Below, in pieces: positions 1 to 64,000 of a DNA stretch of 64,000 nt. Position numbers and translations under genes: made by a program. The notes under the pieces are model-generated. The model searched no databases and had not been told where the DNA came from. It saw only the letters and a list, made by a program, of their open reading frames with translations. Origin of the DNA: Natrinema sp. DC36 (GTDB lineage Archaea > Halobacteriota > Halobacteria > Halobacteriales > Natrialbaceae); NCBI RefSeq assembly GCF_020405225.1, contig NZ_CP084472.1, forward strand, positions 3,596,001 through 3,660,000, in the 5' to 3' direction. The first letter of the stretch is position 1; every line of letters starts with the position of its first letter.

Positions 1-144
1 GAGGCACCTAAATCGCTGGTTGCTCGCTCGAGGTGATCGGTTCGTTCTCGGCGGCTCGAGTGCTAACAGGAGGTGGAACGCACTGCCGTACTCGGATGAG
101 GAGGCGAGTGTTCTACCGGATTCAGATGAGGAAAGCGGCGTGTT

Positions 145-332
145 CTGCTATCGTGGCGACAGGGAATCGCCACGCCCTCCCCAACCGATTCGCTCACTGC
201 TCACGGTTCCCGTCGGTCACCGTTCGCTAGCGAGGGATTCACTCCGTTCATCCCTCGCATCGCTCGCTCATCCCTCGCACGGCTTTGAGCCGCGTTCGCT
301 TTCGCTCACTGCGGCTCAGCGCGCGCCACCGC
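145..332 (+). repeat. dispersed intergenic element, copy A
   Basis: One of four copies in this window of a non-coding element. It begins CTGCTATCGTGG, has the block CCACGCCCTCCCC about 25 nt in, and ends with the 16-nt block CAGCGCGCGCCACCGC (317-332), which is identical in all four copies. The interior is built from short GCTCACT/CTCGC words. No convincing gene lies in 1-401; short reading frames there run through the repeat and look spurious. Confidence 0.75.
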
Positions 333-401
333 GCGTGGATTGATCCCGTTGTATCGTCTATTCCGCCCGAAAGAATCGCAAAACCGGATCGGTCGGCTGC
401 C

Positions 402-1538
402 TTAGTTGACGTCGAACTCGATCGCCGCGCCCTGACCGAAGCCGACGCAGAGCGTCGCCAGCCCGAGGCCGCCGCCGCGCTTCTGGAGTTCGTTGATCAG
501 CGTAACCGGCAGCCGTGCGCCGGAGGCTCCGAGCGGGTGCCCGATCGCGATCGCACCGCCGTTGACGTTGAAGATGTCGGGGTCGATACCGAGTTCGTCG
601 CGGGAGTACAGCGACTGGCTCGCGAACGCCTCGTTGAGTTCGACCAGATCGTACTCGTCGATGTCGCGGCCGTTGCGCTCGAGTAGCCCCTTCGTCGCCG
701 GGACCGGACCGATGCCCATGACGGTGGGGTCGACGCCGGCGACGTTGTTCATGCCGACCTCGGCCATGATCTCGAGATCGTGTTCCTCGGCGAAGGCCTC
801 GCTCGTGATGAGCAGGGCGGACGCGCCGTCGGAGATCTGGGAGGCGTTCCCGGGCGTGACGGAGCCGTCCTCCTTGAAGACGGTCGGCAGCTCGGCGAGC
901 TTTTCGGCGGTGGTGCCGGGGCGGAGGCCCTCGTCTTCCTCGACGGTGCCGTCCTCGGTCTCGATCGGAACGATCTCGTCGTCGAAGCGGCCCTCTTCGG
1001 TGGCTTCGACCGCGCGCTGCTGGCTGCGGGCGGCGTACTCGTCCTGTTCCTCGCGGCTGACGCCGTACTCCTCGGCGACCTTCTCGGCGGTCATTCCCAT
1101 CTGAAGATCGCCGAGATCGTACAGTTCGGCCAGCTTGGGATTGATGCCGTCGAAGCCGCCGCCCATCGGGACGCGGCTCATGTTCTCGACGCCGCCGGCG
1201 ATGATCGCGTCGCGGTTGCCGGCCGCGACGGCGTCGGAGGCGGAGATGACGGCCTGCATCGAGGAGGCACACCAGCGGTTGATCGTCGTCGCCGGCACGC
1301 TCTCGCCGAGCTCCGAGAGCAGGGCGATGACGCGGGCAAGGTTGTTGTCCTGTTCGCCGCGCTGCTGGGCACAGCCCCACATCAGGTCGTCGACCTCCTC
1401 GCCGGAGAGGCCTGTTTCGGCCAGGATTTCGTCGATTAGCGGCACCGAGAGCGATTCACTTCGAACGTCGGCGAACACGCCGTCTTCTTTCCCCTGTGGC
1501 GTTCGTACTGCTTTCACGACGACTGGCGTCTGTGACAT
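402..1538 (-). CDS. thiolase (acetyl-CoA C-acetyltransferase family)
   Basis: A 378-residue thiolase that cleaves 3-ketoacyl-CoA with CoA, or condenses two acetyl-CoA, in the cytoplasm. All catalytic elements are visible: nucleophile Cys90 in the NRWCASS motif, the [18 protein letters not shown] loop with His334, and Cys364 in the LCVGFGQG motif near the C-terminus. Length is normal for the family. The start fits the usual N-terminus ([17 protein letters not shown]). Its closest relative in the window is the thiolase at 61877-63013, of equal length and very similar throughout. It stands alone here with no partner dehydrogenase beside it, so whether it works in degradation or in biosynthesis cannot be told. 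Fold and catalysis are certain; substrate is not. Confidence 0.95.
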   Translation of the reverse strand: MSQTPVVVKAVRTPQGKEDGVFADVRSESLSVPLIDEILAETGLSGEEVDDLMWGCAQQRGEQDNNLARVIALLSELGESVPATTINRWCASSMQAVISASDAVAAGNRDAIIAGGVENMSRVPMGGGFDGINPKLAELYDLGDLQMGMTAEKVAEEYGVSREEQDEYAARSQQRAVEATEEGRFDDEIVPIETEDGTVEEDEGLRPGTTAEKLAELPTVFKEDGSVTPGNASQISDGASALLITSEAFAEEHDLEIMAEVGMNNVAGVDPTVMGIGPVPATKGLLERNGRDIDEYDLVELNEAFASQSLYSRDELGIDPDIFNVNGGAIAIGHPLGASGARLPVTLINELQKRGGGLGLATLCVGFGQGAAIEFDVN

Positions 1539-1680
1539 ATACTACCGAACATCCCTCACGAACTTAAATCCGGTCGAACTCTCATTCATACGCGAGCCGT
1601 TTACGGTCGGTAGCGACCGCGAGCCTCGAGTGACACGGTACTGCCGCCGTCCGACGGTCGAACTCGCTCGAGAACAACCC

Positions 1681-1687
1681 TTATCTC
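1681..1687 (+). promoter_or_regulatory. TATA-like element
   Basis: TTATCTC is centred about 26 nt before the ATG at 1710, the spacing expected for a leaderless haloarchaeal transcript starting at the start codon. Confidence 0.45.
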
Positions 1688-1709
1688 GGATTGCTGGTAA
1701 TACGCGGGC

Positions 1710-2621
1710 ATGGACGAGGACGGACCGAACGCAACTCGACTCGAGGCCGAGACGGAATCGGCGGCCGACGCGGAGGACGACGGCGATGTCGCCGATGCGG
1801 ATGCCGCTTCCGATGCCTCCGACGCCTCCGATGTTTCTAATGCGGACGCCGCTCTCGACTCGGACGCGTCCGAGTCGGCGGCCGCTTCCGATTCGGATAC
1901 TGCCCCCGATTCGACAGCTCCAGCGGAACCGACCGACACCGATCCGGCGGGTGACGGCGACGCTGCAGACGTCGATGCCACCGACGACCCAGCTGGCGAC
2001 GTTCCTGACGATCCCACTGTCGACGCTTCCGACGGGGATGACGATGCGAGCGGTCACGAGACCGAACCCGACGATACCGGCGGCGGGTCGATGCCGGGCG
2101 TTCCGGACCCCGAGCCGCAGGAGCACGACGTTCCGGAGGACGTCCGGAAGTACGCCCGCTTCAAAAAGATGGACGGCGCGCAGTACGAGCGAGTCAACGA
2201 GTTCCTGCGGGAGCGGACCTACATCACCGCCCGCGAGTGGGCCATCGCCCGCCTCTGTTCGGACTTCCGGACCGAGACCGGCGTCGAGATGACCAAGATC
2301 GGTGAGAACTTGCCCGAGCTCATCCCCTTCATGACCGATACGTACACCCCCCAAGCGGTCAACCAGGCCCGTTCTTCCTTCGAGGACAAGGTTCGGACCG
2401 CCGGCGCGACATTCCTCTACGGTGCGATGTGTGACTTCTTCACCGCCGAGGAGCTCGACGACGTCATGTACGAGGCGACGGAGGTCGCCAAGTTCCTGCT
2501 CGAGGTGGAGGGCGTCGACCTCTCGGTCGAGGACGAACTCGAGGCCGAAGAACGCATCTCGAGCGTGATGCGCGAGGTGCGCGAGGCCAGTGAGGAACTC
2601 CGCGAACGAGACGACGAGTAG
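1710..2621 (+). CDS. acidic conserved haloarchaeal protein (probably DUF5806)
   Basis: A 303-residue protein of unknown function. Residues 1 to about 130 are low-complexity Asp/Ala/Ser/Thr runs (DASDASD-like), probably an unstructured halophilic extension. The C-terminal ~165 residues form a compact helical domain starting near VPEDVRKYARFKKMDG, with aromatic and cysteine-containing segments (ATFLYGAMCDFF). This matches my memory of a haloarchaea-restricted domain annotated DUF5806; that name is recognition, not a search result. No signal peptide or membrane segment is seen, so it is likely cytosolic. A TATA-like element 26 nt upstream supports the start. Confidence 0.8.
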   Translation: MDEDGPNATRLEAETESAADAEDDGDVADADAASDASDASDVSNADAALDSDASESAAASDSDTAPDSTAPAEPTDTDPAGDGDAADVDATDDPAGDVPDDPTVDASDGDDDASGHETEPDDTGGGSMPGVPDPEPQEHDVPEDVRKYARFKKMDGAQYERVNEFLRERTYITAREWAIARLCSDFRTETGVEMTKIGENLPELIPFMTDTYTPQAVNQARSSFEDKVRTAGATFLYGAMCDFFTAEELDDVMYEATEVAKFLLEVEGVDLSVEDELEAEERISSVMREVREASEELRERDDE

Positions 2622-2677
2622 CTCGCGGGGACGACAGAGAACTATAATATGGCTGTAGCGAATCGATCGGCACACGA

Positions 2678-3109
2678 ATGAACGGTTCACGTGACGCCGG
2701 GGCGGAGTCGGTCGACGAAGGAGGGCTGTCGCCCGCCCTGCTCGGGATCGGCGTCGGCGTCGTCGACGTGGCGGTGTTCGCGTATCTCGGCCTCGAGCTG
2801 GTCGACGACCCGATCTTCGGTGCGTTCGTCGGGCTCGTACTCGGGATCGGAACGTACCTGTTTCTTCCCGGGGCTATGGCGAAGGATCGCGAACGGGATA
2901 CCGACGACCTCGAGCCGGTGGCCGTCGGGACCAGAGTCCGGAGCTTCCACCGGACGGCGGCCGGACTCGCGCTCCCGCCGGCGGGAATCATGCTGTTCGC
3001 GTGGCGGCTCATCAACGACTCCCTCCTGCTCGGCGTCATTGGAACGGCCGTCATCGCGCTGGCGATCTACGTCCCGCTCGCGGTGTTGCTCCCGCGACGC
3101 CTCGCCTGA
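2678..3109 (+). CDS. small haloarchaeal membrane protein
   Basis: A 143-residue hypothetical protein with about four hydrophobic segments in two hairpins: around LLGIGVGVVDVAVFAYLGLE and IFGAFVGLVLGIGTYLF in the first half, and LALPPAGIMLFAWRL and VIGTAVIALAIYVPLAVLL in the second, joined by a charged loop (AKDRERDTDDLE). No catalytic motif is seen and I do not recognise a named family. A clear TATA element (TATAATAT, 2643-2650) lies about 31 nt upstream. It sits between the acidic protein and the aldehyde dehydrogenase on the same strand, but both have their own likely promoters, so there is no evidence for an operon. Confidence 0.75.
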   Translation: MNGSRDAGAESVDEGGLSPALLGIGVGVVDVAVFAYLGLELVDDPIFGAFVGLVLGIGTYLFLPGAMAKDRERDTDDLEPVAVGTRVRSFHRTAAGLALPPAGIMLFAWRLINDSLLLGVIGTAVIALAIYVPLAVLLPRRLA

Positions 3110-3201
3110 GACGGCCCCCTGTCAGTCGGTTCCAGTACACCCGCGATTCGTTGCACCTGCGAGTGTGTTCCTTTTCCCCACTCGAGAGGTAGGCCTCCCG
3201 T

Positions 3202-4674
3202 ATGACTGACCTTCCGCTGACACCCGAACACGGCTGGGAGTCGCTGTACCTCGCGGGTAGCTGGACCGACGCCGGCGACCGGGACGCGATCTCCGACGAG
3301 AACCCGTACACGCGCGAGGAAATCGCGAGCGTTCCCGCGGGCACCGAAGACGACGTCGACGCGGCCTACGAGGCCGCGGCCGAGGCACAGGAGGCGTGGG
3401 CCCAGCAGCCGCCGCAGGCTCGAGCGGGCGTGATCAACGCGGCGATCGAGTTCGTCGGGGATCACCGCGAGGAGATCGCCGACTTGCTGGCTCTCGAGTC
3501 CGGCAGCGCGCCGGTTAAGTGCGAGGCAGAGATTCAGACCGCCCGCGGGATGATGCAGGAGGCGGCGAGCTACCCCTTCCGAATGAGCGGCCAGCACATG
3601 GACTCGATTACCCCGGGAAAGGAGAACACCGCCGAGCGGGTCCCCGTCGGCGTCGTCGGCGTCATCTCCCCGTGGAACTTCCCGCTGCATCTCTCGATGC
3701 GAGCGGTCGCGCCGTCCATCGCGGCCGGGAATTCGGTCGTGCTCAAGCCCGCCTCGAACACGCCCATCACCGGCGGCCTGCTGCTCGCGCGGATCTTCGA
3801 GGCGGCCGGCGTGCCGGAGGGCGTCCTGAGCGTGCTTCCCGGCCGCGGCTCGGAGATCGGGGACGCGGTCGCCGGCCACGAAATTCCGCGCGTCATCGCC
3901 TTCACCGGCTCGACAGAGATCGGCCAGCGCGTCGCGGAGAAGGCGGCCGGCAACTGCGCGCTGCCCGCGCTCGAACTCGGCGGGAACAACGTCCACGTCG
4001 TCACCGACGAAGCCGACCTCGAGCGGGCCGTCGACGGCGGCGTCTTCGGCTCCTTCCTCCATCAGGGGCAGGTCTGCATCTCGACCAACCGTCACCTCGT
4101 CCACGAGTCGCTGTACGACGACTACGTCGACGCGCTGGCCGATCGAGCCGCGTCGTTGGCGACCGGCGATCCGACCGCCGATGAGACGATCATCGGTCCG
4201 ATCATCGACGAGAGCCAGCGCGATCAGATCGTGGAGTACATCGAGGAGTCGATCGACGAGGGCGCGACCCTCGAGACCGGCGGCGATCACGACGGCCTCG
4301 TCGTCGAACCCACCGTGCTCTCCGACGTCGACAACGACATGGCCGCGGCCTGCAACGAACACTTCGGTCCCGTGGCACCCGTGATCCCCTACTCGAGCGA
4401 CGAGGAGGCGATCGAACTCGCGAACGACACGATTCACGGCCTGTCGGGCTCGGTCCACAGCGAGAATCTCGAGCAAGCCCGGAAAATCGCCGACGGGATC
4501 GACACGGGGATGATCCACATCAACGATCAGCCGATCAACGACGAGCCTCACGTCCCCTTCGGCGGGATGAAGCAATCGGGCATGGGCCGGTACAACGGCG
4601 AGCAGATCCTCGAGGAAGTGACGACGACCAAGTGGATCTCGGTCCAGCACGAGCCCCGCGAGTACCCGTTCTGA
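3202..4674 (+). CDS. aldehyde dehydrogenase (NAD(P)+-dependent)
   Basis: A 490-residue member of the aldehyde dehydrogenase superfamily, oxidising an aldehyde to the acid. Diagnostic features: PWNFPLHLSM (the conserved PWNFP element), FTGSTEIGQ at the cofactor fold, catalytic Glu in ALELGGNN, catalytic Cys in GQVCISTNR, and a C-terminal PFGGMKQSGMGR motif. Length is normal. The ATG at 3202 gives the usual N-terminus. It could belong to the benzaldehyde/vanillin dehydrogenase-like branch, judging by the PFGGMKQSGMGRYNGE ending, but substrate assignment from this is weak. It is transcribed alone; in context it could oxidise aldehydes produced by the nearby catabolic genes. Confidence 0.93.
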   Translation: MTDLPLTPEHGWESLYLAGSWTDAGDRDAISDENPYTREEIASVPAGTEDDVDAAYEAAAEAQEAWAQQPPQARAGVINAAIEFVGDHREEIADLLALESGSAPVKCEAEIQTARGMMQEAASYPFRMSGQHMDSITPGKENTAERVPVGVVGVISPWNFPLHLSMRAVAPSIAAGNSVVLKPASNTPITGGLLLARIFEAAGVPEGVLSVLPGRGSEIGDAVAGHEIPRVIAFTGSTEIGQRVAEKAAGNCALPALELGGNNVHVVTDEADLERAVDGGVFGSFLHQGQVCISTNRHLVHESLYDDYVDALADRAASLATGDPTADETIIGPIIDESQRDQIVEYIEESIDEGATLETGGDHDGLVVEPTVLSDVDNDMAAACNEHFGPVAPVIPYSSDEEAIELANDTIHGLSGSVHSENLEQARKIADGIDTGMIHINDQPINDEPHVPFGGMKQSGMGRYNGEQILEEVTTTKWISVQHEPREYPF

Positions 4675-4734
4675 GACCCGCGCGGCCGCGTAATCGTAAT
4701 TCTTATCATAATATCAGGACACCAACCAGTAGGT

Positions 4735-5658
4735 ATGGAACGCCGAACCTACTTGGTCACCGCTGGAATCGGCGCATCGTCCCTCCTCGCGGGCTGTCTG
4801 AGCGACGACCCGAGCGATACCGAGTCCGACAGCGCCGGGTCCGACGGCGACGACGAAACGGACCCCGACGGCGATGAGTCCGGAACCGAAAGCGAACCGG
4901 ACCCCGGCCCGGTCATCGAGACGTACCTCGAGGCGGCCCAGGCGGAAAACCCCGACGCGATGGCCGAAGTCGTCCACAGCGCGAGCCCGTTACAGGGCCT
5001 TCTCACCGATCCCGAGTGGGAGTTCGAATCGAGCGGCTCCGTCGACCTCGACGCCCTCGAGACCGAGGTCGTGACGGCCGACGGCTCCATTGCGGACGTC
5101 CGCGAGCTGGAGGGTGCCGAGTTCTGGTTCGCGGAGTCCGACCTCGAGGCCGAGATTGGCGACGAGGAGATCACGCTGGTCCGTGCCGAACTGGACGGCG
5201 AGGAATCGACCGGCGAGACCGGCGTCTACGCGCTCGTGACCGAGGACGACGAGTGGAAGGTTTTCTGGGTCGGCAGTGAGGACGAAATCTCGGAAAACCC
5301 CGAGGAAACCTTTGAGGCGGAGATCATCGACACGGACGACGACGTCGTCGAGCGGATCGAGTGGGACGTCGACGCGGTGGACGCCCCCGAGGGATCCGAC
5401 TTCGAAACCGGGGACTACGCCCGCGTCCACCTCACGGACTCGCCCGGCCTCGAGGCTGACCTGATCCGGACCGAATCGACCGTCGCCGGCGCGGAGTTCG
5501 AGTTCTACGGCGAGGACGAAGACGAGCCGTCGACGTCGTGGGCGGGAACCTGGGCGAACGTCCAGCTCGATCCGGCTGGCGATCAGATCGTCGTGACCGC
5601 CGTTCGCGGTGACACCGAGACGGTCGTCCATCGGGAACAGTACGAGCCGTCGGACTGA
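4735..5658 (+). CDS. Tat-type secreted lipoprotein, function unknown
   Basis: A 307-residue acidic protein with a twin-arginine-like start (MERRTYLVTAGIGASSLLAGC). The lipobox LAGC puts the lipidated Cys near residue 21, followed by an Asp/Ser/Glu-rich tether (to about residue 58). The mature part contains a segment resembling NTF2-like/SnoaL-type domains (VIETYLEAAQAENPDAMAEVVH) and a C-terminal immunoglobulin-like stretch (TGDYARVHLTDSPG), but neither assignment is firm. It is likely anchored to the outside of the membrane. The TATA element TTATCATAATA (4703-4713) is centred about 27 nt upstream, supporting the start. It ends just before the tRNA-Leu gene. Confidence 0.85.
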   Translation: MERRTYLVTAGIGASSLLAGCLSDDPSDTESDSAGSDGDDETDPDGDESGTESEPDPGPVIETYLEAAQAENPDAMAEVVHSASPLQGLLTDPEWEFESSGSVDLDALETEVVTADGSIADVRELEGAEFWFAESDLEAEIGDEEITLVRAELDGEESTGETGVYALVTEDDEWKVFWVGSEDEISENPEETFEAEIIDTDDDVVERIEWDVDAVDAPEGSDFETGDYARVHLTDSPGLEADLIRTESTVAGAEFEFYGEDEDEPSTSWAGTWANVQLDPAGDQIVVTAVRGDTETVVHREQYEPSD

Positions 5659-5732
5659 TCCCGTCAGTCGGGACCGCGGTTTTCGGCTCGAGGAATTCGA
5701 GCACGCACTCGTCATGAATCCTTCGTGACGAG

Positions 5733-5816
5733 TGCGAGGGTTGGGATTTGAACCCAAGGACCCCTACGGGAGCGGGTCTTAAGCCCACCGCCGTTGGCCT
5801 GCTTGGCTACCCTCGC
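5733..5816 (-). tRNA. tRNA-Leu (anticodon UAA)
   Basis: Read on the minus strand, the 7-bp acceptor stem GCGAGGG/CCCTCGC closes an 84-nt class II tRNA. The anticodon stem GTGGG/CCCGC holds the loop CTTAAGA, giving anticodon UAA (Leu). A long variable arm follows, then a T-arm with GGTTCAAATCC. The discriminator base is A. CCA is not encoded, as usual in haloarchaea. The 5' half and its upstream flank are duplicated at 6096-6190. Confidence 0.95.
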
Positions 5817-5874
5817 ACAGAAGTGCACTCGAGGATAGCGGCCCACCCGGAATGTGCGTTTCGATGTCCGTGCC
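5780..5874. repeat. 95-bp direct repeat, copy 1 (tRNA-Leu 5' half plus upstream flank)
   Basis: This segment spans the 5' half of the tRNA-Leu gene, from within the anticodon loop outwards, plus about 58 bp of upstream DNA that should hold its promoter. It matches 6096-6190 in the same orientation at a constant offset of 316 with about five mismatches. Confidence 0.85.
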
Positions 5875-6095
5875 ACTGAATAGACGTTCGCGCTTCGAAC
5901 AGGCGAATAGCTGTTGTCTCCGTGAGCGAACGAAGTGAGCGAGCGGCCGAGGAACCCCCGGAGGGGGTGACGACGGCTTTTGCTGGAGCTTTTGCCAGTG
6001 ACGCGAGCGAGAGCGCGGCGCCGTGCGCCGCGCGGAGACGAACGGGTGAAACCCGTGAGTTCGCGAGCGGAACGCAGCAAAAGGTCCCGGCGTGA

Positions 6096-6190
6096 TAAGC
6101 CCACCGCCGTTGGCCTGCTTGGCTCCCCTCGCACAGAAGCGCACTCGAGGAGAGCGGCCCACCCGGAATGTGAGTTTCGATGCCCGTGCC
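6096..6190. repeat. 95-bp direct repeat, copy 2 (partial tRNA-Leu)
   Basis: A partial copy of tRNA-Leu that stops at the anticodon loop and lacks the 3' half, so it cannot give a tRNA. The acceptor side reads CCCCTCGC with a changed neighbouring base. The 221 bp between the copies (5875-6095) hold only GC-rich short repeats and no gene. This is either the remnant of a segmental duplication or the footprint of an integrated element lost since. Confidence 0.8.
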
Positions 6191-6202
6191 GTGCTCGAGC
6201 CC

Positions 6203-6544
6203 CTACCAGTCGACGCTCAGCGTGCCGTCGCCGTGAGGATCCGGCGCGATCTCCTCGTCGGTCCGGCGGTCGACGACGTGGATGCAGCCGTCGTCTTTCT
6301 TCGCCGGACAGACCTCCGCGGCGCGAACGTTGTGCTCGAGGTCCTCCTCGCCGAAGAAGTACTCGTTCGGCTGTGCCATGCCCGAGGCGATGGACATCTC
6401 CCAGTTGGCGCTGACCTCGGCGCACTTGCCCGCGCCGAAGCACTTGTTGGCCTCGAAGATGATCTTGTAGGGTTTCTCGTCGACCGGCGGCGCGTCGCTG
6501 GAACCGACATCGCTGGCGCGTTGGATGCCGTCGTCGTCGCTCAT
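6203..6544 (-). CDS. single-cluster ferredoxin
   Basis: A 113-residue soluble electron carrier. The cluster motif is CFGAGKC followed far downstream by VCPAKKDDGC, the pattern of single-cluster [3Fe-4S]/[4Fe-4S] ferredoxins that often serve cytochrome P450s or other oxygenases. The core begins at EKPYKIIFEANKCFGAGKC. I chose the ATG at 6542-6544 (MSDDDGIQRAS), since the longer reading frame upstream overlaps the neighbouring SDR antisense and lacks family similarity. No partner oxygenase lies next to it. The stop codon lies about 13 bp from the end of the partial tRNA repeat. Confidence 0.88.
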   Translation of the reverse strand: MSDDDGIQRASDVGSSDAPPVDEKPYKIIFEANKCFGAGKCAEVSANWEMSIASGMAQPNEYFFGEEDLEHNVRAAEVCPAKKDDGCIHVVDRRTDEEIAPDPHGDGTLSVDW

Positions 6545-6687
6545 GTGTACCCGTTCGAGCGAGCCGTCTTTCGCGTTACGGTTGGCGCGAACGATGAGCC
6601 ATCGGCCCGCTCGAGGAACCCGGCGGTCTCGCCGTTTGGCTCGCGCCCGAGGGGCCGCAATTGGAGCAGTGAGTGCGATCCGTTCCG

Positions 6688-7638
6688 CTACGCCGGCACC
6701 TCTTCTTTCGGCTTCGGCAGGTCGTACGTGACGCCGGTCAGGTCTTCCGAGACGGCCCACAACCGACGGGCCGTCTCCTCGTCGTAGGACCGATCCGAGG
6801 AGGCCTGTCGCTCGGGTGTGCCACGCATGTTCTGGAAGCCGCCGGGGCCGTAGTACGCGCCGCCCTCGGCGTCGGGTGCGGTCGCAGCATAGAGCGTCGG
6901 GAGCGCACCCATCTCGGCCGACTGTGCGACCACCGTGTTCATCAGTTTCATCGCCGCCATTCGGAGCCGACTCCCGCTCTGCTCGGGCCCGCGGTACTGC
7001 AGTTGCGTATTCGCGTAGCCGGGATGCACTGCCATGCTCTGTGCGTTCATATCTGCGGTGAGGAACCGTCGCTCGAGTTCGTACGCGAAAAGCACGTTCG
7101 CCAGTTTCGACTGGGCGTAGGTGCTCCACTTGTCGTAGGACTCCTCGCCCTGGAGGTCGTCGAAGTCGATCTCGCCGCTCTCGTGAGCCCCGCTCGAGAC
7201 GGTGACGACCCGTGCGGGCTCCTCGCCGTCGGTCGCCAGGTTCTCGAGCACCAGGCCGGTAAGTGCGAAGTGACCGAGGTGGTTGACGCCGAACTGGGTC
7301 TCGAAGCCGTCCGCGGTCTCCGAGCGCGGGATCGCCATGACTCCCGCGTTGTTGATCAGCACGTCGATCGCCTCGTCTTCGAGCCCCGCCGCGAAGGACC
7401 GAACGGACTCGAGGTCACCCAGGTCGCACTCCTCGACGCGCAGGTCGGCGTCGGGAACGTCCTCGCGAACGTCGTCGGCCGCGTCCTCGCCGCGCTCGAC
7501 GCTCCGGCAGGCCATGATCACCGTCGCGCCGTTGCGCGCGAGTTCGCGAGTCGCCTCGAGGCCGATGCCGCTGTTCGCGCCCGTGATGGCGATCGTTCGG
7601 CCGTCCTGATCGGGAACGTCGTCGGCTGTCCAGCTCAT
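6688..7638 (-). CDS. short-chain dehydrogenase/reductase (retinol dehydrogenase / protochlorophyllide reductase-like)
   Basis: A 316-residue classical-type SDR with NAD(P)-binding TGANSGIG (near residue 20), NNAGV, a catalytic Ser in TVSSGAH, and YAQSKLAN holding the catalytic Tyr and Lys. The long insert between Ser and Tyr (EIDFDDLQGEESYDKWS) is typical of the retinol dehydrogenase/protochlorophyllide reductase-like branch. Start chosen at MSWTADDVPDQDGR (7636-7638), since upstream codons belong to an open frame overlapping the kinase antisense. It likely reduces or oxidises a hydrophobic carbonyl/alcohol; the substrate is unknown. Confidence 0.9.
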   Translation of the reverse strand: MSWTADDVPDQDGRTIAITGANSGIGLEATRELARNGATVIMACRSVERGEDAADDVREDVPDADLRVEECDLGDLESVRSFAAGLEDEAIDVLINNAGVMAIPRSETADGFETQFGVNHLGHFALTGLVLENLATDGEEPARVVTVSSGAHESGEIDFDDLQGEESYDKWSTYAQSKLANVLFAYELERRFLTADMNAQSMAVHPGYANTQLQYRGPEQSGSRLRMAAMKLMNTVVAQSAEMGALPTLYAATAPDAEGGAYYGPGGFQNMRGTPERQASSDRSYDEETARRLWAVSEDLTGVTYDLPKPKEEVPA

Positions 7639-7723
7639 AGGCGTTCTATACCGTCCGGGCCCTAAATGGGTGCGCCGTGGGTGATCCGGCAGGTGCTCGA
7701 GCGGGACGGACGAGACGGCGGTA

Positions 7724-10700
7724 CTACTCCCGCGCTTGCGAGGCGGACAGCGTAAACGAGAACGTCGCGCCTTCCCCGGGCTCGGAGTCGACCCAGATCT
7801 CGCCGCCGTGGCGTTCGACGATGCGTTCACTGAGCGCGAGCCCGATACCCGTCCCCTCGTACTCCTCGCGGCTGTGGAGGCGATCGAAGATGGTAAATAC
7901 CCGATCCTGGTTAGCCGGGTCGATGCCGATTCCCTCGTCGCGGACCGAGACCACCCACTCGTCGCCCCGCCGGTCGGCACCGACGTGGACCCGCGGCGAC
8001 TCGTCGCCGCTGTACGTGATCGCGTTACTCAGCAGGTTCTGGAGCACCTGTCGCAACTGGCTGGCGTCGCCCTCGACGCGGGGCAGCTCCTCGACGGTGA
8101 TCTCGGCACCGCTCTCCTCGAGCTGTATCTGGAGGTCCTCGCGGACGTCCTCGAACACCGCGTTCAGATCCGTCGACTCGAACGGATCGCCCTGCGTTTC
8201 GACCCGGGAGTACTCGAGCAGCCCGTCGATCATCTCGCGCATCCGGTCGGCCCCGTCGACGGCGTAGGCGAGGAACTCCCGGCCGTCCTCGTCGAAGGCG
8301 TCGTCGTAGCGCTTCTCGAGCAGCGTCAGGTAGCTCGTGACCATCCGGAGCGGTTCCTGCAGGTCGTGGGAGGCCGCGTACGCGAACTGCTCGAGTCGCT
8401 CGTTCGATTCCTCGAGCTTTCGCTGATACTCCCGGCGCTCCGTGACGTCCTGCACCACGACCATGCCCGCGAAGATCTCGTCCTCGCCGTTCCTGACGGG
8501 GAGCGTGTGGGCGTACAGGTGACGGTCGTACCGTTCGACTTCGAAGGAGTTCGTCTCTCCGTCGAGGGCCGCGTGAAAGTACTGCTCGATCTCGTCGACC
8601 AAGTGGTCCGGATGGAGCTCGTCTATGCTGCTCCCGACGCGGTCTTCCGTGGCAACGCCGATCTCATCGAGGAGTTGCCCGCCCACGGCCGTGTACGTGA
8701 GGTCCTCGTCGAACAGGCCGACCGCGCCTTCGGGGAAGTTCTCGACGAGGGTCCGGTAGCGGCGCTCGGACTCCTCGAGCCGCCGTTCCCGGGCCTTTCG
8801 ATCGTTGACGTCCCGGACGATGCCGACCCGGTGCCACCGACTGTCGTCTTCGGGCAGCATCGCGAAGGTCCCCTCGACTGGAAGCGTATCGCCGTCCGCC
8901 GTCCGAAGGTCGGCTTCGACGGAGGGCCACTCGACGTCCGTATCCGCGGTGGCGATTTCCAGTTCCCGGACCGTCTCGGCCACCGCGTCGTCGACGACCG
9001 CGGACGCGTCCGTGCCGACGAGTTCGTCGGGGGTGTAGCCGAGCATCTCGGCGTACGTGTCGTTGACCATGGTGAACCGTCCGTCCTCGTCGACGACGTA
9101 GACGCCGTCGTTGACGACCTCGACGATCGTTTCGTACCGCTCGAGGTCGTTCTCGCGCTCGACCTGTTCGGTCACGTCCTGGGCGAAACTCAGCCCGGCG
9201 AAGATGTCACCGTCGCCGTCGCGGAGCGGTGTCGCCCAGACGCGCCAGTTTCGGCCGCCGAACGCCGTTTCCGTGCTACCGGTTTCGCCGTCCTCGACGG
9301 CCGCCCGGAACAGCGGATCGAGGTCTGCGACCGCCTCCTCGGGGAACACATCGGGCATTCGGCTCCCTTCGAGTCGGTCCGCGGACGGGAGCACCTCGCC
9401 GAGTATGGTACCCTCGGTCAGCGTATACTCGAGATCGCGGTCGTAGACGCCGACGGCACCGTTCGGGAAGTGCTGGGCCAGCGCCCGGTAGCGGCGCTCG
9501 GACTCTTCGAGGCGGCGCTCGGACTCGCGGCGTTCGGTGATGTCCTGGGACATCCCCAGTGCGCCGAAGACCGCGCCGTCGTCGTCGCGAATCGGGACGA
9601 TCCGCGCGTCGTAACTGCGATCGTTCGACGTCAGTTCGAACGTACTGGCCTCCCCCTCGAGCGCGGCCTCATAGCGCGGGACGAGTTCGGTAGCCAACGC
9701 CGGCGGCAGCACCTCTTCGAGCGGTTTCCCCTCGAGCTCTTCGATCGTGGCATCGGCCGCCTCGAGCGGAGTACCGCCGACCGTCTGATAGCACAACTCC
9801 TCGTCGACGAGGGTGACGGCCCCGTTCGGGAAGTGTTCGACGAGCGTTCGGTATCGCTGCTCGGACTCCTCGAGCTCTCGTTCTCGCGTGCGTCGTTCGG
9901 TAACGTCGCGGAAATAGACGGAGAGACCGGTCGCCGACGGATAGGCGCGAACCTCGAACCACGCGTCGAGCGGGTCGGGGTAGTACTCCTCGAACGTGAC
10001 GGTCTCCTGTTCAGACATCGCCCGTTCGTATTCCGATTTGAACGCCCGTTCGCTGGCTTCGGGGAACGCCGCCCAGATGTTCGCGCCGACCAGCTCACGC
10101 CCCTCGGGGTTGATCAGTTCGTGTGCGCGCTCGTTGAAGTAGGTGAACCGCCACTCCTCGTCGAGCGCGAAGAAGGCGTCCGAGATCCGACCGAACAGCT
10201 CCTCGCGTTCGGCGTGTGCCCGCTCGTTCTCGACGGCCGAGGCGAGGACGTCCGCGATGCGTCCCACGAAATCGGCGTCGGATTCGGTGAACGCTCGCCG
10301 TTCGGTCGCGTACGTCTCGAGGATGCCCCACGGCTCGCCGCCCGAGCCGATCGGGACGCTGATACCGCTCACGGTGTCGAGATCGGTGAGCGACGCCGGG
10401 CCGCTCGTCCCCTCGTCCGCGCGCAGGTGGTCGACGACGATGGGCTCCTCGGCGGGGCTGGACTCCGCCGACCGCGAGTCTCGATTCAACACGACGGTCG
10501 CATTCCCGACGGCCCCCGCCGTGCAGCCGATGCCCGCTCTGCAGACGCCCTTCTTCCCGTCCGGTAAGCGCTCGAGGACGACACAGTACTCGGTATCTAA
10601 CGTCTCGGCGACGGCGGCCGTCGCATCGCGGCAGAGCCCATCGAAATCGGCCCCCGCCAGCGCCTGCTGGCTCAATTCGGTGATGACCTCTTGTCGGCGA

Positions 10701-10744
10701 AGACGCGCGTGGAGATCCGCATCAGTCGGCGAAGACGTACCCAT
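7724..10744 (-). CDS. multi-PAS sensor histidine kinase (GAF-PAS5-HisKA-HATPase)
   Basis: About 1006 residues with no membrane segment. In order: an N-terminal GAF domain (roughly 30-180), five PAS units (about 190-800), a HisKA dimerisation domain with phospho-acceptor His in [12 protein letters not shown] (about 810), and a HATPase_c domain with the N box [14 protein letters not shown]1 box RDEGIGI, and G2 box [21 protein letters not shown] units 2, 3 and 5 share the motif HFPNGAV or NFPEGAV, suggesting internal duplication. The [10 protein letters not shown] type is common in haloarchaeal phytochrome-like kinases, which often lack a linked response regulator, as here. I take the second Met ([10 protein letters not shown]), because a TATA element is centred 28 nt before it. 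Confidence 0.93.
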
Positions 10745-10768
10745 TCGACAGCACATAGTCGCGCAGGT

Positions 10769-10775
10769 GATAAAA
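10769..10775 (-). promoter_or_regulatory. TATA element of the histidine kinase
   Basis: GATAAAA on the plus strand reads TTTTATC on the kinase strand and is centred about 28 nt before the ATG at 10744. It supports the downstream of two in-frame Met codons as the true start. Confidence 0.5.
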
Positions 10776-10789
10776 CGTCTCGGTCACTC

Positions 10790-11140
10790 GCGGCGTCGAT
10801 ACGGGCCGTCACGTCGCTCGAACGCCACGTCGAAGAAACGGCGGTTCGCGCCTCGATGGTGTCGCCCGTCTCGGGATCGATCCACGCGCGCTCACCCGTC
10901 GCGAGGCCGACAAAATTCTCGACGGTCTGCGGTGCGCGCTCGTCGTAGAGTTCGATGTCGATATCGCCCTCGCTCGTGCGTATCGTCGCCGTCATCCCCC
11001 GCTCGTAGCCCCAGCTTCGGACGACCCACTCGCGTCGGGTCCCGTTGCTTCCGTCTCATCCGAATCATCCCCCGCACAGCCGGCGAGCGGCAGGGCGAGA
11101 CTCGAGGCGGTTCCGGCCAGTAGCGTTCGTCGATGACAAG
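10790..11140 (-). pseudogene. decayed Tat-lipoprotein cyclophilin
   Basis: Three out-of-frame pieces add up to a secreted peptidyl-prolyl isomerase. First, RRTLLAGTASSLALPLAGC, a Tat signal with lipobox, followed by an acidic tether that runs into TGA. Second, in another frame overlapping that stop, [20 protein letters not shown] and on to the [16 protein letters not shown] stretch, closely matching the N-terminal ~45 residues of the intact cyclophilin at 11268-11786. Third, after a further shift, [12 protein letters not shown], matching the [11 protein letters not shown] region, then a stop. The rest of the domain, including the active-site GSQFFI region, is gone and the kinase promoter starts at once. 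No start codon is left before the signal peptide. Confidence 0.8.
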
Positions 11141-11267
11141 TGATACCGTTCGTGGATTCGGCACCGAAGTAACGATATCGGCTCTGCTGCCGGTGACGTG
11201 TACCGCATCCCGCTCGAGCCGAGCGCCGAACCGCCAGAAAAACGTCCGTGACCGGTCGATCGACGCG

Positions 11268-11786
11268 TTACTCGTAGTCGACGGAGACGGACTCGAGGAC
11301 GACATCTTCTTTCGGCTGGTCGTTGGCGTTCGTGTTGACGTCGCCGATCTCGCGAACGACGTCCATGCCGTCGGTGACCTTGCCGAACACGGAGTGGCGG
11401 TCGTCGAGGTGGGGCTGGGGACCGAGCGTGATGAAGAACTGCGAGCCGTTGGTGTCGGGGCCGGAGTTGGCCATGCTCAGGACGCCCTCGTCGTCGTGGC
11501 GGAGCTCGTCGTGGAACTCGTCGTCGAACTGGTAGCCGGGGCCGCCGCGACCGGTCTCGGTCGGGTCGCCGCCCTGAATCATGAAGTCCTCGATGACGCG
11601 GTGGAAGGCCACGTCGTCGTACAGCGGCTCGCCGTCGACTTCCTCGCCCGTTTCGGGGTCTTCCCAGGTCTTGCCGCCAGTCGCGAGCCCGACGAAGTTG
11701 TCGACGGTCCGGGGCGCGCGCTCGTCGTACAGTTCGACCTCGATGTCGCCCTCGTTCGTGTGTAGCGTCGCAGTAACGTCTCCCAT
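11268..11786 (-). CDS. cyclophilin-type peptidyl-prolyl cis-trans isomerase
   Basis: A 172-residue single-domain cyclophilin that catalyses proline isomerisation during folding. Catalytic and binding segments are intact: [15 protein letters not shown] (with the active-site Arg), [16 protein letters not shown], and [12 protein letters not shown]. The halophile-type insertion [14 protein letters not shown] is present near residue 45. No signal peptide precedes [14 protein letters not shown], so it is cytosolic. I chose the ATG at 11784-11786 because the long upstream extension has no family similarity. It lies next to the decayed, exported version of the same family. Confidence 0.95.
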
Positions 11787-11937
11787 ATCCTCAGGGACGG
11801 CGGGACGAGTGAAAACGCTAGTGGTCTCGAGTCGGCGACCACTGAGCCCGCATCCACCGATCCATCGGACGACGGGACGGACACGTCTGCCGGCGGCCGG
11901 CCGCAGGTACATACCGCGGGACGTGGAACGTCCGGGC

Positions 11938-12909
11938 ATGAGCGAGGGTACGCACACGGCTGAACAGGTAACGCTCGCACGGTTGCCGTCGGGAGTCGAA
12001 CTGACGACGACGGTCCACACCTATCGCGGCGGCGAATCGGGCCCGACGCTGTACGTGCAGGCGGCCCAGCACGGCCGCGAGATCAACGGGACCGAGGTGC
12101 TGCGACGGTTCCACGAGCGACTCCCCCTCGAGTCGCTGTCGGGGACCGTGATCGCCGTCCCCATCGCGAATCCGCTGACGTTCGATCGCGTCTCCTACAC
12201 GACGCCGGAACAGCTCGATAGCGTCAACCCGAACATGAACCGGATCTGGCCGGGTGACAGCGACGGGAGCCTTCACCAGCGCATGGCCGCCCGGCTCTGG
12301 GAGTTCGTCACGGCGGCCGACGCCCTCGTCGACCTCCACACGGGGAGCCCCAACATGCTCCCCCACGTCGTCTACCGCGAGGACGACGAACGCTCTCGCA
12401 GCCTCGCCGACGCCTTCGGAACCGACCTCCTCCTGTCCGAACAGGCCGACGAAGACGCTCCCGACGAGTGGCACCACCGCGGTTTCGCGGGAAAGCTCCG
12501 GGTGGCCGCCGCCGAGAAGGGGATCCCGTCGATCACGCCCGAACTCGCACACAACAAGCAGATTCTCGAGGACGTCGTCGACGAGGGCGTCGACGGCCTG
12601 CTCGACGTCTGCCGGTATCTCGGTCTCCTCCCCGGCGACGTTCCCGATCGCGACCCGATCGTCGCCCGGAACCACCTCGGGCAGGTCACCGCCGACGACT
12701 CCGGGCTCTTCCGGCCGACTCCGTCGCTCGAGGTCGGCGAGTCGATCTCCGAGGGAACGGCCATCGGGACGGTCTATCATCCGGCGACGTACGAGCCGCT
12801 CCACGACGCCCGCGCGGACCGCGACGGGGTGCTCTACGCGCTCACCCGCGAGGCGACCGTGACCGCGGGCGACCAGCTCGCGAGCGTGGCGCTGGTCCGC
12901 GAGGAGTGA
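11938..12909 (+). CDS. succinylglutamate desuccinylase/aspartoacylase-family zinc hydrolase
   Basis: A 323-residue member of the AstE/AspA branch of the M14 zinc-carboxypeptidase fold, hydrolysing an amide bond. Zinc ligands are visible as HGREING (His and Glu) and a distal His in ALVDLHTG. A substrate-binding [12 protein letters not shown]...NPNMNR region and a C-terminal beta-rich domain (from about residue 255, with [16 protein letters not shown]) fit the family. The ATG at 11938 is about 150 bp from the divergent cyclophilin start. Substrate could be an N-acyl amino acid or ectoine-like compound; nothing nearby decides it. Confidence 0.9.
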
Positions 12910-12945
12910 CCGACCGCAGGTCTCGGGGCGAGCAAACGGGCCGGC

Positions 12946-13704
12946 TCAGGCCGAAAAGCCGCCGTCGACGACGAGTCCGTGGCCGTTGACAAACGAGGAC
13001 TCCTCGCTGGCCAGGAAGAGGATCGCGTCCGCGATCTCCTCCGGTTCGGCGAGGCGTTTGAGCGGATACTGCTGAATCATTCGCTCGCGAGCCTTCTCGG
13101 GATCCTCCTGATCCTCGAGATACTGGTCGAGCAGGGAGGTCTCGGTGAAGCCGGGACAGACCGTGTTCGCGCGGACGCCGTACGGGCCGGCCTCCGAGGC
13201 GACCGCTCGCGTCATGTTCAGAACCGCGCCCTTGCTCATCGAGTAGGCGGACTGCTTCGGAAGCCCGAGGATGCTCGCCAGCGAGCCGACGTTGACGATG
13301 GCGCCGTGGCCCTGCTCCTTGAGGTGGGGGAGCGCCGCGTGACAGCCGTTCCAGACGCCCTTGACGTTGATGTCGATGACGAAGTCCCGGACGTCGTCCT
13401 CGAGGGTCTCGAGGCTACCGGCCGGATGGCCGGTCCCGGCGTTGTTGACCATCACGTCCAGTCCGTCGTCCTCGGCGACCGCGTCGACCACCGCGTGGAA
13501 CTGATCGCTGTCGGTCACGTCGAGTTCGTGGAACTCGGCGTCGCCGCCGGAGTCCTCGATGGCCTCGGCGACCGCCCGTCCGCCCTCGGTGTCGATGTCG
13601 GTCACAATGACGCGTGCCCCTTCTTCGGCGCAGCGCTCGGCCGTCGACCGACCGATCCCCGACGCCGCACCCGTGATAACTACGGTTTTGTCTTCGAGTC
13701 GCAT
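12946..13704 (-). CDS. short-chain dehydrogenase/reductase (FabG-like)
   Basis: A 252-residue classical SDR with TGAASGIG near the N-terminus, DIDTEGG after beta2 (an Asp that favours NAD over NADP), NNAGTG, catalytic Ser in NVGSLASI, and YSMSKGA with Tyr and Lys. The C-terminus (ASEESSFVNGHGLVVDGGFSA) is complete. Start taken at MRLEDKTVVITGAASG; an in-frame Met 13 codons upstream adds an unusual extension. Likely oxidises a hydroxyacyl or alcohol substrate. Convergent with the zinc hydrolase with 36 bp between. Confidence 0.92.
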   Translation of the reverse strand: MRLEDKTVVITGAASGIGRSTAERCAEEGARVIVTDIDTEGGRAVAEAIEDSGGDAEFHELDVTDSDQFHAVVDAVAEDDGLDVMVNNAGTGHPAGSLETLEDDVRDFVIDINVKGVWNGCHAALPHLKEQGHGAIVNVGSLASILGLPKQSAYSMSKGAVLNMTRAVASEAGPYGVRANTVCPGFTETSLLDQYLEDQEDPEKARERMIQQYPLKRLAEPEEIADAILFLASEESSFVNGHGLVVDGGFSA

Positions 13705-14302
13705 ACGTCTCGCATCGAACGGCTGATACATGAAATCGTTCATAATTACCGCGTTCGAGAATTATTCTGTCACGTACGTCTGGAAACCATCGAACAGTGG
13801 AAACTTCTTCGCCGTGATCGTCGGTCGGTCCCGTCTCCGCGGCCTACCCGTGACGGTCCGCCTCGTGATCGGTGAACGCACCGGCCGGGAATCACACAGT
13901 TTCAATCTGATAACTATACTGATGCTACTCACAACGTATCGAAACTCAGATCATACTGGTTGTTCCGTCAGTCTCCTCCCGACTCGAGCAGCGAAAATCG
14001 ACTAATACTCTCGGTAGATGCCTTGTCGATGATGAATCGGTCGGATCGAACGTACGAGAGTGTATTCTTCTCCGATCGGTGTCTTCACCAGTAGAGACGC
14101 CGATAGTGTGCGATTTACACTGTATAGACTGTTATTGGATCGTAATCAGCAACTCACTCGAGCGGACGGATACCTGCGCGTCTATCGCTCACCTATCGAT
14201 ACCACAAACTATATCTGTTTCTGTTAGGATAGTATCGATAATCCCCTCGGCGTTTGCCCGGACCGACACCTTGATTCGGCCGATGGCCGTCGCCGACGGT
14301 GT
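13705..14302. other. AT-richer gene-free stretch
   Basis: About 600 bp of markedly lower GC than its surroundings. Short frames exist on both strands but lack haloarchaeal codon bias and any recognisable domain. It must hold the promoters of the SDR (minus) and of the MATE transporter (plus). A weak dyad AGTGT/ACACT (14105-14121) is visible; its meaning is unknown. Confidence 0.6.
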
Positions 14303-15676
14303 ATGGCCGAGCTCAGCGGTTGCGTCCGGACCGTCTGGCGGCGGACCCTCTCGCTCTCGTGGCCACTCGCCGTCCAGCAGACGTTCAACACGCTGATGCG
14401 GACGGTCGACATCGTCGTCACCGGCCTGTTCTCGCCGGCGGCCGTCGCCGCGGTCGGGCTAGCCGATCTCTACGCCCAGCTCCCGCTGCGGCTCGGGCTC
14501 GGGCTCGGAACCGGCGCGATCGCCCTCTCGAGTCAGGAGACGGGACGGGGTGTGGTATCGACCCGTGACCGGTCGATCACCCAGGCGTTTATCATCGGAT
14601 TTCTGGCGGGCCTGCCGCTCCTGCTCGTCGGATTGACGCTGTCGGGTCCGCTGATCGCCCTGCTCGGGGCCGAACCCGCGGTGGTCGACATGGGCGGTCA
14701 GTACCTCGCGCTCGTCTTCGCGGCTGCGCCGATGCGTATCGTCGGCCTGATCGGCGCGCGGTCGTTACAGGGGACCGGCGACACGCGGACGCCGATGGTG
14801 GTCAACGGCGGCGCGAACGTCATCAATATCGCGGCGACGGTCGGCCTGGGGCTCGGACTCGGCCCGTTCCCGAATCTGGGCATCGTCGGCGTCGGGCTGG
14901 CCACGGCGGTCAGCCGGACGATCGAGGCCGTCGCGATCACGGCCGCGGTTGCCAGCCCACGGACGACTCCCTCGTTCGCGCGACCGCGTAGCCTAACCAT
15001 TACGCGCCAGCTCGTGGCGGTCAGCCTGCCGAACGTCGCGGAGGGACTGAGCACGTCGCTCGCGAACTTCCCGTTCAACGCGCTCCTGTTGACCTTCGGG
15101 ACCGACGTAACGGCCGCCTATCACATCAGTCGGCGGGTCTATCAACAGTTCAGCGGACCGCTATACCGCTCGTACAGCGTCGCCGCGAGCATCATCGTCG
15201 GTCAGCTGCTCGGGGAGGGGGACCCCGACGAGGCGCGATTCGCGGGGCTGGCGATCACGGCGCTCAGCGTGCTCACGCTCGGACTCGCCGCCGTGGTCCT
15301 GGTCGCCGGCGCGAGACCGATCGCTCGACTGTTCACGGGCGATCCCGCCACGCTCGAGCACGCGGCCGCCTTCACTCGCGCCTTCGGCGTCTCGATGCCG
15401 TTCTTCGGGCTGTTCTTTCCGCTGTCGGGCAGTCTCCGCGGCGCGGGCGATACGCGGACGCCGTTTTACGCCCGGTTGACCGGGACCACCCTGTTTCTGC
15501 TCGGCTTCTCGTACCTCGCCGGAGTCACGCTCGGCTACGGACTCCTCGGCGTGTACGCCGGCATCGTGCTCAGCTACGCGTGGTGGGCCCTCGTCGTCGG
15601 GCTGGGGTTCCTGTGGGGTGACTGGGCGGCCGGTGCGGCGGCGATGATGGCCGAACGAGCGGAGCAACCCGAGTAA
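14303..15676 (+). CDS. MATE-family efflux transporter
   Basis: A 457-residue multidrug and toxin extrusion antiporter with about 12 membrane segments in two homologous halves: each half shows the LQGTGDTRTPM or LRGAGDTRTPF signature (around residues 155 and 380), which is diagnostic for the family. It would export cationic or organic compounds at the expense of Na+ or H+. The ATG at 14303 gives the usual short N-terminus (MAELSGCVRTVWRRTLSLSW). It stands alone between two AT-rich intergenic regions. The exported substrate cannot be inferred. Confidence 0.93.
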   Translation: MAELSGCVRTVWRRTLSLSWPLAVQQTFNTLMRTVDIVVTGLFSPAAVAAVGLADLYAQLPLRLGLGLGTGAIALSSQETGRGVVSTRDRSITQAFIIGFLAGLPLLLVGLTLSGPLIALLGAEPAVVDMGGQYLALVFAAAPMRIVGLIGARSLQGTGDTRTPMVVNGGANVINIAATVGLGLGLGPFPNLGIVGVGLATAVSRTIEAVAITAAVASPRTTPSFARPRSLTITRQLVAVSLPNVAEGLSTSLANFPFNALLLTFGTDVTAAYHISRRVYQQFSGPLYRSYSVAASIIVGQLLGEGDPDEARFAGLAITALSVLTLGLAAVVLVAGARPIARLFTGDPATLEHAAAFTRAFGVSMPFFGLFFPLSGSLRGAGDTRTPFYARLTGTTLFLLGFSYLAGVTLGYGLLGVYAGIVLSYAWWALVVGLGFLWGDWAAGAAAMMAERAEQPE

Positions 15677-16266
15677 CTACATTGATTCGGGTCCGACGCG
15701 ATCGATCGAGTGCCGAACCGTCGCTCTGCTCGTCGCCCGTTTGGCGACTTATATACCATATCATTTCTGCCATGTCTTCAATATTATATTTTTATTGGTA
15801 TTTTCCCCTCTCCCGTTCTCTCACATCGATCTACTCGAACTGGGTCGCTTCCGACGTATTTCTTTGGAAATATGATCGCGTGGCCGTTTATTAGGCTATA
15901 TTTGAGGTGGAGATGAACGATACTCAGGCGTTGACTCTCTCCACGCTCTTCGGCGACAAATATCTGACATATTTTACAATGTACTATCGTACCGTCATCT
16001 GTGGGAACTGTCGTTCTCGTCCGGTTGGACTCGAGAGCTCGAGTCGTCAGTCGGTTCACGTCACCGTCGCAGCGACGCGGTCGACGAGAAACAGAAAATT
16101 ACGTTCATAAGGGTGTAATTCTTCGGTGTGGCGGTGGACGGGAACGCGTCGCGAACTCCGCTTGGGGGGTGCGACGAGGCCGATCCGCTCGGCGGTCGTT
16201 CACTGTGGGGTTCGGTGCTGTCGTCTCGAGCGACGCCGCAATATCGTGTTCACTCCCATTGAACAA
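15677..16266. other. AT-rich gene-free stretch
   Basis: About 590 bp between the 3' ends of the MATE gene and the IclR gene. It is unusually AT-rich around 15760-15990 and has short frames without recognisable domains. Convergent genes flank it, so it is not needed as a promoter. I see no IS ends; it may be decayed foreign DNA. Confidence 0.6.
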
Positions 16267-17040
16267 CTACGAGAACATCATATTCACTTCGATCGTGTTC
16301 GCCGTCGACAGTAGCTGATCCTGGAAGTCGGTCTTTTCCCATTTGTTCTCGAGCTGGTGTTGTGGTCCGGCGACGCTGACGGCCCCGTAGACGGTCCCGT
16401 CGGGGTCCAGTATCGGCGCGCCGATCGCATTGATTCCGGGCAGGTACTCCCCGCGAGTGTACGCGACGCCCTCGTCGCGAACCGTTTCGAGTTCCTCGGA
16501 GAGCGTCTCTCGGTCGGTGATCGTCTTCTCGGAGAACGCGGGGAGTCCCCACTCGTCGATGATCTCGTCGACGCGTTCCTCGGAGAAGTGTGCGAGCATG
16601 GCCTTCCCGCCGGCCGAATTGTGGAGGTAGGTGTGCGTCCCGATGTCGATATCGCTCGTGAACGACCGAGGCCCCTCGCCGATGTTAATGACCGTTCCGA
16701 GTCCGTTCTGGTGTGTCGAACAGAGCACTCGTTCCCCCGTTTCGTCCGCGAACTTGTCGATTGGCCCATCGGACGCCGCGTACAGCGGTTCGGCGTGTTT
16801 GACGTGTTCGCCGAAGGAAAGAAACCGCAGACTCAACCGGTATTCGTCACCTTTCTGGACCACGTACCCTTTCGAGCGCAGCGTCGTCAGATGGGCGTGG
16901 ACCGTACTCTTCGCCAGCCCCGTTCGCTCGGTGAGATCCGTCACACCGGCCCCCTCAGCCTGCCACAGCGCCTCGAGCACGTCGAGCGTTTTGACCACCG
17001 CTTCGATCCGCGCCCCCCCGTCAGTGCCTGTTGTTGCCAT
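16267..17040 (-). CDS. IclR-family transcriptional regulator
   Basis: A 257-residue regulator with an N-terminal winged helix-turn-helix (residues ~10-70: VTDLTERTGLAKSTVHAHLTTLRSKGYV) and a C-terminal ligand-binding IclR domain (about 80-255) with GERVLCSTHQNG and SAGGKAMLAHF. Such proteins usually sense small organic acids or aromatic intermediates and control the adjacent catabolic genes. The gene is divergent from an acyl-CoA dehydrogenase/hydrolase pair with about 195 bp between the start codons, and paired GTTC/GAAC half-sites lie directly before its own start, suggesting autoregulation. Confidence 0.93.
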   Translation of the reverse strand: MATTGTDGGARIEAVVKTLDVLEALWQAEGAGVTDLTERTGLAKSTVHAHLTTLRSKGYVVQKGDEYRLSLRFLSFGEHVKHAEPLYAASDGPIDKFADETGERVLCSTHQNGLGTVINIGEGPRSFTSDIDIGTHTYLHNSAGGKAMLAHFSEERVDEIIDEWGLPAFSEKTITDRETLSEELETVRDEGVAYTRGEYLPGINAIGAPILDPDGTVYGAVSVAGPQHQLENKWEKTDFQDQLLSTANTIEVNMMFS

Positions 17041-17047
17041 ACTTCAC

Positions 17048-17087
17048 GTTCGACGAAGCGAACTAAAACTGTTCCGCTCTGCTGAAC
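17048..17087. promoter_or_regulatory. candidate IclR operator and core promoter
   Basis: Two inverted half-site pairs lie just before the regulator's ATG: GTTCG/CGAAC with a 6-bp gap (17048-17063), and GTTC/GAAC with a 9-bp gap (17071-17087). Between them the minus strand reads AGTTTTAGTT (17061-17070), a TATA-like element 21-30 nt before the ATG. A protein bound here would cover the promoter. Confidence 0.45.
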
Positions 17088-17207
17088 GCTACTTCCCCAT
17101 GAAAAAATCGTGTTATATTCTCATTCCCGGATTTTATCGGCTCAGTCGACCGAACGCGGGCGAATCGGTTCACACACTGTCATTGAAAGACTGTAACACG
17201 GTAACGC

Positions 17208-17214
17208 TTAAGTA
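17208..17214 (+). promoter_or_regulatory. TATA-like element of the acyl-CoA dehydrogenase
   Basis: TTAAGTA is centred 25 nt before the ATG at 17236, which supports that start over the in-frame ATG at 17224. Confidence 0.45.
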
Positions 17215-17235
17215 TCGAGTTATATGAGATATGTT

Positions 17236-18432
17236 ATGGACTTTAGCGAACCGTCCGAAGCCGTACAGATCAGGAAGGCCCTCGACGACTTTATCGACCA
17301 GGAAGTCGCGCCGCTCGAGAACGAGTACGATCAGTTCCTCGGCGCGGACTACGAGAAGGAGATCGTCGACGACGACCATCGACAGGTCCCCGAGTACCGA
17401 AATATCGTCGAACAGATTCGACAGAAATCGGTCGAAGCGGGCTTCTACGGGATGACGATGCCCGAGGAGGTCGGCGGCGGCGACATCGACATTCTCACGC
17501 GCGCCATCGTCGGGGAGCACATGTCGAACCGGCCGCCGGGCTTCCACAGCGCCATCTTCGGCGGGGCCGGCGGACCGACGCCCATCCTGCTCGAGTGCGA
17601 CGAGGACCAGCGCGAGGAGTACCTCGAGCCGCTTATGGACGGCGAGATCACTACTTGCTTCGCGCTCACCGAGCCGGGTCACGGCAGCGACGCCCACCAC
17701 ATGGATACCAGCGCCGAGAAGGACGGGGACGAGTGGGTCATCAACGGACAAAAGTGTTTCATCACGAACGGCCCCTACGCCGACTTCACGATGGTGTTCG
17801 CACGGACGAGCGGCGAGGACGGTGACCTCGAGGGGATCACGTGCTTCCTCGTCGACGACGACAACCCCGGCTTCGAGGTCGGCACGATCCACCGCGCGAT
17901 GGGGATGACGCCCGGAACCCACTCCGAACTCTACTTCAACGACTGTCGGGTCGGCGAAGACCAGGTACTCGGCGAGGTCGGCCACGGATTCCAGGCGGCG
18001 ATGAGTTGGATCGGCGGCGGGCGGATCAACATCGCCGCGGGCTCGGTCGGCACCGCGCAGTTCCTGCTCGACATGTCCGTCGAGTACGCGCGCAACCGGG
18101 AGACGTTCGACAAACCGATCGGCCACCGGCAGGGGGTCTCCTTCCAGCTCGCCGAACTCGCGACGGACATCGAACAGGTCCGCCAGCTCTACCGGTACGC
18201 GGCCTGGAAGATGGATAACGGCGAACGCGCGCGCAAAGAGGAGTCGATGGCGAAGCTCCGGGGCGCGAAACTCGCCAACGACGCGGCCGACATCGCGATG
18301 CAGGTCCACGGCGGCGCCGGCTACATGAAGGAGCTCCCGATCGAGCGCAACTATCGCTCGGCCCGCGTCTTCCGCATCTTCGAGGGGACCGACGAGATCC
18401 AGAAGCGGACGATCGCTCGGGAACTCATCTAA
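17236..18432 (+). CDS. acyl-CoA dehydrogenase
   Basis: A 398-residue FAD-dependent dehydrogenase forming 2-enoyl-CoA. The N-terminal helical domain, the middle beta domain with CFALTEPGHGSDA and KCFITNGPYADF, and the C-terminal helical domain with VHGGAGYMKELPIERNYR are all present. The catalytic Glu is kept in RIFEGTDEIQ. I prefer the Met at 17236 (MDFSEPSEAVQ) because a TATA-like element fits it; the ATG at 17224 adds four residues. A metallo-hydrolase follows after 6 bp, so the two are co-transcribed, probably under control of the divergent IclR protein. Substrate chain type is unknown. Confidence 0.95.
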   Translation: MDFSEPSEAVQIRKALDDFIDQEVAPLENEYDQFLGADYEKEIVDDDHRQVPEYRNIVEQIRQKSVEAGFYGMTMPEEVGGGDIDILTRAIVGEHMSNRPPGFHSAIFGGAGGPTPILLECDEDQREEYLEPLMDGEITTCFALTEPGHGSDAHHMDTSAEKDGDEWVINGQKCFITNGPYADFTMVFARTSGEDGDLEGITCFLVDDDNPGFEVGTIHRAMGMTPGTHSELYFNDCRVGEDQVLGEVGHGFQAAMSWIGGGRINIAAGSVGTAQFLLDMSVEYARNRETFDKPIGHRQGVSFQLAELATDIEQVRQLYRYAAWKMDNGERARKEESMAKLRGAKLANDAADIAMQVHGGAGYMKELPIERNYRSARVFRIFEGTDEIQKRTIARELI

Positions 18433-18438
18433 CTCCCG

Positions 18439-19437
18439 ATGGACGACTCGACGGAGCGGGGACCCGAGGCCGCGCCGACCCGCGTCACGCGGCTCGACTT
18501 CGACATCGAGTGGCCGCCGAAACACGCCGCGGCGTACCTGCTCGAGGAGCCGGCGCTCACCCTGATCGACACCGGCGATCCGGAGGCGCCTGCAGAAGCG
18601 ACGATCCGAGAGGAACTGGCCGCAAAGGGGTACGACCCCGCCGACGTCGAGGCGGTCGTCGTCACGCACCCGCACAGCGACCACATCGGCCAGGTCCCGT
18701 TGCTGCGCGAGGCCGGTGCGACGGTGTACGCCCCCCGGCCGGTCCTCGAGCAACTCGAGCGCGAACCCGACGATCTCGCGGCGGGTGTTCGCCAGATCGG
18801 CCGGTCCGCGGGCTACCACGGCGAAGCGATCGAGCGGGAGGTCGAGCGCGCCAGGTCCTCCCTCGAGCGCAACCGCCGGTTGCTCGCGCCCGAGGAGACC
18901 GTCCCGTTCGAATTCGGCGAGCCGTTCGTCGTCGCGGGCCGCGAGTTCGAGGCCGTCCACACGCCCGGCCACCAGATCCACCACGCGAGCCTCGCGACGG
19001 AGCTGAACGGCGAGCGCGCCCTGTTCAGCGGCGACGCGCTCATCGAGCCGTTCCGACCCGGCGCGATCCACGTCGGCCTCGATTTCGGGGCCTACGAGGC
19101 CGTCGACGCCTTCCACGCCGCGATGGACCGACTCGAGGGGCGGACCGTCGATCGCGTCTTCCCCGGGCACGGCCCGATCTTCACCGAGTACGAGCGCGCG
19201 ATCGACACCACTCGATCCTCGCTCGAGGAGCTGACGGGGGAGACGTTCGAAGCGGTCGCGGCCGTCGGGCCCGCGACGCCGGTCGAAATTACCCGGAACC
19301 GCACTGGTGAGTTCCGCCATCCGGCCCAGTTGCTCGACACGCTCGGCGCGCTCGGCACGCTCGAGACGCGAGACAGGATCGAGTACGAGGACCGCGACGG
19401 CGTCCGCTACTACTCGGTCAGAAAGGCCTCGCCGTGA
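18439..19437 (+). CDS. metallo-beta-lactamase-fold hydrolase
   Basis: A 332-residue MBL-fold protein with THPHSDHIGQ (the HxHxDH metal site, near residue 75), TPGHQIHH, FSGDAL, and VFPGHGP. This is the thioesterase/glyoxalase II-like layout, followed by a C-terminal helical domain with a winged-helix-like end (LLDTLGALGTLETRDRIEYED). It starts 6 bp after the acyl-CoA dehydrogenase stop, so it is in the same transcript. A role as acyl-CoA thioesterase or lactone hydrolase in the same pathway is inference. Its last 28 bp overlap the convergent LLM gene. Confidence 0.92.
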   Translation: MDDSTERGPEAAPTRVTRLDFDIEWPPKHAAAYLLEEPALTLIDTGDPEAPAEATIREELAAKGYDPADVEAVVVTHPHSDHIGQVPLLREAGATVYAPRPVLEQLEREPDDLAAGVRQIGRSAGYHGEAIEREVERARSSLERNRRLLAPEETVPFEFGEPFVVAGREFEAVHTPGHQIHHASLATELNGERALFSGDALIEPFRPGAIHVGLDFGAYEAVDAFHAAMDRLEGRTVDRVFPGHGPIFTEYERAIDTTRSSLEELTGETFEAVAAVGPATPVEITRNRTGEFRHPAQLLDTLGALGTLETRDRIEYEDRDGVRYYSVRKASP

Positions 19438-20399
19438 TCGAGCGGGAGGACGACCCGATCGGCGATGCCGCCGTAGACGGCCTCGGCCTGAGAGAGTAAC
19501 TCTTCGGGCGGCGCTTCGATCGCGAACGTCGCCACCATCTCGTCGGTGACGAGGTCGGTCATCTCCTCCCAGCGCTGGTCCCTCGAGAGGTCGTGTAGCT
19601 CCTCGCCGACGGAGCGCCAGCCGTGGTGGGCGAGCACGTCGTGGTAGGTCCGGGTGCTGCCGTAGAAGGCGATGCGTCGGCGCACCTCCGCCCGCGATCG
19701 CTCGCGTTCCTCCTCGGTGTCGCCCGTCACGACGAACGGGCTCGCGGAGAGCGACACGTCCTCGAGCGAGCGGTCCTCGCGGTCGGCCCCCTCGGCGACG
19801 GTCGGTGCGATGACCTCGTCCGTGTAGCCGGGGGTGTTGAACGGGTGCATCGCCAGCCCGTCGCAGAGTTCGCCCGCGAGCCGGATGTTGTACTCGTTGA
19901 CGCCCGCGATGTAAATCGGGACGTCGGGATGGTCGATCGGTCCCGGATTGAAGTTGTCCGTCATGAGCGAAAACGAGTAGTGCTCGCCGTCGTAGTCCAG
20001 TTCGGCCTCGCCCTGGAAGACGTCGAAGATGTGCCGGAGGGACTCGACGACCTCCCGCAGTCGGGGTCCCGGCGACGCCCAGTCCACGCTGAATCGGCGC
20101 TCGTTGTGGCCCTTGACCTGCGTGCCGATTCCGAGCGTGAACCGGCCGTCGGTATACTGCGCGAGGTCCCACGCGGCGTACGCGAGCGCCATCGGACTGC
20201 GGGTAAACGACAGCGCGATGCGCGTCCCCTGCTGGATCGTGTTCGTCCGATCCGCGATCAGCGGGTGGGGGAGAAAGGCGTCGTTGTCCATCTCGGGCGT
20301 CCAGACGCCGTCGAATCCGAGGGTTTCGGCGCGTGCGGCGGCCGCGCCGGAGTCGGTCGACAGTCCGGGCACCATCGCGTCAATGCGAAGATCTGACAT
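19410..20399 (-). CDS. LLM-class (luciferase-like, F420-type) oxidoreductase
   Basis: A 329-residue TIM-barrel flavin/F420-dependent oxidoreductase. The N-terminus has AARAETLGFDGVWTPEMDND, the middle has DGRFTLGIGTQVKGHNERRFS (the characteristic LG(I/V)G cofactor segment), and the C-terminus VYGGIADRVVLPLDHG. In this branch F420 is the usual cofactor, and haloarchaea make F420. It may oxidise alcohol or reduce enoyl substrates; no partner decides it. It overlaps the convergent MBL gene by 28 bp. Confidence 0.9.
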   Translation of the reverse strand: MSDLRIDAMVPGLSTDSGAAAARAETLGFDGVWTPEMDNDAFLPHPLIADRTNTIQQGTRIALSFTRSPMALAYAAWDLAQYTDGRFTLGIGTQVKGHNERRFSVDWASPGPRLREVVESLRHIFDVFQGEAELDYDGEHYSFSLMTDNFNPGPIDHPDVPIYIAGVNEYNIRLAGELCDGLAMHPFNTPGYTDEVIAPTVAEGADREDRSLEDVSLSASPFVVTGDTEEERERSRAEVRRRIAFYGSTRTYHDVLAHHGWRSVGEELHDLSRDQRWEEMTDLVTDEMVATFAIEAPPEELLSQAEAVYGGIADRVVLPLDHGEAFLTE

Positions 20400-20480
20400 A
20401 CTCGATGCTCGACGTGACGGGGCTTCAATCTATGGCCGCGTTTCGCGACCGTAACGGAAAACGGAGCGCCGATTTTCGGC

Positions 20481-21419
20481 TCAGACGACGCGGTTCTCGA
20501 GGCCCTCGCCCTCGCGGAACCGATCGTAGTTTCGCAGGAAAACGTCGGCGCAGCGCTCCCAGTAGTGGGGGGTACTGCCGGCCATGTGCGGCGTCACCAG
20601 CACGTCGTCGCGGTCCCACAGCGGCGACTCCTCGGGCAGGGGCTCCTCCTCGAAGACGTCCAGCGCCGCCCCGCCGAGTTCGTCGGCCTCGAGCGCGTCG
20701 ACGAGCGCGGACTGGTCGACGACGCCGCCGCGGGCGATGTTGACGAGTACGGCGTCGTCCGAGAGCGCCGCCAGCGCGTCGGCGTCGATCAGCCCCCGCG
20801 TTTCGTCGGTCAGCGGACAGGCGAGCACGAGGTAGTCGCTCCGGGCCAGGACCGACTCGAGCCCGTCAGTGCCGTAGATCTCGTCGACGCTGTCGGGCGC
20901 GTCGGTCGGATCCCGTTTGGTTCCGATCACGCGGGCGTCGAACGGCCGGCAGTAGTCGGCGACTTTCGAGCCGATCGCGCCGACGCCGACGATGCCGACC
21001 GTCCGATCGCCGAGTTCGCCGCCCGTGTACCGGTCCCACTCCCGGCGGTGCTGTTGTGCGACCGCGCGATCGAAGCACCGCTCGAAGTGGAGCAGGTAGC
21101 CGAGCACCTGCTGCCCGATCGGTTTCGCGTGGATCCCCGAGACGCTCGTTAGCGCCACGCCGTGGTCGGCCAGCGCGTCGTGGTCGAAGAAATCGGTGCC
21201 AGCGCTGAGCGCCTGCACCCACTCGAGATCGGCGGCCGCCTCGAGCACGTCGTCCGGCAGCCGATGCGTGACGAGCACGTCGGCGTCGTCGACGGCCCCG
21301 AGCAGTTCGTCCTCGTCTTCGACGTGCTCGAGGTCGATATCGGGCCGGCGCTCGCGGATCTCGTCGGTCAGGATCTTCCCGCCGCCCGAGAGAACGTACG
21401 GTGTGACGATGACTCGCAC
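20481..21419 (-). CDS. D-2-hydroxyacid dehydrogenase
   Basis: A 312-residue NAD(P)-dependent reductase of 2-keto acids, of the phosphoglycerate/glyoxylate reductase family. It shows GIVGVGAIGSKVADYC in the Rossmann fold (near residue 145), catalytic Arg in NIARGGVVDQSALVDAL, a Glu in FEEEPLPEESPLW, and His in VLVTPHMAGSTPHY. A 2-keto acid reductase beside CoA ligase genes is unusual but uninformative. It follows the acyl-CoA ligase stop by 3 bp on the same strand and is therefore probably the second gene of that operon. Confidence 0.92.
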   Translation of the reverse strand: MRVIVTPYVLSGGGKILTDEIRERRPDIDLEHVEDEDELLGAVDDADVLVTHRLPDDVLEAAADLEWVQALSAGTDFFDHDALADHGVALTSVSGIHAKPIGQQVLGYLLHFERCFDRAVAQQHRREWDRYTGGELGDRTVGIVGVGAIGSKVADYCRPFDARVIGTKRDPTDAPDSVDEIYGTDGLESVLARSDYLVLACPLTDETRGLIDADALAALSDDAVLVNIARGGVVDQSALVDALEADELGGAALDVFEEEPLPEESPLWDRDDVLVTPHMAGSTPHYWERCADVFLRNYDRFREGEGLENRVV

Positions 21420-21422
21420 GGG

Positions 21423-22997
21423 TTACTGATCCTCCGATTCCTCACGGTCTTCGAGCCTGTACTTCTGAATCTTCCCCGAGGTCGTCCGCGGGAGTTCGTC
21501 GATGAACTCGACCTCGCGGGGGTGTTTGTAGGAGGCGACGTTGTCGAGGAAGTACTCCTTGATCTCCTCTTCCGTGACGTCGACGCCGGGCTCGACGTTC
21601 GGGACGGTGACGACGTAGGCCTTCGGGACCTCGTTCCGGCGCTCGTCGGGGATCCCCACCACCGCGCCCTCGGCGACGGCCTCGTGTTCGGCGAGGAGTT
21701 CCTCGAGTTCGCTCGGGTAGATGTTGTAGCCGGCGGAGTTGATCATGTGCTTCTTCCGGTCGACGATCTCGTAGTAGTTGTCCGCGTCCCGGCGGGCGAT
21801 GTCGCCGGTGCGGAAGAAGCCGTCCTCGGTGAACGCCTCCTCGGTCGCCTCGGGCATGTTGTGATAGCCCTTCATCACCTGCGGGCCGCGGACGAGGAGC
21901 TCCCCTTCCTCGCCGATGCCGACGGTCTCGCCGCTGCCGTCGACGATGATCGCCTCGGTCATCCGCGTCGGCTGCCCGATCGTTCCGTGGCGCAGGCCGA
22001 ACGTCGAACCGCTCTGGGAGTGGGTCGCGCCGTTCGTCTCCGTGAGCCCGTACCCCTCGCTCATCTCGACGCCGGCGGTCTCCTCGAACTCCTCCTGGAC
22101 CGCGATGGACATCTTCGCACCGCCCTCGCCGGCCGACTCGAGGCTGGTGAGGTCGTACTCGCCGAAGTGCTCGCTGTTGATCATGTCGACGTACATCGCG
22201 GTGACGCCGACGTAGTGGGTGATTCCCTCCTCCTCGATCAGTTCCATGGCGGCGTCGCCGTCCCAGTTGGCCGCACTCCGGAGGTAGACGCTGCCGCCGC
22301 GAATCAGCGGCTGCCACGCGGTGTGGGTGAAGCCGGTGATGTGGTACAGCGGCAGCCAGACGAGGCTCCTGACGTCTTCGTCCTCGAGCGCCTGCTCCTG
22401 GGAGAGGACCGAGAACGTCTGCGCGCGGAAGTTGCGGTGTGTGAGCTGGACCCCCTTCGGTTTCCCCGTCGTCCCCGAGGTGTAGGGCAACAGCGCCACA
22501 TCGTCGTCGGCGCGCTCGACGAACGTTGCCTCGCCGCGGACGTCGTCGAAGGCGCGGAACTCGTCGGTCTCGGTGCCGACCGAGATGACGACCGGATCCC
22601 ACTCGATTTCGGCGAGCGCCTCCTCGAGGAAGGGCTCTAACGCCTCGTGGGTGAGTACGGCCGACGCGTCGGTATCCTCGAGCTGATAGGTCAGCTCCCG
22701 CTTGCGGTACTGGGGATTGACCGGCGAGACGATCACGCCGGCCTTGAACGCGCCGAGCGCGCCGAGCAGGTACGGCGGGCAGTTCGGCAGGTACTGCAGG
22801 AGGACGTCGCCGGGTTCGATCCCGAGGTCGGCCAGTCCACCGGCAAAGCGCGAGCTCTCGGTCTTGAGATCGTCGTGGGTGAGCGTTTGTCCATGATACT
22901 CGATCGCCTGCGCGTCACCGTGGAGCCGGGCGGTCTCGTCGTGGAGTCGCGCGACGTTCCCCTCTCTGGAATCCTTGCTAACACTTGCCAAGTCCAT
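21423..22997 (-). CDS. acyl-CoA synthetase (AMP-forming)
   Basis: A 524-residue adenylate-forming ligase that activates a carboxylic acid to its CoA ester. Core motifs: LLPYTSGTTGKPKGVQLTH (P-loop-like A3), GYGLTETNGA (A5), FRTGDIARRD (A7), DRKKHMINSAGYNIYPSE (hinge A8) and the catalytic Lys in TTSGKIQKYRL (A10). I chose the Met at 22995-22997 (MDLASVSKD) since a TATAAAA box is centred 26 nt upstream. It heads an operon with the 2-hydroxyacid dehydrogenase and is divergent from the thiolase-like gene. The ANL family is certain; acid specificity (medium/long chain or aromatic) is not. Confidence 0.95.
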   Translation of the reverse strand: MDLASVSKDSREGNVARLHDETARLHGDAQAIEYHGQTLTHDDLKTESSRFAGGLADLGIEPGDVLLQYLPNCPPYLLGALGAFKAGVIVSPVNPQYRKRELTYQLEDTDASAVLTHEALEPFLEEALAEIEWDPVVISVGTETDEFRAFDDVRGEATFVERADDDVALLPYTSGTTGKPKGVQLTHRNFRAQTFSVLSQEQALEDEDVRSLVWLPLYHITGFTHTAWQPLIRGGSVYLRSAANWDGDAAMELIEEEGITHYVGVTAMYVDMINSEHFGEYDLTSLESAGEGGAKMSIAVQEEFEETAGVEMSEGYGLTETNGATHSQSGSTFGLRHGTIGQPTRMTEAIIVDGSGETVGIGEEGELLVRGPQVMKGYHNMPEATEEAFTEDGFFRTGDIARRDADNYYEIVDRKKHMINSAGYNIYPSELEELLAEHEAVAEGAVVGIPDERRNEVPKAYVVTVPNVEPGVDVTEEEIKEYFLDNVASYKHPREVEFIDELPRTTSGKIQKYRLEDREESEDQ

Positions 22998-23019
22998 GGT
23001 GAATGCCACCACGGAATGC

Positions 23020-23026
23020 TATAAAA
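23020..23026 (-). promoter_or_regulatory. TATA box of the acyl-CoA ligase
   Basis: TATAAAA on the plus strand (TTTTATA on the gene strand) is centred 26 nt from the ATG at 22997, an excellent match for a leaderless haloarchaeal promoter. Confidence 0.65.
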
Positions 23027-23264
23027 TAGTATCTATGTCTGGCAAGAGATCGAGTCCCAGTTCACCAGTCCGTTGTCTCACACCGACTCGCCGCTTACCA
23101 ACGGTGTACGCGTCCGGCACTGTCGCGGCGTCGTCACGTGTCGCGCTTCCAACCGATCACGCGACTCGAGAAACGCGCACTGTGGTACCGTCCACCACAA
23201 ACTATTTGCGTTCGGTCGAGATATCGGATATCGATGACACGATCCGCCGGACGGAGGAACACCT

Positions 23265-24413
23265 GTGGCTGAACCGATCCTTGCGGGCGTCGCCGAGAGC
23301 GAACTCGGCGAGACGCCCGACCGGAACTGGCTCGATAACGCGGCGATCGCGACCGTTCGCGCGCTCGAGGACGCCGGCTGCTCCCTCGCGGACGTCGACG
23401 GCGTCGCGGTCGCGGGCGGTAACGACTACATGCCCGCGCTGGTACTCTCGGAGTACCTCGATCTGGACGAACCCTCGTTCCTCGAGGGGACCGAGATCGG
23501 CGGCTCGTCGTTCGAGCACTTCTGCGGGCACGTTCGCGACGCGATGACCCGCGGCGAGGCCGACGTGGTGGTCGTCGCCTACGGCTCGACGGGCAAGACC
23601 GGCCCCGGTCGGGATCGGTCGCTCGAGGAGACGCATCCCGTCGACGGCTTCGTCCGCCCGACGGGGCTGTTCCGGCCGCCGGGGGCCTACGCGATGGCCG
23701 CTCGCCGGCACATGCACGAGTACGGGACGACCGAAGAGCAGCTCGCGGAGGTCGCCGTCTCGACCCGCGAGTGGGCATCGATGAACCCCAAAGCGGCGCA
23801 GCAGGATCCGATTACTGTCGACGACGTCCTCGAGTCTCGACAGATCGCCGAGCCGTTCAACTTGCTGGACTGCTGTCTCGTCTCGGACGGCGGTGGCGCG
23901 GTCGTCCTCGTGAGCGAGGAAAAGGCCCGGGAACTCGGCGTGCCGGAAATCGCCGTCGCGGGCGTCGCCTCGACGAGTACCCACCGTCAGGATATCAGCG
24001 AGATGCCCGACATGACGACCACCGGTGCGGCGGTAACGGGACCGAACGCGTTCGCGCAAGCGGGAATTACCCACGACGACGTCGACGTCGCCGAAATATA
24101 CGACTCGTTTACCTACACCGCCTTAGTCACCCTCGAGGATCTGGGCTTCTGCGAGAAGGGAGCGGGCGGCGAGTTCGTCTCGGGCGGGACGACCGCCCCC
24201 GGCGGCGAGTTGCCGATGAACACGCAGGGTGGCGGGCTCTCCTACTGCCATCCCGGTCATTTCGGGATCTTCGTCCTCATCGAGGCCGCGCGCCAGCTCC
24301 GCGGCGACTACGAGGGCGACCGGCAGGTCGACGACGCCGAAGTGGCGGTCGCCCACGGTACCGGGGGCTTACTTTCCTCGAGCAGCACCGTCGTCTTACG
24401 GAGGGAAGCATGA
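23265..24413 (+). CDS. thiolase-like (SCP-x/Ltp type) protein, likely retro-aldolase or thiolase
   Basis: A 382-residue thiolase-fold protein starting at GTG. It belongs to the non-canonical SCP-x/lipid-transfer branch: a TQGGGLSYCHPG loop replaces the usual NGGAIALGHP, and at the position of the nucleophilic Cys (before FEHFCGHVRDAMTRGEAD) I count Gly/Ser rather than Cys by alignment to FadA. In actinobacterial Ltp2, a similar protein without that Cys cleaves steroid side chains by retro-aldol reaction and needs a DUF35 partner. Here a DUF35 gene overlaps the stop by 4 bp (ATGA), so the two are translationally coupled. Whether this protein is an aldolase is inference. Confidence 0.88.
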   Translation: MAEPILAGVAESELGETPDRNWLDNAAIATVRALEDAGCSLADVDGVAVAGGNDYMPALVLSEYLDLDEPSFLEGTEIGGSSFEHFCGHVRDAMTRGEADVVVVAYGSTGKTGPGRDRSLEETHPVDGFVRPTGLFRPPGAYAMAARRHMHEYGTTEEQLAEVAVSTREWASMNPKAAQQDPITVDDVLESRQIAEPFNLLDCCLVSDGGGAVVLVSEEKARELGVPEIAVAGVASTSTHRQDISEMPDMTTTGAAVTGPNAFAQAGITHDDVDVAEIYDSFTYTALVTLEDLGFCEKGAGGEFVSGGTTAPGGELPMNTQGGGLSYCHPGHFGIFVLIEAARQLRGDYEGDRQVDDAEVAVAHGTGGLLSSSSTVVLRREA

Positions 24414-24835
24414 GCGCCCCAGTCGAGGATCGCCGCGAGTCGTGGGACGGACCGGTTCCCGTTCCGACCGGCGCGACGGTCCCCTTCTGGGAGGGGACGC
24501 TCGAGGGCGACCTGCGCTATCAGGAATGCGACTGTGGCAACCGCCAGTTGTACCCCCGGGCGGTCTGTACCGACTGCGGGGCCGAGGACCCGCCGTTCGA
24601 GGAGAGCGAGGGCGTCGGGACGATCTACACGTACACCGTCTGCCACGTCCCCGGCGAACCGGGCTTCGCCGATCGGACGCCGTACATCGTCGGCGCGATC
24701 GAGCTGGCCGAGGGGCCGCGCCTGCTCGCGCTGCTCGACGCCGATCCCGACGTCCTCGAGATCGGCGCGTCGGTCGCGGTCACCTTCTGGCGGCTCTCCG
24801 ACGAGGCGGCGATGCCGGTGTTCGTGCCGGAGTAG
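24410..24835 (+). CDS. Zn-ribbon OB-fold protein (DUF35 family)
   Basis: A 141-residue protein with a rubredoxin-like zinc ribbon (CDCGNRQLYPRAVCTDCG, four Cys near residues 40-58) and a C-terminal OB-fold (GTIYTYTVCHVPGEPGF onward). DUF35 proteins bind thiolase-like enzymes and are needed for their activity, as in archaeal HMG-CoA synthase/acetoacetyl-CoA thiolase and in Ltp2/ChsH2. It starts inside the stop codon of the thiolase-like gene, so one complex is very likely. It is a separate gene here, whereas ChsH2 fuses it to a MaoC domain. Confidence 0.92.
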   Translation: MSAPVEDRRESWDGPVPVPTGATVPFWEGTLEGDLRYQECDCGNRQLYPRAVCTDCGAEDPPFEESEGVGTIYTYTVCHVPGEPGFADRTPYIVGAIELAEGPRLLALLDADPDVLEIGASVAVTFWRLSDEAAMPVFVPE

Positions 24836-24873
24836 TCGAGTCGACGGAAAACTGGCCGCATCGTTTCGCTTCC

Positions 24874-25893
24874 CTACTCGAGATCGGCCGTCGCGGTTCC
24901 GGTCAGCAGCGTTTCACCCGCCACCGTCCGCGCCTCGAGTTCGGTCTCGATCGTGCCCGCGTTGGGGTTGACCTCGGCCACCTCGCCGGTCGCGACGACG
25001 GTGTCGCCGGGGAAGACCCGCGACTGGAACCGAACCCCGAAGCTCGAGACGTCCCGGAGGTCGAACCAGTTCGCGACGACACGGGAGGTGATCCCGGCGG
25101 TGAACATCCCCTGCCCGAAGACGCTCTCGTTGCCCGCACCCGTGGCGAACGGCTCGTCGTAGTGAATCGGGTTGAAGTCGCCGCTTGCACCGGCGTACTT
25201 GACGAACTGCTGCCGCTCGAGGTCTTCGACGACGACCGTCGGGCCGGTATCGCCGGGCTCGAGGTCGGCGACGGTACGGACGCGATCGAACTCGCCAACG
25301 GCCGGGTCGGGAGCCGACCCGGTTTCCGCGGTGCCACCGTCGGCTTCGGTCGGGTCGCCGTCGCTCGCGGTGTCGTCCGCGTCGGCCGCGCTCTCGTCGC
25401 CGTCGTCGATCGCTCCCTCGGTTTCGATCGCCGTCGAGCGGTCGGTCAGGACGAGTTCGCCGTCCGGCGTCCGGTACTCGGTCTCGAGGACGGCGAAGGT
25501 CATCGTCCCCGCGCGGCCGCCCTCGCGCTGGAAGACGTCCGCGAGGGTGGTCGTCCCCTCGAGGACGTCGCCGACGTAGATGGGGCGTTCGTACTCGTGG
25601 GCCTGTTCGCCGTGGATGACGTACTCCGGCTGGAAGGCGAGGTCGAAGCCCTTCCCGTCGACGTCGTCCGGGGTGTATCGCGGGAACCGGGCGACCTGCG
25701 TGTAGGTTAGGGGCGCTGGGACGCGGTCGTGGCCCCGTTCGGCGGCGACGGCCTCGTCGCGGAAGACGGGATCCTCGGACGTGATCGCCCGCGCGAACTC
25801 CTCGACCTTGCCGGGTTCGATACGGAACTCCTCGGCCGTGACCGTGGTGTCGCCGACCATCGCCTCGAGTTCCTCGATGGGCCTATTCGGCAT
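24874..25893 (-). CDS. double-hotdog MaoC-type enoyl-CoA hydratase
   Basis: A 339-residue protein with two hotdog folds joined by an acidic linker (roughly 160-205). The N-terminal half resembles the FAS1-like dehydratase/MaoC N-terminal domain (RIEPGKVEEFARAITSEDPVF). The C-terminal half carries the hydratase 2 motif ASGDFNPIHYDEPFA with the catalytic Asp and His, and GMFTAGITSRVV. It should hydrate 2-enoyl-CoA. It converges on the thiolase-like/DUF35 pair with 38 bp between. In ChsH1/ChsH2 two MaoC-type subunits do this step just before the aldolase, so the neighbourhood is suggestive. Start at 25893 fits the family (MPNRPIEELEAMVG). Confidence 0.9.
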   Translation of the reverse strand: MPNRPIEELEAMVGDTTVTAEEFRIEPGKVEEFARAITSEDPVFRDEAVAAERGHDRVPAPLTYTQVARFPRYTPDDVDGKGFDLAFQPEYVIHGEQAHEYERPIYVGDVLEGTTTLADVFQREGGRAGTMTFAVLETEYRTPDGELVLTDRSTAIETEGAIDDGDESAADADDTASDGDPTEADGGTAETGSAPDPAVGEFDRVRTVADLEPGDTGPTVVVEDLERQQFVKYAGASGDFNPIHYDEPFATGAGNESVFGQGMFTAGITSRVVANWFDLRDVSSFGVRFQSRVFPGDTVVATGEVAEVNPNAGTIETELEARTVAGETLLTGTATADLE

Positions 25894-26099
25894 GGTGGCC
25901 CTCCGTGGCTCGAGCGGCGGTCGTGGGCTGTTCGGTCGTCGCGTCGCCGTCCGCGGGTCCGTGGTGGCCGCGTTTCATCGCTGCTACGGTTTGTGCACGA
26001 CTGTCATAACAGTACCCCTCTCGGTCTTCCTGCGGTGACGCGTTCGCTCGATAGTGGGTTGCCGGCCGATCGACGACCGCTACAACGGTGACCAGTGTC

Positions 26100-26290
26100 C
26101 TGCTATCGCGGTAACACGGAGTAGCCACGCCCTCCCCAGCCGATTCACTCATTCACTTCGTTCATTCGTTCATCCACCGGAAGACGCTCCGCGTCTTCCG
26201 AGCCATTCGCTCACTACGTTCGCGACAACCTCGCGCAGTGTCGGCTCGCGTCTCACTCGTCGTTCGCCGCGGGCCAGCGCGCGCCACCGC
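26100..26290 (+). repeat. dispersed intergenic element, copy B
   Basis: Starts CTGCTATCGCGG, continues with GCCACGCCCTCCCCAGCC about 22 nt in, and ends with the 16-nt block CAGCGCGCGCCACCGC (26275-26290). It lies between two divergent genes (MaoC and SDR), which occupy the flanks of a 520-bp gene-free region; the remaining DNA (25894-26099 and 26291-26415) must carry both promoters. Interior words TTCACTTCGTTCATTCGTTC and a CGTCTTCC dyad are seen. Confidence 0.8.
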
Positions 26291-26415
26291 AACGCCGACT
26301 GGTCGAATAGCTTATACCGGCGGTCGATGAACGCGTACACGCTCATGGCAGTGACTATCACACTCGGGTATGGAGAACGGTCAATAGAACGAGCGCACGT
26401 CGCGGAGGGTGACCG

Positions 26416-27189
26416 ATGACGGTCGACCAATTCAGCGTCGACGGGCAGACGGCGATCGTCACCGGCTCCTCGAGCGGTATCGGAAAAACGATCGTCGAGC
26501 GCTTCGCGGACGACGGCGCGAACGTCGTCGTCACGTCGCGGGAGATGGAGAACGTCGAGCCGGTCGCGGACGCGATCAACGAGAGCGAGCGGCCGGGCGA
26601 GGCGATCGCGATCGAGTGCGACGTGACGGATCGCGACGCGGTCCAGGATTTGATCGACGAGACCGTCGACGAGTTCGGCGGCCTCGACATCCTGATCAAC
26701 AACGCGGGGGCGAGCTTCCAGGCTCCGCTCTCGGAGATCAGCGAGAACGGCTGGAAGACCATCGTCGACATCAATCTCCACGGTACCTTCCACTGCTCGC
26801 AGCTCGCCGTCGAGTACATGCGCGACAACGGCGGCGGCCGAATCGTCAACTTCGCCAGCGTCGCGGGTACCCGGGGCTCGAAGACGATGAGCCACTACGG
26901 CGCAGCCAAGGCCGGCGTCGTCAACTTCACCACCTCCGCGGCGGCCGACTGGGCCGAGGACGACGTCTGGGTCAACTGTATCGCTCCCGGGCTGGTCGCC
27001 ACCGAGGGCGTCCGCACTCAGATGGGCGTCGAGGACGACGCCGCGGAGATCGCCCGCACCACTCCCGATCGGACGATCGGCAAACCCGAGGAGGTCGCCG
27101 ACCTCGCGCAGTTCCTCGCCAGCCCCGCCGCCTCCTACATGGTCGGCGAGACGATCGAGATCAAGGGGATTCCCCGCCTCGGCGAGTAG
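26416..27189 (+). CDS. short-chain dehydrogenase/reductase
   Basis: A 257-residue classical SDR: TGSSSGIG (near residue 16), NNAGAS, catalytic Ser in NFASVAGTRG, and YGAAKAG with Tyr and Lys; the C-terminus (ASYMVGETIEIKGIPRLGE) fits dienoyl-CoA reductase or peroxisomal trans-2-enoyl-CoA reductase relatives as well as 3-oxoacyl reductases. It precedes an acyl-CoA ligase by about 125 bp, and the ligase has its own TATA element. A role in the degradation of the ligase product is plausible. Confidence 0.92.
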   Translation: MTVDQFSVDGQTAIVTGSSSGIGKTIVERFADDGANVVVTSREMENVEPVADAINESERPGEAIAIECDVTDRDAVQDLIDETVDEFGGLDILINNAGASFQAPLSEISENGWKTIVDINLHGTFHCSQLAVEYMRDNGGGRIVNFASVAGTRGSKTMSHYGAAKAGVVNFTTSAAADWAEDDVWVNCIAPGLVATEGVRTQMGVEDDAAEIARTTPDRTIGKPEEVADLAQFLASPAASYMVGETIEIKGIPRLGE

Positions 27190-27315
27190 CGCGACGGGTC
27201 CCTCGAGTGCGACCGATCGGGTACGACGCCCGTTTACGCGGGACGGGGACCGAAAGACGAACCCTGTTACCAGTACCCATATACTTTTCCGGTCGAACGA
27301 CAAACCACGGGCAAC

Positions 27316-28905
27316 ATGGAGCTCGATATCGTCTCCGCGGAGACGCTTTTGGAGTCGCCCTACGACGGGAACGTCGCGAACTTGCTCGAGCGAGCGGTGG
27401 TGGAACAGCCCGACACGATCGCGATCGAACACGCCGGCGAGACGGTCACCTACCGCGAGTTCGGCGACCGGGTCGCGCGCTTCGCCGACGGGCTTCGGGA
27501 ACTCGGTCTCGAGGCCGGCGATCGGGTCGGTCTCTACATGCCCAACGGAATCCCCTTCTGTACGGTCGTCTGGGCCTGCTGTCGCGCCGGCGTCGTCGCG
27601 AGTCCGCTGAACCCCGAGTATCGCCGTCGCGAGATCGAGTACCAGCTCGAGCACGCCGACGCCGACGCCGTTCTGATCGAGGGCGACGCGGACGACTACG
27701 TCCGCGATGCCGTCGCGGACCTCGAGACGGAGATCGTCAGCGCGACGGCCGCGGATGACCACCCCTCGCTGCCGGACCTGGGCGACGACGCCGACGCTGC
27801 CGGGGACGCTCCCGTCGCCGATCGCGAGGACGATGACGTCCTCCTTCAGCCCTACACGTCGGGAACGACGGGCCAACCCAAGGGCGTCCTGCTGACCCAC
27901 CGCAACTTCCGGGTCCAGATCGCACAGAGCGTCTCGAGTTACAGCGCCGGGCCGATCGAGGGCGACGGGATCATCGTCCTGCCGATGTACCACATCACCG
28001 GGCTGCTCGGGATGATGGCCTCGCTGTGTGCCGGCCGGACGCTGCACCTGCTCCGGCCCGACCAGTGGGATCCCGAACTGGTGCTCCGAAAACTCGACGA
28101 ACACGACATCCCGTCCTTCGTCGGCGTCGCCGCCATGTTCGTCGATCTGCTCGAGGCCCACGATCCCGACGAGTACGACCTGTCGACGCTGATCAAGGCG
28201 GGTCAGGGCGGAGACAAGCTTCCGAAACCGACGCAGGAGCAGTTCGAGGCGGCGTTCGATGTCCCGCTCACGGAGGGGTACGGCCTCACGGAGACCACCG
28301 CGACGAGCCACACGATCCGGTGGTCGTCGCTCGGCAACAGACCCGGAAGCGTCGGCCAGCCGGTCGGCCACACGCGCTCGAAGGTCGTCGACGAGGACGG
28401 GAACGAGCTCGGCCCCGGCGAGGAGGGCGAAATCCTCATCGCCGGATCGCAGGTGATGAAGGGCTATTACGAGAACCCCGAGGCGAACGAGGAGGCCTTC
28501 ACCGAGGACGGCTACTTCCGCACCGGCGACATCGGCATGCGCGACGAGGACAACTACTACTACATCAAGGGTCGCGAGAAGGAGATGATCCTGACCGCGG
28601 GTTACAACGTCTACCCGCGCGAGGTCGAGAACCTGCTCTACGAGCACCCCGATATCCACGAGGCCGCGGTGTTCGGCGTTCCCGACGAGCGACGCGGCGA
28701 GACCGTCGCCGCCGCGGTCAGGCCGACGGAGAACGCGGCGCTGACCGCGGACGACGTCGAGGAGTACGTCCTCGGCGAACTCGCACCCTACAAACACCCG
28801 CGCATCGTCGAGATTCGCCGCGACCTCCCCAAGACGGGCAGCGGGAAGATCCGCAAGACGACCCTGCGCGAGGAGTTCGTCGCGGACCGCGGACTCGAAC
28901 CGTGA
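27316..28905 (+). CDS. acyl-CoA synthetase (AMP-forming)
   Basis: A 529-residue ANL-family ligase. Motifs: LLQPYTSGTTGQPKGVLLTH, EGYGLTETTATSH, YFRTGDIGMRD, KGREKEMILTAGYNVYPRE, and the catalytic Lys in PKTGSGKIRKTTL. Much of the N-terminal half differs from the ligase at 21423, so it is a paralogue with probably another substrate; an acidic insertion (DDADAAGDAPVADREDDD) precedes the P-loop. CATATACTTTTCC (27279-27291) is a good TATA region about 31 nt upstream. A MFS transporter follows within 42 bp, suggesting that the pair imports and activates one acid. Confidence 0.95.
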   Translation: MELDIVSAETLLESPYDGNVANLLERAVVEQPDTIAIEHAGETVTYREFGDRVARFADGLRELGLEAGDRVGLYMPNGIPFCTVVWACCRAGVVASPLNPEYRRREIEYQLEHADADAVLIEGDADDYVRDAVADLETEIVSATAADDHPSLPDLGDDADAAGDAPVADREDDDVLLQPYTSGTTGQPKGVLLTHRNFRVQIAQSVSSYSAGPIEGDGIIVLPMYHITGLLGMMASLCAGRTLHLLRPDQWDPELVLRKLDEHDIPSFVGVAAMFVDLLEAHDPDEYDLSTLIKAGQGGDKLPKPTQEQFEAAFDVPLTEGYGLTETTATSHTIRWSSLGNRPGSVGQPVGHTRSKVVDEDGNELGPGEEGEILIAGSQVMKGYYENPEANEEAFTEDGYFRTGDIGMRDEDNYYYIKGREKEMILTAGYNVYPREVENLLYEHPDIHEAAVFGVPDERRGETVAAAVRPTENAALTADDVEEYVLGELAPYKHPRIVEIRRDLPKTGSGKIRKTTLREEFVADRGLEP

Positions 28906-28947
28906 GCTATCTGTACCCGGGCGCTCGAGTCCGTACATATCACGACG

Positions 28948-30240
28948 ATGTCTGAGGATCCAACCTACTCGACGGCGGAGATCAGGACGATCGCGCTCGC
29001 GGTTATCGCCGGCGTCTTCTTCGGTGGCGTCGCGACCGGCGTCGCCTTCCCCACGCTCCCGCTGCTCGACGAGAAGCTCGTTATCTCCGCGATCATGCTG
29101 AGCCTGATCCTCTCGGCCAATCGGATCGCCCGACTGTTCATGAACACGCCGGCCGGGACGATCATCGACCAGGTCGGCGCGCGGAAACCGATGATCTTCG
29201 GGCTGTTCACGCAAGCGCTGGCTCCCTTCGGCTACGTCGTCGGTCTTCACACGCCCCCGACCGATCTCGGAACGCTGCCGATACTCGGCGACGTGTCGCT
29301 TCCGGGCGTCGTCTTCGTCCTCTCGCGGCTGTTCTGGGGGATCGGCAGCGCGTTCGTCTTCATCGGCGCGTTCGCCACGATCACGTACGTCACGACGGCT
29401 AACAACCGCGGTCGCTGGGTCGGCTACATGCGCGGCGGCCAGTCGCTGGGGTTCCCGACCGGGCTCGTCCTCGGCGGCCTCCTGACCGATCTCGCGAGCA
29501 TGCAGACGGCGTTTCTCACCGCTGGCGTGCTCGCGCTGCTGGCCGGGATCATCGCGACGCTCGTGTTGCCGGACGTTCACGCCGGTGCGGAGGGCCGGGC
29601 GGCGAAACTCCGCGAAGTCCCGTCGTTGCTCGTCAGTAATCCGACCGTCCTCCTGATCGGCTACGGCAACTTCACCGTCCGCTTCCTCTGGGGCGGTATT
29701 ATCCTCTCGACGCTCGCCCGCTACGCGAGCGACTACGGCCTCGAGCTGTCCGCCCTCGGCGCTGCCGGGATCAGCGGGATGGTGATGGGACTGGGCGTCG
29801 TGACGTCGGGATCGCTGACGGTCGTCACCGGCTGGGCGTCGGATCTGGTCAGCGACCGGACGCTACTGACGGTCCCCGCGTTCCTGTCGATGGGCGCGGG
29901 ATTCCTGATCATCGCCTACGTCCCGACGATCGAGGCGCTACTCGGGGCGATCGTCCTCGTCGGCGGCGGCATGGGCGCGGCCGCGCCCGCCATGCTCGCG
30001 ATCATGGGCGATCTCACGCCCGGCGACGAACTCGGCCGGATGGGCGGTGCCTATCAGGTGATGGGCGATATCGGACTCAGCCTGGGGCCGTTGATCGCGA
30101 TCCCGGCCGTCGATAGCTGGTTCGGCTACCAGACGACCTACGTGCTCTGTGCCGCGCTCGTGTTGAGTTGCCTGACGATCGTTTCGCTCCCGCTGTTGCG
30201 AAACCCGGAGGTCACGCGAGCGGGAGTGAAAGCGGACTAG
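28948..30240 (+). CDS. MFS transporter
   Basis: A 430-residue major facilitator with about 12 membrane helices. The loop between helices 2 and 3 has the degenerate motif NTPAGTIIDQVGARKPM, and a cytosolic loop (HAGAEGRAAKLREVPSLL) divides the halves. The second half has SGMVMGLGVVTSGSLTVVTGWASDLVSDR. It follows the acyl-CoA ligase by 42 bp on the same strand and is probably co-transcribed, so uptake of the carboxylate activated by that ligase is a reasonable guess; export is equally possible. Confidence 0.9.
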   Translation: MSEDPTYSTAEIRTIALAVIAGVFFGGVATGVAFPTLPLLDEKLVISAIMLSLILSANRIARLFMNTPAGTIIDQVGARKPMIFGLFTQALAPFGYVVGLHTPPTDLGTLPILGDVSLPGVVFVLSRLFWGIGSAFVFIGAFATITYVTTANNRGRWVGYMRGGQSLGFPTGLVLGGLLTDLASMQTAFLTAGVLALLAGIIATLVLPDVHAGAEGRAAKLREVPSLLVSNPTVLLIGYGNFTVRFLWGGIILSTLARYASDYGLELSALGAAGISGMVMGLGVVTSGSLTVVTGWASDLVSDRTLLTVPAFLSMGAGFLIIAYVPTIEALLGAIVLVGGGMGAAAPAMLAIMGDLTPGDELGRMGGAYQVMGDIGLSLGPLIAIPAVDSWFGYQTTYVLCAALVLSCLTIVSLPLLRNPEVTRAGVKAD

Positions 30241-30351
30241 GGTGGCAGTCACTGCGTCGATCGACGGCCATCCGGCGCGGTTCGGAGCCGGGACCCCTTC
30301 TCACGTGTACGAAGCTTTCATGTTCGGCCGCGGCTATTGTTACGTACTATC

Positions 30352-31893
30352 ATGATAAGGTCTCGCACGGGGGAGGTAGCCGCCCGGGCGCGCCCGTGGC
30401 TCCCCGCAGTCGCCGTGGCGCTCGCCGCGGGGCTGGGCGCCGTCGGGGGTTCGTACCTATCCGTCGGCCGACGGCCGGCATTCGTCGTGGGGCCGTTCGA
30501 TCGACTCGTGTTGCTACTCAGCCCCGACGCGCTCGTGACCTTTGCGATCACCCAACTCGGGACGCTCGGTCACCAACTGGCCTTCCTGACGGCCACCGCA
30601 GTGACCTGCGCGGTCTTCGGGCTGGCTGCCCTGCCCGGCGCGGCGTTCCTGCTGGGTCGCGGCCCGGCTCACGGCGCGTTGTCTCGGGGCGGCAGCGCTC
30701 TCCTCGGTGTGATCCTCGGGACAGTCCCCCCGGCCGTCGTCGCGTACGGACTGACGCGATCGCAGCCGTCGACGCTCGGCGTCGCCGCCGGGGCGGGATT
30801 CGTTCTGCTCGCGACGGCCGGAACGTCCGCGCTGCTCGCCGGTGACGGCCGCTCCCTCGGCTCTCCCGCCCGGCGACGCGTCCTCGGAGCCGTCGGCTCG
30901 GCGATCGGCGTGAGCGGGCTCGCCTTCTTCGTTCGGGGTACCGGCGAGGAGTCGTTCCCGTCGCCCCTCGAGATCCCCGAGGACGCCCGTCCCGAGGTCC
31001 GAGAGCTGCTCACGCGGGCGAAAGAGCAGTCGTTCGGTGTCGAGGGGCTCGAGCCGCTGGTCAGCACGAATTTCTATCAGGTGGACATCGGTAACGTCGA
31101 TCCCGACGTCGATCGCAGGGAGTGGTCGCTCTCGATCACGGGGGCCGTCGAGGAGGAGAGAGAGTACGACTTCGCGGACATCGAGGCCATGCCCCTCGAG
31201 GATCGCTTCGTCACGCTGCGCTGCGTCGGGGATCAACTGAACGGGCGACAGTTGGACACCGCTCTCTGGAGCGGCGTGCCCGTTCGATCGCTGCTCGAGG
31301 CGGCGGGCCCCGAGGGCAACTACGTCGTCCTCCGCGGGGCCGACAGCTACTACAACGAGTTCCCGATCGAGGCGCTGTGGCCGGGACTGTTGGCGTACCG
31401 GATGAACGGCCGCCCGCTGCCGCGGGCGCACGGTGCGCCGCTTCGCGCGCTCGTTCCGGGCCACTGGGGCGAGATCAACGTGAAGTGGCTGACCGAGATC
31501 GAGGTACGCACTGAAGAGACGATGGGCTACTGGGAACACCGCGGCTGGCACGGCACCGGCCCGGTTCACACCGTGGCCAAACTCTGGCAGGTCAACCACC
31601 TCGGCAGCGGCCGCATCGAGGTGGCGGGCCACGCCTACGCCGGTACCAGGGGCATCAGTGCCGTCGAGGTATCGACCGACGGGGGCGACACGTGGGTCGA
31701 GGCCGAGTTATCCGACCCGCTTCCGGGCGACGACGTTTGGCGCCAGTGGCGCTACGAGTACGGAGCGGCGGGAAGACACGAGGTGATCGTTCGAGCCCGC
31801 GACGGCAACGGGAGCCTCCAGATCCCAGACGAGGACGGCCCGAAGCCCGACGGCGCCACCGGCTGGGTGTCCGAAACCGTACGGCCGGGCTGA
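30352..31893 (+). CDS. membrane-anchored sulfite oxidase-type molybdopterin oxidoreductase
   Basis: A 513-residue protein in two parts. Residues 1 to about 200 hold five hydrophobic segments (e.g. WLPAVAVALAAGLGAVGGSYL, LTATAVTCAVFGLAALPGAAF). The last, ARRRVLGAVGSAIGVSGLAFF, has a twin-arginine pattern. The C-terminal part is a sulfite oxidase-type Moco domain with the Mo-ligand Cys in LRCVGDQLNG, the GADSYYNEFP and YRMNGRPLPRAHGAPLRALVPG segments, and a C-terminal Ig-like dimer domain (SAVEVSTDGGDTWVEAEL). I chose the ATG at 30352. It likely reduces or oxidises an oxyanion or sulfoxide outside the membrane; no cytochrome subunit is adjacent. Confidence 0.9.
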   Translation: MIRSRTGEVAARARPWLPAVAVALAAGLGAVGGSYLSVGRRPAFVVGPFDRLVLLLSPDALVTFAITQLGTLGHQLAFLTATAVTCAVFGLAALPGAAFLLGRGPAHGALSRGGSALLGVILGTVPPAVVAYGLTRSQPSTLGVAAGAGFVLLATAGTSALLAGDGRSLGSPARRRVLGAVGSAIGVSGLAFFVRGTGEESFPSPLEIPEDARPEVRELLTRAKEQSFGVEGLEPLVSTNFYQVDIGNVDPDVDRREWSLSITGAVEEEREYDFADIEAMPLEDRFVTLRCVGDQLNGRQLDTALWSGVPVRSLLEAAGPEGNYVVLRGADSYYNEFPIEALWPGLLAYRMNGRPLPRAHGAPLRALVPGHWGEINVKWLTEIEVRTEETMGYWEHRGWHGTGPVHTVAKLWQVNHLGSGRIEVAGHAYAGTRGISAVEVSTDGGDTWVEAELSDPLPGDDVWRQWRYEYGAAGRHEVIVRARDGNGSLQIPDEDGPKPDGATGWVSETVRPG

Positions 31894-32079
31894 GCGCGTC
31901 GTTGCCGGCGACGCTCGGTGGTCACCGAGCCCGTCAATCGGGCGACTCACCTCCTTCTCTCGGCCTCCCGCGGATCATCACGCGTTCACGCGGTTCGAGA
32001 CGACCGTTACTCACGTACGATGGGTAACATAAAGCGAAGGAATATATCGATGTGACTCACAAACGGCGAAAACCGTCTG

Positions 32080-32107
32080 AAAAAAAAAAAAAACGTGAAC
32101 GTTTATG
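32080..32107 (+). promoter_or_regulatory. A14 tract and TATA element of the ABC importer operon
   Basis: A run of 14 adenines (32080-32093) is followed by GTTTATG (32101-32107), a TATA-like element centred 26 nt before the ATG at 32130. The homopolymer is striking in this high-GC context and lies where BRE and upstream activators act. Confidence 0.45.
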
Positions 32108-32129
32108 TGGCTGTAGTTGGATGGTAGCA

Positions 32130-33584
32130 ATGGACAAGAGTGATTGTGAACAAATGACACGGGATACAATTAACAGGCGACGGGTGCTTACGGGTGCTGG
32201 GGCGGGAATTACTGCCGCGATGGCGGGTTGCTTAGGTGGCGGCGGCGACGACGACGGTGTCCACTTCATCACGGACTACTACAACACCTCCTGGGAGAAT
32301 CTGTGGGACGAAATGGCATCGCAGTTCGAGGAGAACACAGACCACAGCATGAACATCGAAGAGGGCGGGATGTCCGGCACCCAGGAGGGCCGGCTCGCCC
32401 AGTTGATTCAGGCGGGCAATCCGCCGGACGCGAACACCTCGACGTTCGACCAGGTTGCCGACATCTGGTCGACCGACCAGCTCAGCTCCGTCGGCGGCGT
32501 CGTCTCGTCGATCGAGGAGGTCAACGGGGAACTGAACGTCGGCGGCGCGTTCCTCGGTGGGGACGACATGTTTCAAATCCCCCACGGCGTCTACGTGTCG
32601 AACTTCCAGTACCGACAGGACGTCTACGACGAGCTCGGTCTGTCGGAACCGGAGACCTTCCAGGACGTACTGGACAACGCCCAGGCCATCGACGAGGCCG
32701 GCGGCGCGTACTCCGACATGGCCGGCTACGGGCTCGCGGGGATGCCGACCGGCAAGAGTCAGGACGAGTTCCAGGTCCTTCTGGCGAGCGCTGGCATGTC
32801 CGGGCTCGGAATTCGCTGGAATGACCCAGAAGCGCAGGACGAACTCGAGATGTACTGGCCCGAGGAGGAAGTGACGACGGTGTTGCAGTACATGAAAGAC
32901 CTCGCCCAGTACTCGCCCGACCCGACCAGCATCGGCTGGGCGGAGTCGCTCGGCGGGTGGGCACAGGGCCAGTACGGCCAGCAGTACCATCTCAACGCCT
33001 GGCCGGTCGGCGTCGCCGCGCTCCAGGCCGAGGCCGCGGATAGCGAAGAGGAGGGCCAGTTCCTGAGCAACGTGGCCGAAAACACGCAGGTCATGGCGTA
33101 CCCGACCTGGGAGGGGATCAGCAAGGACCAGAACTGGCTCTCCGCTCCGGCTCCCGACGGCTACCACGTCTTCTCGGGCGGCGAGAACACGCAAGCTGCC
33201 AAGGAGTGGTTCGAGTGGCTCTACGCGGACAGCATGGAGAAGACCGTACAGTTCTACGAGATGGATCCGGGCCGGTTCCTACCGAGCTACGGCGACGTGC
33301 TGGGCTCCGAGGCGTTCCAGAACCAGGGCATCATGCAGGCCCACCCCCACCTCTACGAGAAGCTCCAGTACGTCCAGAACGAAATCTGGGGCAACCACTA
33401 CGGCAGCGTCGACGCGGCCAACGTCTCCTCGCCCGTGGCCCTGTACATGCAGCGCCAGTGGTTCTACGGCGAGATGGTCAACAACGTGGTCACCGACTCG
33501 ATGAGCGTTCAGGAGGCCTACGAGTACGGCGAAGGCGAACTCGAGTCAGCCCTTTCAGAGGCCAAAGAACAGTTCGGCGGATAG
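32130..33584 (+). CDS. ABC transporter solute-binding lipoprotein (CUT1-like)
   Basis: A 484-residue extracellular binding protein. The N-terminus has a Tat motif (NRRRVLTGAGAGITAAMAGC) with lipobox MAGC, then a Gly/Asp tether. The mature part is a family 1 (MalE/UgpB-like) solute-binding fold: STFDQVADIW, FQIPHGVYVSNFQYRQDVYDELG, a hinge around PTGKSQDEFQ, and FSGGENTQAAKEWFEWLY. Ligand is probably a sugar or polyol. Start chosen at the ATG 26 nt after the TATA-like element; other in-frame starts (32121, 32154) remain possible. It heads the operon with two permeases and an ATPase. Confidence 0.92.
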   Translation: MDKSDCEQMTRDTINRRRVLTGAGAGITAAMAGCLGGGGDDDGVHFITDYYNTSWENLWDEMASQFEENTDHSMNIEEGGMSGTQEGRLAQLIQAGNPPDANTSTFDQVADIWSTDQLSSVGGVVSSIEEVNGELNVGGAFLGGDDMFQIPHGVYVSNFQYRQDVYDELGLSEPETFQDVLDNAQAIDEAGGAYSDMAGYGLAGMPTGKSQDEFQVLLASAGMSGLGIRWNDPEAQDELEMYWPEEEVTTVLQYMKDLAQYSPDPTSIGWAESLGGWAQGQYGQQYHLNAWPVGVAALQAEAADSEEEGQFLSNVAENTQVMAYPTWEGISKDQNWLSAPAPDGYHVFSGGENTQAAKEWFEWLYADSMEKTVQFYEMDPGRFLPSYGDVLGSEAFQNQGIMQAHPHLYEKLQYVQNEIWGNHYGSVDAANVSSPVALYMQRQWFYGEMVNNVVTDSMSVQEAYEYGEGELESALSEAKEQFGG

Positions 33585-33735
33585 TCGACCATAGCACCGT
33601 CGACTTTTCATTTAGCGATGCTCGGTGCAGAACGAGTGGATCACTAACAACCGTGAGATTAACATACGTGGATGAAGAGAATCGCATACGGACAACCATG
33701 AGACAAACAGACACGGATGCAGAGGAAACGTAAAT

Positions 33736-34689
33736 ATGGCTGGTGAAACTGGAGAATCGGTTCGACCAGGGAGGGCGTTCATCCCGTGGGATGACCTGCC
33801 CGTGAGTCGGGAGACAGTCATCGGGATCGGGACCATCCTACCGGTCGCCGTACTGTACCTACTTATCGCGGCGCTACCGATCGCGTTCGCGTTCTGGGCA
33901 TCGTTACACAACATCCACACGCTCAACCCCGTCTGGGAGTGGGCCGGGTTCTCGAACTACGCTCAGGTCCTCGAACTCAACCGGTTCTGGGGATCGCTGT
34001 GGCGAGGGATCGTCTACATGGTCGGCAGCACGCTCCTCCAACTCGCCGTCGGCCTGTGGATGGCACTCGTGCTCAACCGGATCACGTACGGTCAGAAGCT
34101 GCTCACCGCAGTCGTCTTCACGGCCTACCTGATCCCGACCATCATCGTCTCGCTGATCGCGCTGCGGGTGTTCGACCCGCAAGGAGGCGTGTTTCAGATG
34201 ATCGGTGCCGACTATCTCAGCCTGTGGGCAGGCGGAGAGGCGCCGCTCGGGTCGCGTGACTGGGCGATGCCCCTGTTGATCCTCATCGGTAGCTGGAAAT
34301 TCTCCGTCTTCATTACGATCTTCACGCTCGCGCAGCTGCGCGCGATACCGAACCGGTTCTACGAGGCGGCGAAGGTGTGCGGCGCGAACCGATGGCAGAT
34401 GTTCCGGGACATCACGCTGCCGCGTCTCATGGGAATCATCCTGGTCGTCGTCCTGCTCCGGTCTGTCTTCATGTTCAACAAGTTCGACATCATCTGGCAG
34501 CTCACGCAGGGCGGCCCCGGGAACGCCACGACCACGCTCCCCGTGCTCGCATACAAGACAGTCTACACCGACCAGGCGTACGGGCTTGCAAACGCGATCT
34601 CCGTCGTCATGTTCCTCTTCCTACTCGTGGCGGCGGTCGGTTACTTCATGGTCTTCAATCCGAGTGAGGAGGTGGAAACGACAGCATGA
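33736..34689 (+). CDS. ABC sugar-type transporter permease 1 (MalF-like)
   Basis: A 317-residue membrane subunit with six likely helices. The EAA loop that contacts the ATPase reads EAAKVCGANRWQMFRDITLPRL (about residue 212). It is preceded by AGAGGA nine nt before the ATG, a usable Shine-Dalgarno sequence, as expected for an internal operon gene. Its stop overlaps the start of the second permease by 4 bp, implying coupling. Confidence 0.93.
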   Translation: MAGETGESVRPGRAFIPWDDLPVSRETVIGIGTILPVAVLYLLIAALPIAFAFWASLHNIHTLNPVWEWAGFSNYAQVLELNRFWGSLWRGIVYMVGSTLLQLAVGLWMALVLNRITYGQKLLTAVVFTAYLIPTIIVSLIALRVFDPQGGVFQMIGADYLSLWAGGEAPLGSRDWAMPLLILIGSWKFSVFITIFTLAQLRAIPNRFYEAAKVCGANRWQMFRDITLPRLMGIILVVVLLRSVFMFNKFDIIWQLTQGGPGNATTTLPVLAYKTVYTDQAYGLANAISVVMFLFLLVAAVGYFMVFNPSEEVETTA

Positions 34690-35558
34690 GTCAGAACGAA
34701 CCACCGGGAGGCGTCTTCGGCCTCTCGTACGACGGCGAAACGAAGATATTCGAGGCGTTAAAGCTCGTCAGCACCGCGATCATCGTTCTCGTCGGTGTCT
34801 GGCCGATCTACTGGATGACCCAGCTCGCCTTCACCAAGTACAGGGTCGTCTCGAGTGACCACACCTACTTCCCGTGGCCCGACATATTCACGGTCAACAA
34901 TTTCAACATCTTGACGGATCCGGTGATGTACACCTACATCTTCAACACGACCGTGGTCGCCATCGGGACCATCGTCACGGTCATCATCGTCTCGCTGGTT
35001 GCCGGCTACGGGCTCGCGAGGCTGGACTTCCCCTACAAGGAGAACTTCGCGCGGATACTCCTGATCGGGTACCTCTTCAGCCCCATCGTCATCGGTATCC
35101 CGCTCTACCAGATCTGGCGGTCCATCGGGCTGCTCGGTACCCGAATCGGGCTCATCATCGCGCTGTCGGCGATCTCCATGCCATTCGCGGTGTGGCTGAT
35201 GTGGAAGTACATCATGACGATCCCGGAGGCCCACGAGGAGGCCGCCTGGGTCGACGGTGCGTCGCGCTGGCGCGGCTTCCGTGACGTCGTCGTGCCCCAG
35301 TGCCGACCGGCGATCATCGCCGCGGCCCTGTTCGCGTTCGCGCTCGCCTGGAACGACTTCACGTTCGCACAGATCCTCCTGCCGGCGACCGACACGACGA
35401 CGTTCGCCCCCGGCGTCCTCCGGGAGATGAACCAATCGCAGTTCCTGCCGGACGCCTACCTGATGGCGGTCTCGCTGGCCATGACGCTACCGCCGCTGCT
35501 GTTCGCCTACTTCATGCAGAGCTACCTGCTGAAGGGGTTCCAGGTCAGAGCTCTCTGA
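34686..35558 (+). CDS. ABC sugar-type transporter permease 2 (MalG-like)
   Basis: A 290-residue inner membrane subunit with six helices. The EAA loop is EEAAWVDGASRWRGFRDVVVPQ (near residue 185) and the C-terminus AYFMQSYLLKGFQVRAL fits the MalG/UgpE family ending. It starts within the stop codon of the first permease (ATGA). Together they form the translocation channel for the binding-protein ligand. Confidence 0.93.
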   Translation: MSQNEPPGGVFGLSYDGETKIFEALKLVSTAIIVLVGVWPIYWMTQLAFTKYRVVSSDHTYFPWPDIFTVNNFNILTDPVMYTYIFNTTVVAIGTIVTVIIVSLVAGYGLARLDFPYKENFARILLIGYLFSPIVIGIPLYQIWRSIGLLGTRIGLIIALSAISMPFAVWLMWKYIMTIPEAHEEAAWVDGASRWRGFRDVVVPQCRPAIIAAALFAFALAWNDFTFAQILLPATDTTTFAPGVLREMNQSQFLPDAYLMAVSLAMTLPPLLFAYFMQSYLLKGFQVRAL

Positions 35559-35602
35559 AAATGCACCACCTTTACAACTAACACCACGAGATAACCCAAC
35601 AT

Positions 35603-36688
35603 ATGCCAGACATCGAGATACGGAATCTGACGAAAGTGTACGAAGAATCGGGCAACAAAATCGTCGCCGTCGACGACGTCGACCTCACCATCAAGGACGG
35701 CGAGTTCGTGACGCTCGTCGGTCCCTCCGGCTGCGGGAAGACCACGACGCTCCGCTGTGTCGCGGGGCTGAACAAACCCACGAGCGGCACGGTCAAGTTC
35801 GGCGACCGCGACGTGACGGATAAGCCGGTCCAGGAGCGCAACATTGCGTTGCTCTTCCAGGACATCGCGCTGTACCCGCACATGAGCGTCAAGGAGAACA
35901 TCGCCTACGGCCTCAAGATCGCTGGGTTCTCGCGCGAAGAACGCATGGCCCGCGTCGAGGAAGCCGCCGAACTCCTCCAGATCACCGACCAGCTCGAGAA
36001 GATGCCCTCGGAGCTCTCCGGCGGCCAACAACAGCGCGTCGCGCTCGGCCGATCGCTCGTGCGCGACCCGGAGATCTTCCTGTTCGACGAGCCGATGTCG
36101 GACCTGGACGCCAAGCTCAAGGCCGAACTGCGGCCGGTCATCGAGAAGGTGACCGACGAGATCGGCTGTCCGACGCTGTACGTGACTCACGACCAGGAGG
36201 AGGCGATGACCATGTCCGACCGCGTCGCGGTCATCAACGACGGCAAACTGGCTCAGGTCGCCCCGCCGAAAGAGGTCTACGACGAGCCCAATTCGCAGTT
36301 CGTCAGTCAGTTCATCGGCCAGCCGTCGACGCAGTTCTTCGAGGGGAACGTCGGATCGGTCAACGGAACCGCCGAACTCGATGTCGGCGGCTACGAGTAC
36401 CACCTCGCCCGCGACGGGCTCGAGGGATGGTCCGGCGAGGACGTCCGCGTCGGCCTCCGACCCCAGTACATCCGGGTCAGCGAGGATCCCGCGAACGGTA
36501 TCCCGGCGACGCACCTGCTGGACGAACCGCTGGGCGATGCGACCCACAGCTTCTTCGACACGGAGTTCGGCGAGATCGTCGTCGTCACCGATCCGGACTT
36601 CGAGGGCGACGGGAAGGAGTACGGACTCGTCTTCGAGGACGAGTACATCCAGTTGTACGACAACGACTCCGGCGTTCGGATCGCCTGA
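35603..36688 (+). CDS. ABC transporter ATPase (MalK/UgpC family)
   Basis: A 361-residue ATPase. Walker A GPSGCGKTT (about residue 39), Q-loop LFQDIALYPHM, signature ELSGGQQQRVALGRSL, Walker B IFLFDEPMSDLDAKL, and switch His in YVTHDQEEAM are intact. The C-terminal TOBE/MalK regulatory domain begins near residue 240. It lies 44 bp after the second permease; CTTTACAA about 30 nt upstream could be an extra promoter. In haloarchaea one MalK-type ATPase may serve several importers. It converges on the RDD gene with 6 bp between the stops. Confidence 0.95.
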   Translation: MPDIEIRNLTKVYEESGNKIVAVDDVDLTIKDGEFVTLVGPSGCGKTTTLRCVAGLNKPTSGTVKFGDRDVTDKPVQERNIALLFQDIALYPHMSVKENIAYGLKIAGFSREERMARVEEAAELLQITDQLEKMPSELSGGQQQRVALGRSLVRDPEIFLFDEPMSDLDAKLKAELRPVIEKVTDEIGCPTLYVTHDQEEAMTMSDRVAVINDGKLAQVAPPKEVYDEPNSQFVSQFIGQPSTQFFEGNVGSVNGTAELDVGGYEYHLARDGLEGWSGEDVRVGLRPQYIRVSEDPANGIPATHLLDEPLGDATHSFFDTEFGEIVVVTDPDFEGDGKEYGLVFEDEYIQLYDNDSGVRIA

Positions 36689-36694
36689 TTCCGC

Positions 36695-37270
36695 TCAGTT
36701 CTTTTCGTCGCCGCTCGCTCGAGCGGCGGCGCTCGTGTCCGTGTCCGCCGAAACAGCCTCGTCACGATCCGTCGGTCGCGTCGAGCGAACGACGACCGTC
36801 CCCGCGGCGAGATCGCCGAGGCGACGACCGTCGGTTACGAGGGCCGTCACGAGGCCGACCACGACCGGCGGAACGCCCAGTAGATCGACGTACAGGAGGA
36901 GATTCCGCACGGCGCTGGCGCGGTAGGTACACTCACGACCGTCGGCTATGACGACCAGCAGGCCGCGGTTGACCTTGCCCGGCGTCCGGCCGTAGCGCCA
37001 CTCGAGGACGAACGAGTAAATGGCGAAAATCGGAAAGAGCGCGAGCAGCGAGAGGAGGACGACGCCTCCGCCCAGCGCCTCGTATGTCTCGCCGAACACC
37101 ACGCTCGCGACGTAGATCACGGGAAACTCGAGTAGCACGTAGCAGATGAACAGGTCGATCGCCGCTGCACCGCCGCGAGCGATCAGCACGTCGCGGTCGT
37201 CTGCCGTTTCCAACACTGGTGCTGGTTGCCGCTGTGTCGGCAAGAACCCGTCCAACGTCCGGTCGATCAC
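36695..37270 (-). CDS. RDD-family membrane protein
   Basis: A 191-residue protein with an RDD domain: the Arg in LIARGGAAAIDLFICYVLLE, the helices VVLLSLLALFPIFAIYSFVLE, the conserved WRYGRTPGKVNRGLLVV stretch and a third helix (VDLLGVPPVVVGLVTALV) followed by DGRRLGDLAAGTVVV. RDD proteins are small membrane proteins, some suggested to be Na+/H+ antiporters, but the function of most is unknown. The C-terminus is a variable acidic tail. It is unrelated to the convergent ABC operon. Confidence 0.88.
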   Translation of the reverse strand: MIDRTLDGFLPTQRQPAPVLETADDRDVLIARGGAAAIDLFICYVLLEFPVIYVASVVFGETYEALGGGVVLLSLLALFPIFAIYSFVLEWRYGRTPGKVNRGLLVVIADGRECTYRASAVRNLLLYVDLLGVPPVVVGLVTALVTDGRRLGDLAAGTVVVRSTRPTDRDEAVSADTDTSAAARASGDEKN

Positions 37271-37364
37271 GGTGCGACCGCCTCGCCGTTCATGGCGGAG
37301 ACATTCGTAGCGCGGATAAAATACCTACCCCTCTGCTGGTACTGGGAGGAGCTGTCGGCCCGAG

Positions 37365-37646
37365 TCACTCCATGCTGACGTCCGTCCGAAGCGTCGCGAG
37401 GAAGTAGATTAGCAGGAGGATGGTGATTCCCCCGAAGACCTGTGAATCTATCGACAGGTAGCCGTCCATGCGGTACAGCATGACGCTAGCAACCGCCAGC
37501 ACGACGATGGAACCGACGGTGCGCCACCGTTCTACGATCTTCTCGACGGTTATTTGCGCCGTGGACTTCTCAACTGCGTCTGACGCCTTGCGAATATTTT
37601 CCAGACTGGCGTCTTCGGAGGCCTGGCGCGTCGTGTCTCCGCTCAT
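37365..37646 (-). CDS. small membrane protein, function unknown
   Basis: A 93-residue protein with an N-terminal soluble, coiled-coil-like part (SLENIRKASDAVEKSTAQITVEKIVERW) and two hydrophobic helices (GSIVVLAVASVMLYRMDGYL and VFGGITILLLIYFLATL). I do not recognise a family. Its codon use resembles its neighbours' only loosely and its GC content is lower, but the reading frame with charged helix and two membrane spans looks real. Confidence 0.65.
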   Translation of the reverse strand: MSGDTTRQASEDASLENIRKASDAVEKSTAQITVEKIVERWRTVGSIVVLAVASVMLYRMDGYLSIDSQVFGGITILLLIYFLATLRTDVSME

Positions 37647-37726
37647 ACGTTCCGGGTATTCCCGCCCGAGCGTAAATACCTATGGGTATCAGTGGCATGT
37701 GAGTGGAAGACTCCCGGAGTGTGCGA

Positions 37727-37950
37727 TCAGTCCTCGGTCGACGACGATGGATCACCGGACGACGACTCGTCAGTCGTCCCCGTTCGGCTCGCCCTCGAGC
37801 CGGCTTCGGCGCGTGCTTGCTCGTACTCGTGAAGTGAGCGCATCCGGGCCGGCAGATCCACGCCCTTCTGTTCCCGGAGCGATCAAACCCGGTATCGGTA
37901 GACCGGGTAGCCGAGCGCCATCCAGCCGAGGATGAGCACGAGCACGCCGC
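37727..37950 (-). pseudogene. 3' remnant of an APC-type permease gene
   Basis: The minus strand encodes VLVLILGWMALGYPVYRYRV, closely resembling the last helix of the amino-acid permease at 50052-51488 (IGWFGVAYVYYRYRLAK), then an in-frame TGA and a hydrophilic tail (LREQKGVDLPARMRSLHEYE). There is no upstream permease sequence: it breaks into an SDR fragment at about 37950. This is a truncated gene end, with the internal stop possibly a second lesion. Confidence 0.6.
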
Positions 37951-38054
37951 ATCACTTCGGCACCCTCCTGGGCGAGGGTGCGGCAGTCTTCGCTTCCGAT
38001 GCGTCCGGCGCCGCCGGTGACGACGGCCGTTCGATCCGCGAGTCCGAGATCCAT
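37951..38054 (-). pseudogene. 5' fragment of an SDR gene
   Basis: MDLGLADRTAVVTGGAGRIG and the next ~14 residues closely match the start of the SDR at 42508-43293 (MDFGLQDRTAVVTGGAGRIG). The homology stops after LAQEGAEV at about 37951, where permease-derived sequence begins. Only the nucleotide-binding beta-alpha unit remains, so no enzyme can be made. Confidence 0.7.
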
Positions 38055-38255
38055 ACCCTCACCGATGGCAGTTCGGCGAAGTTATTTTATTGATGAATAT
38101 CGGCGGAAAAGGCCGGTAGCGACGCCACCTCGAGCGTCGAACGGCGACTCAAGTCTCTGCTCGAGACACGGTGTCCGAAACGGGCCGCTCAACCGTTATA
38201 GAGAAAAGTAGGCCGAGTGCCTTGGGACCAAGCCCCGAGACGATTCACTGCGTTG

Positions 38256-39506
38256 CTATTCGTCGAGCGCGTCGATTCGGAGGTCTTCGTCGAACTGCAG
38301 CGTGTTCTCGATCTCGCTCTCGTCGACGTCCTCGAAGGCCCAGCGGGCGATCGAGCGGCGGTGGACTTCGTCGGCCCCGTCGACGATGCGGAACCGGCGG
38401 ACGGCCTCGTAGAAGTGCGCGATCGGCAGGTCCTTGCCGATCCCGTTGCCGCCACAACACTGCACGGCGAGGTCGATGGTTTCGTTGGTGACGTTCGCGG
38501 CGAACATCTTCGACATCGCGACCTCGATGCGGGCGTCGTTGCGGTCGAGTTCGCGTGCGGCGTGACGAACCATCGTTCGTGCGGCGTGGAGTTGCGTCTC
38601 GGCGTCGGCGATGCGGTGACGCAGCGCCTGCTTGTCCTCGAGTTTCGAACCGAAGGCCTCGCGCTCCTGGAGGTAGGCCTTCGCGACGTCCAGCGAGCGT
38701 TCGGCCATGCCGGAGTAGCGCATGCAGTGGGTGAGTCGGCCGCCGCCGAGTCGCATCTGGGCGATCTGGAAGCCCTCGCCTTCCTCGCCGATCGTGTTCT
38801 CGACGGGGACGCGGACGTTATCGAACTTCACTTCTGCGTGGCCGCCCTCGCGTTCGGTGATGCCGTGTCCGCCGAGGTGGGGGACGTTGCGGACGACGTC
38901 GACGCCGTCGGCGTCCCGCGGCACCATGATAATCGATGTGCCCTCGTATGGATGGGCGTCGAGGTCGGTTCGGACCATCGCCAGATAGTAGTCGGCGCCG
39001 AGCCCGTCGGAGGTCCACCACTTGTGGCCGTTGATGACCCACTCGTCGCCGTCCTTGACGGCGGTGCTCTGGAGCATCTTCGGGTCGGAGCCGGCACCGA
39101 CCTTTGGCTCGGTCATCGCGAACGCCGTCTGAATGTCTCCCTGCACGAGCGGGCGGAGCCACTCTTCTTTCTGCTCTTCCGTGCCGACCATCTCCAAGGT
39201 GTGCATGTTGCCTTCCTGTGGCGCGTTCGCACGGATCGCGAGCGCGCCGATCAGCGAGCGGCCGACCTGTTCGAAGGATGGTAGCATGTCGCTGAAATCG
39301 AGTCCCTGGCCGCCGTACTCCTCGGGCACCTGCGGCGCGAATAGATTCCGTTCTTTGGCCATCTCCCACATCTCGTGGATCTCGTCCATCGTGATCTCCT
39401 CGCCCGTGGCCAGCGCTTCGCGCTCGCGCGGAATGACGACCTCGTCCATGAACTCCTCTACGCGACCCGCAACCTCCTTGGCTTTCTCGGAATCGTGGTA
39501 TTCCAT
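38256..39506 (-). CDS. acyl-CoA dehydrogenase (tandem copy 1)
   Basis: A 416-residue acyl-CoA dehydrogenase, almost identical to the gene at 39779-41029. It has FAMTEPKVGAGSDPKML and WWTSDGLGADYYLAM in the middle domain, and CCGGNGIGKDLPIAHFYE in the C-terminal domain. The motif at the usual catalytic Glu reads RIVDGADEVHRRSIARW, with Asp-Gly in place of Glu-Gly, a feature of the ACAD10/11-like branch. Differences from copy 2 are scattered conservative changes (e.g. YEAVRRFR vs YENVRAFR near the end). TGTAAAT (39531-39537) is a TATA-like element about 28 nt upstream. Confidence 0.95.
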   Translation of the reverse strand: MEYHDSEKAKEVAGRVEEFMDEVVIPREREALATGEEITMDEIHEMWEMAKERNLFAPQVPEEYGGQGLDFSDMLPSFEQVGRSLIGALAIRANAPQEGNMHTLEMVGTEEQKEEWLRPLVQGDIQTAFAMTEPKVGAGSDPKMLQSTAVKDGDEWVINGHKWWTSDGLGADYYLAMVRTDLDAHPYEGTSIIMVPRDADGVDVVRNVPHLGGHGITEREGGHAEVKFDNVRVPVENTIGEEGEGFQIAQMRLGGGRLTHCMRYSGMAERSLDVAKAYLQEREAFGSKLEDKQALRHRIADAETQLHAARTMVRHAARELDRNDARIEVAMSKMFAANVTNETIDLAVQCCGGNGIGKDLPIAHFYEAVRRFRIVDGADEVHRRSIARWAFEDVDESEIENTLQFDEDLRIDALDE

Positions 39507-39530
39507 AGTATCTATACTGTATCACACCAT

Positions 39531-39537
39531 TGTAAAT
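39531..39537 (-). promoter_or_regulatory. TATA-like element, acyl-CoA dehydrogenase copy 1
   Basis: TGTAAAT on the plus strand (ATTTACA on the gene strand), centred 28 nt before the ATG at 39506. The surrounding CCATAGGTA is shared with the promoter of copy 2. Confidence 0.45.
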
Positions 39538-39778
39538 CCATAGGTAACAATTCCCATTGATTGGAAGCGATCGCGGGACTATCGACACCTCGAGACCCGT
39601 CGCTGCCCGTCTTGATCGCGTCGCGTCCGTCCTGTCGTGGCCTGCTGTGTCGGTCTCCGCTCGAGCGACTCGGACTCGCTCGAGGACGATGTGCCGGTCG
39701 TTCCGGGGACCGTCGGACAGGCTTCACGTTCGAGACGGCCGTCGAAAGAGAGAAAGGTGAGTCTCGCGGTCGAACGCG

Positions 39779-41029
39779 TTAGTCGTCGAGTGCGTCGATG
39801 CGCAGCTCCTCGTCGAACTGCAGGGAGTTTTCGATCTCGGCTTCGTCGACGTCCTCGAAGGCCCAGCGGGCAATCGAGCGGCGGTGGACTTCGTCGGCCC
39901 CGTCGACGATGCGGAACGCGCGGACGTTCTCGTAGAAGTGCGCGATCGGCAGATCCTTGCCGATCCCGTTGCCGCCACAGCACTGCAGGGCGAGGTCGAT
40001 CGTCTCGTTGGTGACGTTCGCCGTGAACATCTTCGACATCGCGACCTCGATGCGGGCGTCGTTGCGGTCGAGTTCGCGTGCGGCGTGCCGGACCATCGTC
40101 CGTGCGGCGTGGAGTTGCGTCTCGGCGTCGGCGATGCGGTGACGCAGTGCCTGCTTGTCCTCGAGTTTCGAACCGAAGGCCTCGCGCTCCTGGAGGTAGG
40201 CCTTTGCGATGTCGAGCGAGCGCTCGGCCATGCCGGAGTAGCGCATGCAGTGAGTAAGCCGACCGCCGCCGAGTCGCATCTGGGCGATCTGGAAGCCCTC
40301 ACCTTCCTCGCCGATCGTGTTCTCGACGGGGACGCGGACGTTATCGAACTTCATTTCGGCGTGGCCGCCTTCACGCTCGGTGATGCCGTGCCCACCGAGG
40401 TGGGGAACGTTACGGACGACTTCGACGCCGTCAGCGTCGCGTGGCACCATGATAATCGATGTGCCCTCGTATGGATGGGCGTCGAGGTCGGTTCGGACCA
40501 TCGCCAGATAGTAGTCGGCGCCGAGCCCGTCGGAGGTCCACCACTTGTGGCCGTTGATGACCCACTCGTCGCCGTCTTTGACGGCTGTACTCTGGAGCAT
40601 CTTCGGGTCGGAGCCGGCACCGACCTTTGGCTCGGTCATCGCGAACGCCGTCTGAATGTCGCCCTGCACGAGCGGGCGGAGCCACTCCTCTTTCTGTTCT
40701 TCCGTGCCGACCATCTCGAGGGTGTGCATGTTCCCTTCCTGGGGCGCGTTCGCACGGATCGCGAGCGCGCCGATCAGCGAGCGGCCGACCTGCTCGAAGG
40801 ACGGCAGCATGTCGCTGAAGTCGAGTCCCTGGCCGCCGTACTCCTCTGGCACCTGCGGCGCGAACAGGTCCCGCTCTTTGGCCATCTCCCACATCTCGTG
40901 GATCTCGTCCATCGTGATCTGCTCACCCGTGGCCAGCGCTTCGCGCTCGCGCGGAATGACGACCTCGTCCATGAACTCCTCTACGCGACCCGCAACCTCC
41001 TTGGCTTTCTCGGAGTCGTGGTACTCCAT
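39779..41029 (-). CDS. acyl-CoA dehydrogenase (tandem copy 2)
   Basis: A 416-residue paralogue of the preceding gene with the same motifs (FAMTEPKVGAGSDP, CCGGNGIGKDLPIAHF, RIVDGADEVHRRSIARW). I start it at MEYHDSEKAKEV (41027-41029) to match copy 1; in-frame Met codons upstream (e.g. 41036-41038) are less likely. TGTAAAG (41054-41060) is centred 28 nt upstream. Position directly after the thiolase suggests that this is the original copy and that the one at 38256 arose by duplication. It likely oxidises a branched or medium acyl-CoA, by inference only. Confidence 0.95.
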   Translation of the reverse strand: MEYHDSEKAKEVAGRVEEFMDEVVIPREREALATGEQITMDEIHEMWEMAKERDLFAPQVPEEYGGQGLDFSDMLPSFEQVGRSLIGALAIRANAPQEGNMHTLEMVGTEEQKEEWLRPLVQGDIQTAFAMTEPKVGAGSDPKMLQSTAVKDGDEWVINGHKWWTSDGLGADYYLAMVRTDLDAHPYEGTSIIMVPRDADGVEVVRNVPHLGGHGITEREGGHAEMKFDNVRVPVENTIGEEGEGFQIAQMRLGGGRLTHCMRYSGMAERSLDIAKAYLQEREAFGSKLEDKQALRHRIADAETQLHAARTMVRHAARELDRNDARIEVAMSKMFTANVTNETIDLALQCCGGNGIGKDLPIAHFYENVRAFRIVDGADEVHRRSIARWAFEDVDEAEIENSLQFDEELRIDALDD

Positions 41030-41053
41030 ATCATCCATGATCGCACACAGCAC

Positions 41054-41060
41054 TGTAAAG
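41054..41060 (-). promoter_or_regulatory. TATA-like element, acyl-CoA dehydrogenase copy 2
   Basis: TGTAAAG on the plus strand, centred 28 nt before the ATG at 41029; it shares flanking CTATAGGTA with copy 1. Confidence 0.45.
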
Positions 41061-41197
41061 CTATAGGTAGCGGATCGCATTAATTGGCAACCGTTGGCGA
41101 TGCTACTCGCTCGTCGAGACCTGTCGTCTCTTTTCCCGATTGCGTCGCACCCGTCTGTCTCGACGCAGTTCGTTGTGCCGGTCCCCGCTCGAGTGGC

Positions 41198-42346
41198 TTA
41201 GACCCGCTCGAGGATCGTCGCGACGCCCTGGCCGAAGCCGATGCACATCGTCGACAGCGCGGTGTCCTGCTCCGTTCGCTCGAGTTCGTGGGCCAGTTTC
41301 GTCAGCAACATTGCGCCGGTCGCGCCCAGCGGGTGGCCGTGGGCGATCGCCCCGCCGTTGACGTTGACGTCCTCCCAGGAGGCACCGGTCTCCTCGAGCC
41401 AGGCGCCGACGACCGCCGCGAACGCCTCGTTGACCTCGAAGAGATCGACGTCGCCGACCGTCATGTCGGCCTTCTCGAGGACGTTCTCGGTTGCGGGAAT
41501 CGGTCCCTTCAGCATCGTCACGGGATCGACGCCGACGACTTCGGTCTGGACGATGCGGGCCATCGGCTCCCAGCCGTGTTCCGCGGCGGCTTCCTCGCTC
41601 GCGATGAGCAGCGCAGCCGAGCCGTCGACGATACCCGACGAATTGCCGGGGTGGTGGAAGCCCTCGCCTTCCTCGCGGAACGACAGCGGGAGTTCGGAGA
41701 GGGTCTCCTCGTCGGTGCCGGGACGGGGGTGTTCGTCTTGTTCGACCACGACCTCCTCACCGTCAAGTTCCGTTTTGACGGGCGCGATCTGGTCGTCGTA
41801 CCGTCCCTCGTCCCAGGCCTCCTTCCAGCGGCGCTGGGAGTCGGCGGCGATCTCGTCGAGTTCCGTTCGCGTCAGGCCGTACTCCTCGGCGATTCGCTCG
41901 GCACCTTCGCCCTGCGTGGTCAGCTCGTCGAAATACTCGAAATAGGTGTCCGTCGGCGCGTCGCCGTCCGATCCCATCGGCACGCGGGTCATGTGCTCGA
42001 CGCCGCCCGCGATGAGCACGTCGTGCTGGCCGGCCATGACGTTCGCCGCGGCGAAGTTGGCCGCCTGCTGGCCAGAGCCGCACATCCGATTGAGCTGGAC
42101 GCCCGGAACGATGTCCCCCCAGCCGGCGACCATCGGCGCGAGTCGCCCGATATTCAGGCCCTGCTCGTCGACCGGCGTTACGCAGCCGTAGATGACGTCC
42201 TCGATCGTCTCCGGCTCGAATCCGTTGCGCTCCCGGAGCGCCTCGAGCGGCTCGGCGGCCAGGTCCTGCGGATGCGTGTCCCGGAACGAGCCGTCGCGTT
42301 TCCCGAACGGCGTTCGGACGGCGTCGACGATGACTGCGGAGTTCAT
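41198..42346 (-). CDS. thiolase (3-ketoacyl-CoA thiolase family)
   Basis: A 382-residue degradative-type thiolase. Nucleophile Cys89 in NRMCGSGQQA, the [18 protein letters not shown] loop with the catalytic His, and Cys368 in TMCIGFGQG are in place. Start chosen at MNSAVIVDAVRTPFGK (42344-42346), the typical N-terminus. It belongs to another branch than the thiolases at 402 and 61877 (CGSG versus CASS). It is upstream of the acyl-CoA dehydrogenase on the same strand, so the two likely act in one beta-oxidation route, and divergent from the SDR at 42508. Confidence 0.95.
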   Translation of the reverse strand: MNSAVIVDAVRTPFGKRDGSFRDTHPQDLAAEPLEALRERNGFEPETIEDVIYGCVTPVDEQGLNIGRLAPMVAGWGDIVPGVQLNRMCGSGQQAANFAAANVMAGQHDVLIAGGVEHMTRVPMGSDGDAPTDTYFEYFDELTTQGEGAERIAEEYGLTRTELDEIAADSQRRWKEAWDEGRYDDQIAPVKTELDGEEVVVEQDEHPRPGTDEETLSELPLSFREEGEGFHHPGNSSGIVDGSAALLIASEEAAAEHGWEPMARIVQTEVVGVDPVTMLKGPIPATENVLEKADMTVGDVDLFEVNEAFAAVVGAWLEETGASWEDVNVNGGAIAHGHPLGATGAMLLTKLAHELERTEQDTALSTMCIGFGQGVATILERV

Positions 42347-42507
42347 GACGTGCGACTGGCTATTACACGATCGATCATAGAGGTTGTGCATAAATTCGTG
42401 ATCGACGGTACTGGACTCTTTCTCGGCTAAATCGATTCGTGAAAAACTGTGACCGCTGCTACCGCGTCACAATAATTAAATCAGATAGCGTAGTAGTCGC
42501 TCGGACG

Positions 42508-43293
42508 ATGGACTTCGGACTACAGGACCGGACCGCTGTCGTCACCGGCGGGGCCGGACGGATCGGAAGCGCCGACTGTCGAACGCTCGCGGAAGAGGGT
42601 GCGAACGTCGTCGTCCTCGACGTGGACGCCGACGGCGCGCGGGAGGTCGCCGACGAGATCGACGAGACAGCTGACAGCGGGGATGCGATGGCCCTCGAGT
42701 GCGATCTGACCGATCGCACGGCGGTTGCCGACTCGATGGACGAAGTCCGCGAGACGTTCGGCGGCGTCGACATCCTCGTGAACAACGCCGCGATGGTCGA
42801 CGCGCGCTCCCGACTGGCCGACTACGACGACGACGTCTGGAACCGCGACGTAGAGATCAACCTCACCGGCACCTACAATATCAGCGCGGAGGTGTTCCCC
42901 GAGATGTGCGACCGCGGCTGGGGGCGGGTCGTGAACATGTCCTCGATGGCAGGCTGGTACGGCGGCTTCGGCCAGATCTCCTACTCGGCGACGAAAGCCG
43001 CCATGATCGGCTTCGGCCGGACGATGGCGCTCGAGGGAGCCCAGTCGGGGGTCACCTCGAACGTCATCGCACCCAACATCGTCGTCGGCGACTGGGCCGA
43101 TATGGATCCCGACGAACTCCGGGAGAACGTCGACGAGTACTACGCTCGTATCGCCGAGGCGACGCCGATGCGCCACCTCGGGAAGGAGGAGGACGTGGCC
43201 AACATGGTCACGTACCTCTGCTCGGACCAGGCCTCCTACGTCACGGGACAGATCGTCGGCGTCACCGGCGGGATCGACCTCTTTAGCTTCTGA
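42508..43293 (+). CDS. short-chain dehydrogenase/reductase
   Basis: A 261-residue SDR with TGGAGRIG (residues ~13-20; a GxxGRIG variant of the glycine motif), VLDVDADG with Asp (NAD preference), NNAAMVD, catalytic Ser in NMSSMAGWYGG, and YSATKAA. The Met at 42508 (MDFGLQDRTAV) is preferred: AATAATTAAA (42471-42480) lies about 30 nt upstream, and the N-terminus agrees with the truncated paralogue at 37951-38054. Divergent from the thiolase, it could be the hydroxyacyl-CoA dehydrogenase of that route. Convergent with the amidase. Confidence 0.93.
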   Translation: MDFGLQDRTAVVTGGAGRIGSADCRTLAEEGANVVVLDVDADGAREVADEIDETADSGDAMALECDLTDRTAVADSMDEVRETFGGVDILVNNAAMVDARSRLADYDDDVWNRDVEINLTGTYNISAEVFPEMCDRGWGRVVNMSSMAGWYGGFGQISYSATKAAMIGFGRTMALEGAQSGVTSNVIAPNIVVGDWADMDPDELRENVDEYYARIAEATPMRHLGKEEDVANMVTYLCSDQASYVTGQIVGVTGGIDLFSF

Positions 43294-43328
43294 TCGCACG
43301 CGGAAACGCGTCGGCTGCGTCGTGCCGA

Positions 43329-44765
43329 TCACTCGGGATACGTGTCGCGCCACGGCCGCTGGCGCTCGAACGCGGCGCTTGCGGCGATCACGTCGTCGTC
43401 GGCGTGGCGTGGGCCCGCGATTTGCATCCCGACGGGGAGTCCGTCGATGACGCCGGCCGGGACCGAGGCCGCCGGCTGGCCGGTGAGGTTGAACGGCTGC
43501 GTGAGCACCCAGCCGCGGTACGGCTCGATCTCGACGCCGTCGATCTCCGTCGGCTCCTCACCGTGGGGGAACGGCGTCGTCCCGCAGGTCGCCGTCGCGA
43601 GGAGATCGTACTCGGCGAACAGGTCTCCCAGTCCGTCGAGGACATGGGTTCGAACGACGTCAGCGCGCTTGTACTCCCGCGTGGTCGGCTCCTCGGCGTC
43701 CACGACGAGATCGACGAGATACGGCCGAAGGCGATCGCGGTCCTCGCCGAGCGGATCGAACCCCTCGTCCTCGAGGTTCTCGAGCAGCGATCCCCACCGT
43801 ACGGTCGCCATCGTGTAGTAGGCGTCCAGAATCTCCTCGTTGTCGTGTCCCAGGTCGGGATCGACCGCGTCGACGGTCGCGCCGGCGCGCTCGAGCGCCG
43901 AGACGGCGTCCTCGAGTACGTCGCGCACGGCGGGCTCGACGGGATAGATGCCCATACCCGGGCTGTACGCGATTTGCACGTCGTCGATGGGGCGATCGAC
44001 GGCGGCGCGGTACTCGCCCCCCTTCGGGATCGAGAACGGATCGCGCGGGTGGGTTCCGGCCATCACGTCCAGCGAGAGCGCCGCGTCCTCGACCGTTCGG
44101 GCCAGCGGCCCGTTCGTGGAGAAGGGGGTGTGACTGGCGAACGCGTTCGGCCGGCTGACGTTCGGGATCACGCCTTGTGTGGGTTTCAGTCCGTACACGC
44201 CACAGAAGCTCGCCGGCACGCGAACCGAGCCGCCGGCGTCGGAACCGGGTGCGAGCGGCACGAGCCGGTCGCCCAGCGCCGCCCCGGCCCCGCCGGAGGA
44301 CCCGCCCGAGACGCGATCGGGATCGAACGGCGTCCCCGTCGGCCCGGTGACGCGGTTATCGGTCGTGACGCCGAGCCCGAACTCGGGCGTGTTCGTCTTC
44401 CCGACAACGATCGCTCCCGCGTCCTTCAGCCGGGCGACGAACGGCGAGTCCGACTCGGCGACCCGGTCCTCGAAGAGCAACGACCCCGAGGTCGTTCGGA
44501 CTCCCTCGACGTCGTCGAGATCCTTGATCGCGACGGGGACGCCGTGCAGCGGCCCGAGCGGCTCGCCCTCGTCGATCGCGCGGTCGGCCTCGGCGGCCAT
44601 CTCGCGGGCCAGATCGTCCGTTACCGTCACGAACGCGTTCGTCCGATCGTTTCGGTCGTGGATGCGCTCGAGGGTGGCGTCGACGACCTCGGTCGGTGAG
44701 CACTCCCCGTCTCGGATCGCTCTCGCGATCCCCGCGGCGGTCGTGCGCGTGAGTGGTGCGACCAT
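43329..44765 (-). CDS. amidase (amidase signature family)
   Basis: A 478-residue amidase signature enzyme. The Ser-cisSer-Lys triad is visible: Lys in VPVAIKDLDDVEG, the Gly-rich RVSGGSSGGAGAALGDR, and PGSDAGGSVRVPASFCG with the nucleophilic Ser. The FYGLKPTQG-type stretch is GVYGLKPTQG. It hydrolyses an amide to acid and ammonia; GatA is unlikely because it sits in a catabolic operon without gatB/gatC. The start (MVAPLTRTTAAGIARAI) lies 5 bp after the stop of the acyl-CoA dehydrogenase, so the two are in one transcript. Confidence 0.93.
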   Translation of the reverse strand: MVAPLTRTTAAGIARAIRDGECSPTEVVDATLERIHDRNDRTNAFVTVTDDLAREMAAEADRAIDEGEPLGPLHGVPVAIKDLDDVEGVRTTSGSLLFEDRVAESDSPFVARLKDAGAIVVGKTNTPEFGLGVTTDNRVTGPTGTPFDPDRVSGGSSGGAGAALGDRLVPLAPGSDAGGSVRVPASFCGVYGLKPTQGVIPNVSRPNAFASHTPFSTNGPLARTVEDAALSLDVMAGTHPRDPFSIPKGGEYRAAVDRPIDDVQIAYSPGMGIYPVEPAVRDVLEDAVSALERAGATVDAVDPDLGHDNEEILDAYYTMATVRWGSLLENLEDEGFDPLGEDRDRLRPYLVDLVVDAEEPTTREYKRADVVRTHVLDGLGDLFAEYDLLATATCGTTPFPHGEEPTEIDGVEIEPYRGWVLTQPFNLTGQPAASVPAGVIDGLPVGMQIAGPRHADDDVIAASAAFERQRPWRDTYPE

Positions 44766-44770
44766 CCGGA

Positions 44771-45991
44771 TCAGTCCGTGATCCCCATCGATTTCGCGAT
44801 CGTGTTGAGCTGAATTTCGTCGGTCCCCTCGACGATCCGCAGGATGCGCGCCTGGTGGACCAGATCCATGTAGGGGTTCTCCTCGGCCAACCCGTTGGCC
44901 CCGTTGACCTGGACGGCCGCGTCGGCGACCTCCCAGAGGACGTTCGTCGCGAACCACTTCAGCACCGACGAGTCCATGATCGTCCGCTCGTCTTCGGCCA
45001 TCTTCCAGGCGAGTTTCAGCCCCGCGGCGTCGGCCGCGTAGGTCTTCGCCCGCCCCTTCGCGAGCTTCGCGGAGACCTGCTGGAAGTTCCCGATCGGCTC
45101 GCCGAAGGCCTCGCGCTCGGTGACGTACTCGCCGGCCTCCTCGAGCAGGTACTCGCTGTACCCCACGGCCTCGGCACCCAACTCGAGCCGTCCGAGCGAG
45201 AGAAAGTCCATCGCGGCGTAGAACGCCTCGTCGACCGCGCCGAGCACGCGGTCCTCCGGGACGCGCACGCCGTCCAGAACGATCTCGGCCTGTGACCCCT
45301 CCGCGCCGACGGCGTTGTTGTACGACCCGATCTCGTACTCGTCGCGCTCGACGATGAAGCACGTGATGCCGCCGTAGCGGCCGGCTTCCTCCTGGGGCGT
45401 CGTCCGCGCGAAGAGCTGGATAAAGTCGGCGTAGGGCGCGTTGGTGATCCACTGCTTGCGGCCGTTGATGAGCCACTCGTCTCCGTCTTTCTCCGCTGTT
45501 GTCCCCATATTGGGCGAGTCCGACCCCACGCCGGGCTCGGTCTGGCCGAACGCCGTCGACTTCTCGCCGCGGACCACGGGCTCGAGGTATTTCTCCCGCT
45601 GGTCGCCCTCGGCCTGCAACAGCAGCGGCTTCGGCCCCTCGGGGCCGGCGAGGACGTAGCGCTCGAGGCCGCCGCCGTGGCTGGCGACGTGTTTCTTCGC
45701 TCGATACCACGTCACCGGAGAGATACCGTCGCCGCCCGCGTCCTCAGGTAGGTTCATCGCGTAGAAGCCCGCCTCGGCCGACTTGCGTCGGATCTCCTCG
45801 CGGGCCTCGAGCAGTTCGTCGGTCCAGCGGCCGTTCTCGTGGTGTCCCTTGCGGGGGTTGGTGTAGACGTCTCCCAGCTCTTCGACGATCGGGTCGACCT
45901 CTCGTTCGATGAAGTCGTCGATACTGTCGAGGATCAGTTCGGTCTCGTCGTCGGTGTCGAAACTCACGCCGCCTGTGGTGTTAGCTACCAT
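44771..45991 (-). CDS. acyl-CoA dehydrogenase
   Basis: A 406-residue enzyme with AFGQTEPGVGSDSPNMG, KQWITNAPYADFIQLF, VQVNGANGLAEENPYMD, and the catalytic Glu retained in RIVEGTDEIQLNTIAKS. It is therefore another subfamily than the tandem pair at 38-41 kb. The N-terminal helical part starts at DDETELILDSIDDFIEREV. It lies between the amidase (5 bp) and an acyl-CoA ligase (30 bp) on the same strand; the operon would activate an acid, desaturate it and hydrolyse an amide, suggesting growth on an amide-bearing or amide-derived acid. Confidence 0.95.
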   Translation of the reverse strand: MVANTTGGVSFDTDDETELILDSIDDFIEREVDPIVEELGDVYTNPRKGHHENGRWTDELLEAREEIRRKSAEAGFYAMNLPEDAGGDGISPVTWYRAKKHVASHGGGLERYVLAGPEGPKPLLLQAEGDQREKYLEPVVRGEKSTAFGQTEPGVGSDSPNMGTTAEKDGDEWLINGRKQWITNAPYADFIQLFARTTPQEEAGRYGGITCFIVERDEYEIGSYNNAVGAEGSQAEIVLDGVRVPEDRVLGAVDEAFYAAMDFLSLGRLELGAEAVGYSEYLLEEAGEYVTEREAFGEPIGNFQQVSAKLAKGRAKTYAADAAGLKLAWKMAEDERTIMDSSVLKWFATNVLWEVADAAVQVNGANGLAEENPYMDLVHQARILRIVEGTDEIQLNTIAKSMGITD

Positions 45992-46021
45992 GTCTAAATT
46001 TGAACGATATCCGTTGACCGC

Positions 46022-47659
<1,638 letters not shown>

Positions 47660-47736
47660 CATAGCCGTCGTAGCTATTCTGTCCAGTACCTTATGATTTG
47701 GGACGAGTACGCCGTCGTGACAGACGAACGGAGCCG

Positions 47737-48900
47737 TCAGCGGATTATCCCGGACTCGCGGAGGTCGGCTCGCTCGCTCTCGTCGTACCCCACTGACGCG
47801 AGTAGGGCGTCGGTGTGCGCTCCGTGGCCCGGAACCGACTCGTCGTGGCTGTCGGGTACGTTCGACCCCATCGCCGGAAAGCCGACCCGCGGCGGCGCGT
47901 CCGCCGGCCGCTCGATCAGTCCGCGCGCCTCGAGCTGGGGGTGCTCGAGGGCTTCGGCCGGCGTACACACCGGCCCGACCATCGTCTCGTCGGAAAGCGT
48001 CTCGAGCCACTCGTCCCGTGAGCGGCTCGCGAACAGCGACTCGAGTTCCTCGCGGACCGCCTCGAGTTCGGCCGGGTCGTCGGTGCCGTGGGCGTCGATC
48101 AGCTCCTCCCGTCCGGTCTCCTCGCAAAAGGCCTCCCAAAACTTCGGCTCGAGCGCCGCGAGCGTCACGTAGCGCCCGTCGGCCGCCTCGTACACGTCGT
48201 ACCATGGGTACCGTCCGGTGAGCGCGGTCTCGCCGGGCCGGGGATCGTCGCCGGTGAGCGCCTCGTGGGAAATCGCCTGCGAGAACGAGGCGACCACGTC
48301 GGTCATGGCCACGTCGATATACTCGCCGCCGTTGCCGAGTTCGCGAGACAGGAGTCCGCCGACGATGCTGAAGGCCGCGAACAGCCCGCCACCGAGGTCG
48401 CCGATCTGGTAGCCGGGGATCTGCGGTGCCATCGTCTCGTCCTCGCGAGTCATCTCGAGCAGCCCCGCGAGCCCGACGTAGTTGAGGTCGTGGCCCGCGC
48501 GCTCGGCGTACGGCCCGGTTTGACCGTAGCCCGAGAGCGAGCAATAGACGAGGTCCTCGTTGTACTCGAGCAGCGTTTCGTAGTCGACCCCGAGTCGCTC
48601 GGCGACGCCCGGTCGGAACTGCTCGAAGACGACGTCGGCGTCCTCGACGAGCCGGTAGAAGGCCGTCCGGCCCGCGTCCGATTTCAGGTCGACGGCGATG
48701 CTACGCTTGCCACGATTGACGCCGTCGAACAGCGCGCCGACGCCGCGGTCCGTCGTCGGCGGCGTGTACCGCGCGTAGTCTCCCGCGTCGGTGTCCTCGA
48801 CTTTGATCACGTCAGCGCCCGCGTCGGCGAGCAGTTGCGTCGCGTACGGGCCCGGAAGCAGGCGGGACAGGTCGAGTACTCGGACGGAATCGAGCTGCAT
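47737..48900 (-). CDS. CaiB/BaiF-family CoA-transferase
   Basis: A 387-residue family III CoA-transferase. The N-terminus LDLSRLLPGPYATQLLADAGADVIKVED and the catalytic Asp in AGHDLNYVGLAGLL are clear, as is GYQIGDLGGG. Length and the single domain fit either 2-methylacyl-CoA racemase (AMACR) or acyl-CoA:carboxylate CoA-transferases. In a region with branched acyl-CoA metabolism a racemase that prepares 2-methylacyl-CoA for the dehydrogenases is plausible. It precedes the ligase by 75 bp on the same strand, so it may be the first gene of that operon. Confidence 0.93.
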   Translation of the reverse strand: MQLDSVRVLDLSRLLPGPYATQLLADAGADVIKVEDTDAGDYARYTPPTTDRGVGALFDGVNRGKRSIAVDLKSDAGRTAFYRLVEDADVVFEQFRPGVAERLGVDYETLLEYNEDLVYCSLSGYGQTGPYAERAGHDLNYVGLAGLLEMTREDETMAPQIPGYQIGDLGGGLFAAFSIVGGLLSRELGNGGEYIDVAMTDVVASFSQAISHEALTGDDPRPGETALTGRYPWYDVYEAADGRYVTLAALEPKFWEAFCEETGREELIDAHGTDDPAELEAVREELESLFASRSRDEWLETLSDETMVGPVCTPAEALEHPQLEARGLIERPADAPPRVGFPAMGSNVPDSHDESVPGHGAHTDALLASVGYDESERADLRESGIIR

Positions 48901-48993
48901 GGTACCACGTCCCGGTCTTCTCTCAAAAGCCTACTGTCGGTGGTCGTTCGCAGTTCGTGGTGCTCCCGTTCCGTCAGTCGCCGTCCTCCACTG

Positions 48994-49926
48994 TCAGTCG
49001 TCGCCCTCGAGTTGCACTAACTCGTCGACGTCCGGGATATCGGCCGCGGCGTCCGTGATCTGTTGCATCCGGTCGGTGTGCTTGTCGACCGCGTAGGCGG
49101 CCAGTCTCCCGTCCTCGAGGCCGACGCGTTCCTCGGGATCGTCCGGCTGGAACCGCTCGTCCTCGGTGATCCCCTGTACGAGCGGAAGGAGTTCCTCGAC
49201 CGTCTCCTCGATGATCGCGGGGTCGACGCCCTCGGCGATGAGCTTCTTGAGCTGGTTCATCCCGAAACCGACGTGGCGCCCCTCGTCGCTGCGGATCTTC
49301 GTAAAGCCCTGGACGAGCCCCGGCAGGTGGGGGAGCTCGTCGAACTCGCCGCCGTAGGAGGTCTGCATCCCGTAGTACCCCGTCTGCGCGAGGATCCCCT
49401 CGACCGTGAGGTGGTAGTGGCAGTACGCTCTGGCTCGGTTTTCGGGCGTGTCTTCCTCGAGCAGCCGGAACTGCGCCTTCCGGTTGCGGTCGAACAGTTC
49501 GATGTACGGGTCGTTGAACCACCGCTCGTGGCGGGGATCGGACCGTTCCCAGCCCAGTTCGTCCTCGACCGTCCAGACGACCTCCCGCCAGTAGCGGTCG
49601 AAGAAGTCCGCGTGCTTGGCCTCCTCGTACAGCTGGGTCGTCAGGAACAGCTGATCGTCGATATTGTCGAGTACCGCCCCCAGCGGCGCGAGATCTTCGG
49701 TAACCGCGTCCTCCCCCGCCCCGAACTTCGCGATGCCGTTGAGGGTGCCGTACCACGACTCCCGGTCGTACGACTTCGAGGCTTCGATGAACGCAAGGAG
49801 GTTTTCGACGTCTTCCTCGAGGTCGATCTCGCCGGGGTCCCAGTGTCGCTCGACCGCGTTTCGATAGTAGCGGTTCGATCTGGACTCCCGGTCCATCATC
49901 GCCGTCGGCGTGTACTCTGTTGCCAT
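48994..49926 (-). CDS. R2-like ligand-binding oxidase (R2lox), Mn/Fe ferritin-like
   Basis: A 310-residue helical di-metal carboxylate protein. Ligands fit R2lox: Glu72, Glu102 with His105 (YEEAKHADFF), Glu176 (HLTVEGILAQ) and Glu215 with His218 (RSDEGRHVGFG). The Val-Tyr ether cross-link pair that defines R2lox is also present: Val75 three residues after Glu72 (GEDAVTEDLAPL) and Tyr171 five before Glu176. In bacterial R2lox these hold a Mn/Fe site with a bound fatty acid and an oxidase reaction. Start at MATEYTPTAM; TATTAAA (49949-49955) is centred 26 nt upstream. It lies in an acyl-CoA gene region, which fits a lipid-like ligand. Confidence 0.92.
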   Translation of the reverse strand: MATEYTPTAMMDRESRSNRYYRNAVERHWDPGEIDLEEDVENLLAFIEASKSYDRESWYGTLNGIAKFGAGEDAVTEDLAPLGAVLDNIDDQLFLTTQLYEEAKHADFFDRYWREVVWTVEDELGWERSDPRHERWFNDPYIELFDRNRKAQFRLLEEDTPENRARAYCHYHLTVEGILAQTGYYGMQTSYGGEFDELPHLPGLVQGFTKIRSDEGRHVGFGMNQLKKLIAEGVDPAIIEETVEELLPLVQGITEDERFQPDDPEERVGLEDGRLAAYAVDKHTDRMQQITDAAADIPDVDELVQLEGDD

Positions 49927-49948
49927 ATCCCACATATGTCGACTCGAC

Positions 49949-49955
49949 TATTAAA
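49949..49955 (-). promoter_or_regulatory. TATA box of the R2lox gene
   Basis: TATTAAA (TTTAATA on the gene strand) centred 26 nt before the ATG at 49926, the leaderless spacing. Confidence 0.6.
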
Positions 49956-50051
49956 TGTGCGGTCGCTGTCGGTTGTGCTCGACCCGCGAGGACTCCGTTC
50001 GGACCGTCTCTGGCTGATAGCCGACACGGGGACGGGGGTGTAGTCCGTCGG

Positions 50052-51488
50052 TCAGCCGCCGCTCTCGTCGGCGTTCGCTCGCGGGGTGTCCCCGCTCGCG
50101 TCACCCGAGGCGCGTTGCGCCTCGCTCTCCTCGACGCGCTCGTGGACGTCGAGCGTGGTCATCGCTCGGTAGGTTTCGATTCGGTCGGTCTTGGCGAGTC
50201 GATATCGATAATAGACGTACGCGACGCCGAACCAGCCGATGAGGACCACGCCCACGACGGGTCGCTGGAGGAGCGTGACCAGCCAGAACGCGCCGGTTGC
50301 GACTCCCCCGCCCAGCACCGCGAGGAGGAGCCCGCGGTATCGGCGGAGTCGAAACGGGGCGTTGGCGTAGTGTGCCGGGAACTCCCGCGGCAGATTCCAG
50401 AGGCCGATCGCACAGAAGAAGTACGCCGTGAGACTGGCCAGGCCGATGAACACGGAAAGACCGACAATTTCGTCCGCGAGGGGGACGAGCACGAACGGCG
50501 GGACGCCGAGCACGGCGATCGCGTAATGGGGCGTGTCGAACCGGGGGTGAATCCGGGAGAGCGACGCCGGGAGAATGCCGTCACGGCTCGCGCGCATGAG
50601 CGTTCGGGAGAAGACGAGCAGCGTCGTATTCACCGTGGTGACGACCGCGAAGATCGCGCCGGCGGCGACGACGTACTCGCCCCACCAGGGGAGATATCTC
50701 GAGGCGGCGAGCGCGAGATCGGCTTCGTTCCCCAGTTCCGCGTACGGAACGACTCCGACGAGGACGGCGATCAACCCCACGTAAAACAGTACGACGATAC
50801 CGATACCGAGCCCCAGTACGAGCGGGATCGTCCGTCCGGGGTCCTCTATCTCCTCCCCGAGTTCGATCAGTAACCCGAATCCGAGGAACGGGTAGAACAG
50901 TGCCACGATTGCGAGCCCGAACCCGCCGTAATCCGGGAAAAACGGGGTGTAATTGGCGGTATCGATCGCGGCCGCTCCGGGGACGATAAACGTCAGGAGT
51001 GCGGCGACGAGACCGACGAAAAAGACGATCTGCACCTGCGCGACGACTCTGAGCCCGACGACGTTGACGAGCAAGACGAATCCGAGCAGGACGTAGATGA
51101 GCCACATCGACGGCACGTCGAAGAAGATTCGGGTGTACTCGGCGAAGCCGGTCGCCGTAATGAGCAGCGACGCCCACGCGACGAGGGGGATCGTGAACGG
51201 GACCAGGAACCCCCAGTAGGGGGCCGTGAGCCGAGAAATGTAGACGTACAGGCCGCCGGCGACCGGCATCGCCGAGCCGAGCAAGGCGTTGTACAGGACG
51301 ACGAATCCGGCCGGGATCGCTGCGAGCATGATCGCCAGGACGAGCGCCGGCCCCGCGGTTCCCGCCAGCGGCCCCGGCAAGACGAATATCGGGACCGAAA
51401 TCGCGTTTCCGACCAGGAGCGCCAGCACCCCGAGGATGCCGATGCTCGAGGAAAGCGTCTCCCCGTCGTCGTCGGTAATCGTGCTCAT
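50052..51488 (-). CDS. APC-superfamily amino acid/amine permease
   Basis: A 478-residue transporter with about 12 membrane helices. Helix 1 has the unwound GNAISVPIFVLPGPLAGTAG substrate-binding segment, and TM6 has PFLGFGLLIELGEEIEDPGRTIP. The C-terminal tail (DVHERVEESEAQRASGDASGD) is soluble and acidic. It would import amino acids or amines. The small membrane protein before it overlaps its start by 4 bp, so the two are co-translated. The 3' part of a related permease gene occurs as a remnant at 37727-37950. Confidence 0.93.
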   Translation of the reverse strand: MSTITDDDGETLSSSIGILGVLALLVGNAISVPIFVLPGPLAGTAGPALVLAIMLAAIPAGFVVLYNALLGSAMPVAGGLYVYISRLTAPYWGFLVPFTIPLVAWASLLITATGFAEYTRIFFDVPSMWLIYVLLGFVLLVNVVGLRVVAQVQIVFFVGLVAALLTFIVPGAAAIDTANYTPFFPDYGGFGLAIVALFYPFLGFGLLIELGEEIEDPGRTIPLVLGLGIGIVVLFYVGLIAVLVGVVPYAELGNEADLALAASRYLPWWGEYVVAAGAIFAVVTTVNTTLLVFSRTLMRASRDGILPASLSRIHPRFDTPHYAIAVLGVPPFVLVPLADEIVGLSVFIGLASLTAYFFCAIGLWNLPREFPAHYANAPFRLRRYRGLLLAVLGGGVATGAFWLVTLLQRPVVGVVLIGWFGVAYVYYRYRLAKTDRIETYRAMTTLDVHERVEESEAQRASGDASGDTPRANADESGG

Positions 51489-51736
51489 TCCGTCGCCGAC
51501 CGGTCCCTGCGGCGGCGACGAATCGCGTAGTCGCGGAACCGTCGTCCGAGGACGAACCCGACGACACCGCCGAGGAAGGGTGTGACGACGAGCAGCGCCT
51601 GAACCGTCAGTACGGGGAGTACGATCCCGATGCCGAGACCGACCACGAGCCCGCCCTCGGGATACTGCGCCGCGGCTACCTCGCGCTCGATGTCGTCCAT
51701 CTCCGTCGGATCATCGCGGTACTGTCCGATGGCCAT
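51485..51736 (-). CDS. small membrane protein, partner of APC permease
   Basis: An 83-residue protein with two hydrophobic helices (LVVGLGIGIVLPVLTVQALLVV and FLGGVVGFVLGRRF) followed by a basic tail (RRRRRDRS). Start taken at MAIGQYRDDPTEMDD (51734-51736); the longer open frame upstream would add a segment without similar character. Its stop overlaps the permease start (ATGA), suggesting an accessory or stabilising subunit. No known family recognised. Confidence 0.75.
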   Translation of the reverse strand: MAIGQYRDDPTEMDDIEREVAAAQYPEGGLVVGLGIGIVLPVLTVQALLVVTPFLGGVVGFVLGRRFRDYAIRRRRRDRSATE

Positions 51737-51900
51737 GCCATGACCTACCACACTGCGGCTAAAGTATTTTAGGGAGGCTGATACCAGGTGCGAGAGTCCG
51801 TGATCCTCCCGATCGCGGTCGGTACGCAACGGGCCCGCGATCGAACCGGCGTCTACGAGGGTTGATAAGAACTAAGTCGATACCCGTGAAGGTTGCTGCC

Positions 51901-52638
51901 ATGGCACAAAAGAGTGCTGCCGTCGTCGGAGGCGGCATCATGGGCGCTGGCATCGCACAGGTACTGGCACGGAACGGCTACGACGTGGCCGTCCGCGAGA
52001 TCAACGAGGAGCTGGCCGACGAGGCTCGCGAACGCGTAATCTCGGGCAACTACGGACTCGAGGACGCCGTCGAAGGCGGCTATCTCTCCGAGGACGAGAT
52101 GGACGAGGTTCTCGAGCGGATGACGTTCACGACGGACCTCGACGCGGCGACCGACGGGACCGACTTCACGATCGAGGCGGTCACGGAAAATCTGGCGATC
52201 AAGGGGCAGGTCTTCCGCGATCTGGACGAGGTCACGGACGAGCAGCCGCTGTACTCGAATACGAGCGGCTTCGCCGTCACGTCGATCGCCAACGCCGTCT
52301 CCGACCCCTCGCGGGTCGCGGTGACGCACTTTTTCAATCCCGTCGCGGTCATGGACATGGTCGAGATCGTGCAAGCGCCCGAAACCGACGAGGCCGTCGT
52401 CGAGCGCGCCGAGGAACTGGTCGACGAACTCGGGAAAACGCGCGTCACCATCGACGACGATCCCGGCTCCTACGGCTTCCTCGCCAACCGCTGTCACGCG
52501 GCCATGCGCGAGGAGGCCAAGAAGATCGTCGACGAGGGCATCGCCACGAAGGATCAGGTCGACAAGGCCCTCGAGGACGGATACAACCTCCCCGTCGGCC
52601 CGTTCTCGCTGGCCGGCCTCGGCGAGGAGTGGGACTGA
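51901..52638 (+). CDS. 3-hydroxyacyl-CoA dehydrogenase, C-terminally short
   Basis: A 245-residue enzyme with the Rossmann motif GGGIMGAGIAQVLARNGYDV, the NTSG turn (SNTSGFAVTS), catalytic His in VTHFFNPVAVMDMVEIV, and the start of the helical C-terminal domain (GFLANRCHAAMREEAKKI). Usual family members have about 285 residues; here the chain ends at DGYNLPVGPFSLAGLGEEWD, just where the second half of the dimerisation domain should begin (compare the gene at 60891). It ends 59 bp before a repeat element, so truncation by that insertion is possible. Activity is uncertain. GATAAG (51865-51870) is a possible TATA element. Confidence 0.88.
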   Translation: MAQKSAAVVGGGIMGAGIAQVLARNGYDVAVREINEELADEARERVISGNYGLEDAVEGGYLSEDEMDEVLERMTFTTDLDAATDGTDFTIEAVTENLAIKGQVFRDLDEVTDEQPLYSNTSGFAVTSIANAVSDPSRVAVTHFFNPVAVMDMVEIVQAPETDEAVVERAEELVDELGKTRVTIDDDPGSYGFLANRCHAAMREEAKKIVDEGIATKDQVDKALEDGYNLPVGPFSLAGLGEEWD

Positions 52639-52696
52639 GGTCAGTTTTTCCACAGCGATGCGGACTCGTTTTCGCTTCGGACCGACGAACCGACAT

Positions 52697-52893
52697 GCGG
52701 TGGCGCGCGCTGAACCGCAGTGAGCGACGAGCGAACTGCGGTTTGATATTGCGCGAGGGATGAGCGAAGGAACGGAGTGACTGAGCGTTAGCGCGGAACC
52801 GACGGTTCCGCGAACCATACGAACGGCGGCTCCGCCGCCGTGAGTAGAAATCGGCTGGGAAGGATGTGGAATCCCTAGTTGTCACGATAGCAG
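52697..52893 (-). repeat. dispersed intergenic element, copy C (inverted)
   Basis: Reverse-complement copy: the 16-nt end block is at 52697-52712 (GCGGTGGCGCGCGCTG) and the start block (CTGCTATCGTGACAAC inverted) ends at 52893. It is more diverged than the others near the start block (CCACATCCTTCCCAGCC). It has internal dyads such as GGAACCGACGGTTCC and GGCGGCTCCGCCGCC. Confidence 0.78.
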
Positions 52894-52955
52894 GACACCC
52901 TTATTCGCCAGTTCTAAACAGCGCTCAACGTGTATCGTTGACCAAGATAGTTGCG

Positions 52956-53093
52956 CTGCTATCGTGGCAACACGAGGGGCCACGACCTCCCCAGCCGATT
53001 CGCTCGCGCCTTACGGCGCTCACTCATCCCTCGCGCAGTATCATCGATCGCCCTTCGCTACCGCTCTGGCCGATCGACAGCGCGCGCCACCGC
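52956..53093 (+). repeat. dispersed intergenic element, copy D
   Basis: Starts CTGCTATCGTGGCAACACG, followed by GCCACGACCTCCCCAGCC, and ends with the 16-nt block at 53078-53093. It is the shortest copy. Together with copy C it forms a head-to-head inverted pair separated by 62 bp (52894-52955). The region 52639-53142 between convergent genes holds nothing else. Confidence 0.8.
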
Positions 53094-53142
53094 AGGTCGA
53101 AAACCGGACGGGAGTGAGACGGCGGTCGCCCGCCTTGTCCCG

Positions 53143-53940
53143 TTACTTCCCTTCGAACTCGGGGTCGCGGTCCTCGGCGAACGCCGCCGCACCCTCCGCG
53201 TGATCCTCCGTCTTGAGCAGTTCCTGGAAGAGCGAGCTGTCGTACGCTAGCCCCTCCTCGAGCCCGGAGTGAACGGCCATATCCGCGGACTTCTTGATCC
53301 CCTGGATCGCCAGCGGTGCCTGTCCGGCGAGGTCGGTCACGAACTCGTCGACCGCCTCGTCGAACTCGTCGGCGGCGTGGACGTGGGTGACGATCCCCTC
53401 CTCGCCCGCTCGCTCCGCCGAGATGTGTTTCCCGGTCATCGCGAGCTCCTTCGCGACGGCGGGCCCGGCCAGTTTCTCGACGTACTGAACGCCGCCGGCA
53501 CCGGGGAGAATGCCGAGATTCACTTCGGGGAAGCCGAACGTGCTCCCCTCGCTGGCCAGTCGGAAGTCACACGCCAGCGCGGTCTCGAGGCCGCCGCCCA
53601 GACAGTAGCCGTCAATCTTCGCGATGACCGGGGTCGGGAAGTCCCTGATGACGTCGTAGTGCGAGCGGGCCGAGGTGCCGCCGGCCGACTCGTCGGAGAA
53701 GCCGCCGATGTCCGCCCCCGCACAGAAAGCCTTCTCGCCGGCACCCTCGAGCACCACGGCGCGCAGCGCGACGCCGTCGGCGTCCTCGTTCCGTTCCTCG
53801 AGGGACTCGAGCCCCGCGATGATGTCATCTCTGAGCTGGCCGTTCAGCGCGTTCAACGCGTCCGGCCGGTTCATCGTGATCGTGCCGACGCCGCGCTCGT
53901 CGTCGTACTCCACCAGGACAGTGTCGAATGAGTGGTCCAT
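53143..53940 (-). CDS. enoyl-CoA hydratase/isomerase (crotonase family)
   Basis: A 265-residue crotonase-fold enzyme. Oxyanion-hole segments KAFCAGADIGGF and GGGLETALACDF are intact, and both catalytic Glu positions are kept (in GLETALACD and FGFPEVNLGILPGAGG), so hydration of 2-enoyl-CoA is expected. Start MDHSFDTVLVEYDD is the usual one and CTTTTTGAC (about 28 nt upstream) could be a TATA element. It converges with the short 3-hydroxyacyl-CoA dehydrogenase; the two could supply successive steps. Confidence 0.95.
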   Translation of the reverse strand: MDHSFDTVLVEYDDERGVGTITMNRPDALNALNGQLRDDIIAGLESLEERNEDADGVALRAVVLEGAGEKAFCAGADIGGFSDESAGGTSARSHYDVIRDFPTPVIAKIDGYCLGGGLETALACDFRLASEGSTFGFPEVNLGILPGAGGVQYVEKLAGPAVAKELAMTGKHISAERAGEEGIVTHVHAADEFDEAVDEFVTDLAGQAPLAIQGIKKSADMAVHSGLEEGLAYDSSLFQELLKTEDHAEGAAAFAEDRDPEFEGK

Positions 53941-54569
53941 GCACGGTGGTCACGGCCAACAGTCAAAAAGGTACACTGTTCGTCGTTTCAGGCGTCGCGA
54001 ATTCGTTCTCCCGACGACCGTCCCGGACACCGATCACAGACCTTGCGAGGCGAACGCCACCCGTTTGCTCGTCGTCGGACGGATCGGTCGGGAGCGAGCC
54101 GACGCTGCGATCGCTCGCTCGAGTCGCGTTCAGGGCCGCCGGCGACGGCGGTCGAGATAGTAGTGTAGAATACACTGAATCTGACACCAATGAATAATCA
54201 TTCTATTTATTACTCTTTGGTAAGTCCCGTTCCAAAAATCTATCTCGGCAGATAGAACGTCTAAAGCGGATGATTGTGGATTATACGTCAGTTTGGAAAC
54301 GTCCGGATCGTGTTCGGGGCGAGAGACGTCGAACCCTCTAACTTGGTCGCGAATGATCGTCTCACACCTCTCGATGGTGTTACTGGCCCACCTGTATTGT
54401 ACTGGATGTGTTATATATCTATGATAGTCAGAAGAGAGGCAAATCATCTCCCGCTTCGACGGACGGCCGACGATACTGCGTGCCGGCTCGAATGCCGCTC
54501 GAGCACCGGTCCGATCGTGTTCGACCGCTTCGAACGCCGACTCCGAACGCCCGACTCAGACCGCTCGGC
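53941..54569. other. AT-rich gene-free stretch
   Basis: About 630 bp with a lower GC content around 54150-54430. A perfect dyad AGTGTA-GAA-TACACT lies at 54162-54176. A 105-residue frame on the minus strand (54130-54447) shows no recognised domain and is not called. It carries the promoter of the enoyl-CoA hydratase. Confidence 0.55.
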
Positions 54570-55652
54570 TCAGAAGGCCCGGAGGTCTTCGAGCACGGCT
54601 TCCGCGCTGCCGTCGGCAATGACCTCGCGCGCCCGCTCGAGTCCGTCCTCGAGGCTGTCGACGTCCTGACGGGCGTGCATCCGGAACGCGCCGTTGAGGG
54701 CGATGGCGTCGGCGAAGTGTCCCTCGCGGTCACCAGTGAGGACGGCCTCGGTGATCGACGCGGAGTCGGCCGTCACGTCGTCGACCTCGAGGTCCTCGGC
54801 CTCCATCGCCATGCCGTAGTTCGCGGTTTCGATCTCGTAATCCTCGAAGGAATCCGCACCGTCGTCGCCGTCTCGATCCCACTCCGCGACCTTCGTATAT
54901 CCGGGCCGGATATCGTCGTATCCCTCCATCCCCTGGAAGAAGATGGCCCGCGAGTACCCGAGTCGCTCGCTCTCGGTGATCGTGTCGGTCAGCTTCTTCG
55001 CGAACGCGAGGTGGTAGAACGAGCCCAAGTGGACGTCGGCGTTCGCCGGATTCGCGATCGTTTCGATCGTGTTGACGAACGTGCGGACGCCCATCTGATC
55101 GCGCCGGTCGTAGAGGTCATGGATTCCGGGGTTGAAATTCGGCTGGTAGTAGAAGCCGAAGCGGGTCTCGTCGACCATGTCCGCGCTTTCGTCGGGCTCG
55201 AGTTCGGTTCGGACGCCGAGCTCGTCGAGGACGTGTTTGTACGCCGTCGCCTTCTGCGTCGGGACCCGATCGCCGGAGTGGACGACGATGGGGGTGCCCG
55301 CGGCCGCGGCGACGACGCCGGCTCCGACGCCGAGGACGGCGGAGCTGTGCTTGCCGTCGTAGTTCGCCCCGCAGTCGACCGGATCGCACTCCGGCTCGGC
55401 GGTGACGACCGACTCCTCGCGCATCACGTCGGTGTAGGCCGCCAGCTCCGTCGGGATGTTTCGCTTCCAGCGGTTTGCCAGCCAGAACGCGCCGAGCGTC
55501 GTTTCGTCCGGTTCGCCCGCCAGAATACGCTGGAACGCCTCTCGAGCCTGTTCGCGGGTCATGTCGTCGGCCGACTTCGGGCCGGAGCCGACGACCTCGG
55601 TCATGAGCCGCGTGAGCGGCCAGTCGCCGAATTCCTGGGTTGCGTGCGCCAT
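54570..55652 (-). CDS. TrpD2-like glycosyltransferase-family-3 protein
   Basis: A 360-residue relative of anthranilate phosphoribosyltransferase. The helical N-terminal domain (TREQAREAFQRILAGEPDE) and the alpha/beta domain are present, but the PRPP site GTGGDG is replaced by CGANYDGKHSS, and the region continues VLGVGAGVVAAAAGTPIVVHSG. This is the pattern of TrpD2/YbiB proteins, which have lost the transferase site and bind nucleic acid in bacteria. Hence anthranilate transfer is unlikely. Start chosen at MAHATQEFGDWPLT. It is divergent from the siroheme decarboxylase gene. Confidence 0.85.
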   Translation of the reverse strand: MAHATQEFGDWPLTRLMTEVVGSGPKSADDMTREQAREAFQRILAGEPDETTLGAFWLANRWKRNIPTELAAYTDVMREESVVTAEPECDPVDCGANYDGKHSSAVLGVGAGVVAAAAGTPIVVHSGDRVPTQKATAYKHVLDELGVRTELEPDESADMVDETRFGFYYQPNFNPGIHDLYDRRDQMGVRTFVNTIETIANPANADVHLGSFYHLAFAKKLTDTITESERLGYSRAIFFQGMEGYDDIRPGYTKVAEWDRDGDDGADSFEDYEIETANYGMAMEAEDLEVDDVTADSASITEAVLTGDREGHFADAIALNGAFRMHARQDVDSLEDGLERAREVIADGSAEAVLEDLRAF

Positions 55653-55825
55653 GTTGTGCACCCGTTGGGTCGGATCGCGCAAAAGTCTCCCGCTTCCGGC
55701 GCTCGTTCGGCCGTCAATTGACGGGTTTCACACCGATAATCGGGTGAACCCCAAGAACGGCACCGCCGCACGCGGTTCGAGTCGGACCCGAAAACGATAC
55801 GGTCCCCTTCTCCCTAGGGCAACCA

Positions 55826-56866
55826 ATGAGTAGCCTGTCGGGGGACTGGCGCGAGGCCATCGACGACGTGGACGCGGCGCTGATCGACGGCTATCAGAGC
55901 GGCTTTCCGATCGAAGCGCGCCCGTTCCGCCGCGTCGCCGCCGACATCGGGATCGAAGAATCGGCGGCGGTCGACCGCGTCCGCGCACTCCGGGAGGCGG
56001 GGATCGTCCGCCGGTTCGGTGCCGTCCTCAACCCGCCCGTGATCGGCTCGTCGACGCTCGCCGCGGTGCGGGCACCCGCGGACCGCTTCGACGAGATTGC
56101 GACCGTCATCAACGAGTATCGGCAAGTCAACCACAACTACGCCCGCGATCACGAGTGGAACATGTGGTTCGTCGTCACCGCCGGTTCGCGCGAGGCCCGC
56201 GACGAGATCCTCGCCGATATCGAGGCCCGAACCGGCTGTGACGTGCTGAACCTGCCGATGCTGACCGACTACTACATCGACCTCGAGTTTCCCGTCGTCA
56301 ACAGCGATCGGTTCGCGCGCGAATCGCTGGCACGGCGCACCGACTCCTCGGCCACCCGGATCAGCGAGGAGGCCACGGGCGATCTCTCCGCGCTCGAGGC
56401 CGAACTCCTCCTCGAGATCCAGGACGGGTTCCCGCTGTCGGCGACGCCGTATCGCGATATCGCCGCGAACGCGGGATACGCGGTCGAGGACGTGCTCGCG
56501 GCTATCGAACGCCTGCTCGAGAGCGGGTGTCTCAAGCGGATCGGTTGCGTGATCAACCACGTCGTGACGGGGTTCGACGCCAACTGCATGGTCGTCTGGG
56601 ACGTCCCCGACGATGATCTCGACGAGTGGGGCGAGCAGGCGGGCGAACTCTCCTACGTGACGCTCTGTTACCACCGACCGCGCCAGCCCGAGCGGGAGTG
56701 GCCGTACAACCTGTTCACGATGATCCACGGTCGCGACCCCGAGGCCGTCGACGCGAAGATCGACGAACTCGCCGCCGACTACCTCCCCGTCGACCACGAG
56801 CGTCTCTACTCGACCGAGACGCTGAAACAGACGGGTGCGCGCTACGACGAGCTGGTGGGACTGTAG
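55826..56866 (+). CDS. siroheme decarboxylase, fused AhbA-AhbB type (NirDL-like)
   Basis: A 346-residue protein of two Lrp/AsnC-like halves, each a winged HTH-like part plus a ferredoxin-like domain. The first half runs to about residue 165 (DALIDGYQSGFPIEARPFRRVAADIG) and the second from about 185 (EAELLLEIQDGFPLSATPYRDIAANAG). The duplicate QDGFPL...PYRDIA motif and YARDHEWNMWFVVTA / CYHRPRQPEREWPYNLFTMIHG segments match AhbA/AhbB subunits, which convert siroheme to didecarboxysiroheme in the alternative heme pathway of archaea. The fused form is common in haloarchaea. No other heme gene is adjacent. Confidence 0.92.
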   Translation: MSSLSGDWREAIDDVDAALIDGYQSGFPIEARPFRRVAADIGIEESAAVDRVRALREAGIVRRFGAVLNPPVIGSSTLAAVRAPADRFDEIATVINEYRQVNHNYARDHEWNMWFVVTAGSREARDEILADIEARTGCDVLNLPMLTDYYIDLEFPVVNSDRFARESLARRTDSSATRISEEATGDLSALEAELLLEIQDGFPLSATPYRDIAANAGYAVEDVLAAIERLLESGCLKRIGCVINHVVTGFDANCMVVWDVPDDDLDEWGEQAGELSYVTLCYHRPRQPEREWPYNLFTMIHGRDPEAVDAKIDELAADYLPVDHERLYSTETLKQTGARYDELVGL

Positions 56867-56890
56867 GGCTGTTCGCGCGTCGCTGCCGCG

Positions 56891-57397
56891 CTACTCGTCG
56901 AACTCCCAGCGCGTCGCGTCCGTCGGGAAGTCGCTCCACGCGAAGACGACCGTCGGTTGAACGGCGAAGAAGGGCGTCCCGTGCGGGGCGTCGTACTTCG
57001 CTTCGTAGGCCGCGTCCAGTTCGTCGATCAGTTCGGACGAAGCGGTTTCGTGATCGATCCGTTCGGCCTCTCCCTCGAGGATGACGACCTCCGTCGCGCT
57101 CTCGCCATGGACGACGATCTCGGGATTCCGAGCGAGATTCCGCACCCACCGCGTCCCCTCGCCGCCGCCACAGTGGAACGTCCCGTCGACCCAGACGCCC
57201 CACGTCGGGCGAACGTGCGGGCTCCCGTCGGGTCGGTTCGTCGTCACCCAGTAGTTCCGTGCGTCTCGCATCTGTTCAGCGACGAACGCCCACGGGAGCA
57301 TACCGTCTGCACGCTCGGGGATCCCGTAGCGCGCTTCGGTTTGCGGTCGACCGCGATTCGTACCGCGTTCAGCACCCCGATCGCCGTTCGACGTCAT
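56891..57397 (-). CDS. pyridoxamine 5'-phosphate oxidase-fold protein
   Basis: A 168-residue split-barrel flavin-binding protein. WVTTNRPDGSPHVRPTWGVWVDG and VRNLARNPEIVVHGESATEVVILEGEAERI are the two conserved strands of the PNPOx-like/F420-binding family. In archaea such proteins often use F420 or FMN rather than being the B6 enzyme. Convergent with the siroheme decarboxylase with 24 bp between. Function unknown beyond the fold. Confidence 0.88.
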   Translation of the reverse strand: MTSNGDRGAERGTNRGRPQTEARYGIPERADGMLPWAFVAEQMRDARNYWVTTNRPDGSPHVRPTWGVWVDGTFHCGGGEGTRWVRNLARNPEIVVHGESATEVVILEGEAERIDHETASSELIDELDAAYEAKYDAPHGTPFFAVQPTVVFAWSDFPTDATRWEFDE

Positions 57398-57466
57398 TAC
57401 GAAAGGGAGGACTCGAGTGAGGATAAAACGTCCGTCGCGCGTCTTTTCTCGGGTGTCGAGGGTTAC

Positions 57467-60400
57467 TTATCGGCGTCCCTCGAGCGCTTCGGCCACGACT
57501 TCGATCGGCGTCGGCGGCTCCTCGGGCGCGCCGGGTCCGTTCTCGAGTTGAGTTCGACAGGAGGCGCCGGGAGCGACGACGCGGTCGCCATCGCTCTCGT
57601 CGACCTGATCGTACAGGATCGAGGCGATGGCGTCGCTCATCGAGGCGTGTTCGGACTCGTAGCCGAAACTGCCGGCCATGCCGCAACAGCCTGAATCGAG
57701 CGGGTCGACGGCGTAGCCCGCTCGCCGGAGCACGCCGACGGCGTGGTGGTCCTTCGCGACCGACTTCTGGTGGCAGTGGCCGTGGTAGACGAGGTCTCGA
57801 GTCGTCGCGCGCTCGTCGAAATCGATCTCTTCGTCCAGCCGGAACGCATCGACGTACTCGCAGACGCCGTAGGTGGCATCGGCAAGCGTTCCGGCGGCCT
57901 CGGTGGAGAGCAGATCGAGGTAATCCTTCTGGAACATGACCGCGTCGGAGGGCTCGATGACGACCACGTCCCAGCCGTCCGCGACTCGCGGGGCGAGCGC
58001 GTTCACGTTCTCGCGGGCGGCGTCTTCCGCCCGTTCGAGGAATCCCTTCGAAAACGCCGGTCGACCCGTATCGCCGAGGTCGTCGGGAACGGCGACGTGG
58101 ACGCCGGCGGCCTCGAGCACCCGAACGGCCGCCTTCCCGGCGTCGGGGTGACTGTAGTTGGTGTAGGTGTCCGGGTAGAGGACGACTTTGTGGGTGGCGT
58201 CGGCCTTCCTGACTCGAGGGCCGCCTCGCTCGTGAAACCAGTCCCGAAACGTCTCCGCGTGGAACGTCGGTAGCGGCCGGTCGGCATCGATCCCGGCGGC
58301 GACCTCGAGCGCCTTGCGGGCGCCCGGGAGCTTCGGCAGGGCGTTCGACAGCGGCGCGAATCTGCTCCCCCACTTCGAGAGCGTCGACACGTTGGCGAAG
58401 AGCCGATCCCGGAGCGTCGCGCCGTTGCGCTGGTGGTACTCGTGGGTGACTTCGGCCTTGAGCTTCGCCATGTCGACCTCGCTCGGACAGTCGATGGCAC
58501 AGCCCTTGCAGCCGATACAGAGTCCCATTACCTCCTCGACGAACTCGTCGGAAACGGCTTCCTCGGGCTCGAGGTCTCCGCTCATGGCCTGTCGAAGCGC
58601 GTTCGCCCGGCCTCGGGTCGCCGTAATCTCTTCCCGGCTCGCCCGGTATGTCGGACACATCACGCCGCCCGTGGTCTCTTGCTCGCCGCGACAGCCCCCA
58701 CAGCCGTGACAGAGCTCGATCATGCCCTGCATGCCGTTGTCGTTCTCCCACTCGAGCGCGGGCTCGAAGCCCGCCTCGAACTCGTAGTCGGGGTCGAACC
58801 GAAGGTTCTCTCGCAGGTCCGTCGGATCCTCCTCGCGGAAGACGACCTGTCCCGGATTCAAGATCCAGTCGGGGTCGAACGCCGTCTTGAGGTCCTGAAA
58901 GGTCGCCCAGAGTTCGTCGCCGTAGCGTTTTTGATTCCACTGGGTGCGGGCGCGGCCGTCGCCGTGCTCGCCCGAAACGGATCCCCCCAGTTCGACCACG
59001 AGATCCGTCACGTCGTCCGCGATTCCGTGGAGCTGCTCGAGTCCCACTTCGGTTTTCGTGCTCACGAGCGGCCGGACGTGGAGCACGCCGGGGCCGGCGT
59101 GGGCGTAGAAACTGGCGTAAGTGTCGTGTTTCTCGAGGATCTCCTCGAAGCGCTCGACGAACGCCGGCAGCTTCGCGGGCGGGATCGCCGTATCCTCGAT
59201 GAAGGAGATGTGCTTCTCGTCGGTCGTCCGCGAGAGCAGGATCGGGAGTCCGGACTTGCGGAGCTTCCAGAGCGTGGCGCGCTCGGCGTCGTCGTAGGCC
59301 TCGAGCGCCTCGAGTGCGAGCGTCTCGGCGTCGCTTACCGGGGCGTCCGCGGCCGGTTCCCCGGCGGGCGTCGCCGACGGCAGGCGGTCGGCGAGCAGGC
59401 CCGCGACCTGTTCTTTGCCGTGATCGTCGTCCTCGGCGTAGAACTCGACGAGGAGGACCGCGTTCGTCCCCTCGGGAAGCATCTCGGTGACGGGTCCGAA
59501 CTCCGCGGTGTCGCGCGCGAGATCGATCAACACGTCGTCGAGTACCTCGACCGCCGCGGGATCGTGTGCGAGGATCGGCGCGACGTCCCGCATCGCCTCG
59601 TGGAGGTCGGGATAGCAGAGCAGCGAGACCGCCTTCGTCTCGGGGATCGGCTCGAGCGAGACGGTCGCCTCGGTGACGACCGCCAGCGTGCCCTCGCTGC
59701 CGGCCAGCAGCCGCGCGAGGTTGACCGTTCCGGGCTCACCGGTGTCCTCACCGCCGGGCAGTTCCTCGCCGCGAATCTCGGCGACGAGCCGGTCGAGGTT
59801 GTAGCCGGAAACGTTGCGCTTGAGATCCGGGTACGTCTCCGCGATCCGGTCCGCGTCCTCCGCGATAATCCGCTCGACTTCGGCGTAGATCTGGCCCTCG
59901 AGGTCGCCGTCGGGATCGGCCCGCTCGCCGATCTCCTCGAGCGTGACCTCGCCGAAGCGGGTGACGGTGCCGTCGGCGAGGACAGCCTCGCACTCCTCGA
60001 TGTAGGCGTCGGTCTTCCCGTATTTCAGCGAGTGCGACCCGGTCGAGTTGTTGCCGATAGCGCCGCCGATGGCGCTCTTGTCGCCCCACGCGGGGTCGGG
60101 GGCAAACTTCAGGTCGTGGGGCTCGAGGGCCTCGTTCAACGTCCCGAGGATCGTCCCGGGCTGGACCGTCGCGATACGACCGTCGGTGTCGATCTCGAGG
60201 ATCTCGTTCATGTCCCGCGTGAAATCCAGGACGACGGCCCGGTTGACCGTCTGCCCGGCGAGGCTCGTCCCGCCGCCCCGCGGGAGGACCGGAATTTCTC
60301 GCTCGGCGCAGTACTCGAGGATGCCCGCGACGTCGGCGGTCGATTCCGGGAAGGCGACGGCGATCGGCGTCAGCTCGTAGGCGCTCGCGTCGGTCGCATA

Positions 60401-60550
60401 CAGCTCGCGGGAGTACGAGTCCGCACGGACCTCGCAGTCGACGAGTTCCTCGAGGTCCGCGACCAGAGCCGGACGATCGACGTCGTCGCTCCGATAGTCG
60501 TAGTTCGCTCGCCGGTCGGCGGCCGGGTCAGCGCTCGGCTCGAGAGACAT
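57467..60550 (-). CDS. FAD-linked oxidase/Fe-S protein (D-lactate/glycolate dehydrogenase type)
   Basis: A 1027-residue fusion of a GlcD-like and a GlcF-like protein. The N-terminal FAD_binding_4 domain (LPRGGGTSLAGQTVNRAVVLDF near residue 100) is followed by the FAD oxidase C-terminal domain (to about 560). Then come two Fe-S motifs (CHGCGGCRGE...GGVMCP and CIGCKGCAIDCPSE) and two CCG domains (HGHCHQKS and DSGCCGMAGSFGYE). It should oxidise D-2-hydroxyacids and pass electrons to the membrane quinone pool. Start chosen at MSLEPSADPAADR. It feeds products such as lactate from the catabolic genes into respiration, as inference. Confidence 0.95.
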   Translation of the reverse strand: MSLEPSADPAADRRANYDYRSDDVDRPALVADLEELVDCEVRADSYSRELYATDASAYELTPIAVAFPESTADVAGILEYCAEREIPVLPRGGGTSLAGQTVNRAVVLDFTRDMNEILEIDTDGRIATVQPGTILGTLNEALEPHDLKFAPDPAWGDKSAIGGAIGNNSTGSHSLKYGKTDAYIEECEAVLADGTVTRFGEVTLEEIGERADPDGDLEGQIYAEVERIIAEDADRIAETYPDLKRNVSGYNLDRLVAEIRGEELPGGEDTGEPGTVNLARLLAGSEGTLAVVTEATVSLEPIPETKAVSLLCYPDLHEAMRDVAPILAHDPAAVEVLDDVLIDLARDTAEFGPVTEMLPEGTNAVLLVEFYAEDDDHGKEQVAGLLADRLPSATPAGEPAADAPVSDAETLALEALEAYDDAERATLWKLRKSGLPILLSRTTDEKHISFIEDTAIPPAKLPAFVERFEEILEKHDTYASFYAHAGPGVLHVRPLVSTKTEVGLEQLHGIADDVTDLVVELGGSVSGEHGDGRARTQWNQKRYGDELWATFQDLKTAFDPDWILNPGQVVFREEDPTDLRENLRFDPDYEFEAGFEPALEWENDNGMQGMIELCHGCGGCRGEQETTGGVMCPTYRASREEITATRGRANALRQAMSGDLEPEEAVSDEFVEEVMGLCIGCKGCAIDCPSEVDMAKLKAEVTHEYHQRNGATLRDRLFANVSTLSKWGSRFAPLSNALPKLPGARKALEVAAGIDADRPLPTFHAETFRDWFHERGGPRVRKADATHKVVLYPDTYTNYSHPDAGKAAVRVLEAAGVHVAVPDDLGDTGRPAFSKGFLERAEDAARENVNALAPRVADGWDVVVIEPSDAVMFQKDYLDLLSTEAAGTLADATYGVCEYVDAFRLDEEIDFDERATTRDLVYHGHCHQKSVAKDHHAVGVLRRAGYAVDPLDSGCCGMAGSFGYESEHASMSDAIASILYDQVDESDGDRVVAPGASCRTQLENGPGAPEEPPTPIEVVAEALEGRR

Positions 60551-60890
60551 ACGTCGCCCTTGCTCAGGCGCGGCTAAAAGTGCCTGCATTAGCGACGATT
60601 CGACCGGCTCCGCGATTCTCGGCGCGGGTCGGACTGAGCTGCTCGGTCGGTCGGCCGCTGTCCGCGAGTGGGAAGGGAAGCGGCCGGACGGCGGCTCTCG
60701 ACCCGTCCGACCAGCACGCGGGTTGACGTACTGGGAGTGGTGACCGAATGGAAAGATGGCCCCGTCGTTTTCCCACGTGCGCCCCCGGGGCCGCCGCCCG
60801 TGGTGTCGGGCGGTACCAGCCAGTAACGGGGGAATTGAAACAAGCGATATGCCTAACTAGTAGGGGTCTTCTCGAGCGGCGCGCCTCGCC
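60551..60890. other. gene-free stretch
   Basis: About 340 bp upstream of the FAD/Fe-S dehydrogenase, between its start and the stop of the 3-hydroxyacyl-CoA dehydrogenase. Short frames are present but no gene is supported. I see no repeat element. Confidence 0.6.
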
Positions 60891-61778
60891 TCACTCGTCC
60901 GTTCCCCACTCGCCGCTCATGCCGACGCGCTCGCCGTCCTCCCAGACGTAGTAGCCCTCGCCGCTTTTCTTGCCGAGATTGCCCGCCCGGACCTTCCGGC
61001 GCAGCGACTGTGGTGGTTTGAATCGCTCGCCCAGTTCCTCGCGGAGATGTTCCGCGATGTGCAGGCGCACGTCCAGCCCGACGTGATCGGTCAGCTCGAG
61101 GGGCCCCATCGGGTGGCCGTACCCGATCGACATCCCTTCGTCGATGTCGGCCGGGCTGGCGACGCCCTGTTCGACCATCCGGATCGCCTCGAGCCCCAGC
61201 GCGAGGCCGAGTCGCGAGGTGGCGAAGCCGGCCGTGTCGCGGACGACGACGTCCTCCTTCTCGATACCCTGCACGTAGTCGATGGCGAACTCCTCGGTGC
61301 GCTCGTCCGTCTGTTCGGCGATGACGATCTCCACCAGGTCCATGATGTGGGGCGGATTGAAGAAGTGCAGCCCCACCGCGCGCTCGGGGTGCTCGAGTGC
61401 GCTGGCCATCTCCGTCACCGACAGCGAGGAGGTGTTCGAGGCGATGACGGTGTCCTCGTCGGTCGCCGCCTCGATGTCCGCGAACACCTCCTGTTTGAGG
61501 TCCATGTCCTCGGGCACCGCCTCGACGACGAGGTCGGCGTCCACGACAGCCTCCTCGAGGTCCGTTGTCCCCTCGATGCGCTCGAGGGCCGCTTCCAGCT
61601 CCGACTCGGTGAGCTTGTCCCGATCGACGCCGCCCTGAAGGTTGTTTCGGATCCCCTCGAGGCCATTTTCGACGAACTCCTCTTTGATGTCTCGGAGGAC
61701 CACGTCGTGGCCCGCCATCGCTGAGACCTGTGCGATTCCGTGTCCCATACTACCGGCTCCGAGGACTGCGATTTGCAT
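60891..61778 (-). CDS. 3-hydroxyacyl-CoA dehydrogenase (3-hydroxybutyryl-CoA type)
   Basis: A 295-residue NAD-dependent enzyme. N-terminal Rossmann motif AVLGAGSMGHGIAQVSAMAG, NTSSLSV, and catalytic His in VGLHFFNPPHIMDLVEIV with the partner Glu. The C-terminal domain is complete (GYGHPMGPLELTDHVGLDVRLHI and FKPPQSLRRKVRAGNLGKKSGEGYYVWEDG), unlike the short gene at 51901. Start MQIAVLGAGSMGHG at 61776-61778, 98 bp from the divergent thiolase. It supplies the step before thiolytic cleavage. Confidence 0.95.
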   Translation of the reverse strand: MQIAVLGAGSMGHGIAQVSAMAGHDVVLRDIKEEFVENGLEGIRNNLQGGVDRDKLTESELEAALERIEGTTDLEEAVVDADLVVEAVPEDMDLKQEVFADIEAATDEDTVIASNTSSLSVTEMASALEHPERAVGLHFFNPPHIMDLVEIVIAEQTDERTEEFAIDYVQGIEKEDVVVRDTAGFATSRLGLALGLEAIRMVEQGVASPADIDEGMSIGYGHPMGPLELTDHVGLDVRLHIAEHLREELGERFKPPQSLRRKVRAGNLGKKSGEGYYVWEDGERVGMSGEWGTDE

Positions 61779-61876
61779 ATGTGACCCTCTGCGGAAATGC
61801 CCAAAAGCGTTCCCTTTCGATCGAATAACGGAGAGCGGAGCTACTTTAGTGTCACGGCGAGAGGTATCCACTACCA

Positions 61877-63013
61877 ATGAGCGACCGCCAGCCAGTTATC
61901 GTGCAGGCAGTCAGGACTCCGCAGGGGAAACACGGCGGCGTCTACGCCGAGACCGGGAGCGAAGCGCTCTCGGTGCCGTTAGTAAACGAGATGCTCGAGC
62001 GAACGGGACTCTCGGGCGAGGACGTCGACGATATCCGGTGGGGGTGTGCCAAGCAGGTCAACGAGCAGAGCAACAACATTGCGCGGGTCATCGCCCTCCT
62101 CTCCGATCTCGGCGAGGGAGTCCCGGGCACCACTATCGACCGCCTCTGTGCCTCCTCGGCGGAGGCGATCATGAGCGCCAGCGACGCGATCCGGGCGGGC
62201 CAGCGCGAGGTCATCGTCGCGGGCGGCGTCGAGAACATGTCCCGCAACGAGCGCCGCAAGGGGATCGACTCCTACGCCGGCATCGCCGAGCAGTACGACG
62301 CGGCCGGCCTCGCGATGGGCCAGACCGCCGAGAAGGTCGCTCGAGAGTACGACGTCTCCCGCGAGGAACAGGACGCGTACGGCGCCCGGAGCCAGCAGCG
62401 CGCGGTCGAGGCGACCGAGGCCGGCAGGTTCGACGACGAAATCGTCCCCATCGAAACGGACGATGGGACTGTCACCGAGGACGAGGGGCTTCGTCCCGGC
62501 ACGACGGCCGAAAAAATCGCCGGCCTGCCGCCCGCCTTCGCAGAGGACGGTACCGTCACCGCCGCGAACGCCTCGCAGGTCTCCGACGGCGCTGCCGGGG
62601 TCCTGATCACGAGCCGTGAGTTTGCCGAGGAGCGAGGCCTCGAGGTCATGGCCGAAATCGAGGATCACAACGTCGCCGGCGTCGACCCTACGGTGATGGG
62701 GATCGGCCCGGTGCCCGCGGTGGAGGGAATCTGGGAGCGCAACGGCCGGTCGGCCGACGACTACGACCTCGTGGAACTCAACGAGGCCTTCGCGAGTCAA
62801 ACGATCTACTGCCGGGACGAGCTCGGCTTCGACGACGACAGCTTCAACGTCAACGGCGGCGCGATCGCCATCGGCCACCCGCTGGGTGCCTCGGGCGCAC
62901 GGCTCCCCGTCACGCTGATCCACGAACTCCAGCGGCGGGGCGGCGGCCTCGGCCTCTCGACGATGTGCGTCGGCTACGGGCAGGGCGCGGCCGTCGAGTT
63001 CACCGTCGACTGA
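61877..63013 (+). CDS. thiolase (acetyl-CoA C-acetyltransferase family)
   Basis: A 378-residue thiolase, paralogue of the one at 402-1538. Catalytic Cys91 in DRLCASS, His334 in [11 protein letters not shown], and Cys364 in TMCVGYGQG are present. TTTAGTG (61845-61851) about 29 nt upstream is a possible TATA element. Divergent from the 3-hydroxyacyl-CoA dehydrogenase, it forms with it the last two beta-oxidation steps. Its C-terminal codons recur at 63160-63198. Confidence 0.95.
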
Positions 63014-63159
63014 GGCGGTCGAACTAGCCTTTTTGGCCCAGATTTTGCGAGGGAGGAGAGCGCAGTTCGGAGCGAACGAAGTGAGCGAGAACTGCGGGAT
63101 GCGAACGGGAGGAACGACCGTGAGCGCAAGCGACGACCGAGACAAAAGGTGGACGTGGT

Positions 63160-63198
63160 AGGGCGCGGCCGTCGAGTTCCGCGTGCCGGAGCAGTAGA
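63160..63198 (+). pseudogene. orphan copy of a thiolase 3' end
   Basis: A block encoding GAAVEFRVPEQ and a stop, of which GGGCGCGGCCGTCGAGTTC (19 nt) is identical to the end of the thiolase gene just before (62988 onward). It is not preceded by thiolase sequence. The surrounding 63014-63434 region is otherwise low-complexity and gene-free. Confidence 0.5.
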
Positions 63199-63434
63199 GT
63201 CGGCTCGAGCAGACCCCGCTTGAGGCTCGAATCCACGCGATGACCGGGGCCTCGAGCCCTGTCACGTCTCCATTCTGATAGCGTTCTCTGCAGAATTCAA
63301 ATTCGCACTCGAGTACAAATTCAACGGCCGAAATAGGCCTCTGTGGCACTGAGAAATCGTGTAAGCTATCCGATAGCGGACTGCAAAAATACCGAAATGT
63401 TCGCGTCCCGGATCCGTCCTCGAGCGGAGCCCGA

Positions 63435-64000
63435 TTACAGGATCTGGTCGGCGATGATGTTCTTCTGGATCTCGCTGGTACCCTCGTAGATCTTCGTGAT
63501 GCGGGCGTCGCGGTAGTAGCGCTCGGCGGGGTAGTCCGTGACGTAGCCCGAGCCGCCGTGGACCTGAATGCCCTCGTCGGCGACTTCGACCGAAATCTCG
63601 CTCGCGAAGTACTTCGCCATGCTCGAGTACTGCGCGGCGATATCCTGATTGTTCTTCTCGACCTGCGAGGCGGCGCGGTAGGTCAGCGAGCGGGCGGCCT
63701 CGACTTTGGTGGCCATCTCGGCGATCTTGTGCTGGATGGCCTGGAACTCGGAGATCTTCTGGTCGAACTGCTCGCGCTCGTTGGCGTACTCGATGGCGGC
63801 GTCGAGCGCACCCTGGGCGGCACCGACTGCCTGGGCGGCGACGTTCGTCCGGCCGGCGGCGAAGAACTCCATCAGCTGGTAGAAGCCCTTGTCGACTTCG
63901 CCGATGACGTTCTCCTCGGGAATGCGAACGTCGTCGATGATGACTTCGGCGAGGTCCGACGCACGGATACCGAGTTTGTTGTCGATCTTCTCGGTCTTGA
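63435..64000 (-). CDS. acyl-CoA dehydrogenase (5' end beyond the window)
   Basis: The C-terminal 188 residues of an acyl-CoA dehydrogenase; the gene runs off the right edge. It shows KTEKIDNKLGIRASDLAEVI and VRIPEENVIGEVDKGFYQLM in the middle domain, then the C-terminal helical domain with FDQKISEFQAIQHKIAEMA, QVHGGSGYVTDYPAERYYRD, and the catalytic Glu in KIYEGTSEIQKNIIADQIL. This is the classical short/medium-chain type, closest in motif to butyryl-CoA dehydrogenases. The separate Met at 63872 within it is internal and not a start. Confidence 0.95.
   Translation of the reverse strand, partial: KTEKIDNKLGIRASDLAEVIIDDVRIPEENVIGEVDKGFYQLMEFFAAGRTNVAAQAVGAAQGALDAAIEYANEREQFDQKISEFQAIQHKIAEMATKVEAARSLTYRAASQVEKNNQDIAAQYSSMAKYFASEISVEVADEGIQVHGGSGYVTDYPAERYYRDARITKIYEGTSEIQKNIIADQIL

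Follow-up and report, generated by a model that had tools for sequence, protein, structure and literature searches.

An R2lox-type oxidase gene of Natrinema sp. DC36 and its acyl-CoA gene neighbourhood

The gene, its promoter and its neighbours

The window analysed here is a stretch of 64,000 nucleotides from the haloarchaeon Natrinema sp. DC36 (contig NZ_CP084472.1, positions 3,596,001 to 3,660,000), and all coordinates are those of the window unless a locus is named. The gene of interest is an open reading frame on the reverse strand (48994-49926) that encodes 310 amino acids plus a stop codon, with its ATG at 49926-49924 and a protein that opens with MATEYTPTAMMD. A second in-frame ATG lies 9 bases upstream (49935); we chose 49926 as the start because close orthologues begin MATEY, MSTEY or MASEY. 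The gene has a GC3 of 0.88 and its protein is acidic, like those of other genes in the window, and named Natrinema species show 88-93% identity. Judged by its sequence, the product is almost certainly a haloarchaeal R2-like ligand-binding oxidase (R2lox). It is a member of an established family, the R2lox manganese/iron oxidases, and is no new kind of enzyme, since a haloarchaeal R2lox, that of Natronomonas pharaonis, has already been published (PMC3824934), and a bacterial R2lox has been reported as alkane-degrading.

A TATA-like box, TTTAATA (49949..49955, reverse strand), is located at -29 of the ATG. The same heptamer, which has a background frequency in these loci of 3.4e-5 per base and strand, occurs at -29/-30 in 18 of 24 orthologues, each of the other six has a near variant there, and the box is kept across genera whose upstream and flanking genes differ. 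This supports the proposal of the first-pass annotation that the gene has a clean promoter of its own, and the position of the box fits an archaeal TATA element that would drive a near-leaderless mRNA.

Downstream, and on the same strand, are a family III CoA-transferase (47737..48900; PF02515, 332.8 bits), an AMP-binding acyl-CoA ligase (46022..47662, start approximate; PF00501, 256 bits), an acyl-CoA dehydrogenase (44771..45991; PF00441/PF02770/PF02771) and an amidase (43329..44765; PF01425, 359 bits), so that the transferase, ligase and dehydrogenase originally described as adjoining the gene are indeed all present. The CoA-transferase is the next gene downstream and is found beside R2lox in 10 of 10 named Natrinema species; it was missed by our gene caller, a simple codon-bias heuristic, and was shown by Pfam and the list of open reading frames. 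On the upstream side are a 3-hydroxyacyl-CoA dehydrogenase (51901..52638, forward strand; PF02737 on ORF 51862-52638) and an enoyl-CoA hydratase (53143..53940, reverse strand; PF00378). The window is a beta-oxidation island, in which 6 of the 19 acyl-CoA dehydrogenases of the genome are encoded within about 53 kb. Inside this fatty-acid island there is also an anthranilate phosphoribosyltransferase-like gene (54570-55652; PF00591/PF02885) that is syntenic in Natrinema.

The association of R2lox with acyl-CoA genes is real in Natrinema but is not general. All 10 Natrinema species have the acyl-CoA context, with an average of 4.7 of 6 acyl-CoA families within 4.5 kb of R2lox. One or more acyl-CoA genes lie near 7 of 16 other close orthologues, compared with 7 of 40 control segments (evenly spaced, 10 kb each; Fisher p=0.047, not corrected for ancestry), and for R2lox of other clades the count is 10 of 41 against the same 7 of 40 (Fisher p=0.31, likewise not corrected for ancestry). 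We therefore rejected an acyl-CoA neighbourhood as a general rule for R2lox, as it holds only in Natrinema and some others. Outside Natrinema, the R2lox gene of Halostagnicola larsenii is surrounded by genes for a ligase, a hydratase (ECH), a hydroxyacyl dehydrogenase (HCDH), an amidase, a thiolase and an ACAD, and two Halomarina plasmids have AMP-ligases near R2lox, one of them also with a hydratase (ECH), MaoC and a thiolase. The earlier suggestion of a lipid-like substrate is thus only partly and weakly supported by the neighbours, since the context is constant in Natrinema but absent around 9 of the 16 other close orthologues.

The next gene upstream encodes an APC-superfamily permease (50052..51488, reverse strand; PF13520, 114 bits), which also adjoins the R2lox gene of several genera as well as that of Halomarina. 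It is paired with an 83-amino acid putative membrane protein (51485..51736, reverse strand), a 56-59% identical copy of which lies beside R2lox and the permease in Halomarina. Together, the permease and the 83-amino acid protein recur next to R2lox in two haloarchaeal families and two R2lox subclades, with a different gene order (50052-51736 in the window; 6995-8709 of locus L131; 3273-4909 of locus L110). The APC permease next to the gene hints at a compound resembling an amino acid or amine, and a purely lipid substrate does not account for its recurrence. R2lox might, on this evidence, oxidise a compound imported by the permease (an amino acid, an amine or a branched or aromatic acid), the product of which would be degraded by the CoA-transferase, ligase and acyl-CoA dehydrogenase. 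Such a role would suit the fact that most Natrinema, Salinadaptatus and three loci of other Natrialbaceae genera (L059, L073 and L077) have the permease next to R2lox, usually with its partner, and that Halomarina and L110 have it, rearranged, next to an R2lox of a different subclade. However, Natrialba, H. larsenii and several Natrinema have no adjacent permease, and in the R2lox pocket that has been studied to date the occupant is a long-chain fatty acid (PMC4118035); we consider this role unlikely.

Diagnostic residues, fold and the case against ribonucleotide reductase

Residue numbers in the query are counted from the Met at 49926, and the reference is R2loxI of Geobacillus kaustophilus (GkR2loxI; PDB 4hr0). 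In the alignment, E72, E102, H105, E176, E215 and H218 correspond to the six metal ligands of 4hr0, the first ligand being Glu and not Asp. On the reverse strand, the codon of Glu72 (GkR2loxI E69) is at 49711..49713, those of E102-A103-K104-H105, which include the ligands E102 and H105 and the R2lox-typical K104, at 49612..49623, those of E176 to Y184, with the ligand E176 and the pocket residues Ala180 (Gk A171) and Tyr184 (Gk Y175) (PMC4118035; PMC3824934), at 49375..49401, and those of E215-G216-R217-H218, with the ligands E215 and H218 and the R2lox-typical Arg217, at 49273..49284. The ether bond of GkR2loxI joins V72 and Y162 (PMC6399176); these align with Val75 (49702..49704, reverse strand) and Tyr171 (49414..49416, reverse strand) of the query, and the corresponding bond is predicted.

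Conservation was assessed in an alignment of 109 rows, representing 87 distinct proteins, nearly all haloarchaeal and many closely related; four rows are cut at the N-terminus by our own gene calls, leaving 105 that reach G71, E72 and V75. All three are invariant in those 105 rows, and E102, H105, Y171, E176, E215, R217 and H218 are invariant in all 109. The first-pass annotation had placed the same six ligands and had matched Val75 and Tyr171 to the Val-Tyr ether pair of bacterial R2lox, and the full alignment upholds both assignments, with the pair kept in every row that reaches it. In addition, six residues (Gly, Pro, Lys, Ala, Tyr and Arg) were exclusive to R2lox in a published alignment (PMC3824934), and the query has all of them, as G71, P81, K104, A180, Y184 and R217. 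The position of the R2 radical Tyr is occupied by Phe109 in the query and by F or L in 109 of 109 rows.

The query is only about 22-28% identical to any characterised R2lox. The residue correspondence is beyond chance, given that a phmmer search of the query against the PDB returned R2lox entries first (best 4hr0, at 2e-25) and a 17-row profile matched 7qbp at 4e-42. Five NCBIfam R2lox models match the query, at up to 138.9 bits, compared with 19.4 bits for the best model of the ribonucleotide reductase (RNR) beta subunit, so that the HMM search proposed as a check came out in favour of R2lox by about 120 bits. The score of 138.9 bits is below the curated cut-off of NF006200, 194 bits, which is an annotation threshold and not a biochemical definition. 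The genome encodes four R2-like proteins, and the other three also fall below it; since all four keep the six ligands, the Val and the Tyr, the NCBIfam R2lox cut-offs appear to be too strict for the haloarchaeal clade.

An AlphaFold2 model was built from 27 aligned sequences (pLDDT 76, pTM 0.76). When it was compared with the PDB by Foldseek, ranks 1-30 were all R2lox, and 27 R2lox entries among the matches listed by VIA-align had Z-scores of 23.4-26.1, against 21.5 for the best R2. The modelled fold is thus that of R2lox rather than R2.

The orthologues are annotated by RefSeq as 'ribonucleoside-diphosphate reductase', which would make the query the small subunit of an RNR, a class Ic-like R2. 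Homology to PF00268 agrees with this name, at 25.4 bits under a cut-off of 33.6, and so is weak. The only RNR large subunit in the genome with a PF02867 match is a class II NrdJ (TIGR02504, 726 bits; cut-off 400), and no class I large subunit, NrdA or NrdE, was found there, so that none of the four R2-like proteins has a class I partner. Furthermore, the last 25 residues of the query, as in 100 of the 109 rows, contain no Tyr that could serve radical transfer, and the pocket-opening A180 replaces F197 of R2c (PMC4118035). On these grounds, together with the HMM scores and the fold, we rejected the R2 assignment, whose probability we put close to nil. A score under the curated 194 bits would explain the RefSeq label. 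Other names carried by haloarchaeal R2lox in RefSeq and plasmid records are 'ribonucleotide-diphosphate reductase subunit beta' and 'hypothetical protein', and 11 plasmid-record matches (H1 to H11) bear names of this sort although their residues mark them as R2lox. Genomes that, like this one, have only a class II RNR provide a clean background, since a phenotype of R2lox could not be mistaken there for an effect on DNA-precursor synthesis.

Paralogues and related clusters in haloarchaea

Haloarchaeal genomes have multiple R2lox copies, four here and up to six in others. A match is present in 98 of 117 Natrialbaceae genomes and in 150 of 292 Halobacteria genomes, where the weaker single matches (around 1e-8 to 1e-11) could be genuine R2 proteins. 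The second paralogue of the query genome (locus L066, 8393-9292) is 58% identical to the query, the third (locus L067, 6795-7928) has Phe in place of Tyr184, and the fourth is at 8093-9037 of locus L068. In a maximum-likelihood tree, haloarchaeal R2lox, leaving aside paralogues of the third and fourth type, form one clade (95/98) to which none of the crystallised R2lox (the Mt, Se, Sa and Gk structures) belongs; our literature search found no measured reaction for this clade. The fourth paralogue groups with the plasmid-borne GkR2loxII, both on very long branches, and the third-paralogue group is also on a long branch, with four of its five rows truncated at the N-terminus by our gene calls; we do not trust either placement for these reasons.

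At L067 (6170-7928), the third paralogue is followed on the same strand by a 107-amino acid protein of no assigned family and a 2Fe-2S ferredoxin (PF00111), and a ferredoxin adjoins R2lox in several other genomes (L096, L103, L104 and L105). There are also flanking copies of a 242-amino acid, weakly SCP2-like protein, and the arrangement resembles that of a multicomponent oxygenase.

A related subclade of R2lox (44-53% identical to the query, and annotated as hypothetical protein or RNR beta) heads or adjoins a conserved FAS/PKS-like cluster comprising a zinc-ADH-like reductase, acyl carrier protein, ketosynthase, holo-ACP synthase, malonyltransferase and FabG. Its hosts are Haloferax mediterranei, Natronorubrum bangense, Haloterrigena turkmenica and Natrinema strains, and the loci concerned are L127 (8980-14602, on plasmid pHME505 of H. 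mediterranei), L128 (7965-13615), L129 (3609-11021) and, from about position 5000, L090 and L091. On a plasmid of Natrinema sp. SYSU A 869 (L130, 6974-7860), the R2lox of the cluster is split into two annotated open reading frames, followed by genes for a dehydrogenase, ACP, ketosynthase, holo-ACP synthase and FabG. Our literature search found no paper on a haloarchaeal ACP/ketosynthase cluster with R2lox, and for the function of R2lox this cluster is, in our view, more promising than the window.

Haloarchaeal R2lox might be a separate, much-duplicated branch in which one scaffold serves several lipid-related jobs: an oxidation whose products enter beta-oxidation in Natrinema, the modification of chains by an oxidase in the ACP/ketosynthase/malonyltransferase/FabG cluster, and a ferredoxin-coupled form in the third paralogue. 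We hold this wider view to be rather improbable; if it is true, the class of compounds on which R2lox natively acts would come to light in haloarchaea. Little is firmly established about the reaction that R2lox performs in nature, and haloarchaea, including H. mediterranei, have many copies in clear metabolic settings, most of them misnamed.

Proposed reaction and comparison with known enzymes

GkR2loxI assembles a Mn/Fe or Fe/Fe cofactor, activates O2, forms the Val-Tyr ether and has a bound fatty acid (PMC6399176; PMC4118035). By residue identity with R2lox structures, the four-helix core of the query would bind Mn/Fe (or Fe/Fe) through E72, E102, H105, E176, E215 and H218, and at the first contact with O2 the high-valent cofactor would make the V75-Y171 ether bond. 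The small residues G71 and A180 would leave a tunnel that gives a long hydrophobic substrate access to the metals, and Y184 would line the pocket. The mature enzyme would most likely, by analogy, then hydroxylate a long-chain, alkane- or acyl-like substrate in a two-electron oxidation. In Natrinema, the product of this step would be activated to a CoA ester by the CoA-transferase and AMP-ligase and passed to beta-oxidation by the acyl-CoA dehydrogenase, hydratase, 3-hydroxyacyl-CoA dehydrogenase and thiolase encoded around R2lox. We give this account as a whole, from maturation to beta-oxidation, an even chance of being correct, and for a long-chain aliphatic as the substrate that feeds beta-oxidation, we are tentative and put the chance at not quite even.

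The statement in the first-pass annotation that the physiological reaction of R2lox is unknown has been overtaken by a 2024 report that GkR2loxI degrades C10-C22 alkanes in crude lysate (PMC10867098). This claim is itself weak, because of the use of crude lysate and because the E202A/H205A double mutant of the metal site differed by only 11-21 percentage points (PMC10867098). No gene of the AlkB/fatty-acid desaturase family (PF00487) was found in the query genome, which therefore lacks an alkane hydroxylase of the AlkB kind. Bacterial R2lox genes are located beside ADH/ALDH genes and, in Rhodococcus, also beside genes for ferredoxin and FAD reductase; the query gene has no adjacent ADH/ALDH or ferredoxin, which counts against the proposed reaction, as do the low identity to characterised R2lox and the separation of the haloarchaeal clade from them. 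On the Rhodococcus plasmid pRB11 (L070, 2312-10409), R2lox is in line with an NDMA-dependent alcohol dehydrogenase, an FAD-dependent oxidoreductase and a ferredoxin, with an aldehyde dehydrogenase and an SCP2 protein nearby, an arrangement that suggests a ferredoxin-fed hydroxylase.

The substrate may instead be an endogenous lipid (a fatty acid, isoprenoid chain or quinone tail) and not a compound used for growth, with R2lox acting as a desaturase or hydroxylase. Desaturation by R2lox has been proposed from modelling (PMC4118035), a related R2lox clade is part of the ACP/KS/MAT/FabG cluster of other haloarchaea, and the promoter is kept while the catabolic neighbours change; the clade of the query, however, sits with catabolic and not synthetic genes in Natrinema, and we think that this substrate is improbable. 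It is also conceivable that the protein has no catalytic turnover at all, and that it performs its O2-dependent cross-linking once to act as an oxidant sink or lipid carrier. Formation of the cross-link is stoichiometric (PMC6399176; PMC10401708), and our literature search brought up no purified R2lox shown to turn over a defined substrate. Set against this are the pocket residues, which are strictly conserved also outside the cross-link, and the alkane loss reported with GkR2loxI (PMC10867098), and we judge a protein of this kind very unlikely.

Among haloarchaeal relatives, the R2lox of N. pharaonis and of Halorientalis hydrocarbonoclasticus, whose gene is hexadecane-induced according to Kumar 2020 as cited in PMC10867098, share with the query a haloarchaeal host and a possible aliphatic oxidation, and may or may not belong to its subclade. 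The class Ic R2 of Chlamydia trachomatis (1syy, 4d8f) has the same fold and metal ligands, as well as Phe at the position of the radical Tyr. It differs in its lower similarity (Z about 20-21, 13-15% identity) and in its need for a class I large subunit, which was not found in the query genome. R2lox I and II of Sulfolobus acidocaldarius (6qrz, 7qbk) are likewise archaeal and have the ligands, the Val-Tyr pair and the fold, but group with the bacterial structures and not with the haloarchaeal clade. The R2lox of Mycobacterium tuberculosis (3ee4) and Saccharopolyspora erythraea (7qbp) also share the ligands, the cross-link pair and the fold (Z 24.9 and 26.1, respectively), whereas their identity to the query is 22-25% in the structural alignment. 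R2lox homologue I of G. kaustophilus (GK2771; 4hr0) is about 28% identical to the query and lies outside the haloarchaeal clade in the tree, and it has ADH/ALDH genes nearby (PMC10867098) that are not found next to the query gene. It nevertheless has the same six ligands, Val-Tyr pair and G/P/K/A/Y/R signature, its fold superimposes on that of the query model with a Z-score of 25.2 (rmsd 2.9, 265 residues aligned), and both genes have neighbours from fatty-acid catabolism.
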